Source of the DNA: a virus
Reading direction: 5' to 3' (one strand)
DNA length: 32,302 nt
Virus record (IMG/VR): IMGVR_UViG_3300009081_000030
Coordinates: 1 to 32,302 of that record
Both the position numbers and the translations under genes were made by a program. Under the pieces are notes generated by a model. The model searched no databases. It was not told the origin of the DNA and saw nothing but the letters and a program-made list of their open reading frames with translations. Below, one piece after another: positions 1 through 32,302 of this stretch; position 1 is the stretch's first letter, and each line of letters starts with the position of its first letter.

Positions 1-61
1 GCGGCTGCGGGTTGCCGTCGATCTCGTTCCAGTTGGCGACGACAGACGGCGGAGCAGTCAT
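1..61 (-). CDS. Partial virion-module gene, 5' end only
   Basis: An ATG at 61-59 overlaps the stop of the upstream connector-type gene in the ATGA arrangement used throughout this operon. The frame stays open to the window edge and gives 20 residues beginning MTAPPSVVANW. Too little is present to name a product. By position after the capsid and connector-type genes it is probably the next head-tail joining or tail gene. Confidence 0.6.
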   Translation of the reverse strand, partial: MTAPPSVVANWNEIDGNPQP

Positions 62-939
62 AACGGCAACCTCACCACTTCCTTGAAGGCGATCTCGCGG
101 CTCGGTGCCGGACCCCAGATCATGGCTTGACGAGTAAATTCCCTGGCTGCCATCTCTTGAGTGGCTTGAAGATTTCCTGCTGCCGCGGCGTACATTCTTG
201 AAGGAAAGAGTTGCCACGCGGAGATATGCCCCGCGGCCGCGGCATAGTCCAGGTCGACCGCCAGCATGTCGTCGTCCTGGGTCGGACCCGTGACGGACTC
301 ATCGCCGTTGACCCACGACCAGACTGGACGCAGCACGGTGCACCACTGGCCCGCGGGCGACATAGGACCGCTGGCCGTAAGCAGCACGTGCCCGGCCTGG
401 GTGATGGCCTCGAACGGCACCGCGCCCGTGGCGTACCCGTAGCCAGCCTGGACGCGCAGCACCTGCGACGGGTCGGTCACCCACGGCAGCGTCGCGGTCA
501 CGTCGATCTGGCCACCCGAGACGTTCGGGTACAGCCGCCCGCGGTCCTCGAAGAAGCACCGCCGGAGCCCCGCCAGCACCACCGGCCGCAGCTCCTGCGA
601 CGGATGCAAATGCATGAAGTCCGCGAGCTCGCCCGAGTACATCGGCTCGCGCCAGTTGCGATCGACGATCACGCGGCCCGCGCCCGAGTCGAAGGTCTGC
701 ACCATGCGCACGCGGTCGACCTCGTCTATTGGTTCAGGCGTAGGGCTGCCGTCGATGAGAAGACCCCGCCGCAGCAGCCACAGGTTCTCGGGTCCGCCCA
801 GGAGCGCGTTGGTCTTCAGGCTGGACATGATGGCGCTCGTCGTGGTCGACGACGTGGGCTCGCCCGTGTCCTGGTACGCCTGGAAGAACGGGCCGGTCCG
901 CCTCGCGATTTCCCTCTCCAGCTCCGCGAGACTGATCAT
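58..939 (-). CDS. Putative head-tail connector or other virion protein, 293 aa
   Basis: The frame is open further upstream, but the ATG at 939-937 overlaps the preceding gene's TGA (ATGA), so a 293-residue protein starting MISLAELERE is the best model; the longer version would run through the upstream gene in another frame. The protein is soluble, without membrane segments. It has an N-terminal helix, a central stretch rich in aromatic and charged residues (GRVIVDRNWREPMYSGEL, about 88-105) and a C-terminal Ala-rich helical part. I do not recognise the family with certainty. Position downstream of the capsid protein and two small head-type proteins suggests a connector, adaptor or neck component. 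This is inference from gene order, not from a motif. Confidence 0.7.
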   Translation of the reverse strand: MISLAELEREIARRTGPFFQAYQDTGEPTSSTTTSAIMSSLKTNALLGGPENLWLLRRGLLIDGSPTPEPIDEVDRVRMVQTFDSGAGRVIVDRNWREPMYSGELADFMHLHPSQELRPVVLAGLRRCFFEDRGRLYPNVSGGQIDVTATLPWVTDPSQVLRVQAGYGYATGAVPFEAITQAGHVLLTASGPMSPAGQWCTVLRPVWSWVNGDESVTGPTQDDDMLAVDLDYAAAAGHISAWQLFPSRMYAAAAGNLQATQEMAAREFTRQAMIWGPAPSREIAFKEVVRLPL

Positions 940-1157
940 TGCGCTTGCTGCTGTGGCTCCGTCTGTTGTTCTGGCGGCGCGGCCAGCATGCCCTCGGGCA
1001 CGCCGTCGAGCAGCTCGGCCTTGCCCTCGAGCAGCAGCACCTTGATGTAGTCGTAGTCGTCGGGGTCGTAGTCCGTCTCGTGCCCGGCGCCGTAGACGGT
1101 GCCCAGCTTGTCGGGCCGCGGATCGGCGGACGGCGCGATGAACCGCACGCGTGGCAT
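936..1157 (-). CDS. Small head-module protein, 73 aa (paralogue of its upstream neighbour)
   Basis: The start ATG overlaps the previous stop (TGATG) and the stop overlaps the next start (ATGA), so it is translated as part of a coupled run. The protein begins MPRVRFIAPSADP and has a central acidic DYDPDDYDY segment, a GKAELL motif and a Gln-rich tail. Its layout, a short basic beta-type start, a Gly-Glu/Asp acidic centre, a G-A-E motif and a polar tail, matches the adjacent 86-aa protein. The pair probably arose by tandem duplication. Small proteins of this shape are common after phage capsid genes, but no exact function is known to me. Confidence 0.75.
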   Translation of the reverse strand: MPRVRFIAPSADPRPDKLGTVYGAGHETDYDPDDYDYIKVLLLEGKAELLDGVPEGMLAAPPEQQTEPQQQAQ

Positions 1158-1417
1158 CAGGTCTTCTTCCTTGTCCTGGGCGGCTCGTCTTCGACCGACT
1201 CTGCCTCACCCGCCTGGCCGCGCGTCATGCGCGCCGAGTAGTTGCCTTCAGCCTCGGGCGAAGCGTGCTCCTTCTGTTCCTGCTCGCTGGCCTCCACGGC
1301 GCCCGACTGACGCAAGGCGGCATACGCCTCGTCGTCGAGATCGACCTCCTGACCGGGCGCCAGCGGCGATCCATCTTTCGGATTCGTCGTAGCAACGATG
1401 ACTCTGGTTTTCGGCAT
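1157..1417 (-). CDS. Small head-module protein, 86 aa
   Basis: Start ATG overlaps the preceding TAA (TAATG) and the end overlaps the next gene (TGATG). The sequence begins MPKTRVIVATTNPKDG and carries GQEVDLDDEAYAALRQSGAVE, the pattern seen in many small phage structural proteins in which a 'G-x-E-V-D-L' strand is followed by an acidic helix ending in G-A. The C-terminal half is low-complexity, Glu/Arg-rich and probably disordered. It pairs with the next gene as a likely paralogue. Role in the capsid or neck is inferred from position only. Confidence 0.75.
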   Translation of the reverse strand: MPKTRVIVATTNPKDGSPLAPGQEVDLDDEAYAALRQSGAVEASEQEQKEHASPEAEGNYSARMTRGQAGEAESVEDEPPRTRKKT

Positions 1418-1551
1418 TAGCGTTTCTTCCTCGACTTTCCCGCTGAGCGGTACGCGGCAGCGACAGCCTGCTTGACCGGCCTGCCGCTGCGCACCATCTC
1501 CCTGATGTTGCTGCTGATTGTTTTCTTCGAGGAACCCTTCTTCAGGGGCAT
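1417..1551 (-). CDS. Small basic phage protein, 44 aa
   Basis: The frame is open far upstream into the capsid gene, but only the last 44 codons make sense: from the ATG at 1551-1549 the product begins MPLKKGSSKKTISSN and ends SAGKSRKKR. Very short Lys/Arg-rich proteins of this form ('MPLKKG..KK.IS.NI.E....G.P.KQAVA.A...AGKS') recur in phage head modules. It contains an internal helix with GRPVKQAVAAAYR. The stop overlaps the next gene's ATG. Function is not established; DNA or capsid-interior association would fit its charge. Confidence 0.75.
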   Translation of the reverse strand: MPLKKGSSKKTISSNIREMVRSGRPVKQAVAAAYRSAGKSRKKR

Positions 1552-1556
1552 GAGCG

Positions 1557-1712
1557 TTACGGCCTGGGTGGGACCGGCTCCGGCTGTGGCTTGGGATCCG
1601 GCGCCTCGGGCTGGTCGTCGTCGTCCGGCTCCGGCGGAGTCGGCGGGTTGGGATCGGGTTGGCCGCGCATAAGATTCAGTTGCTCCCCCAATATAGTTAG
1701 CGGCACGTCCAT
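1557..1712 (-). CDS. Acidic proline-rich small protein, 51 aa
   Basis: A short frame between the capsid gene and the 44-aa gene. ATG at 1712-1710, stop TAA at 1559-1557. The first 15 residues (MDVPLTILGEQLNLM) could form one amphipathic helix; the rest is a Pro/Asp/Glu tail with a DDDD run and repeated Pro-Glu-Pro and Pro-Asp-Pro steps. A GGAGAGGG element near the end of the capsid gene lies upstream. The tail composition is unusual enough that conservation should decide whether this is a gene. If real, it is a disordered accessory head protein. Confidence 0.5.
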   Translation of the reverse strand: MDVPLTILGEQLNLMRGQPDPNPPTPPEPDDDDQPEAPDPKPQPEPVPPRP

Positions 1713-1727
1713 GGTATTTTCGGAGAG

Positions 1728-2735
1728 TTAGCCCTCTCCGCCTGTGGTCGCCTTCTGCTTGATCGTGAAGAACGGGTAGCGGCTGGCCTTGGTCGGCTGT
1801 TGGCGATTGATGGGATTCGGAATGGCCCAGGCAAACCTCGCGGTCACACGCAATGCCACCATGTCCTGTTGGAGCAGGTTGTACTGAATGATGGGCGGCG
1901 ATCCGTTGTCGGTGATCACGCCCGTGTCGAACATCTCCATATCGATGTCCTCGCGAATCGCGAGCATCGACTGCTCCCACTCGCCGCCGATCATCGAGTA
2001 GCCCGTGGCACCCGTGGCGAACGCCGAGAGACCAGCGTTGTTGAACACGATCGGCTCGCCGAACAACTGGCCCACGCGCGCGTCGGCGGTCGGCGCCTGA
2101 TCCGGGTAGTAGATGAACTCCTTGTCAGTAGTGCGCAGGCCGCGCAGCTTGGCCCGCACCTGGCGCCTGGCCCAGAAGCCGCTGATATCGAAACCGTCTT
2201 CTTCGACCTTGGCCATGCCGTTGTTGACATCGTCGAGGAAATCGACGGTGGACGTGCCCGCCACCACCTCGTTGCCTGCCGCGAGGGCGCCGGCGACGAT
2301 GCTCGGCGGAAACGTGGTCGGCGCGTTCAAGCCAAAGAAAATGGCCTCATCGAGCGCCACGCCGAACGCCTCGGTCACCTTGGGCCGCACCTGGCTCCAG
2401 AAGTCGTAGTCCATGTCCGACAGCAGGTTCTTGCTGATGGGCACGATGACTGCGATCTCCTCGGCATTGAGGTAGACGTTGTCCCAGGCCAGGGTGGTCG
2501 TCTGCTTCATGCCAATATCGCGGGCGTCGAGCGAGGCGCCCGTGACCCAGTACGCGGTCGGCAACTGGCTCATCACCGGGATGCGCTGCTGCGCCCGCTT
2601 CATGCGCACGTGCGGCATGAGCCTGAGTGCGGCTGACTTCTCTTCGATGCTCTGAACGATGGACCGCTGAACTTCCTCGGGGATGAGCGGCCCACCGCCA
2701 GGTGTGGCACGGGTCGCGATCGAGTTGTAGGGCAC
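1728..2735 (-). CDS. Major capsid protein (HK97-fold)
   Basis: 335 residues, GTG start at 2735-2733 with a good Shine-Dalgarno AGAGGAGC just upstream. The N-terminal helix (IPEEVQRSIVQSIEEKSAALRL, about 18-39) leads into MSQLPTAYWVTG, then KQTTTLAWDNVYLNAEEIAVIVPIS near 77-101, which is the E-loop to spine-helix transition typical of HK97-fold capsids. A long helix with ALDEAIFFGLN and a C-terminal strand set ending RVTARFAWAIPNP follow. Length is short for the family and there is no N-terminal delta domain or fused protease, so a separate scaffold is expected; the gene just upstream fits. No prohead protease was found in the window. Confidence 0.9.
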   Translation of the reverse strand: MPYNSIATRATPGGGPLIPEEVQRSIVQSIEEKSAALRLMPHVRMKRAQQRIPVMSQLPTAYWVTGASLDARDIGMKQTTTLAWDNVYLNAEEIAVIVPISKNLLSDMDYDFWSQVRPKVTEAFGVALDEAIFFGLNAPTTFPPSIVAGALAAGNEVVAGTSTVDFLDDVNNGMAKVEEDGFDISGFWARRQVRAKLRGLRTTDKEFIYYPDQAPTADARVGQLFGEPIVFNNAGLSAFATGATGYSMIGGEWEQSMLAIREDIDMEMFDTGVITDNGSPPIIQYNLLQQDMVALRVTARFAWAIPNPINRQQPTKASRYPFFTIKQKATTGGEG

Positions 2736-2775
2736 CTCTTGCTCCTCTGTGGGGGCCGAGGTGCGCTACGTCATC

Positions 2776-3528
2776 TCAGCCCGCTTCGTTGTGATTGCGC
2801 GTGCCGTAGAAGCCGCGCAGAATCCCGGACACGGTCTGGTCGGCTTCTGAGGCGCTCAGCGCGGGCAGGAGCTCTGGTTCCACCGTCTGGCCGCGGCTCT
2901 CCGCCAGTACCTGCTTGCGGAACGCCGCGTTGGATCTGAGCTTCCGTTCGGCCTGCTTTTCGCCTTCGGCCTTCCAGTGCTTTTCGAGTGCTTTCATGGC
3001 TTCGGTCACAACCAGCTTGCGACCCTTGAGTCCCTGGCCCGCGCCGTCCATCTTGAAGATCCGCTCGCGCTCCGCCTGTGGGAGCCGCTCGATCAGCGGG
3101 TCGATCGCCACGCGATCGTGCTCGCCGCTCAGCCCCTGCAGGAAGCCCTGCACCTGGCTGGTGCTCTGAATTTCCTGCTCGGCCTTGCGCTCTTCCTCGG
3201 CATACGCCCACGGGTCGGTGTCCCGCAGTCGCTTCCGCTCTTGCGCTCGAGCTTCCTGCTGCCGCTTGAACTCACGACGGTCCGTTTCGGCCTGGACTCG
3301 ACGGTCTAACTCCTCCTGGGACAGCTCCAGCTTCTTCGACGCCTGCGCCTCAACAGCCGCGTCCTCGGGCTCCGGTTCAGGCTCCTGTCCACGACGGGTG
3401 AACATTTTCCGCCACCACGCGGGCGATGAAGCCTTCTCCTCAGAACGCTCCGAACTCGGCTCCGACGACGGTGCATCGGTGCTCTGGACTTCCTCGGAAG
3501 GGGTGTTTTGCAGTTGTTCGTCGGCCAT
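2776..3528 (-). CDS. Putative scaffolding protein, 250 aa
   Basis: ATG start with GAGGAGAG upstream. The N-terminal 60 residues are acidic and Ser/Glu-rich and contain a WWRKMF patch. The centre (about 65-125) is a highly charged probable coiled coil (DRRVQAETDRREFKRQQEARAQ). The C-terminal part is basic and helical (KHWKAEGEKQAERKLRSN) before a short tail. This composition and the location immediately before the major capsid gene are typical of phage scaffolds, which are poorly conserved in sequence. It could instead be a capsid decoration or internal protein, but the lack of any other scaffold makes scaffolding the best reading. Confidence 0.7.
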   Translation of the reverse strand: MADEQLQNTPSEEVQSTDAPSSEPSSERSEEKASSPAWWRKMFTRRGQEPEPEPEDAAVEAQASKKLELSQEELDRRVQAETDRREFKRQQEARAQERKRLRDTDPWAYAEEERKAEQEIQSTSQVQGFLQGLSGEHDRVAIDPLIERLPQAERERIFKMDGAGQGLKGRKLVVTEAMKALEKHWKAEGEKQAERKLRSNAAFRKQVLAESRGQTVEPELLPALSASEADQTVSGILRGFYGTRNHNEAG

Positions 3529-3559
3529 CCTAGTCTCTCCTCACCAGGGGTTCAAAGCA

Positions 3560-5533
3560 TCAATACGGCACGGGCATGGCGTACTGCCCGCCGTACTGGT
3601 ACGTGGGCGGCACGTAGCGCTCCGGGCCAAGTCCTCCCGCGCCCAGCCCCGCGGCCAGCGCCTGCTGGTTGAACGGCATCTGATTGACCGCCGTGGGCAC
3701 AGGACGACGGACAACTGGCCGTGGCGCGGGCCGCGGCGCGAGCGCAACAGGCGGCACGTACGGCGCGATCTCTTCCTGCGGCTGGTTTATCAGTGCCTCA
3801 AGATCGGCCGTCACCTGCGCCTGCTGGGCATCCCGCGCCGCGTTGGCGGCCTCCATCTGATAGCTCCACTGGTTCTCGCCCTCGGGCGTGGTAATGATCG
3901 GCGTGGCGTGGAACAGATTGGGCGCCGTGCCTGGAGCTGGAAGACCGGCCAGTGGATCCGTTACAGGCGCAATGACTGGCGCCGTGGCCGGCCCTCCGCC
4001 TAAGCCTGAGGTATAGCTCGTGCGATTCAGCGCGTCGGCCGGGTTCATGGTCATCCAGCTCGGCTGGCCCGTGCCCGTCATCTGCGCCGCCATGGGATCG
4101 ATGTACTTCAGCGCCTCGGCCGTCGCCCGCGCCGCCTCGCCCGCCACGTCGCGATCGGGACGCGCCAGCTTGGTGTAGTCGATTGGCCCGGCGGCCTGGC
4201 CCTGCGCGGTCGCGTTCCAGACCTTGCCCATCTCGCCGAGGAAGTCGCCCGAGACCGTGCGCTTCTGCTGGTCTTCGATCGCCCGCTGGGCCAGCGTGCC
4301 CGCGCCCAGCGCGGCGGTCTGGGCCGACGTGCGCATGCCGGCGAGCTCTTTGCCGCGCTGGAATTGCGCCTCTTCCCCCGCGGCCCGCAGCGCGGCGGTC
4401 TGGGGCTCGACGTTCTGGTCCCACCAGGTGTTGAACTCGGCCAGCGCCTGGTCAGCGGTATACGTCCCGCTGACCTTCTTCATGACCTCGTCCTTCTTCT
4501 GCTGGGCCAGCGTCTGGAGCTGGCCGACCCGCGCGGCCACGTCGCCCGTCGTCTTGGGCTGCCAGTTCGGATTCTCGACGGTGACCGGCTTGCCCTCGGC
4601 GTCGGTGCGGACGATGTAGCGCTGGTCCGATGGCGCGCTCAGCGTGGTCGACTCGCGCGGCGTGGCCCGCTCGCCCACGTCGGTGACCGTCCACTCCCCA
4701 CCCGAGTACGTCTCGGTGACCTTGTAGCCCTCTTTCGTGTTCGGGCGGGTCTGCCCCTCCGTGGGTTGACCGGGCTTGGCCGGATCCCCGTACGCGACAG
4801 TCGTCCACTCGCCACCGACGAACTTCTCGGTGACGTGGTAACCATCCTTGACGTTGGATCGCTCCTGTCCCTCAGTTGGCTGCGGCTTGCCCGCGTTGTG
4901 CGTCGTGAGCGACTTGCCGTCCCACGAATAGATCGCGCCCGTCGACTGGTTCTGGATGATCTGCGGCTTGTCGGGCGTGGCCGCGATGAGCGGCGTGAGC
5001 TTCGCCCCATCCCACGAATAGACAGCCCCGCCCGCCCCGGACACGACGGTCGGCTTCCCGCCAGCCGCCACGTCGGGCACGTCGATGGTCGTATTCGTGG
5101 CCGGGTCGCGCAGCTTGATGACCCTGCTCGGATTGTTCGGATCGTAGATCCGCTCGAGCTGGTCGGCCGCCGTGGGTGTGGGCTTGGTCGCCGTCGCGGA
5201 TGGGTCCGGCCAGTCGGTGTATTGCCCTGTCGCAGGGTCATACACCTTGACGACACGCGTCGTCGTGTCACCCGCCGGAATAGGGTTGCCATTGATATCA
5301 ATGCGCACCTTGTCGCCCAAGGGACTCGGCGCGGGACGTACCTGCGACACCGTGGCGATCGAGTTCAGCACCTGGCGGTAGTTGTCCTCGAGCTTGTCGA
5401 GACGCTCCCGCGCAAGCAGTGCCGTCGAGGTCGGCTTCCCGGTTTCTCCAACCTCCTGGGCTGCTGCCCGCGCCTCATCGATCTGCTGCTTCATCACCGC
5501 AGCTTCTTGTTGCAGCGCTTGCAGTGTCTCCAT
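3560..5533 (-). CDS. Large repeat-containing virion protein, 657 aa
   Basis: ATG start with AGGGAGAAGG just upstream, 11 bp after the stop of the 2060-aa gene. Residues 1-65 are a coiled coil. Residues 90-300 are beta-type repeats: two YSWDG.xLT units near 172-180 and 202-210, and two roughly 37-residue units near 219-256 and 257-293 sharing P-T-E-G-Q, K-x-G-Y-x-V-T-E and G-G-E-W-T. Residues 330-500 are helical and Ala/Gln-rich, and the last 150 are Pro/Ala-rich, ending in a Tyr/Gly/Pro tail. Not recognised as a known family. It lies between the ejection-type protein and the scaffold candidate, so a second internal virion or ejection protein is plausible. Confidence 0.75.
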   Translation of the reverse strand: METLQALQQEAAVMKQQIDEARAAAQEVGETGKPTSTALLARERLDKLEDNYRQVLNSIATVSQVRPAPSPLGDKVRIDINGNPIPAGDTTTRVVKVYDPATGQYTDWPDPSATATKPTPTAADQLERIYDPNNPSRVIKLRDPATNTTIDVPDVAAGGKPTVVSGAGGAVYSWDGAKLTPLIAATPDKPQIIQNQSTGAIYSWDGKSLTTHNAGKPQPTEGQERSNVKDGYHVTEKFVGGEWTTVAYGDPAKPGQPTEGQTRPNTKEGYKVTETYSGGEWTVTDVGERATPRESTTLSAPSDQRYIVRTDAEGKPVTVENPNWQPKTTGDVAARVGQLQTLAQQKKDEVMKKVSGTYTADQALAEFNTWWDQNVEPQTAALRAAGEEAQFQRGKELAGMRTSAQTAALGAGTLAQRAIEDQQKRTVSGDFLGEMGKVWNATAQGQAAGPIDYTKLARPDRDVAGEAARATAEALKYIDPMAAQMTGTGQPSWMTMNPADALNRTSYTSGLGGGPATAPVIAPVTDPLAGLPAPGTAPNLFHATPIITTPEGENQWSYQMEAANAARDAQQAQVTADLEALINQPQEEIAPYVPPVALAPRPAPRPVVRRPVPTAVNQMPFNQQALAAGLGAGGLGPERYVPPTYQYGGQYAMPVPY

Positions 5534-5544
5534 GCCTTCTCCCT

Positions 5545-8500
5545 CTAACGCTTCACGCGCTTGTCGCGCTCGGCAGCCAGCGCACGCTGCACCTCGTACC
5601 GAATCTCAGCTTTCTGATCCTCGAACTCCTGACTTTCGATCCGATACAACGGGTTGATCGTCTTGCCATACGTGAGCGCGAGCACGATCTCGTCGTCGCT
5701 CGGTTCGGGTGCGCGCGCGGGATCCTGTTTCCAGGCGTCGTACTTCGAGCGCGCCTGGTCGATCTGCCGCTGCAACTTAGGATCTTCCACGCCCACGTAC
5801 TTCTCAGGCAGACCCAGGTCGCGGTCTTTCGGCTCCACACCGGCGATGTCCTGCGCCTGCGCCTCCAGCTCGGCCTCGAACGAACGCAACATCGATTGCT
5901 GCGCGTCCGGCGTGGCCGCCTTGAACACCGCGCTGTTTTCGACATCGGCCAGCATCTTCTGACGATTGATGTCCATGATCTCGTCCGCCCTGGCATACGC
6001 CTCGCTGCGCTGCTCCTCGCCCGCGGTGCGCAGGAACCGACCGGCGATGCCGCCCACCAGCGGGATGTCGCGTGCGCCCGGCACGCCCTTGGCCGGGCGC
6101 TCCGGCAGCGCGTTGCCCGTACGCGTGATGATCTCGTCGGCCAGGCCCAGTGCGGCCTCGCCCGGTCCAGGCGAGATCGCGCGGATCGCGTAGTCGATGG
6201 CCAGCGGCGGCTTCTGCGACACGCCCGGCAGACCGGACGCGCTCAAATGCCGCGCAGCCTGCGACGTGCGCTCGTTGTACTGCCAGGTCGGCGGCAACCC
6301 CTGCATGCTCTCGGACACGATCGGCTGGTCGCGGAAATAGTCGTAGTTCCCGCTGAGCTCCAGCGCGGTCTTGGCCGGCGGCGGCACAAGCGAAGCAAGG
6401 CCGCCCATCTCGGGCTCGACCGGCGACAACGTCCCGAACACCTCGAGCGCCAGCCGCTCCCAGGTGCGCGGGTTGTCGCCGTACATGCGGCCCATGACCT
6501 CGCGAATCAGCGGCACCAGCATGCCCACACCGCCGCGCAGCGGCACGAACGCGAGGCCGCGTTTACCCTCGCCCTCGGGCTCGCGGGGATCCAGCAACGC
6601 CAGCCCGTGGTCGCGCAGATGGCGGCTTACGTCGCGATGATCCTCCTGCGATATGGCGCGGTTGTAGATCTCGCTGGCGACGATGGTACCGATGATCACC
6701 CCTTGCGCCACGGCTGAGGCGCGCGGATTCTTCTTCGTCAGCGCGCCGAACTCGGCCGCCGCCTGGGTCGTCGCATTCAGGAACGGCATCAAGTTGTTCA
6801 TCTGCTTCGTCCACGCGCCACCGGCGTCGAAGTCGGCCGTCTGGGTCCGCTTGGCGAACGCCGCCTCGGCAGGTGATAGTCCCAGCCGCTCGGCACGGGC
6901 AAACGCGCCCAGCCTGGGCGCCTCCTCGATGGGCTTCCCGACCACGTTCAGCGGCCGGCTCCAGAACAGCCCGGCCACGTCGGTCGCAGCGCCCCACGAA
7001 TCCTTGAGCGCCGTCGTCACGTCCTTCTGGGTACGGATCGGCCTGACCCACACGCGATCGCCCATCAGCTCGCGCGCGATCGCATCCGGGTTCTCGTAAC
7101 GCGTCCTGGGACCGCCCACCGTGGCGCCCGCCTCGCGCGCCCGCTGCACCAGCTCGGGGTCGCCGCCCAGCCGCCGCGGAAGCTGCGCGCGGTAGCCGGT
7201 CATCAGATCTCCGAGTGACGCGGCGCGCTCGCCCCAATCCGCACGCTCGCCAACCGCTACATTCTTGAGTGCAGTGCGCCGCTCGGTCAGCGATGCATCG
7301 GGACCGAAGACCACAGCCAGACCTTTGGCCAGATCTCTGCGCGCCTTGGCGCCCTCGACCGGCAGCGGCGCGTCGACCGCAAAGCGATACAGGCTCCATA
7401 ACAGGTCGTTGGTCCCGTTGAAGGCGATGAACCCCGGTCGCAGCGCCGTGGCGCCTGCCCGCAGCGGCAACGACGCGCCCGACAGGAACATGCCCAGGAT
7501 GCCCGCATTCGGCTTGCTCAGGTCGAGCGTGCCCTCGAGCCCCTCGACCACGGCGATGCTCTGCTTGCCATTTTCGCCGTCCATGTAGGACATGGTGACG
7601 TAGCCCTTGGGCGGCTTCTCGCCAGCCTTGAGCGGCTTGATGAACAGATCCATGCCCGGCGTCTTACTCCACCCGGCGACGGTCCGCATGATCTCGTTGC
7701 GCTGCGCCAGCCCCTCAGCGCGCGTGGCCATGTCGACCATGCTCGAGGTCGGGTTCATGCGCGCTCGCTCCGTACCTTGCACGGACAAGCGCTGGATGCC
7801 GTTGGAGCCCACGCTGAAGGACTTCCCGCCCTGCGGCAGCGAGTCGATCGCTTCCTGCGACATGTCGTCGAGGATGTCGGTGTGGACGTAGTGCGGGAAG
7901 TGGTCTTCGAGGAACTGACGCTGCGTCTCACCGATGACACCCGCCCTGGCCAGCCGATCGCGCCAGTGACGGCTGCTGGCCCACACGGATTCGGCGGCCT
8001 TTTCCAATAACGCGAAATCGTCGTCACCCACCCGCTGGCGCGTGGCTTCGCGAACCGCATCGGGGGCCTGACCGGTGCCGCCGCCACTGAACTTGCGCGC
8101 GCCAAACGCCGCCTGCCCGGCGGCAGCGGCCCGTTCGGCACGCGCCGCCTCGGCCGCCGCGGTCTCGGCCTGCAGGTGCTCCATGGCCCGATCCAACCTG
8201 GTCTGCGCCCGTGCGACCACATCCTGCTGCGCCGCCGCACCGCGTGCCTCGACGTTGCGCTGCGCACGAGCGAGGTCGCGTTCGGCGTACTGCACGTCGC
8301 GTGCAGCACGCGCCATGGCCGGCGTTTCGACCGGGCCGCGCTCCTCGATACGGGCGATGTCTGCCTCAGCCCGCTCGCCAATCCGCGTCTGCCTGGCCTC
8401 GCTGGCCGCGCCTGCGGACTCTTCTGCTTTCATGAGCTGCCACTCGGCGCGGTCGAGCTCGCGCTCCGCGGCGCGGAGCCGCACCGGGTCCGGCAGCGGT

Positions 8501-11500
8501 CCCATGCCGCGCGCGGCGAGATCCTCCTTGTCGAGCGCAATGTCGTACGCCCGCTGGGCGTCCCTGAACCGCAGCTCGGCATCGCGCAACGACAGACGCA
8601 CGGGCTCGCGCCCCATCTCCTCCAGCGCTTCGGTCTCGATACGCCCCGTCTGCCGCTCGGCGGTCCGACCCGTCAGATCCTCCAGGTTCGTCTGCAGCCG
8701 CGCGACCTTCGCCTCGGCAGCCTGCACCGCGGCCGTGCCCGGCCCGCGCCCCTCAGCCTCCAGCTTTTCCAACCCCGCCAGGTCGCGCTCGGCGTTGCGC
8801 AGCGCGATCTCGGCGCGGTCGGCTGCTGCCGTCCCGGCCACCGGGCGCAACGGACGAGCGCCCACCTCGGCCGCGACCTTGCGCTCCGTGGCGAGCGCCT
8901 TGTCGGCGTTGTCCATCTGCTCGAGGAAAACCTCGAGATCGACGCGGCGGTGTTTGGGCACCGCGCTCAGATCCGCAGTAGTTAGCCGCTCCAGCGTGGC
9001 CAGCGCGGCATCCTGGTGACCCTCGTAATTGCGCGAGGCCATCCACGCCTTCTGCTCGGGCGACAGCGGCTCGCCCTGCAAGCGCTCGAGGTGATCCTCC
9101 AGCGACTTGAGCCGCGCGCGGCGGTCCGTCGTCCGCTCGGCGGCGGCCGACAACCCGTTGAGCACCTGCTTGACCTCGTCAGGCGTGGGATCGATCGGCA
9201 CCTCCTGGCGGATCACCTTCTCGCGCATCGTGCGGATCCTGGCGGCGTCCTCGTCTGCCGCTCGCAACGCATCGGACGCGTCCGGCGCCAGCGCCGTCCC
9301 CGGTGATGGCGTCGTACGCGCCAATCCACCGGTCGGCGCACCCATGGCGAAGCCCACCTCAGCCTCGGCCGGCAGCCGCGAGCGAACCGCGGCCTGGACG
9401 GCGGGCGAATCCGCCGCCCGAAAGGCGCCCTGCGTGCCCAGCGCGCCGCTGATGCCACCGCCCAGACCGCCGGCCAATTGCGCACCCGTCTGCGCCCACT
9501 CCGGCCAGCCGGCCTCCTGCGCCTTCTCGAGCGCGAGCTCGGAGCCGATCGCACCACCGGCGAGCTCGGCCGTGCCCTGCGCGATCGTGCGCAGCAGGGA
9601 GCCCTGGCCGGCGGTCAGCGCCGAGAGCAGGACGTTCGCCGGCGTCACCTGCGCCACCGTGTTGCGAACAAACCGCTCCTGCCCTGGATCAGGATCCCAG
9701 CCGGCCGCCTTCGCGGCATCGACCACCCGTCCTGAGAGCGCCTGCCCGGCGGCCACGTCCGCGCCGTACAACTGGCCGGGCGCTCGGCTGATCTGCTCGC
9801 TCGATTGGATGACCGACTCGCCAACCTGCTCGACGGGGTTGTACGGCCGGTCCTGCAGCCCCAGGCGCTCCTGCTCGGCCTGGCCGCGCAGCTCGTCGGC
9901 GATCCGCTGCTGCTCGCCCAGGCCGGTCGTCAGCGGCTCGGTCACTTCGGCCACCCGATCGATCGCCTGGTCGAGCTGGCGAACCACGATGTCCCCGAGA
10001 TCCTGCGCCCGCGTGCCCAGCGTCGAGACCGGCTCCCTGACCTTGTCCACGACCTCGCCGCCCAACTGCTGGATCTCCTGAACCGCGCTGTCCTTCTGTC
10101 GACCTATCCAGTCCAGCGGGTTGGTATCCATGCCCGCGATGCTCTGGGCCGCCACGCTCGGGTTATCGGCGATCAGCGCCCCCTGCATCACCCCGCCGCC
10201 CAGCGCGGCCTCCATCTGGGCCGCGCTCATCCAGTCCGAGCCGCCCCGCAGATCCGTCCCGCTCGAGCCGACGTGGTACTTGCCCGTCTTGGCGTCGTAG
10301 TCATCGATCGTGAAGTAGTGCTTGCTGGTGCTGATGGTGACCGGGTTGCCCGTCTGCGCCTCCTGGGTGACGCGATTCCAGTCGCGGCCCATGACCAGAT
10401 CGACCGGGATCCCCAGCTTCTCCATGAGTTTGTGCTCGGAGGCGATGCCGGCCATGCCCTGCGCCGCCGTCCAGCCCACCGTCTTGGCCAGATCGACGGC
10501 TTCGCGGAGCGTCGGGTTGCGCCCGAAGCGCTGCGCAAAGCGAACCGCGGCGGCCGGCCCGCACGCCGCGGCTGCTTCGCCCGCGCTGAGCGCGGCGTCT
10601 CCAAACTGGCTGATCTGCCCCAGCGCACCGGTCGCCGCCTGCTGCGCGCCCGCGACCACGTCGCCCGCGCCCTTCTTGGCGCGATCGACGGCCTGCTCGA
10701 ACAGACCGGGCTGGTCGGGCACGCTCTTGTCGATACCGGAAAACCCGGTGATGCCCTTGGCCGCGGCCCCGTACCAGGCGCCCCAGCCGCTCTTCTTGGC
10801 ACGATCCAGCGCGTAGTCGACCGACGCTTCCCAGCCCCTGGGATCGCCGGGGGCGAAGCCGGTCTCCGCCGTGAAGCTGTTGCCCATGCCCGCTACGTTG
10901 CCGAGGTGCTCGTAGCCCTTGCCGCCGTAGTGCAACTGGAACGGATACCATGACGAGCCCGTCTTGAACGTGCCCCGCCGCGCGGCTTCCATCCCGCCCT
11001 CGGAGTTGGCTACCGTGAGCGCCGTCTGCGGATCGATCCCGCGCACCTGGGCAGCACGCGTGATGTAGGCCCGCACCTCATCGGGTGACGGGTTCGGGTT
11101 GACCCCGCCCGCCTGCGCTGGCGGCGGCGCCGCTGCGGCAGGCCCGGTGACGCCCGCGCGGGCGGCGCGCGACGGCGGCTCGAGATCGCGCGTCGGCACG
11201 AGGTCCGGCCGCACGGCGGGTGGTCGCTCGGGCGGCGTGATCACCTGCTGCAGCGCGGCGCGGGCACGAGCGCCCTGGTCGCCCACGCCGCTGTTGAACG
11301 CCTCGATAAAGGCCCCGACATCGCCGCCGCGAGCCTGGACCGCCTGCAGCGCCGAGCTCAGCGGCGACGGACCGGCCCGCTGCGCCTCGACCACGGGCGG
11401 AGGTGGAGTCGCCACCGCAACCGGAGACTGCACCTCCGGCGGCGATGGCGGCGTGACCACCGGCGGCGGTTCCACCGGCGGCGGTTCCACCGGCGGCGGT

Positions 11501-11727
11501 TCCACCGCAGCCGGTTCCAGCGGCGCGACGACGGCCGGTGCCGCTTGCGGCTCGGGCTGGTCGAACGGATTGATCTGACCAACGACTTCCTGCAGCCCGG
11601 CCACCTTCTCCTCGAGCGCCGACTGCAGGGTGAAGCCCTGCATCTTTTCGTCGAGCTGCCGCTGGAGCTCCCGACGCTGGTAGTCGGTCCAGCTATTGAG
11701 GTCGATGTCGGGTAATAAAAAACTCAC
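5545..11727 (-). CDS. Giant ejection-type virion protein: lysozyme-like, C39-like peptidase and LPD38-like parts, 2060 aa
   Basis: GTG start in a GTGA overlap with the upstream stop. Order: N-terminal helix; Pro-rich linker with three exact VEPPP units (about 75-91); lysozyme or lytic-transglycosylase-like domain about 214-335 with E243 in NSEGG as candidate catalyst; papain/C39-like domain about 385-525 with C389 in ACGPAAA and H470 in SKHYFTIDDYD; long charged coiled-coil region about 850-1230; a conserved-looking region from about 1260 (FLEDHFPHYVHTD); and near 1590-1680 a segment (EEAPRLGAFARAERLGLS, then FDAGG and MPFLNATTQ) resembling the large polyvalent-protein-associated domain LPD38. 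Several hydrophobic helices occur in the C-terminal third. The family parallel is injected virion proteins such as T7 gp16 or phage polyvalent proteins. Proposed job: cut peptidoglycan and extend the DNA path at infection. A tape-measure role is the alternative. Confidence 0.85.
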   Translation of the reverse strand: MSFLLPDIDLNSWTDYQRRELQRQLDEKMQGFTLQSALEEKVAGLQEVVGQINPFDQPEPQAAPAVVAPLEPAAVEPPPVEPPPVEPPPVVTPPSPPEVQSPVAVATPPPPVVEAQRAGPSPLSSALQAVQARGGDVGAFIEAFNSGVGDQGARARAALQQVITPPERPPAVRPDLVPTRDLEPPSRAARAGVTGPAAAAPPPAQAGGVNPNPSPDEVRAYITRAAQVRGIDPQTALTVANSEGGMEAARRGTFKTGSSWYPFQLHYGGKGYEHLGNVAGMGNSFTAETGFAPGDPRGWEASVDYALDRAKKSGWGAWYGAAAKGITGFSGIDKSVPDQPGLFEQAVDRAKKGAGDVVAGAQQAATGALGQISQFGDAALSAGEAAAACGPAAAVRFAQRFGRNPTLREAVDLAKTVGWTAAQGMAGIASEHKLMEKLGIPVDLVMGRDWNRVTQEAQTGNPVTISTSKHYFTIDDYDAKTGKYHVGSSGTDLRGGSDWMSAAQMEAALGGGVMQGALIADNPSVAAQSIAGMDTNPLDWIGRQKDSAVQEIQQLGGEVVDKVREPVSTLGTRAQDLGDIVVRQLDQAIDRVAEVTEPLTTGLGEQQRIADELRGQAEQERLGLQDRPYNPVEQVGESVIQSSEQISRAPGQLYGADVAAGQALSGRVVDAAKAAGWDPDPGQERFVRNTVAQVTPANVLLSALTAGQGSLLRTIAQGTAELAGGAIGSELALEKAQEAGWPEWAQTGAQLAGGLGGGISGALGTQGAFRAADSPAVQAAVRSRLPAEAEVGFAMGAPTGGLARTTPSPGTALAPDASDALRAADEDAARIRTMREKVIRQEVPIDPTPDEVKQVLNGLSAAAERTTDRRARLKSLEDHLERLQGEPLSPEQKAWMASRNYEGHQDAALATLERLTTADLSAVPKHRRVDLEVFLEQMDNADKALATERKVAAEVGARPLRPVAGTAAADRAEIALRNAERDLAGLEKLEAEGRGPGTAAVQAAEAKVARLQTNLEDLTGRTAERQTGRIETEALEEMGREPVRLSLRDAELRFRDAQRAYDIALDKEDLAARGMGPLPDPVRLRAAERELDRAEWQLMKAEESAGAASEARQTRIGERAEADIARIEERGPVETPAMARAARDVQYAERDLARAQRNVEARGAAAQQDVVARAQTRLDRAMEHLQAETAAAEAARAERAAAAGQAAFGARKFSGGGTGQAPDAVREATRQRVGDDDFALLEKAAESVWASSRHWRDRLARAGVIGETQRQFLEDHFPHYVHTDILDDMSQEAIDSLPQGGKSFSVGSNGIQRLSVQGTERARMNPTSSMVDMATRAEGLAQRNEIMRTVAGWSKTPGMDLFIKPLKAGEKPPKGYVTMSYMDGENGKQSIAVVEGLEGTLDLSKPNAGILGMFLSGASLPLRAGATALRPGFIAFNGTNDLLWSLYRFAVDAPLPVEGAKARRDLAKGLAVVFGPDASLTERRTALKNVAVGERADWGERAASLGDLMTGYRAQLPRRLGGDPELVQRAREAGATVGGPRTRYENPDAIARELMGDRVWVRPIRTQKDVTTALKDSWGAATDVAGLFWSRPLNVVGKPIEEAPRLGAFARAERLGLSPAEAAFAKRTQTADFDAGGAWTKQMNNLMPFLNATTQAAAEFGALTKKNPRASAVAQGVIIGTIVASEIYNRAISQEDHRDVSRHLRDHGLALLDPREPEGEGKRGLAFVPLRGGVGMLVPLIREVMGRMYGDNPRTWERLALEVFGTLSPVEPEMGGLASLVPPPAKTALELSGNYDYFRDQPIVSESMQGLPPTWQYNERTSQAARHLSASGLPGVSQKPPLAIDYAIRAISPGPGEAALGLADEIITRTGNALPERPAKGVPGARDIPLVGGIAGRFLRTAGEEQRSEAYARADEIMDINRQKMLADVENSAVFKAATPDAQQSMLRSFEAELEAQAQDIAGVEPKDRDLGLPEKYVGVEDPKLQRQIDQARSKYDAWKQDPARAPEPSDDEIVLALTYGKTINPLYRIESQEFEDQKAEIRYEVQRALAAERDKRVKR
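11461..11505. repeat. Three exact 15-bp tandem repeats (coding)
   Basis: The unit cggcggcggttccac is repeated three times without change and encodes VEPPP on the minus strand in the proline-rich linker of the 2060-aa protein. Exact in-frame repeats allow length change by slippage without frameshift. Confidence 0.9.
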
Positions 11728-12884
11728 CGCAGTCGGAACGTCCCCGCGGTCGGCGCGTTGGCCGCGTACTTGGGCAGCGCCTGGTTGCGCAGCGCCTCCA
11801 CGTCAGGCTTGTGCCAGCCCTGCGCCTCGTACTGGCCCAGCAGCATCTCCTTCTGCGACGGCGCCAGGTTGTTCCACGACTGCGGCGCGATCTGGTTGGG
11901 CGCCGGCAGGTTGGTCTGCATCGCCTGCTGGTACTGGTTCTGGGCACCGCCCCACATGTTGGTGCCCTTGCCCTGAGCGTTCAGCATCTGCTCCTGCTGG
12001 CCCATGGTGTTCGTGCCACCACCCGTCCATGGCAACGCTTCCCGCTGTGCCTGCTGGGCGTACGCCTGCGGGTTGGTCTGACCCTGCAGCATCGCCTGCG
12101 TCTGCTGTGCCGCGCTGGCCTGCGGATACTGGTACTGGTTGGTGTACTGCGGCTGCTGGGCGTACATGCCCGCGCTGTTCTGGTTGTACACATTGGGCAT
12201 GCCGAGCTGGCCGCCGCTCTGGCCGTAGTACGCCTGACCCGTCACGTCGCCCATCATCGACTGCAGGCTGGCGGCCTGCGGCTGGTAGCCCGTGGTGGCG
12301 CCGCCACCGGGCACGTACTGGCCCATGGCCGCGCCGACGAGGTCGCGCATGCCGCCCGGCGTACTGCCCAGCACCTGCTGGTACTTGACCCAGTCGGCCG
12401 GGCCGCGCAGGCCCGCCAGCAACGACAGGTACTGCTGCGCCTGACTCTGCTGCTGAGCCTGGGCGGCGCGCTGCTCCTGCTGGGTCCGCTGCGCCTGGGT
12501 GAACTCCTGCTCGAGCTGGGCGGCGGTCTTGGTCCCGGCGGCCGGGACAGCCCCCGGCCCGTAGTACTGGCCGAACTGCCCGGCGGTGTCGAACGCTTGC
12601 TGGTACGTCTGCTGCTTGGAGGCGAGCGTCTCCTGCCCCTGCTGCGGCGCACCCCACACGCCGAACGCCTCGGCCCCGTACTGCAGCGCGGCCTGGGTGG
12701 GCATGCCCTCGAACGTGCCGGTGAGCCCGGCCCGGTCCATCGTCTCTTTCCAGGCTTGCTGGGCTTTCTTGAACGCCAGGTCCGCGCGCCCCAGCTCCAG
12801 CATGCCCTGGTTGTAGGCAGCCTGCGCGTTGTCATTTGCAGACTGACGTGCGCTGTCGGCTTCCCACTGGTTCAACTCAGCCAT
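11724..12884 (-). CDS. Gln/Tyr-rich virion-module protein, 386 aa
   Basis: ATG start with AAGGAGATGA upstream. Residues 1-60 are helical; 60-150 contain Gln/Ala coiled-coil sequence; about 205-290 is a low-complexity segment rich in Gln, Tyr, Asn, Gly and Pro (for example AQQPQYTNQYQYPQAS). The C-terminal third continues Gln/Asn-rich and ends in a short folded-looking part (LAPSQKEMLLGQYEAQGW). No enzyme motif is visible. The stop overlaps the GTG of the 2060-aa gene, so the two are translationally coupled, which suggests assembly in the same structure. A small ejection protein partner, comparable in position to T7 gp14/gp15, is the favoured inference. Confidence 0.75.
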   Translation of the reverse strand: MAELNQWEADSARQSANDNAQAAYNQGMLELGRADLAFKKAQQAWKETMDRAGLTGTFEGMPTQAALQYGAEAFGVWGAPQQGQETLASKQQTYQQAFDTAGQFGQYYGPGAVPAAGTKTAAQLEQEFTQAQRTQQEQRAAQAQQQSQAQQYLSLLAGLRGPADWVKYQQVLGSTPGGMRDLVGAAMGQYVPGGGATTGYQPQAASLQSMMGDVTGQAYYGQSGGQLGMPNVYNQNSAGMYAQQPQYTNQYQYPQASAAQQTQAMLQGQTNPQAYAQQAQREALPWTGGGTNTMGQQEQMLNAQGKGTNMWGGAQNQYQQAMQTNLPAPNQIAPQSWNNLAPSQKEMLLGQYEAQGWHKPDVEALRNQALPKYAANAPTAGTFRLR

Positions 12885-12895
12885 GACTCATCTCC

Positions 12896-13432
12896 TTAGC
12901 CTGGGATACGAATCGGCGGCGGCGGTCCTGGTGGCCCCATGCCCCCGACCGGCAGGCCCGCGCCCGGCCCCGCGCCCGGCGGCATCATGGGCATGCCAGG
13001 GGGTGGTCCCGGTGGGCCTGCCGTCGGCCACTCCTCTGGCACCTCGACCTCCGGGACCGGCGCGGGCTTCAATTGCGGGTACGCCCTGAGCACCGCCTGG
13101 TACACGTGGCCGAAGCCCTCCGCGCCCAGCCGCGCGATCTCCTGCTGCCGCCCCTGCTGGTTCGGCGACCCGTCCGGGTTGAAGAGCTGGTTCTTGTAGA
13201 ACTCGAGCTTCTGCTGCTCGGAGATCTGCGCCGAAAACGGCGCCCTGGCCGGACTGAACGCCAGCGCCACCTCCGTCGCGGTCTTGTCGATCCACAACGC
13301 CAGGTCGTTGGCCACGTCATCCAACAGACTCGTGCCGCGCGACGGCGCCCGCCGCATCCCCAGCGCGGCGCCGTTCTTCGGCGCCTGCGGCACCTCCGGC
13401 GTGTCTTCGGCCGACTCGTACGGCATGGTCAT
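12896..13432 (-). CDS. Virion-module protein with disordered Pro/Gly tail, 178 aa
   Basis: ATG start inside an ATGA overlap with the 36-aa gene. Residues 35-120 look folded and helical (SLLDDVANDLALWIDK, then EIARLGAEGFGHVYQAVLRAYPQ). From about residue 124 the protein is almost only Pro, Gly, Met and Ala, much like the tail of the portal protein immediately upstream. A shared tail type in adjacent genes may reflect duplication or a common packing role inside the portal vestibule. Function unknown. Confidence 0.7.
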   Translation of the reverse strand: MTMPYESAEDTPEVPQAPKNGAALGMRRAPSRGTSLLDDVANDLALWIDKTATEVALAFSPARAPFSAQISEQQKLEFYKNQLFNPDGSPNQQGRQQEIARLGAEGFGHVYQAVLRAYPQLKPAPVPEVEVPEEWPTAGPPGPPPGMPMMPPGAGPGAGLPVGGMGPPGPPPPIRIPG

Positions 13433-13539
13433 GCGTCACGCCACGTCAGGTGCCGCTCAAAGTTCGGACACCCCCTGAACGCCCGCCAGAACAGCGGCGC
13501 GCGCGACGAAAACCACCAGCGGCGACGAGCAAACCTCAT
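13429..13539 (-). CDS. 36-aa Arg/Trp-rich microprotein between portal and next gene
   Basis: ATG at 13539-13537 overlaps the portal stop (ATGA) and its own stop overlaps the next ATG (ATGA), the same coupling as the larger genes. The product is strongly basic with four Trp, and contains FRGCPNFERHL. That motif closely matches FRGACPNLERTL in the C-terminal part of the TerL in this window (about residues 385-396), and the DNA is also alike (near 13453-13480 and 16545-16573, with one Ala codon missing). It may be a tiny packaging-associated protein or a remnant of a terminase C-terminus. Short length limits confidence. Confidence 0.5.
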   Translation of the reverse strand: MRFARRRWWFSSRAPLFWRAFRGCPNFERHLTWRDA

Positions 13540-15653
13540 GACAACGGCATCGCATTCCCCGGCGTGCCCGGCACCACCGGCGCCCCCGGAATCCCGCCCG
13601 GCGGCATGGCTCCGCCGCCACCACCCGGCGGCGGCGGAGGCGCGATCGGCATGCCCGCGCCCAGACTCGGCACTGGATTCGGCGGCATGCCGCCCGGCCC
13701 CGGCACCGGCGGCGTGCCCGGCGTGCCGCCCGGTACGCCCGCGGCGCCCACGCCCGCCATCTCCTCCGGACTGGGCAGCCCGGCCTGCTCCATCCGCGCG
13801 CTCCTGATCGTGGCGATCTTCTGGAAAATCGCGTTCTTCAATTCGGCCTGGATCTCCTGGCTGTTCTTCAGGTCGTGCAGCAGCCAGCTCTTCTCCACCT
13901 CGTCGGGATTGCCACCCGCGTCTTCAACAGCATCTTCGTATGTAATGAGTTTGAGTTGCATTTTTTCGCCAATTGCCCTGATCTGGACAATTTCGTTAGA
14001 GGGAGTACTTGGATCTAATCTCGCCTCGTAGCGATGCACGCCTTTCAGATCGTCCGGCCCGACGCCCAGCCAGGCTGCTTTTGACTGACCGCCGATGGTC
14101 TTCTTGCCCTTCTTGGCCTCGATCTCGCCCCAGGCATAGACCTTCTCGCCCACCCGGCGCTCGATGATCCAGCTCTCGAACCCCACGCGGTCGCCCAGCG
14201 CCACCTGGGCGTTGCTCACGATCGGATCCCAGCCCAGCCGCGCCAGATACGCCGCCTGGTTCAGCGCGTACCCGCTCTGATCCGAGGCCACCACGCCCTG
14301 GATCACGCTCGGCAGCGCGAGCTCCAGCATCTCCCTGATGCCCGCCACCAGCTTGTCCGCGTCGGCGCCACTCCGCGGCTGGTCGATGGGACTCACATCA
14401 AAAGGAAACAGCTTGCCCGGCTCGACCGTGCTCGCCTTCGCGGTCTCCCGCCCATCGTTGCCGTACGGCATCGCCGCCAACCCCGGAATCACCCCCGGCG
14501 GCGTGGTTTTCTTAAAGGCCGGGTACGCCGTCATGTACGCCGCCTGGCCCTGCATCGTCAGCAAGCTGTCCAACAATGGAAACAGCCTGAGAAACCCGAA
14601 CAGAATGCTCAACCCCGCCCGCTCCGGCAACCTGCTCGCGCTGGTAATGCCCAGCGCGTGGAAGTACGGGCCCCGCAGCGTCTTCAGGATCGGGTCGCCG
14701 TACGAGTGCTTCAGCACGCGGCACAATGCGCCCTCGCCCAGCGACCCGCCCTTGTGCCGCTGGTTCGGCCCCTGGAGCAGGATCACCTGCACCTTGTGAT
14801 CCCACGCCTCGATGCACCTGATCGTGTTGGCCGTGCCGCGCATCACGTGCGACCACTCGGCTCGCGCCAGCCCCGCCGCACGCGGGTCCAGCTCCGCCCA
14901 GTTCTTCGGCGGCACCACGTTGCCGCTCGAATCCAGCCCCGCCCCGAACCGCTCGAGCGCGTCCATGTACGGCAGATCCTTGATCTCGACCACGCTGCTC
15001 AGCCCGTTCTCGTTCTTCGTGTAATAGAACGTCTCGGGCGGCACGTCCGTGGTCGTGATCGGGTACGGCAGACTCAGCTTGTAGTCTTCCGTTTTCGAGT
15101 GATACACCCGGTCCTGCGCGTCCTGGTCGTCCTCGTACTCCTCCTTCAGCTCCTTCTCCAGCTCCTTCGACTTCTCGTCGTACTCGCCCCACGCCGTCTT
15201 GCAGCGCTCGACCGTCTTCAGGATCCCCTCGCCCTTGCACACCAGGCTGTTCATGAACAACCTGAGCAGCGCCCGCTTCGACTCCTGCTCCTGCCGCTTC
15301 CAGCTCGCCTCGAAAAACTGCTCCCGCAGCGTCGAGTTCTGCTGGTACACGTCGCCAAAGCCGATCGGCTTGAAGACCACGCTCATGGGGTTCACGCTCA
15401 GCGCCGCCGTCACCGTGTTGGCAATATGCAGCGCCAGCGGACTGCGAACCTCCACTGCCGTCTTGCGATACGCCTCCGGAATCTCCACCGGCAGCTCGCC
15501 AAACAAAATGGCGTCGATATCCCGATACAGCTCGTCGCGGTCCGAGAACTGCCGCTTCAAGTCCTGGGCGAGCTCCATCGTCGCCCGCTCCATCGCATCC
15601 TCGTCCGACGCCTTCGCCCCCCACCCGCTCGGCGGGCTCGAGTCCATGCTCAC
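13536..15653 (-). CDS. Portal protein, about 705 aa
   Basis: The frame is open from a GTG at 15668, but the GTG at 15653-15651 forms a GTGA overlap with the upstream stop and an ATG follows at 15647; the true start is one of these. The N-terminal half has the portal pattern: helices around RKTAVEVRSPLALHIANTV, a long charged clip/stem coiled coil (EYDEKSKELEKELKEEYEDD), and PYPITTTDVPPETFYYTKNENG. The C-terminal half includes crown-type helices (SNEIVQIRAIGEKMQLKLI). The last 80 residues are Pro/Gly-rich and disordered. Length is near long podoviral portals such as P22. It follows the terminase genes, as expected. The portal ring is the DNA entry and exit channel. Confidence 0.88.
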   Translation of the reverse strand: MSMDSSPPSGWGAKASDEDAMERATMELAQDLKRQFSDRDELYRDIDAILFGELPVEIPEAYRKTAVEVRSPLALHIANTVTAALSVNPMSVVFKPIGFGDVYQQNSTLREQFFEASWKRQEQESKRALLRLFMNSLVCKGEGILKTVERCKTAWGEYDEKSKELEKELKEEYEDDQDAQDRVYHSKTEDYKLSLPYPITTTDVPPETFYYTKNENGLSSVVEIKDLPYMDALERFGAGLDSSGNVVPPKNWAELDPRAAGLARAEWSHVMRGTANTIRCIEAWDHKVQVILLQGPNQRHKGGSLGEGALCRVLKHSYGDPILKTLRGPYFHALGITSASRLPERAGLSILFGFLRLFPLLDSLLTMQGQAAYMTAYPAFKKTTPPGVIPGLAAMPYGNDGRETAKASTVEPGKLFPFDVSPIDQPRSGADADKLVAGIREMLELALPSVIQGVVASDQSGYALNQAAYLARLGWDPIVSNAQVALGDRVGFESWIIERRVGEKVYAWGEIEAKKGKKTIGGQSKAAWLGVGPDDLKGVHRYEARLDPSTPSNEIVQIRAIGEKMQLKLITYEDAVEDAGGNPDEVEKSWLLHDLKNSQEIQAELKNAIFQKIATIRSARMEQAGLPSPEEMAGVGAAGVPGGTPGTPPVPGPGGMPPNPVPSLGAGMPIAPPPPPGGGGGAMPPGGIPGAPVVPGTPGNAMPLS

Positions 15654-15871
15654 GCCAGCACCAGCCACTGCGCAGGGATCTCCGCCATCTCAGCCCACTC
15701 TTCTCCAATCTCGGGCTCGCCCACGCCCTTCTGCCGATCCTCCACCCAGCGCGCAATCACCGCCACCGCCAGGAACTTCAGCGGATCCTTCACCGGGTAC
15801 GTGCACGCCTCCGAAAATCGCCACGCGTACGTCCCCACCCGAATCCCCTGCGAGTGATGCGTCGCCGTCAC
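15650..15871 (-). CDS. Hypothetical protein, 73 aa
   Basis: ATG start overlaps the previous stop (ATGA) and its stop overlaps the portal start region. The sequence begins MTATHHSQGIRVG and has a helix-forming centre (PLKFLAVAVIARWVEDRQ) and an acidic C-terminal half (EPEIGEEWAEMAEIP). No membrane segment or metal motif is convincing. Unrecognised; the tight coupling on both sides is the main support. Confidence 0.6.
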   Translation of the reverse strand: MTATHHSQGIRVGTYAWRFSEACTYPVKDPLKFLAVAVIARWVEDRQKGVGEPEIGEEWAEMAEIPAQWLVLA

Positions 15872-16059
15872 GGCCCGTCATGCTCCGGCCACACGGGCCG
15901 CACGTTTCTCAATCGCATCTGCTCGGCCTCGATCCAGTGGACATCATTGGCCGCCGTCGACTCGCTCACCTCGAGCGCGTCCCCGATCTCCCTGAACACG
16001 TATCCCTGCTCCCTGAGCACGAACGCCTGCCGCCGCCGTGCCTTCAGCCCGTCAGCCAC
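15868..16059 (-). CDS. Small helix-turn-helix protein, 63 aa
   Basis: GTG start, overlapping the upstream gene by 8 nt. Residues 8-45 (RRRQAFVLREQGYVFREIGDALEVSESTAANDVHW) read as a helix-turn-helix of the sigma-region-4/transposase type: a helix, a Gly turn, then REIGDALEVSESTA as turn and recognition helix. It sits between terminase and portal, so it may bind phage DNA during packaging or regulate the late operon. No other domain is present. Confidence 0.65.
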   Translation of the reverse strand: MADGLKARRRQAFVLREQGYVFREIGDALEVSESTAANDVHWIEAEQMRLRNVRPVWPEHDGP

Positions 16060-16285
16060 CCGCCAGCCGCTCCTCGAGCAACGCCACCCGCGCTTCCAGC
16101 GCCTCGACCGCTTCCCACGTCGGGTACTCCGCCGACTGCACTACCCCGTTCAGCTTCAGCTCACCCACCACCCATAGCTGCCCGCGGTGCAGCCACAAGC
16201 CGTCCGTCGTCTGCTGCCGCCCATTCACGCTCGCCACGAACGCCTGCGGATTGATCACCCCGTCAATCCCCCACGGTGCAGCCAT
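16052..16285 (-). CDS. Hypothetical protein with C-terminal coiled coil, 77 aa
   Basis: ATG start at 16285. The first 50 residues look beta-rich (AFVASVNGRQQTTDGLWLHRGQLWVVGEL) and the last 20 form a short coiled coil (WEAVEALEARVALLEERL), suitable for oligomerisation. No known family recognised. It belongs to the coupled run between TerL and portal. Confidence 0.6.
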   Translation of the reverse strand: MAAPWGIDGVINPQAFVASVNGRQQTTDGLWLHRGQLWVVGELKLNGVVQSAEYPTWEAVEALEARVALLEERLAGG

Positions 16286-16303
16286 CGCCCGCCTGCGGGT
16301 TGA

Positions 16304-16384
16304 TCACCACAACCCCAGCACCCGCAGCACGATCACGATCAGCACAATCACCACGATCAGGCTGATCAGCGAGTACGCCGTCAC
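16304..16384 (-). CDS. 26-aa single-helix membrane peptide
   Basis: GTG at 16384-16382 overlaps the TerL stop in a GTGA arrangement, and the frame ends at a TGA 26 codons later. The product is nearly all hydrophobic: after VTAYS comes an uninterrupted Leu/Ile/Val stretch of about 15 residues, then R and VLGLW. This is one transmembrane helix with one positive charge near the C-terminal side. A membrane micro-protein directly after a terminase gene could be a lysis or membrane-targeting peptide. The overlap and composition support it; length means a chance frame cannot be excluded. Confidence 0.5.
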   Translation of the reverse strand: MTAYSLISLIVVIVLIVIVLRVLGLW

Positions 16385-17727
16385 GCCCACCTCATCTGGA
16401 CCGGCACTTCCTCTTCTTGCCCCTCTGCTTCCACGCTCACCCCGTACCGCAGCGCGTCACACGCGTGGTCCTCCGTCTTCTGCCCCCTCAATTTGTCGGC
16501 CACGTCCTCAGGATCCAGCGGGTCGTGCACCATCGCCGGCAACGTCCGCTCCAGATTCGGACACGCCCCCCGAAACAACCGCAGCCGCGGCCCGCCCTCA
16601 CCCAGCGCCAGCGCCCGCCGCACGATCGCCCAGCCCGTTCGCCTGTTGTTCATCGCCGCGACGCTCGGCCAGACCCCCTTCTCCGCATATACCTGCGCGA
16701 TGCTCGGCCGCCGCGCCTCCGTCCGCGCGTTGAACATCGACGGATCCAAGACGCGGGCAACAATCCGCTCACCCTCGCTCTCACTCCGGATCAGCTCCGC
16801 CTGCTCTTCGTCTCGCAGCCCGCTCGCATACCGCTCCCGATACACGTACATCTCCCGCGTCTCCGGATTCCGCGCAAACCACAGCGCGCACCACGGCGCC
16901 GCAAATCCATAGTCCACGCTCACCCACCGCGGCCACGACTCCGGAATCTCGAACGGGTCCACCACGTGTACCCCCGGATCCCACTCCGTGAAAAACATCC
17001 CGTCCGCCGCACACCACACCCCCAGCCGTAACCGCTGGTACGTGTACCCACTCAGCGTGTCCAGCGTCCTCAGGTACTCACTCCCAAACTCGGTGAACGC
17101 TCCTCGCTGGTGATCGAAGAGGACCGGGTTATCCTCGTGCCGTGTATCAAGCAGGAGACACTCACCTCGATCACAACGTCGCTTGAGCCAGTGATACGGG
17201 TCAGCAGGGTTACAATCTGCAATAAGCTGCTGGTAACTGAGGACGCCGTTCCGCAATCGGGACACCAGTAGTTCCCAATCAAGTTGGTCAAGCTCCGTCG
17301 CCTCCTGCACGTAGATCAGGTCGAACTCCGTCGACTTGATCTTCTCCGGGTCGTCCAGCCCACACACCGCCAGCGTCGCCCCGCTCGTGTACCGATACTC
17401 CTGGTCTTCCGTCCAGAATCGCACCCCGCTCGGCTCCGGTAACACCTTCGTCTCAAAGGTCACCATCGCCGCCTGCGTCAAACTCTTCCTGACCTTCCGC
17501 ACCATCGCCGCTCGCACCGGTACCTGCAGACACACCAGGTTGACCTTCTCTAGCGCTGCCCTGCTTTTCCCCGTCCCCGCCGGACCCGCCAGCAGCACCT
17601 CCCGCCCCCTGAACTTCATCAGCTCCTGGCATGCCCCCCACGGCTGGTACGGCTTTTCAACCCCCTTCTTCTTCGCTACCTCGACCCGCTCTACAACGCT
17701 CTTCCGAATCACCTGCTGCCGTGCCAT
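16381..17727 (-). CDS. terL: Terminase large subunit (packaging ATPase and nuclease)
   Basis: 448 residues, ATG start at 17727 with AGGAAAA upstream. The ATPase domain has Walker A GPAGTGKS at 48-55 and Walker B FDLIYVQEA at 135-143 with candidate catalytic E142. The nuclease domain has the expected acidic positions: D272 in VSVDYGFA, D328 in ARVLDPS, and D420/D424 in TEDHACDALRYGV. Length is normal for the family. The enzyme pumps DNA through the portal and cuts concatemers. It lies 240 bp after TerS, an unusually large gap for this operon. Confidence 0.95.
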   Translation of the reverse strand: MARQQVIRKSVVERVEVAKKKGVEKPYQPWGACQELMKFRGREVLLAGPAGTGKSRAALEKVNLVCLQVPVRAAMVRKVRKSLTQAAMVTFETKVLPEPSGVRFWTEDQEYRYTSGATLAVCGLDDPEKIKSTEFDLIYVQEATELDQLDWELLVSRLRNGVLSYQQLIADCNPADPYHWLKRRCDRGECLLLDTRHEDNPVLFDHQRGAFTEFGSEYLRTLDTLSGYTYQRLRLGVWCAADGMFFTEWDPGVHVVDPFEIPESWPRWVSVDYGFAAPWCALWFARNPETREMYVYRERYASGLRDEEQAELIRSESEGERIVARVLDPSMFNARTEARRPSIAQVYAEKGVWPSVAAMNNRRTGWAIVRRALALGEGGPRLRLFRGACPNLERTLPAMVHDPLDPEDVADKLRGQKTEDHACDALRYGVSVEAEGQEEEVPVQMRWA

Positions 17728-17967
17728 GCAATTAAAATTTTTCCTACGCTGACCTTCAGCTAAGAGGGGGCGCCGGCGTGAAGGGGGGGTGGTGGTACCC
17801 GTACGGCCTCTCGGTTGGGGCTCCGCGGAGGGAACGCGCGTTCCACAGTTTGAACGTGCGTGCTAGCCTGCGCAACTGGGGCCAGGTTGAGGTTCAGGGT
17901 GTCGTCTAATCTCAGAATGGGGCGCCGTGGGCCGCTACTCCAGTTACTACTGCAGTTACCCCCCGCC
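17728..17967. other. Non-coding gap between TerS and TerL
   Basis: This 240-bp stretch breaks an otherwise coupled operon. An open frame crosses it but looks compositional. It contains the paired 12-bp repeat near the TerS end, several short inverted GC-rich elements, and a strong AGGAAAA ribosome site before TerL. A packaging recognition site, a promoter for TerL, or a protein-binding region are possible. I cannot choose between them from sequence alone. Confidence 0.5.
17935..17959 (-). repeat. Paired 12-bp repeat near the TerS 3' end
   Basis: On the minus strand two head-to-tail copies of a 12-bp unit, GTAACTGCAGTA then GTAACTGGAGTA, lie 8 bp beyond the TerS stop. The same unit, also in pairs with the same 12-bp period, flanks the attP core at 22365-22388 and 22587-22610. 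Confidence 0.85.
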
Positions 17968-18636
17968 TCAGACAACGTCGGCAGGGTCAAAACCAGCCAC
18001 CGTCTTAATGATGGGCGCCACGCTTACATCGACCCGGTCGCGATACCGTTCGGGTGCTCGAGCTCGCAACAGGAACATCAATAGGTTGTCGCTGTAGCGC
18101 TGCACGGTGCCTACCAGCTTGCCGTGCTGATAGACCGGTTCGGCAAACCCCTCATTCGCCCGGCGCCACGCCTCGCGCTCCAATACCTCTGTCGCCTTTA
18201 GATCCGCTTCCCGGAACGCTGCAGCAAACACCTCATCATGTTCTTGCCACGCGTAAATCGAATTACGGGGGATCCCAGCGCGCTTGGCGGCATAAGTGAC
18301 ATTCCCACAGCTCGCATACGTGTCAATGAAGCGCTGTCGCGCGCGATCTAACGTTCCAGGCGACACGGAAGCCCGGAGAGCGGCGCGACCGGGTCTACGC
18401 GAGGGATTCGAGGGTAGAGGTGAGAGCTCCCGGCCGTGGGTGTCGACAGCTTCCAGGTGTTTACGGCGGTGCCAGTTGACGACATCGCGGGTAAGACGGT
18501 GCTGCGCGGCTAAGGCGAGCACGGGTGAGCTGTGCTCGATAAGCGCAGCATTGATAGCTTGCACTTCAGGATGTGTGCACACCTGGCACGGCATAGGCTG
18601 TGTGCCACTGTGTGACTGGGCCGGCGGACGGGTCAA
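17968..18636 (-). CDS. Terminase small subunit-like protein, 222 aa
   Basis: The longest frame starts at TTG 18636; an ATG at 18597 would give 209 residues and cannot be excluded. Residues 15-25 contain CQVCTHPEV, a short Cys/His N-terminus, followed by a first HTH-like region. A second HTH lies near 110-130 (GNVTYAAKRAGIPRNSIYAW), then a helix-rich segment ending in the recurring TerS signature YSDNLLMFLLRARAPERYRDRV (about 182-203). This signature with the adjacent TerL makes the assignment good. TerS binds the packaging site and loads TerL. Confidence 0.82.
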   Translation of the reverse strand: MTRPPAQSHSGTQPMPCQVCTHPEVQAINAALIEHSSPVLALAAQHRLTRDVVNWHRRKHLEAVDTHGRELSPLPSNPSRRPGRAALRASVSPGTLDRARQRFIDTYASCGNVTYAAKRAGIPRNSIYAWQEHDEVFAAAFREADLKATEVLEREAWRRANEGFAEPVYQHGKLVGTVQRYSDNLLMFLLRARAPERYRDRVDVSVAPIIKTVAGFDPADVV

Positions 18637-18660
18637 TGGCGATAGGCCGGTTTATCTACA

Positions 18661-18673
18661 TATATGGCATATA
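18661..18673. promoter_or_regulatory. 13-bp palindrome, operator candidate
   Basis: TATATG-G-CATATA is a perfect dyad in the divergent promoter region, upstream of TerS on one side and of the small-gene operon on the other. The symmetry suggests a dimeric regulator site; the cognate protein is unknown. Confidence 0.4.
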
Positions 18674-18777
18674 CCACTCTCTCTCTCTCTCTTTCGAGTT
18701 TAGTAAGAGAGTGTCTCTCTAGTTCAAATTGTGATATCTGTAACGGTCGTCTGAGATTGGGCGTACCACACATATTG

Positions 18778-18806
18778 TTGCCCTAGGCACAACACGCGGC
18801 TATAGT
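18778..18806 (+). promoter_or_regulatory. Promoter of rightward operon, probably giving a leaderless mRNA
   Basis: TTGCCC (18778-18783), 17-bp spacer, TATAGT (18801-18806). The downstream ATG begins at 18813, exactly where transcription would be expected to start, and there is no ribosome site between, so a leaderless transcript is likely. Confidence 0.55.
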
Positions 18807-18812
18807 GGCGGC

Positions 18813-18995
18813 ATGCAAGACACACGTTCCTACAGCGTCGGGGTGAAGACTGCCGGCGATCGCGACTTCAATTCGAATGGGCTTCGGTTTGCGACACAAG
18901 CTGAGGCGTACGCCTATGGCGACAACCTGGCGATGCGCTGGACAGCCGTTCGTGAGTGGGCAGTGCTCGAAAGCACGGATGAGCCAAACCGATGA
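18813..18995 (+). CDS. Small hypothetical phage protein, 60 aa
   Basis: ATG start at the predicted transcription start of the operon. The sequence includes SNGLRFATQAEAYAYGDNLAMRW, a pattern seen in small phage proteins where 'LRFATxAEAxAYGxxLxxRW' forms a strand-helix unit. The C-terminus is acidic. The stop overlaps the next gene's start (ATGA). Function unknown. Confidence 0.7.
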   Translation: MQDTRSYSVGVKTAGDRDFNSNGLRFATQAEAYAYGDNLAMRWTAVREWAVLESTDEPNR

Positions 18996-19696
18996 GACAC
19001 TTTATTCCCGCGATGTTCGTGCCGGGCACGACATCACGCTTGCTCACTGAGACACGCAAGATGCCGTCCGCATCCTGGAGTCTGCCGGCTGGCGCAGCAT
19101 GCCCGTTCGCGCACTATGGCGAGGGCACAATCTGTGGCGACTGCTACGCCAAAAAGGGTAGCTACACCCAATACCCGAACGTGATCAAGGCGCAACAGAA
19201 ACGCTATGACTGGGTACGCGAGTGTCTCAAGTCTGACGAGGGCACGGATACGTTCGTGAGCATGCTCGTCAAGGCGATACGTGCGACGACCGATCGCCAG
19301 TCCGGACAGAAGTACTTCCGGGTGCACGACGCTGGCGACCTTTTCTCACCGGCCTATACGTGGGCATGGGTACGGATTGTCCAGGCGATGCCGGACGTTC
19401 GATTCTGGTTCCCCACGCGATCATGGCGCCCACTCACAATGAGCAAACTGAGCCCGGCCACTAAGGTCGCGTGGGAATTGGCGTTACTCGCATTGGCCAG
19501 TGAACCGAACGTGACGGTGCGGCCGAGCGCACTGTTTTTCAACGCTCCGGCGCCCATGATTCCGGGGCTAGCCGCCGGGTCTACGGCATCCGGTGACGGC
19601 TACAACTGCCCGGCTTCGAAGCAAGATAACGAGTGTGGCTCATGCCGCGCATGTTGGGATTCGCCCGAAGTGGCGATCAGCTATCGCGCCCACTGA
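18992..19696 (+). CDS. Gp88-type phage protein with Cys cluster, 234 aa
   Basis: ATG start in an ATGA overlap. The N-terminal part has SWSLPAGAACPF then ICGDCYAKKGSY, giving C37-x10-C48-x2-C51, the Cys triad and 'CYA' signature of the phage gene-product-88 family. The central VHDAGDLFSPAYTWAWVRI and RFWFPTRSW look like barrel strands. The C-terminal 35 residues hold four more Cys (CPAS, ECGSCRAC). The cysteines suggest a metal or Fe-S site. The biochemical role of this family is not known to me. A second Cys-triad phage protein (DUF5131/Gp37-Gp68) is encoded at 31472-32284. Confidence 0.75.
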   Translation: MRHFIPAMFVPGTTSRLLTETRKMPSASWSLPAGAACPFAHYGEGTICGDCYAKKGSYTQYPNVIKAQQKRYDWVRECLKSDEGTDTFVSMLVKAIRATTDRQSGQKYFRVHDAGDLFSPAYTWAWVRIVQAMPDVRFWFPTRSWRPLTMSKLSPATKVAWELALLALASEPNVTVRPSALFFNAPAPMIPGLAAGSTASGDGYNCPASKQDNECGSCRACWDSPEVAISYRAH

Positions 19697-19732
19697 GTGG
19701 GCGCGACATTCATACATTTAGGGAGCAAGACA

Positions 19733-19960
19733 ATGGCAATGTTTCGTGAGCACAGCGCGCGGCTAGTAGCCGATGCGGCCCGGCGTCAGGCCGGCTATCG
19801 CAAGCACAAGCTTGACCGGTTCCAGGTTGAAGCCGGCCGCCCAACTGCAGTGTGCGGATGCGGCACGTATGTATTCGTTGAGCGCGAGGGATTCGGACAC
19901 GTATGGGGGTACGGGCGCCTCCCCGGTGCCGTGGGCACGTGGGCGGCATGCCGTGCCTGA
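19733..19960 (+). CDS. Hypothetical protein, 75 aa
   Basis: The frame is open from 19697, but ATG 19733 has a clear AGGGAG ribosome site 7 nt upstream and is preferred. Residues 1-25 are a basic helix (MFREHSARLVADAARRQAGYRKH); the second half has a CGCG motif followed by beta-type sequence with YVFVEREGFGHVWGYG. Not recognised. The two nearby Cys with a later Cys may bind metal, but this is weak. Confidence 0.6.
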   Translation: MAMFREHSARLVADAARRQAGYRKHKLDRFQVEAGRPTAVCGCGTYVFVEREGFGHVWGYGRLPGAVGTWAACRA

Positions 19961-20150
19961 GGACAGATACGACCGCTTGAGGCGAGCGGTGCTCGCCTAT
20001 AACCGCGCCATTCAGGCGTATGGACTGGCCGGCTCCCAATGGGTGGACGATAGCCCACAGCTCGACGCGCTGTACAAGGCGATGCTGGAAGCCGCGGATA
20101 TCGATTATCCCGGCCGCGGCACGACAGTCAAGCCGGCAGACCCGGCGTGA
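19953..20150 (+). CDS. Hypothetical protein, 65 aa
   Basis: GTG start at 19953 overlapping the previous stop by 8 nt; longer versions would lie inside the upstream gene. Helical throughout (YDRLRRAVLAYNRAIQAYG, then LDALYKAMLEAADIDYP). It ends TVKPADPA; the next gene ends PVKPAGAA, from closely similar DNA. Unrecognised. Confidence 0.6.
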   Translation: MPEDRYDRLRRAVLAYNRAIQAYGLAGSQWVDDSPQLDALYKAMLEAADIDYPGRGTTVKPADPA

Positions 20151-20161
20151 AAGGCAAGACA

Positions 20162-20404
20162 ATGACCGGCCAGGAGCTCCGCGCGTGGCGCGAGCATTGG
20201 CGCCTCAGCCAGATAGAGCTGGCCAGCATGCTCAACGTGCACCCCAACACCGTGGGCGGCTGGGAGCGTGGCCAGCGTGAGATTCCCGGCTTCCTGGCCT
20301 TAGCCCTCGAGACGCTCGAGCGGCAGCAGACCGCGTTGTTACGCGAACGGCTGCGCAGCCGCGCCCGCCGCGGCGCGCCAGTCAAGCCGGCAGGTGCGGC
20401 GTGA
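20162..20404 (+). CDS. XRE-type helix-turn-helix regulator, 80 aa
   Basis: A GTG at 20147 overlaps the previous stop, but ATG 20162 follows an AAAGG site and is preferred. Residues 4-60 form a compact XRE/Cro fold: ELRAWREHWRLSQIELASML, then NVHPNTVGGWERGQREIPGFL, with the recognition helix around NTVGGWERG. The C-terminal tail is Arg-rich. It may control the integrase operon in which it sits. Confidence 0.8.
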   Translation: MTGQELRAWREHWRLSQIELASMLNVHPNTVGGWERGQREIPGFLALALETLERQQTALLRERLRSRARRGAPVKPAGAA

Positions 20405-20577
20405 CCACGCGCGAGGGCGAGGTGATGCTGCTGCTCGGCCTGATCGGGTCGACCGTCATCTTCGCGCTCGTCGCCTTCAGCCACGGGCAGATCAGCCTGC
20501 TGTGGTTCATCGTTTTCTTCGTGGCGCTGTTCGCCGGCTTCTGGGTCTACGAGCGCTACGTCAAGCACCGCTATTAG
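20401..20577 (+). CDS. Two-helix small membrane protein, 58 aa (holin-like)
   Basis: GTG at 20401 overlaps the HTH gene's stop (GTGA). After a short charged start the protein has helix one (VMLLLGLIGSTVIFALVAF), a short polar loop (SHGQI), helix two (LLWFIVFFVALFAGFWVY) and a basic tail ERYVKHRY. Size, two helices and the charged C-terminus are like small holins, but the location before the integrase is not typical for a lysis gene. A membrane accessory of lysogeny is the alternative. Confidence 0.6.
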   Translation: MTTREGEVMLLLGLIGSTVIFALVAFSHGQISLLWFIVFFVALFAGFWVYERYVKHRY

Positions 20578-20611
20578 CCGTCAAGCCGGCCCGACCGATA
20601 AAAAGAGTGAA

Positions 20612-20640
20612 CCCCGCCACCGGCAAGACTCGGGGCGGGG
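20612..20640 (+). promoter_or_regulatory. GC hairpin upstream of integrase
   Basis: CCCCGCC (20612-20618) pairs with GGCGGGG (20634-20640) 41 bp before the integrase ATG. No T-run follows, so it is not a standard terminator; it could modulate integrase expression. Low confidence. Confidence 0.25.
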
Positions 20641-20680
20641 CTAGCGACAGACCAGCGAGTGAAAGGACTACCGATCCGTC

Positions 20681-21937
20681 ATGACCAGTATACGAAAAGC
20701 AAAAGCCCGTGCCGATGGCGAGGGCAGCATCTACTTCAGCGAGTCAAAACAACTATGGGTTGCCACGACGCGTCACGAGGGCAAGACCATTGAGAAGAGC
20801 GCCAAGCTGCGTAAGGACGCGATCAAAAAGCGTGACGAGTGGCTCAAGCAGCGAGACGCCGGCCTCAACGTCAAGGCAGACAAGTGGCTCCTGGGTGACT
20901 GGCTCGACTACGCACTCGAGCGCAAGACGCCGCGCTACGACAAGGCCGGCAATCGCACCGAGGGCATCGAGCCGACCACGCTGGAAAAGTACGAGACCGT
21001 AGCTCGGCTGCACATCAAGCCGTTCCTCGGCACCGCGCAGCTCAGCATCAAGTCGCTGTCGCCTGAGCGTCTCGAGCGCTGGCAACGCGACCTGGAGGAT
21101 AAGGGCAGAACAGCCGGCATGCGGCGCGAGGCGTTGATGTGGCTTAGCCAAGCCCTGGACCTCGCCGTCCGCCGGCGCCTGCTGCCCTACAACCCGGCCG
21201 ATAACAAGCAGATCGAGCGGCCGCGGGTAGCCACGCGAAAGCACGTCCAGCCGTCCGAGGCAGACCTGGCAAAACTACTGCGCGCGATCGCCGACGACCC
21301 CCTCGAGCTCCTCGCCTGGATTGGGCTGGGTACCGGCCTGCGCCGTGCCGAGGTCGCCGGCCTGTGGTGGGAAGACGTGACCTACCCGACCAAAGACACG
21401 GCCATCATCCGCACCCACCAGCGGGTCAACCGACTGGGCAGACGCATGACCCAACGCTTGGGTAGGACGAGTAGCCGGCTCGAGCGCGAGGGGCTGAAGA
21501 GCCAGCCTGAGCGCATCGTGCACGTCGCTGGGCTGGTGCGTGCCGTGCTTGACCGGCACTACAACCATCAGCTCGCACAGCGCATGGCGGCCGGTCCCGC
21601 GTGGCGTGGCGCCGATTACCACGCTCGTGGGCGCACCGGGTTCATCTTCACCTCGAGCATCGGCACACCCATCGAGCCCGACAAGATCAGCAAGTACTTC
21701 ACTGAGATACGCGAGCGAGCCGAGCTCGACATCAATCGCTTCCACGCGCTACGGCGCGCGCTCAGCACGCTGCTCGACAAGGCCGGCGTGAGCGATCGCG
21801 TCAGCATGCAGATCCTTGGGCACGCCAACGTCGAAATGACGCACTACTACAACACGCCCATGGACTCGCAGCTCGCCGCTGCCGCCCAGGCAGTCAACGG
21901 TGAGCTGCAGCGCTTGCTGGCACTCGCTGACGCATGA
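20681..21937 (+). CDS. int: Tyrosine-family site-specific integrase
   Basis: 418 residues. The N-terminal arm-binding domain is at 10-60 (GEGSIYFSESKQLWVATT), the core-binding SAM-like domain at about 68-175, and the catalytic domain from about 185. Catalytic residues: R221 in GTGLRRAEVAGLWW, K273 candidate, H355-x-x-R358 in FHALRRALS, H381 in ILGHANVEMT, and Y390 (or Y389) in THYYNTP. All key positions are present, so it should be active. It lies about 500 bp from a half-tRNA attP core flanked by paired 12-bp repeats that fit arm-type sites. Its stop overlaps the next gene's ATG. Confidence 0.95.
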   Translation: MTSIRKAKARADGEGSIYFSESKQLWVATTRHEGKTIEKSAKLRKDAIKKRDEWLKQRDAGLNVKADKWLLGDWLDYALERKTPRYDKAGNRTEGIEPTTLEKYETVARLHIKPFLGTAQLSIKSLSPERLERWQRDLEDKGRTAGMRREALMWLSQALDLAVRRRLLPYNPADNKQIERPRVATRKHVQPSEADLAKLLRAIADDPLELLAWIGLGTGLRRAEVAGLWWEDVTYPTKDTAIIRTHQRVNRLGRRMTQRLGRTSSRLEREGLKSQPERIVHVAGLVRAVLDRHYNHQLAQRMAAGPAWRGADYHARGRTGFIFTSSIGTPIEPDKISKYFTEIRERAELDINRFHALRRALSTLLDKAGVSDRVSMQILGHANVEMTHYYNTPMDSQLAAAAQAVNGELQRLLALADA

Positions 21938-22278
21938 AGACGCGCGGTGAAGGCAAGGGCAGCATTTCTCAACGCTCAGACGGCCAGTGGGCAGCCCGCG
22001 TGTCGTGGAAGAGCAAACAGCAGTACCTCTGCTCGAGCAAGCAACGCGAGGTGGTCGAGGCACGGCTGGCAGCGTGGCTCGCCGATCCCTCTGAACCTGT
22101 GCGCACCCAACGTCAGAAGCAACCCTCGCCCACGGTCAGCGCCGAGCCGGCACCATTGCCAGTGCCGTCACCCGTTCAAATTTCACGCTATTGCCGAAAG
22201 CGCAGTCATTGGGCATGTCGCGGCACCGCTGGGCATCGTCCTACCCAACAAGCCTGTACCTGTGCGTGCCACGCGTAA
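21934..22278 (+). CDS. Stand-alone integrase arm-binding-like domain with Cys/His tail, 114 aa
   Basis: ATG in an ATGA overlap with the integrase stop. Residues 1-52 (GEGKGSISQRSDGQWAARVSW, then a basic helix) have the same layout as the integrase N-terminal arm-binding domain (GEGSIYFSESKQLWVATT). After a Pro-rich linker (about 53-82) the C-terminus has C-x4-H-x2-C-x12-C-x-C-x-C-H, a likely zinc site. No catalytic domain follows. It may occupy or compete for integrase arm sites, acting as a directionality or accessory factor. It could also be a remnant of a duplicated integrase, but the coupled start and intact frame argue for function. Confidence 0.7.
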   Translation: MKTRGEGKGSISQRSDGQWAARVSWKSKQQYLCSSKQREVVEARLAAWLADPSEPVRTQRQKQPSPTVSAEPAPLPVPSPVQISRYCRKRSHWACRGTAGHRPTQQACTCACHA

Positions 22279-22284
22279 CTGGAG
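22275..22284 (+). repeat. Single copy of the attP-type repeat (first 10 bp)
   Basis: GTAACTGGAG, identical to the first ten bases of the paired 12-bp unit found nearby, overlaps the stop end of the stand-alone domain gene. It may be a single arm-type site. Confidence 0.5.
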
Positions 22285-22364
22285 CACTTGCCCCGAACGA
22301 GCGTTCTACATTTGATCTCAGTTTTGCTCTCTTTAGGGGTCAAAATTGAACTCAAAGGACGCGC

Positions 22365-22388
22365 GTTACTGGAGTAGTAACTGGAGTA
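22365..22388 (+). repeat. Paired 12-bp repeat, left arm of attP
   Basis: GTTACTGGAGTA followed directly by GTAACTGGAGTA. It lies about 75 bp left of the half-tRNA core. Same orientation as the right-arm pair. Fits integrase arm-type binding sites. Confidence 0.8.
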
Positions 22389-22415
22389 GACCGGAATCCA
22401 GACGACTGGATGTGG

Positions 22416-22443
22416 AAAGGCCCACCAAATTGGTGGGCCTTTT
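22416..22443. terminator. Bidirectional hairpin terminator
   Basis: AAAGGCCCACCA and TGGTGGGCCTTT form a perfect 12-bp stem around a 3-base loop, with an A-run on one side and a T-run on the other. It separates the rightward integrase operon from the leftward early operon and can stop transcription from both. Confidence 0.85.
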
Positions 22444-22457
22444 GATCTCATTCGACC

Positions 22458-22507
22458 AGGAGCGGGGAACGGGGCTCGAACCCGCGACCTCAACTTTGGG
22501 AATGTTA
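22458..22507 (-). other. attP core: 3' half of a tRNA gene
   Basis: On the minus strand: anticodon loop TTCCCAA (22502-22496, anticodon CCC if intact, suggesting tRNA-Gly), stem half AGTTG with a partial match TAACA on the other side, a short variable region, a complete T-arm GCGGG-TTCGAGC-CCCGT (22485-22469), the acceptor 3' strand TCCCCGC and a T discriminator. No D-arm or acceptor 5' strand is present upstream, so this is not a working tRNA. It is the identity segment that would restore the host tRNA on integration. Confidence 0.8.
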
Positions 22508-22586
22508 CACTATGCACTGCAATGCAATGCATTTGAGTTTGCTGGAGCCATTGCAGACCGTTGCAAACCGCTCAGAATCGGCCATG

Positions 22587-22610
22587 GTAACTGGAGTCGT
22601 AACTGGAGTG
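22587..22610 (+). repeat. Paired 12-bp repeat, right arm of attP
   Basis: GTAACTGGAGTC followed directly by GTAACTGGAGTG, about 80 bp right of the core. Mirrors the spacing of the left pair relative to the core. Confidence 0.8.
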
Positions 22611-22643
22611 CGTGAGGCACAAAAGAACAGGTGTTTGGAACGC

Positions 22644-22901
22644 TTACACGCTGTGGTCAATGGCGCTCCTCACCCGCTGCGACGACGATCGCTCGAGCTC
22701 GGCCTGCACGAGCGCTCGCGCGTCTCGTAGGCTCGCAGCCGCCATCGCCGTGTAACTTTCTTCGTCCTCGCCGATGAATACCGTGTCGATCCAGTCTTCG
22801 AGCGTGACCTCGGCGCTCTCCGTGCCGTAGTTGCCATCGCTCACGGCTTTCCTGAACGTCACCCGTACCTGGCGCCACTGGTTGCGTCGCTCGTCACTCA
22901 C
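22644..22901 (-). CDS. Hypothetical protein, 85 aa, last gene of early operon
   Basis: The frame is open further, but GTG 22901-22899 overlaps the previous gene's stop (GTGA). The N-terminal half is beta-rich (WRQVRVTFRKAVSDGNYGTESAEVTL), the C-terminal half a helix (TAMAAASLRDARALVQAELERS). The fold impression is a small alpha/beta protein. I do not recognise it. It is next to attP and after the excisionase candidate. Confidence 0.65.
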   Translation of the reverse strand: MSDERRNQWRQVRVTFRKAVSDGNYGTESAEVTLEDWIDTVFIGEDEESYTAMAAASLRDARALVQAELERSSSQRVRSAIDHSV

Positions 22902-23161
22902 GCTCGTTTCCTCCGTGGCGGCTCGGGCAGCTCGTACACCGGCCGCGGGTTGGCGCCGACTGCCTTGTCTTCGAGCCAGCGCGCGAGAGCTTCGCGGTGG
23001 ATGCGCACAAACCGCTGGCCACGGCGCAGGACCGGGAAGCCGGGCTCGTACGACCAGGTATCCAAGATCTCGAGGCTGACCTGGCACCACTCGGCCGCCT
23101 GTTCGCGCGTCAGTAGCACTGGCGCATCCGGCTGCCAGTCCTCAAAGTTGGTCGCAGTCAT
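22898..23161 (-). CDS. xis: Excisionase-like winged HTH protein, 87 aa
   Basis: The preferred ATG 23161 lies within the last codons of the primase-helicase gene (20-nt overlap); a longer frame starts at 23206. Residues 13-70 (VLLTREQAAEWCQVSLEILDTW, then PVLRRGQRFVRIHREALARWLED) match the MerR/HTH_17 type fold used by phage excisionases: helix, turn, helix, then a beta wing with RIHREAL. The basic tail ends RRKRA. With an integrase and attP beside it, Xis is the natural role. A plain transcription regulator is the alternative. The gene symbol is by role and context. Confidence 0.7.
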   Translation of the reverse strand: MTATNFEDWQPDAPVLLTREQAAEWCQVSLEILDTWSYEPGFPVLRRGQRFVRIHREALARWLEDKAVGANPRPVYELPEPPRRKRA

Positions 23162-25430
23162 GCTCGTCAAACCTCTTGTGATGAACTGGGCACAGCTCCT
23201 CGACAACCTGCGGCTTGAGGATCACCCGCTCGGGACACGGCTCGTGCGCCTCGTACACGTCGACCGTCAGGTTCTTCATGCAATGCACGCAGTACCGCAT
23301 CTCTGCCCGCTCCTCGCGCGCGCGCGAGAAATCTTTGAAATCTGAGGAAGCTGTGGAAGCAGGGGAAACAGTGAAATCCGTGGAAGGTGGGTCAGTCTCC
23401 AGTTGTTTCACTGATTCCCCTGTTTCCTTGATTTCTAATCGCGCGCGCGCGGGAAACCAGTAAAACGGTCCCTGCCGGCTCTCTCGTCGGACGCTGATGC
23501 CCAGCTCGCGGCGTGCCCGGCTGAGCGTGGCCGGCGCCGTCGAAACGCCCGACTCTTTCAGCAGCCGCTCGGCGTCCTTCGACCAGATGCCAACGTTGGC
23601 ATCGACCCCGGCCATGATCTGCGCCAGGGCTTGCTTGCATTCGGCCAGCACGCCCATCTCCTGCACCGTGCCCGACCGATCCATGGCCACGGTCGCGTCG
23701 ACCAGCACCGGTTCCTTGTCCCACACCAGGATCGGCGGCTGGTCGCGCTCGTCCACCCGCGGCAGGATCTTCTGCCGCGTGGTCTCGATGCGGTAGCCGA
23801 TGCCCATCATCGGCACGCCGACGTTCAGCTTGATGGGCAGCAGCAGGCGCCGCTTGCCTTCGTCGTCGTTCGGATCGGGCGCCACGCCCAGCACGATGCG
23901 GCACGCGGCCGGAAAGGCAATCGAGCCCGTCGCGCGATAGAGCGCCGCCACGCCCGATCCTTTCGTCAAGTGAATGACCAACAACAAGACGATGTTGGTC
24001 CGCTCGGCCATCATCTGCAGCGGCCCCAGCACGCGCCGTACGTCGCTCTCCTTGTGGGCGTTGATGTTCGGCCCGAGGTACGCGGAGACGGGATCCATGA
24101 CCACGAGGCTCGCGCCTTCGCGCACCACGAGCTCCTCGAGCAATTCGAGGTGCTCGTCCAGCGCGAACATGCGCTCGACCTTGCTGGCGTCTTCGCCGAT
24201 CACGCCGCGCACGGCGACGATGCGCGAGCAGTCGGCACCGGCGGCCTCCAGCCTGGGCTTGACCGTGTCGGCCAGCCCATCCTCGATGGTGAACAGGATC
24301 GCGGAGCCCTGGTCGCACCGCCCGCCGTCCGGCCACTCGCCGCCAACCGACACCTGCGCTGCCGTCCAGTGGGTGATCAGACTCTTGCCCAGACCGGGGT
24401 CGCCCATCAACAGCGTGGCCTTACCGCGCGCGAAGCGCCCACGCCACAGCCAGTTGAGGGCTTCGTTCTGCACCTCTGACATACGCTCGGCCTCCAGTCC
24501 AGCAGCCGGCGACTCCGTCGGCGTACGCCGCGTCTGGATGGGCGTTGGCCTGCCTGAGGACGGATCCTGGTCTGCCGGACTCCAGGCGCGCCCGAGGCCG
24601 GACTCCAGTCCACTGCGAATCGTGGCGCGCACACTCCGCTCGCCGTCCTCGTTGATCAATCCGTTCTGATGGCACGCATCGAGCAGTCGCTCGACCACCC
24701 ACTCGGGCTGAAGATCGTGCATCGGCTCGGCCACCAGTCCACCCAGCAGATGCGCCAGTCGATTGCATGCAGTATTCCGTCCGCTGGCGCGTGGCATGCT
24801 GGCCAGTTCTTCAGTCTTCACGACGCTGAACCGTTGCGCCCATTCGGCTAGCCCGCGTTTGAACACGCTCGGTTTGCCCTTGCGCCGCGGCGACGGCGTG
24901 TAGACCGGCACCTCCGGCAGATCGTCAGGATCCAGCAGCCGGCCGTGCTGCTGACGCGTCTCGTGCACGCCGCCGGGCGGGCAGCTCGGCAGGTACGAGA
25001 TGCGTGACGAGTCCTTCGTCGCGGGGTCGATGCACCCGCCAAAAAAGGCGTTGGCGCGCAGCCAGAAGGCTGGCCAGTCGGCGCCAGGAATTGGTCCCAC
25101 CAGCGGCACCACGACGCGCCAGCGCGGTGCCTCAGGCGTGTGCTGAAACGTCGTATGCGCGACGTACTCGTAGCCCTCGAGCAGATCCAGCGGCAGCTCG
25201 CCGTGGTCGATGTCGAGCACCAGCGCGAAGACCTGATCGACGTTGGCCTTGCCGCGCGTGGTGCCCGGTAGATAGGTCACGGGCGACCACGCACGGCCAT
25301 CCTTGGTCGGCCGCTCGTCGTAGCGGCTCAGGCGACGGGCGAGCGCATGCCAGCCCATGTCGTGGCGCGTGGGCTGGGGATCGTCTTTCCCTTCGAAGAC
25401 AGAAATGGGGATGGTGAAGTCGTCGTTCAT
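23142..25430 (-). CDS. Primase-helicase, prim-pol-like domain plus RepA/DnaB-type ATPase, 762 aa
   Basis: ATG start with AAGGCGAG upstream. The N-terminal 1-175 look like a plasmid/phage prim-pol domain: metal-type D73/D75 in ALVLDIDHG, PEAPRWRVVVPL near 99-110, and DSSRISYLPS near 140-149. A helical linker follows. The ATPase domain has Walker A GDPGLGKS at 343-350, Walker B SLVVMDPVSA with D446, and H487 in LLLVIHLTKGSG, as in RepA/KaiC-like helicases. The C-terminal 55 residues contain CVHC, CPER and LCPVHHKRFDEHDC, a probable zinc module. This is the main replication protein visible here; no DNA polymerase gene is in the window. Confidence 0.88.
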   Translation of the reverse strand: MNDDFTIPISVFEGKDDPQPTRHDMGWHALARRLSRYDERPTKDGRAWSPVTYLPGTTRGKANVDQVFALVLDIDHGELPLDLLEGYEYVAHTTFQHTPEAPRWRVVVPLVGPIPGADWPAFWLRANAFFGGCIDPATKDSSRISYLPSCPPGGVHETRQQHGRLLDPDDLPEVPVYTPSPRRKGKPSVFKRGLAEWAQRFSVVKTEELASMPRASGRNTACNRLAHLLGGLVAEPMHDLQPEWVVERLLDACHQNGLINEDGERSVRATIRSGLESGLGRAWSPADQDPSSGRPTPIQTRRTPTESPAAGLEAERMSEVQNEALNWLWRGRFARGKATLLMGDPGLGKSLITHWTAAQVSVGGEWPDGGRCDQGSAILFTIEDGLADTVKPRLEAAGADCSRIVAVRGVIGEDASKVERMFALDEHLELLEELVVREGASLVVMDPVSAYLGPNINAHKESDVRRVLGPLQMMAERTNIVLLLVIHLTKGSGVAALYRATGSIAFPAACRIVLGVAPDPNDDEGKRRLLLPIKLNVGVPMMGIGYRIETTRQKILPRVDERDQPPILVWDKEPVLVDATVAMDRSGTVQEMGVLAECKQALAQIMAGVDANVGIWSKDAERLLKESGVSTAPATLSRARRELGISVRRESRQGPFYWFPARARLEIKETGESVKQLETDPPSTDFTVSPASTASSDFKDFSRAREERAEMRYCVHCMKNLTVDVYEAHEPCPERVILKPQVVEELCPVHHKRFDEHDCDQL

Positions 25431-25451
25431 ACGCTCGCCTTGTGTGTGTGA

Positions 25452-25646
25452 TTAGTCGCGTGGCGCGAACTTGAGCGCCTGCTCCTCAGACAAGGGCTGC
25501 ATGTCCGGGCCAACCCCACGCCACCCGGAGATGAACCAGCCCTGGACGACGGCTTGTTTGCCGTGCTCGGCGAAGGGGACGCGCACCCGTTTGTCGGGAT
25601 ACGCCACCCACTCCTCGTAGACCTGGGTGTCCGTTTCCTCGATCAT
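25452..25646 (-). CDS. Hypothetical protein, 64 aa
   Basis: ATG directly follows the stop of the upstream gene (TAG-ATG). Small beta-rich sequence: MIEETDTQVYEEWVAYPDKRVRV, then GKQAVVQGWFISGWRGV and an acidic-helical end. Not recognised. Confidence 0.6.
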   Translation of the reverse strand: MIEETDTQVYEEWVAYPDKRVRVPFAEHGKQAVVQGWFISGWRGVGPDMQPLSEEQALKFAPRD

Positions 25647-26351
25647 CTAGAAAGGCGCCTCGTCGCCGTCTGCCGTGTAGCGCCTGGCGGGTGGTCGATC
25701 CGCCGTCGCGGCCACGGGCTTCTTGGCCTGGGTTTCAGCGCCTTCCGATTCGGCGATCATGCCGCGCAGCTTGCCCAGGCCGATTGCCTGGTACGCCTCT
25801 TCCTTCTGGCCCGGCATGCTGCCAATGGCCATCGGTCCGCCGAACCGCGCCCACAGCACGCCTGGCTGATTCGCGTCCGGCTCGTGGCGGATCGAGCCAT
25901 AGACCTCGAGGTCTTCCCACCAGCGCAGCCACTGGCCGATGGCTTCGAGCTCCTGCGCCGGGTCGTCCGGGTCGTCGCAGGGCAACGGCCCGCCGCCCTT
26001 CTGGATCCATTCCCTGAAGCGCTTCTCGTTGCGCGCGCCCAGACAGGCGCTGAGAAAGTCGACCAGCTTGGTCGACTTGTACTGGCCGTCACGCTGCACG
26101 TACCCGAGGCTGAGCCCGGTGCTGTGCGACGTGCGCCACGACTGCTGGACACCCTCAGGCGGCTTGCCGAACTCTTCCATCAGACGGTCCTGCTCTTCGA
26201 CCGTGAGCTGCATGGGAAAGCGCGCCTGGTGGGCGTTCCAGCGCTCGTTGAACTTCACTTCAGGCGTACCCAGCCGCCAACGCCAGACACCTTCAGGCAC
26301 CGGTTGCCACTCGTTGGCCTGCGTGTCATTCGCTCTTCGCAACAATGGCAT
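25647..26351 (-). CDS. Putative ssDNA-binding or recombination accessory protein, about 234 aa
   Basis: ATG 26351 has an AAGGAAG site upstream and is preferred over the longer frame from 26375. The sequence has VWRWRLGTPEVKFNERWNAHQARFPMQL and YVQRDGQYKSTKLVDFLSACLG, then QWLRWWEDLEVYGSIRH and WARFGGPMAIGSM, a beta-rich pattern like DUF669-type phage ssDNA-binding proteins. The last 40 residues are disordered and end in an acidic DGDEAPF tip, the hallmark of SSB-like tails. Position between Gp157 and the primase-helicase supports the idea. The family assignment is inference. Confidence 0.6.
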   Translation of the reverse strand: MPLLRRANDTQANEWQPVPEGVWRWRLGTPEVKFNERWNAHQARFPMQLTVEEQDRLMEEFGKPPEGVQQSWRTSHSTGLSLGYVQRDGQYKSTKLVDFLSACLGARNEKRFREWIQKGGGPLPCDDPDDPAQELEAIGQWLRWWEDLEVYGSIRHEPDANQPGVLWARFGGPMAIGSMPGQKEEAYQAIGLGKLRGMIAESEGAETQAKKPVAATADRPPARRYTADGDEAPF

Positions 26352-26496
26352 CACTGCTTCCTTCACCCTCGCCACTTGGCTGGCGAGCCACCGCTAGTTG
26401 TTCCTTCATCGCTATGTGTGCGCTCAGGCATGGCCAGCGCACCAGGCACACCACACACACCCATCCACTGCGCAACTGCATGGGCGCGTGCTTCAC
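26326..26496 (-). CDS. Small Cys-containing protein, 56 aa
   Basis: GTG at 26496-26494 overlaps the preceding stop (GTGA); longer frames are shadows of the upstream gene. Near the N-terminus is WVCVVCLVRWPCLSAH, giving C-x2-C-x5-C-x3-H, a possible zinc site. The C-terminal half is polar and probably disordered. It overlaps the next gene's start by 26 nt. Confidence 0.5.
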   Translation of the reverse strand: MKHAPMQLRSGWVCVVCLVRWPCLSAHIAMKEQLAVARQPSGEGEGSSDAIVAKSE

Positions 26497-26690
26497 GCCG
26501 CTGACGGTTTGTGCTTGCTCAGCAGCGGCGGCTGGATCTCGCGCCGGATCAACACCGAGCGCGTCTCGCGAATCTGCGCGCGCAGCGCCTCGAGCGCTTC
26601 GACCTCGATCCACGCGTTGCGCATGGCGGCCTGCTCGACGTGCTGATCGACGTACATCAGCTCGTACGCGAGGTGGTCGATCAACCTCAC
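26493..26690 (-). CDS. Hypothetical helical protein, 65 aa
   Basis: GTG start in a GTGA overlap with the upstream gene, and its stop is in another GTGA overlap downstream. Almost wholly helical (DHLAYELMYVDQHVEQAAMR, EALEALRAQIRETRSVL) with a basic tail. Unrecognised. Confidence 0.6.
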   Translation of the reverse strand: MRLIDHLAYELMYVDQHVEQAAMRNAWIEVEALEALRAQIRETRSVLIRREIQPPLLSKHKPSAA

Positions 26691-26869
26691 GGCAGCATCT
26701 CGTCACTCAGGCACGGATGGCCGCGATAGGCGACGAGCTCGTCGTGCTTCCTGCACAAAAACGTGTCGCACAGCGGGCACCACGTCTCGACGGACTGCTC
26801 GCACTCGTCCACCTGACACACGTCGGGTATGGGCGGCGTGAGGAGATCGAGTAAGGCAGTGTCTCTCAC
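26687..26869 (-). CDS. Small zinc-finger-like protein, 60 aa
   Basis: Two tandem GTG codons can start it; the second (26869-26867) overlaps the upstream stop as GTGA and is preferred. The sequence CQVDECEQSVETWCPLCDTFLCRKHDEL has paired Cys and a final C-x2-H, close to a B-box or AN1-type zinc finger layout. A further Cys follows near the end. A protein- or DNA-binding adaptor is likely; the target is unknown. Confidence 0.65.
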   Translation of the reverse strand: MRDTALLDLLTPPIPDVCQVDECEQSVETWCPLCDTFLCRKHDELVAYRGHPCLSDEMLP

Positions 26870-27219
26870 CACAGGTGTCCCTGGCGCTGCGGCAATCGCG
26901 GCGTGAAGCTGAGTCGCCGGTCGAGACGCAGATGCATGCTTGAGACTTGCGACTGCAGCGAGTGCGTGAGCGCATCGCCGTCTTCCTGGTACTCACAAAT
27001 GAAGTAGCCCGCCGTGCCGCCCAGCAGGAACTCCAGCCCATCGATGTCCGACAGGATCTGGCGTACCGTGCGTCCTTCAACGCGCGTTGCCAAGTGGATA
27101 TCTTCGACCGTGAGCGGTGCCATGTGTGTCGTCCCCAGAACGACGGTCTTGACGGCATTGAGGTCGCGCCAGTCATACATGCGACCGCCGGTGCCATGAA
27201 TTCCCTGAGCGAACGTCAC
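26866..27219 (-). CDS. Winged-helix DNA-binding protein, 117 aa
   Basis: GTG start in a GTGA overlap with the Gp157 stop. Residues about 34-85 form a winged helix: PLTVEDIHLATRVEGRTVRQILSDI then a wing around LLGGTAGYFICEY, a pattern common in phage regulators where 'LT.EDI......RTVR..I..L....GGYF' recurs. The last 30 residues are basic. It may regulate the early operon or help replication initiation. Confidence 0.65.
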   Translation of the reverse strand: MTFAQGIHGTGGRMYDWRDLNAVKTVVLGTTHMAPLTVEDIHLATRVEGRTVRQILSDIDGLEFLLGGTAGYFICEYQEDGDALTHSLQSQVSSMHLRLDRRLSFTPRLPQRQGHLW

Positions 27220-27764
27220 CGGATATCCAGGCGCTCCGCGCGCACGATCTCGACGCCCGGCACCACTTCACCGGTCGTCTTCCAGTGTTCCGTTATCGCT
27301 TTCTTGTCGGGCTCGATGATGACCTTCGTGCGCTGGTACTCGGATGGCACCAGCATCGCCTCGAGCACTTCGACGCGCGGCGGGTTGAGCTTGATACTCA
27401 ACGTGAAACGGCCCGTGTCGATGCGCGTCATCCCCGTGGCCTGCATGTGCTTGAGCAGGTACGCCTTGAGCCGTTCGGCCTGAGCTTCGAAGCGATAGAC
27501 GCTCTCGGCCATGCGCTTGCTTTCCGAGAGCCGCATGTCGGCCAGCCCCTGATACCACTTGATCAGTCCGGCGATCGCCTCCGACTTGTGGGCGATCTGT
27601 CCGCTGAGACGGTCGAGCTCGGCCTCGACTTCCTCGGGCACCGTCTCGGGATCCTCGAGCAGCTCGACCAGGTGGAGGTACTGATCGCTCAACGCGTACA
27701 GCGTGGTGCCGCGCTCGGCGGCCTGCATGAACGCCTTGCTGGCCTGCTCGATCTCAGGGCTCAT
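27216..27764 (-). CDS. Gp157-family phage protein, 182 aa
   Basis: Full-length match in pattern to the siphovirus Gp157 family: long helical region with LSDQYLHLVELLEDPETVPEEVEAELDRL, then IAGLIKWYQGLADMRLSESKRMAE and the motif FTLSIKLNPPRVEV, ending in GVEIVRAERLDIR. The family is found with phage recombination and replication genes and is mostly coiled coil. Here it lies between VRR-NUC and the SSB-like gene, a usual neighbourhood. Its exact biochemical role is unsettled. Confidence 0.85.
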   Translation of the reverse strand: MSPEIEQASKAFMQAAERGTTLYALSDQYLHLVELLEDPETVPEEVEAELDRLSGQIAHKSEAIAGLIKWYQGLADMRLSESKRMAESVYRFEAQAERLKAYLLKHMQATGMTRIDTGRFTLSIKLNPPRVEVLEAMLVPSEYQRTKVIIEPDKKAITEHWKTTGEVVPGVEIVRAERLDIR

Positions 27765-27852
27765 CGCGACTCATCCTGAACACACCACTCACCACCAGGG
27801 CGACCAGCAGGCTGATGAGCAACAGCATGACAATGACGAGCACTGCGGTCAT
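27754..27852 (-). CDS. 32-aa single-helix membrane peptide
   Basis: ATG at 27852-27850 overlaps the VRR-NUC stop (ATGA), and the 3' end overlaps the Gp157 start by 11 nt. The product MTAVLVIVMLLLISLLVALV continues with a short polar end containing FRMSRDEP. It is a single transmembrane helix with a charged C-terminus. Both junctions follow the operon's coupling style, so it is likely real. Confidence 0.55.
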   Translation of the reverse strand: MTAVLVIVMLLLISLLVALVVSGVFRMSRDEP

Positions 27853-28310
27853 ACCTTCCAGCCTTCCTTGAGAGTGCGCACGACCTCCTGCTCGTCTTCG
27901 GGTCGCCACAGGAAGCTGCGCAGGCTACCCAGGTCGCGCGTCCAGGCGAGCCAGCGCTCCTGATCCAGGGTCGTCCGACCGCGGCGGGTCTTGAGCTCGG
28001 CCAGGATGACCAGACGCCGCTCAGGATGGACGAGGAACACGTCTGGAAAGCCTGAGGCGTCGTCGTGGTCAGCCCCGCGCGGAAAGCCTCTGTTGGGGCT
28101 GTGCAGCCCTTCCATGACGCCCTTGCTCAGGCGCACTGCCTTCCCATGCCAGCCATAGAGGGCGGCCAGGGTGAAGACGTGATCCTGAAAGTCTTTCTCG
28201 CTGACGTTCAGCAGCCCGACGCTGGTCTTGCGCCGTACGGCCATCTTGCGGATGTCGGCGTAGCGCGGCCCGGTGCGGAACAGGGGGCGACGAAATGGCG
28301 TGAAGGTCAT
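27849..28310 (-). CDS. VRR-NUC nuclease, about 153 aa
   Basis: The frame opens further upstream, but ATG 28310-28308 overlaps the previous gene's stop (ATGA). After a basic N-terminus the nuclease fold has E38 in VSEKDFQDHVF, a central GKAVRLSKGVMEGLHSPN, D90 in SGFPDVFLVHP, E105-x-K107 in LAELKTRRG, and Q117 in LDQERWL. This is the PD-(D/E)XK VRR-NUC pattern. In phages these enzymes act on branched DNA during replication or recombination. Confidence 0.85.
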   Translation of the reverse strand: MTFTPFRRPLFRTGPRYADIRKMAVRRKTSVGLLNVSEKDFQDHVFTLAALYGWHGKAVRLSKGVMEGLHSPNRGFPRGADHDDASGFPDVFLVHPERRLVILAELKTRRGRTTLDQERWLAWTRDLGSLRSFLWRPEDEQEVVRTLKEGWKV

Positions 28311-28498
28311 GGTTCGGCATCCTGGTGACAGGGACACGCGCACGGTGGACGGACTAGCTCGGTGTTGGAACGCAGCCGACCAACGTAGCCCGTACACACG
28401 GCGTGGTTGGCGAGAATGCAGGCCCAGGCGATGCCTTTGGCGTGTTGGCGATTACGCCATGCCTTGCGCGCTTCGCGTAGCGCCGGCGAGCTCGGCAT
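28307..28498 (-). CDS. Small Cys/His protein, 63 aa
   Basis: ATG overlaps the Rpf stop (TGATG) and the stop overlaps the VRR-NUC start (ATGA). Longer frames shadow the Rpf gene. A basic helix (LREARKAWRNRQHAKG) is followed by C-x4-H-x2-C-x17-C-x-C-x-C-H, the same type of motif found at the end of the integrase-linked stand-alone domain protein. A zinc-binding tail is likely. Confidence 0.65.
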   Translation of the reverse strand: MPSSPALREARKAWRNRQHAKGIAWACILANHAVCTGYVGRLRSNTELVRPPCACPCHQDAEP

Positions 28499-28947
28499 CA
28501 GCGCAAACCCAATCGTCGTGAGCAGGCTGGCCAGGGCTGGAAGCCACGCGCGGCTCGGAGTTTCTCGGCGATGGCGATCTGCTGCGCCGGCGTGGCCAGG
28601 TGCGCACTGGACGCGTAGGCTCGGCCACCGTAAGCGGCCCACGTTTGCTGATCGAATTGCAGCCCGCCGCGGTACGTGCCGCCGCGACTGACGACGTGCC
28701 AGTCGCCAGTCGATTCGCACTGCGCCAGGCGCGCCCACACGCCTGAGACGGGGGTGGGTGACGGTGGTGCAGCGTGGGGCCAGGTGGTCCGCACATACAC
28801 TGCCGGCGTGACACCTACGGTGTCGCTGGCAGCCTGCAGATCGGACGGGTTGTCGATGCCGGCTTCCGCGGCCACGGTCGCGACATCCTCACCCTGGGCC
28901 AGCGCACCCAGCAGCAACATGGCTGCGGCCAGTACCGGTACCGCCAT
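28498..28947 (-). CDS. Rpf-like secreted muralytic enzyme, 149 aa
   Basis: N-terminal hydrophobic segment (VPVLAAAMLLLGALA, residues 3-17) as signal or anchor, a linker with Pro, then a resuscitation-promoting-factor domain at about 69-148: VWARLAQCESTGDWHV with catalytic candidate E78, YRGGLQFDQQTWAAYGG, ATPAQQIAIAEKL and WPACSRRLGL, with C77 and C142 placed for the usual disulfide. Rpf domains have a lysozyme/transglycosylase fold and cut peptidoglycan glycans. In this early operon it may act as an exported lysin or affect host wall growth. Start overlaps a tiny leader ORF. Confidence 0.85.
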   Translation of the reverse strand: MAVPVLAAAMLLLGALAQGEDVATVAAEAGIDNPSDLQAASDTVGVTPAVYVRTTWPHAAPPSPTPVSGVWARLAQCESTGDWHVVSRGGTYRGGLQFDQQTWAAYGGRAYASSAHLATPAQQIAIAEKLRAARGFQPWPACSRRLGLR

Positions 28948-28979
28948 CAGGCAGTGTTCTCGCGATGTAGGACGACCAT
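28947..28979 (-). CDS. 10-aa leader peptide coupled to the Rpf gene
   Basis: ATG 28979-28977 has a strong GGGAGGAG ribosome site directly upstream; the frame (MVVLHRENTA) ends in TGATG, overlapping the Rpf ATG. The Rpf gene itself lacks a clear ribosome site, so translation through this short frame would set its expression. Confidence 0.45.
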   Translation of the reverse strand: MVVLHRENTA

Positions 28980-28982
28980 GAA

Positions 28983-28996
28983 CTCCTCCCGAGGAG
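28983..28996. promoter_or_regulatory. Inverted repeat covering the ribosome site of the Rpf leader
   Basis: CTCCTC-CC-GAGGAG is a perfect 6-bp inverted repeat that contains the leader's GGGAGGAG. In RNA it could mask the ribosome site, though the 2-base centre makes a simple hairpin strained. Confidence 0.3.
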
Positions 28997-29013
28997 AGAT
29001 GGGGTCAGGTGGC

Positions 29014-29271
29014 CTAGGCGACCGCTTCTCGATAGCGCGCTTCGACCACGGGCGACGGACGAGCGACCAGATGTATGGCGAGGTCGGGGTAGCGGGATAA
29101 GCCGGCCTCGAGGATGGGCGCGGAGAAACGCGCTAGGCCGCGGGTGGTGCGACTCCAGGTAGCAGGGTGGACACCGAGCGCGGCCGCCTTCTGGGCGCCG
29201 CTGTGAAAGCCATCCTGCTCAAGGCGCGCATCGAGCTGAGACAGAAAGGCGCGCATCGCACTGATCAGCAT
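29014..29271 (-). CDS. Cro-like regulator, 85 aa
   Basis: ATG 29271, with an alternative ATG five codons later (29256). Residues 24-60 (SGAQKAAALGVHPATWSRTTRGLARFSAPILEAGL) form a helix-turn-helix with recognition helix around HPATWSRTTRG. It is divergent from the repressor gene and first in the early operon, exactly the Cro position. Its promoter -35 box is inside an inverted repeat. Confidence 0.75.
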   Translation of the reverse strand: MLISAMRAFLSQLDARLEQDGFHSGAQKAAALGVHPATWSRTTRGLARFSAPILEAGLSRYPDLAIHLVARPSPVVEARYREAVA

Positions 29272-29283
29272 GCCTGAGCGTGC

Positions 29284-29313
29284 AGTCTAGTGCGGCACAT
29301 TGCGCCAGAGCAA
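29284..29313 (-). promoter_or_regulatory. Promoter of the Cro-like gene and early operon
   Basis: On the minus strand TTGCTC (29313-29308), 18-bp spacer, TAGACT (29289-29284). Transcription would begin about 6 nt before the ATG at 29271. The -35 box is embedded in operator 1. Confidence 0.5.
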
Positions 29314-29314
29314 T
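29299..29314. promoter_or_regulatory. Operator 1 (Cro-side)
   Basis: ATTGC-GCCAGA-GCAAT, a 16-bp perfect inverted repeat overlapping the -35 box of the early promoter. Its plus-strand sequence aligns base for base in frame with operator 4. Confidence 0.6.
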
Positions 29315-29361
29315 CCCCGAAGACTGCCCAATTGAGGGTGTTTCGTGACTTGCCGTTAACC

Positions 29362-29375
29362 GTGCGTTTACGCAA
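29362..29375. promoter_or_regulatory. Operator 2 (central)
   Basis: GTGCG-TTTA-CGCAA contains TGCG-TTTA-CGCA and differs from the TTGCG-N4-CGCAA form at one outer base. Confidence 0.5.
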
Positions 29376-29386
29376 CGATGGAGCAA

Positions 29387-29401
29387 TGCGCCGTTGGCGC
29401 A
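29387..29401. promoter_or_regulatory. Operator-like palindrome 3
   Basis: TGCGCC-GTT-GGCGCA, a 15-bp perfect dyad between the two promoters. Related in sequence words but with a different centre, so it may bind the other regulator. Confidence 0.4.
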
Positions 29402-29430
29402 CGAATCACTCACAATCTGCATGGCGTGCA

Positions 29431-29444
29431 TTGCGTAAGCGCAA
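29431..29444. promoter_or_regulatory. Operator 4 (repressor-side)
   Basis: TTGCG-TAAG-CGCAA overlaps the -35 box of the repressor promoter, which would allow autoregulation. Confidence 0.6.
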
Positions 29445-29460
29445 CGCTTAGTCGTATTCT
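29431..29460 (+). promoter_or_regulatory. Promoter of the repressor gene
   Basis: TTGCGT (29431-29436), 18-bp spacer, TATTCT (29455-29460). The ATG at 29473 would be about 6 nt from the transcription start and has no ribosome site, so translation is likely leaderless or nearly so. Confidence 0.5.
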
Positions 29461-29472
29461 GATGTCCTACCT

Positions 29473-30219
29473 ATGTCCAACGGGCAAGACTGGGCAAGGC
29501 GCGTGCAAGTTGTGCGCGAGGGTCGTGGCTGGAGTCGTGACGAGCTGGCCAAGCGAGCCGGCATGAGCGCTACGACGATCTGGCGCATAGAAGGGGGGAA
29601 ACTTGACCCGCGCCCTGCAACCCGCGGCAGGATCATGCTCGCTCTCGGCTTTTCTGACGAGGACTCGTTCTTCAGTAAGCCATTCCGCTTATTACCCACC
29701 GACGGAGCACTGCGGAATGGAATCAATGCGTTCGAGTCCAACGTCGAGGGCTTCCTCGAGGATCTGCGACCACCAGGGACGGCACTCCTGCCGATCTACC
29801 AGTGGGGCGCCTGTGGAGACCCACGTGACGCATTCAGTGCACCTGACCCTGTGGATCACGATTACGCACCCATAGGGGAAGAGCGTTTGATTGGCCCGAA
29901 CGGCAAGGGCATCCGTATCAAAGGAGAAAGTCTGGCCAATCGAGACATCCACGACGGCGACACCGTGTGGGCCAATCCCGACATGCCTCCCCGCATAGGA
30001 CGTGTCGTGCTTGCACGTGTGTGGGGTTATGACATCACTGCCTACGACAGCGTTGAAGACGGAGGAATGGTCGTCAAGGTTTGGAAAAACCGCGACGGAA
30101 TCGAAGGACTCTGGGGTGACGGCGATGGTCACAACGGCTCAAATCCCGTGTTGTGCAGCCGCTATGAGGTGATCGCCCCCGTGGTCTGGGTCCAACCGCA
30201 AGGACATCCGCCAAGGTGA
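29473..30219 (+). CDS. CI/LexA-type phage repressor (XRE HTH plus S24 peptidase-like domain)
   Basis: 248 residues. HTH at about 10-45 (QVVREGRGWSRDELAKRAG, then MSATTIWRIEGGKLD). After a linker comes a S24-type C-terminal domain: candidate self-cleavage bond C114-G115 in WGACGDP, nucleophile S153 in KGESLANRDIHDGD, and K202 in GGMVVKVWK as general base. The Ser-Lys spacing of 49 is somewhat longer than in LexA or CI. The Cys-Gly site recalls UmuD. This predicts RecA-dependent induction by DNA damage. It is divergent from the Cro-like gene with operators in between. Confidence 0.88.
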   Translation: MSNGQDWARRVQVVREGRGWSRDELAKRAGMSATTIWRIEGGKLDPRPATRGRIMLALGFSDEDSFFSKPFRLLPTDGALRNGINAFESNVEGFLEDLRPPGTALLPIYQWGACGDPRDAFSAPDPVDHDYAPIGEERLIGPNGKGIRIKGESLANRDIHDGDTVWANPDMPPRIGRVVLARVWGYDITAYDSVEDGGMVVKVWKNRDGIEGLWGDGDGHNGSNPVLCSRYEVIAPVVWVQPQGHPPR

Positions 30220-30260
30220 GGGGAAACAAGGCGAAGCGAGCATGGCTGCTGTGCTGAATC

Positions 30261-30284
30261 GCCACATGTGGCAATCACTTTTTT
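30261..30284 (+). terminator. Weak terminator candidate after the repressor
   Basis: The palindrome GCCACATGTGGC (30261-30272) is followed six bases later by a T6 run. The stem is short, so termination would be weak. If used, the next gene must start after it. Confidence 0.3.
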
Positions 30285-30322
30285 ATTTGGCTCCGCTGTT
30301 TAACAGAACACGCATGTCTGAC

Positions 30323-30351
30323 ATGGCGGCCAGATTAATCATGGCCGCCAT
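30323..30351. promoter_or_regulatory. 29-bp palindrome at the start of the membrane RHH gene
   Basis: Arms ATGGCGGCCA (30323-30332) and TGGCCGCCAT (30342-30351) are perfectly inverted around a 9-bp centre that contains GATTAATC, itself a palindrome. No T-run follows, so it is more like an operator than a terminator. It overlaps the preferred start codon of the next gene, fitting autoregulation. Confidence 0.5.
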
Positions 30352-30682
30352 GGTTAGCCAGTCTGACTCGCCATACATTCCATGCAGAGTCGACTTGCTA
30401 GCGACAACAATCGTGGTCTGCTTGCTAATACTCCCACCAATTCTGGCGCCTGTGCTGTGGGACAGGCGCGTTCCATTGGCGGGTGAAGTGCAGCAAGACC
30501 CCGAACAACGACGCATCGTGACCGTACGTGGTGTACGAGGAGCTCTGTGGGACTGGCTGTTCGTTGAGTCGGCCAGGTCGCGCATTCCACTGGGCGACCT
30601 GGTCAACATCCTGATCCTCGATTGGCAGAGTCGCACTGATGACGAGCGTCTCGCGGCAGTCGCTCGCTACCGCAGCGACTAA
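30350..30682 (+). CDS. Probable membrane-anchored ribbon-helix-helix protein, about 110 aa
   Basis: The frame is open from ATG 30242 (146 aa), with further ATGs at 30314 and 30323; 30350 is chosen because the upstream part holds a T-run and a long palindrome. A transmembrane helix (LLATTIVVCLLILPPILAPVLW, about residues 15-36) is followed by a soluble part whose RIVTVRGVRGALWDWLFVESAR and PLGDLVNILILDW segments match the ribbon-helix-helix layout: strand RIVTVRGV, helix with ALWDWL and A, Gly/Pro turn, then helix DLVNILILDW. A membrane-tethered DNA-binding protein next to the repressor would be unusual. The start and the RHH reading both need testing. Confidence 0.6.
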   Translation: MVSQSDSPYIPCRVDLLATTIVVCLLILPPILAPVLWDRRVPLAGEVQQDPEQRRIVTVRGVRGALWDWLFVESARSRIPLGDLVNILILDWQSRTDDERLAAVARYRSD

Positions 30683-30700
30683 GATGAGAAGAGGCAAGAC

Positions 30701-30943
30701 ATGACCGCTCTCGATCCCGATTACCGCTACGAGGTCCGATTTCGCGCTATCGAGGATCGCTTGCAAGCCATCGAACGTGACCTCGCCGTCATCAAAACAC
30801 GTCTCGATGCCATCCCGAGTTGGCGTTGGATGCTGGCCAGCGTGATCACGGTTATCGCCGTCAACGCCGCGGTCTGCGCCGCGTACTTCGCGTCCATCTC
30901 ATTGGCGCTGAACCAGATCGCGAGTCGGCTGCCATCCGGATAG
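30701..30943 (+). CDS. Coiled-coil plus single-helix membrane protein, 80 aa
   Basis: ATG with AAGAGGC upstream. Residues 8-38 form a coiled coil (YEVRFRAIEDRLQAIERDLAVIKTRL), residues 45-70 a transmembrane helix (LASVITVIAVNAAVCAAYFASISLAL). The layout resembles XhlA-type lysis-associated proteins and also small superinfection-exclusion proteins. Expressed next to the repressor in a likely lysogenic operon, which favours the latter. Confidence 0.65.
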   Translation: MTALDPDYRYEVRFRAIEDRLQAIERDLAVIKTRLDAIPSWRWMLASVITVIAVNAAVCAAYFASISLALNQIASRLPSG

Positions 30944-30957
30944 AGAGTGGAGACTGA

Positions 30958-31188
30958 ATGACCACGACAGCCGCGGCCGACCACGAGCACCCGCAGTACG
31001 TCACTCATGCCCAGCTAGAAGCACTTGAGGGCCGCATCATCAACCGCATCTCCGAGCTCGAGACCCGCATCTCGCGCGACATCAACACGGCGTTCTGGCG
31101 TCAACTGCTGGTGCTCCTTGTCCTAGTCGTGGCGCTCAGTGTGCCCATCATCAACCTGGGCGTCACGATTCTGGGAAAACTGCCGTGA
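30958..31188 (+). CDS. Coiled-coil plus single-helix membrane protein with HEHPQY motif, 76 aa
   Basis: ATG start preceded by GGAGAC. The N-terminus DHEHPQYVTHAQLEAL is the 'H-x-H-P-Q-Y' motif more usual in phage tail-fibre proteins. A short coiled coil (EGRIINRISELETRIS) and a strong transmembrane helix (LLVLLVLVVALSVPIINLGV) follow. It shares its overall architecture with the previous gene. The stop overlaps the next GTG. Role unknown; membrane accessory of lysogeny or lysis. Confidence 0.65.
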   Translation: MTTTAAADHEHPQYVTHAQLEALEGRIINRISELETRISRDINTAFWRQLLVLLVLVVALSVPIINLGVTILGKLP

Positions 31189-31409
31189 CTGACGAGAAGC
31201 GTTGCGAGATGTGTGGGAGCCTTCCGTTCGCTGAGTACAGCGTACGTGTCTACACCGGAATCAATAGCGATGAGCATCCGACTGAGGCAGAGCGGCTTGG
31301 AGAGAGCATGGAAACCATGCAAGCCGAGGTGGCGGCGATTGTGAGCCGGTTCGAATCAGAGTTACAGGTTCGTTGGGCAGGTCTTCACATGCAAATAGTC
31401 CTTATGTGA
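31185..31409 (+). CDS. Small CxxC protein, 74 aa
   Basis: GTG start in a GTGA overlap. N-terminal RCEMCGSLPF could be half of a zinc site; the remainder is a helix (LGESMETMQAEVAAIVSRFESELQ). Not recognised. Confidence 0.6.
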   Translation: MTDEKRCEMCGSLPFAEYSVRVYTGINSDEHPTEAERLGESMETMQAEVAAIVSRFESELQVRWAGLHMQIVLM

Positions 31410-31471
31410 TGTCCCGCGTTGAAAGACAGAATCGTGCTTAGGTCGATCAAAATTTCGATGGGAGATCGCTG

Positions 31472-32284
31472 ATGGGTGACACAACACGGATCTTCTGGAC
31501 CGACCACACTTGGAACGCATGGTGGGGCTGCAACGAAGTGTCGGAAGGCTGCGACCACTGCTACGCCAGGACCTGGACGAACTTCACGCGCGGAGCCGGC
31601 TACTGGGGTCCACCAGCAACGAGCGATCGGCTCGTGACGAGCGAGGCGAACTGGAAAGCACCCCTACGCTGGAACCGAAAAGCTGCGGCGAACGACACCA
31701 TCTGGAAAAAGAACTGGGTGCCATCAGTACGTGGTGGCCAGCGGCGACTCGTGTTCAGCGCAAGCATGTCCGACGTGTTCGAGTTCAACCCGTCGATGGA
31801 TCTCGCGCGTGATCGGCTGTGGCGCATGATCGAACAGACGCCGTACCTCGACTGGCTCCTGCTGACCAAGCGACCCATGAACATCAAGCGCATGCTGCCG
31901 GCCGAGTGGCTGAAGCAACCGCGACCGAACGTATGGCTAGGCACGAGCATCGAGCTCCAGAAGTGGGCCGAGGTACGAATCGAAGCACTGCTCGAGGTGC
32001 CTGCTGTCGTTCACTTCATCAGTGCTGAGCCACTGCTCGGGCCGCTCAACCTGACGCGCTGGATGCCGCGCATCAACTGGGTGATTACCGGCGGCGAGAG
32101 TGGGCCTGGCCATCGAGAGTTTGACCTCGACTGGGTACGCGACATCGATCGCCAGTGCCAAGGCTTTGGCGTGGCGCACTTCTTCAAACAGGTCGGCGGC
32201 TTACACCACGACGACGGTGGCTGTCTGCTCGACGGCTACGAGGTCAAGCAGTTTCCCCACCCACGACTCGCGATCGCTGCTTGA
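31472..32284 (+). CDS. Phage Gp37/Gp68 family (DUF5131) protein, 270 aa
   Basis: ATG start with GGGAG upstream. The N-terminus IFWTDHTWNAWWGCNEVSEGCDHCYAR has the family signature with C20-x6-C27-x2-C30. Further signatures: RLVFSASMSDVFEF, YLDWLLLTKRP, WLGTSIE, HFISAEPLLGPL, WVITGGESGPG, and VAHFFKQVGG near the end. Length is normal. The Cys triad and barrel-like strand order suggest a metal or Fe-S-bearing fold. The reaction is not established. It is last in the visible rightward operon. Confidence 0.9.
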   Translation: MGDTTRIFWTDHTWNAWWGCNEVSEGCDHCYARTWTNFTRGAGYWGPPATSDRLVTSEANWKAPLRWNRKAAANDTIWKKNWVPSVRGGQRRLVFSASMSDVFEFNPSMDLARDRLWRMIEQTPYLDWLLLTKRPMNIKRMLPAEWLKQPRPNVWLGTSIELQKWAEVRIEALLEVPAVVHFISAEPLLGPLNLTRWMPRINWVITGGESGPGHREFDLDWVRDIDRQCQGFGVAHFFKQVGGLHHDDGGCLLDGYEVKQFPHPRLAIAA

Positions 32285-32302
32285 TAGAGATAGTTGTGGT
32301 TA

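Follow-up and report, generated by a model that had tools for sequence, protein, structure and literature searches.

Why would a phage encode an arm-binding (AB) domain in a gene of its own, beside an integrase that already carries one? The direction of lambda-type recombination is decided by the occupancy of arm-type sites, which is normally set by integrase, Xis, and DNA-bending proteins. A separate AB-domain gene, if it acted on these sites, would add a further titratable control on recombination direction. We examined such a gene in a whole virus record of 32,302 bases (IMG/VR record IMGVR_UViG_3300009081_000030), referred to here as the window. The record encodes a terminase, a primase/helicase, a transglycosylase, an S24-type repressor, and an integrase, and the small gene in question is placed between the integrase gene and attP (Table 1).

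Table 1 Coordinates of the features discussed, in window positions.
Feature	Position	Strand	Remarks
Third pair of arm-type sites, after the terS-like stop and before terL	17935..17959	−	Kept in the closest relative (L207), sequence altered
Tyrosine integrase, 418 aa	20681..21937	+	Own N-terminal AB domain, PF14659, PF00589
Small gene, 114 aa: AB-type domain, proline-rich linker, Cys/His tail	21934..22278	+	ATG on the integrase stop
Arm-binding-type domain (β3-α, AP2-like), residues 2–53	21937..22092	+	Profiles, alignment, AlphaFold
C-x4-H-x2-C-x-G-x10-C-x-C-x-C-H-A tail, residues 87–114, putative metal-binding	22192..22275	+	Pattern and homologues
Left arm-type site, includes the TAA stop of the small gene	22275..22287	+	Without counterpart in L207
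Left arm-type pair, 12-bp spacing	22365..22389	+	Without counterpart in L207
Perfect 13-bp inverted repeat, then TTTTGATC; inside attP	22416..22442	.	
attP core, exact 44-bp identity to the 3′ half (anticodon loop to CC of CCA) of a Chloroflexota tRNA-Gly(CCC)	22459..22502	−	
Right arm-type pair, 12-bp spacing	22587..22611	+	Kept in L207, sequence altered
Xis-like HTH protein	22898..23206	−	phrog_66, E 9e-5; 75% identical over 73 aa in L207
Second small ORF, 62 aa, ends in the same Cys/His module; adjoins the end of the transglycosylase gene	28310..28495	−	

An arm-binding-type domain without core-binding or catalytic parts

The start codon of the small gene and the TGA of the integrase gene share the nucleotides ATGA, with the small gene in the −1 frame. 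A −1 frameshift fusion of the two proteins was considered and rejected; the frame fits, yet no slippery heptamer is seen at the overlap. Reinitiation is preferred over frameshifting as the route of translation.

All seven residues that are invariant in the AB alignment are present in the small protein (R4, G9, R14, D16, G17, W19, and R38), and codon bias supports the frame of this part of the gene (+0.23, versus at most −0.26 in every other frame). A profile of Chloroflexota integrase N-terminal domains matched residues 2–53 with an E value of 2.1e-16, compared with 2.5e-5 for the resident integrase, and a viral AB profile gave 6e-14 and 3.5e-12, respectively; the small protein was excluded from both profiles, yet the profile members had been collected by searches seeded with it, and the E values are somewhat optimistic. 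Independently of these profiles, the N-termini of Thermus phage integrases are matched by the small protein (tblastn, E 1e-3). With 40 aligned sequences as input, AlphaFold predicted a β-β-β-α arrangement for residues 10–49 at pLDDT 81–91, in which strands at 10–13, 19–25, and 28–34 form a three-stranded sheet packed on one helix (37–49). Structural matches of this fold include AP2 domains and the N-terminal domain of Tn916 integrase (1bb8 and 1b69, Z 4.2 and 3.8, 23–24% identity); the matches are weak and non-discriminating, with a best Z of 5.1 and the Tn916 structures level with many unrelated ones. Foldseek returned no significant PDB match for the small protein. Beyond the AB domain, the linker and the Cys/His tail are all that follows, and no core-binding or catalytic part is encoded.

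Pfam models of the AB domain (PF14657 or kin) did not match the small protein at E values up to 1. Among 12 aligned AB domains of the subgroup to which the small protein belongs, a single one matched PF14657, and weakly, which indicates that this model misses the subgroup. PHROG and Pfam searches of the small protein, excisionase families included, were also without a match, and the predicted β3-α fold is not a winged-helix/HTH fold. Compared with the N-terminal AB domain of IntTn916/lambda-type integrases (PF14657 and relatives; PMC8138268), the small protein shares the RGxGEGSIxxRxDGxW...R pattern, the predicted fold, and a place beside arm-type sites and attP, whereas it differs in being encoded by a separate gene, in having no core-binding or catalytic parts, and in carrying a Cys/His tail. 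An initial annotation of this DNA had described an ORF overlapping the integrase stop that encodes an AB-type domain alone, and on both counts the description holds. Its proposal that such a protein could compete with or assist the integrase and set recombination direction is partly supported, namely in the stand-alone AB-type domain with a conserved Cys/His tail, its coupling to integrase, and its place beside a genuine attP with arm-type sites.

The small AB domain and the N-terminal domain of the resident integrase are ∼20% identical, and BLASTP aligns nothing between them. At this identity, a (recent) duplication of the resident AB domain is unlikely, and the integrase and the small protein may recognize different DNA. 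Searches of viral contigs, phages, and plasmids identified no close relatives of the small protein except integrase N-termini, and no true orthologue was found in any collection searched.

Occurrence of stand-alone AB genes

The AB profile was used to search 400 Chloroflexota genomes, and most of the short frames among the strongest matches listed were inspected. No intact stand-alone AB gene beside an integrase was confirmed among the short frames inspected from these matches; the candidates proved to be broken integrases or contig ends. A further candidate, L047, was rejected: its AB fragment stands in isolation, and the gene after it is unrelated. Broken integrases that retain an AB domain are common in Chloroflexota, and nearly all of those inspected continue into core-binding sequence.

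About 70 distinct viral contigs contained one other free AB gene, found on L089/L090 (IMGVR_UViG_3300004241_000317 and 3300027719_000273), which are seemingly one element in two assemblies. This gene (L089, 3711–3965, +; 84 aa) is located directly upstream of a full integrase, with a TAATG overlap. It resembles the small gene in encoding a free AB domain on its own and in the stop/start overlap with a full integrase. It differs in lying upstream rather than downstream, in having an N-terminal extension and no Cys/His tail, and in belonging to an element unrelated to the window phage, so the stand-alone AB design seems to have arisen at least twice. Taken across these searches, the design is rare. 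We found no described stand-alone AB protein in the open-access literature, and the initial annotation likewise knew of no described factor of this design.

A Cys/His module at the C terminus

Codon usage in the tail is poor (GC3 0.50, compared with about 0.82 in phage genes). The DNA pattern encoding the tail occurs once in 201 Chloroflexota genomes (a handful of times in the reversed control) and in none of 200 simulated windows. In the 32-kb window it occurs twice (22192, +; 28325, −), both times immediately 5′ of a stop codon. The related phage G411 (L229) encodes a separate 74-aa protein with the module (46% identity over 41 aa); as in the window, its gene lies 3′ of a co-oriented integrase-like gene, though ∼2.3 kb off. 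Cys, His, Cys, Gly, Cys, Cys, Cys, and His are kept in all three proteins with the module. The rarity of the pattern in genomes, set against its two copies in the window and the G411 homologue, indicates that the tail noted in the initial annotation is a real protein module despite its codon bias. The tail, for which AlphaFold gave no confident model, likely binds metal, and the small protein resembles a fusion of an AB domain with a phage Cys/His module. A weak match to phrog_15767 as the tail family failed to hold up in the window, and a degenerate-peptide search of viral contigs confirmed no tail homologues.

These features bear on whether the small gene has a present role at all. It could be the remnant of a replaced or truncated former integrase, its AB domain later joined to a Cys/His protein. 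Such an origin would fit the poor codon bias of the tail, the frequency of AB-retaining broken integrases in Chloroflexota, and the closer similarity of the small AB domain to other Chloroflexota integrases than to the resident one. However, all seven invariant residues are intact and the frame of the AB part is coding-like, the start codon coincides exactly with the integrase stop, the module in the tail is conserved, and no trace of core-binding sequence follows the AB domain, whereas nearly all broken integrases inspected have one. We therefore consider a functionless remnant unlikely.

Arm-type sites around attP and between the terminase genes

In the species-genome collection, the 44-mer of the attP core was present in two Chloroflexota MAGs alone, at three places in total. 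This exact identity to tRNA-Gly(CCC), found only in Chloroflexota genomes, makes a Chloroflexota bacterium very probably the host of the phage. Intact tRNA genes were not found in the window or its relatives.

The pattern TAACTGGAGT, with at most one mismatch, has eight matches in the window, compared with 0.5 expected and 0 of 100 shuffles. A weight matrix, derived from the same seven sites that it scores, separated seven GTAACTGGAGTAG-like sites from the remainder (19.8 versus 10.3 for the next). Five of the seven flank the attP core (22275, the pair 22365/22377, and the pair 22587/22599); the other two form the pair between the terminase genes. The initial annotation had placed repeated arm-like sites beside attP, and these counts support it. 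The inverted repeat within attP, together with the following TTTTGATC, is likely the terminator of an operon of integrase and the small gene.

A terL search yielded 22 related viral contigs, of which L207 (IMGVR_UViG_3300020121_000208) is the closest relative. Its gene order is that of the window (primase, Xis-like, integrase, HTH, GP88, terS, and terL), and its integrase is 67% identical. The small gene is absent, and the integrase stop adjoins a convergent gene. This gene, at the place of the small gene, is PAPS-reductase-like (4547–5329, +; PF01507, E 3.5e-16). The attP of L207 bears another tRNA-like sequence than that of the window. Its right arm pair, changed to GTGACTGCAGTAATCGCTGCAGTGCG, lies about as far from the core as in the window, and its terS–terL pair (9752–9775, +) consists of TGACTGCAGTAG twice, altered like the right attP pair; none of the three left-arm sites of the window is present in its attP. 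Because L207 has both pairs without the small gene, the sites go with the integrase, or with some other factor that both phages share, rather than with the small protein. The GTAACTGGAGTAG sites probably belong to the integrase, with the small protein as an optional add-on. As judged from this one phage pair, gain or loss seems to have affected the small gene and the left-arm sites jointly.

The Xis-like gene is separated by attP from the integrase and small genes; the phage thus probably already has its usual directionality factor. Lambda Xis, Tn916 Xis, TorI, and RdfS are likewise small proteins encoded beside integrase and attP, as is the small protein with its possible influence on recombination, but they are winged-helix/HTH proteins, whereas the small protein is of the AB type and accompanies a separate Xis-like HTH gene. 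Since L207 lacks the small gene yet has an integrase, a conserved Xis-like HTH protein, and the right arm pair, the comparison argues against a core role of the small protein in recombination direction.

Between the window and L207, the position of the terS–terL pair is conserved and its sequence covaries with the attP arm pair. In G411 (L223), which is more distant, a different, 13-bp-spaced pair, GGTACCGTYCGCWGGTACC, occurs after terS and twice in another intergenic region, in which no tRNA fragment was recognized. Paired sites of this kind might mainly be operators, through which transcription of the integration and packaging operons is controlled by the small AB protein or by a different regulator of the phage. 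The covariation of the terminase-gene and attP pairs and the G411 pairs away from a recognized tRNA fragment are consistent with such a role, and a precedent exists in KplE1, where proteins that bind in the att region control the intS promoter (PMC2951348). However, the occurrence of both pairs in L207 means that the small protein cannot be the sole binder, and most of the sites (five of seven) lie around the attP core. In addition, a promoter scan, itself uninformative, gave no promoter-like match near 17937. The divergent repressor region (28940–29480) lacks a paired site; operators there were ruled out, the sole near-match having no partner. A mainly regulatory function of the paired sites is the main rival to the model proposed below, though on balance unlikely.

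The small protein as a candidate modulator of arm-site use

We propose, with a probability of roughly 0.45 for the full model, that the small protein, as an accessory factor, modulates how integrase uses its arm-type sites. Translation coupled to that of integrase would supply a free AB domain, which would occupy some of the arm-type sites of attP, most likely the extra left-arm sites (22275–22389). This occupancy would change the number of integrase protomers that bridge arm and core, and recombination would be damped or steered as a result. For the Cys/His tail, the model envisages metal binding and a part in self-association or in contacts with another protein. We infer DNA binding by the small protein, the sharing of sites with integrase, the sign of the effect, and metal binding.

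The modulator model is favored by the AB match and fold, the ATGA overlap, the place of the gene between integrase and attP, and the number of arm-type sites above chance. It is favored further by the joint absence of the small gene and the three left-arm sites from L207, by the parallel in L089/L090, and by the reported effect in trans of the separated lambda Int N-domain (described below). It is weakened by the ∼20% identity between the two AB domains, by the ability of L207 to manage without the small gene, by the single phage pair available for comparison, and by the weak fold matches.

Action by contact rather than DNA competition, in which the free AB domain would join the integrase complex in trans and stimulate it, is quite doubtful, because an AB domain is already part of the resident integrase, even though the overlapping genes would yield matched protein amounts and the separated N-domain of lambda Int reportedly modulates the catalytic (C-terminal) part in trans, with a stimulating effect (work of Sarkar, Radman-Livaja and Landy, 2001). 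Like the small protein, that domain is a free AB domain, and the recombinase on which it acts is reached in trans; it is a laboratory construct made from the same protein, whereas the small protein is encoded by a natural separate gene.

The covarying pair beside terL raises a possible link between integration and packaging. A broader view would hold both that natural stand-alone AB proteins are an undescribed class of integrase modulators and that the arm sites maintained at the terminase genes in this phage group let the integration machinery directly sense or control packaging; we regard this combination as unlikely.

Related repeats and the integration site

Four terL relatives (L222, L218, L208, and L223) have a 12–13 bp tandem repeat directly 3′ of terS, each with its own sequence; in G411 (L223) the repeat unit is found again near 12.4–12.6 kb of that record. 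In the MAG CP_BM_ER_18 (L004, 7011–7716), at one of the three places of the 44-mer, an integrase-like fragment adjoins the 3′ half of tRNA-Gly(CCC), with no intact tRNA there; another element has apparently integrated at the same tRNA-Gly(CCC) site. A TTTGATCTCA element recurs in attP and terminase intergenic regions, at 22311 and 22441 of the window, 35864 and 41192 of G401, and 12539 and 24202 of G411, and several of these copies lie directly 3′ of a hairpin, in a terminator-like arrangement.
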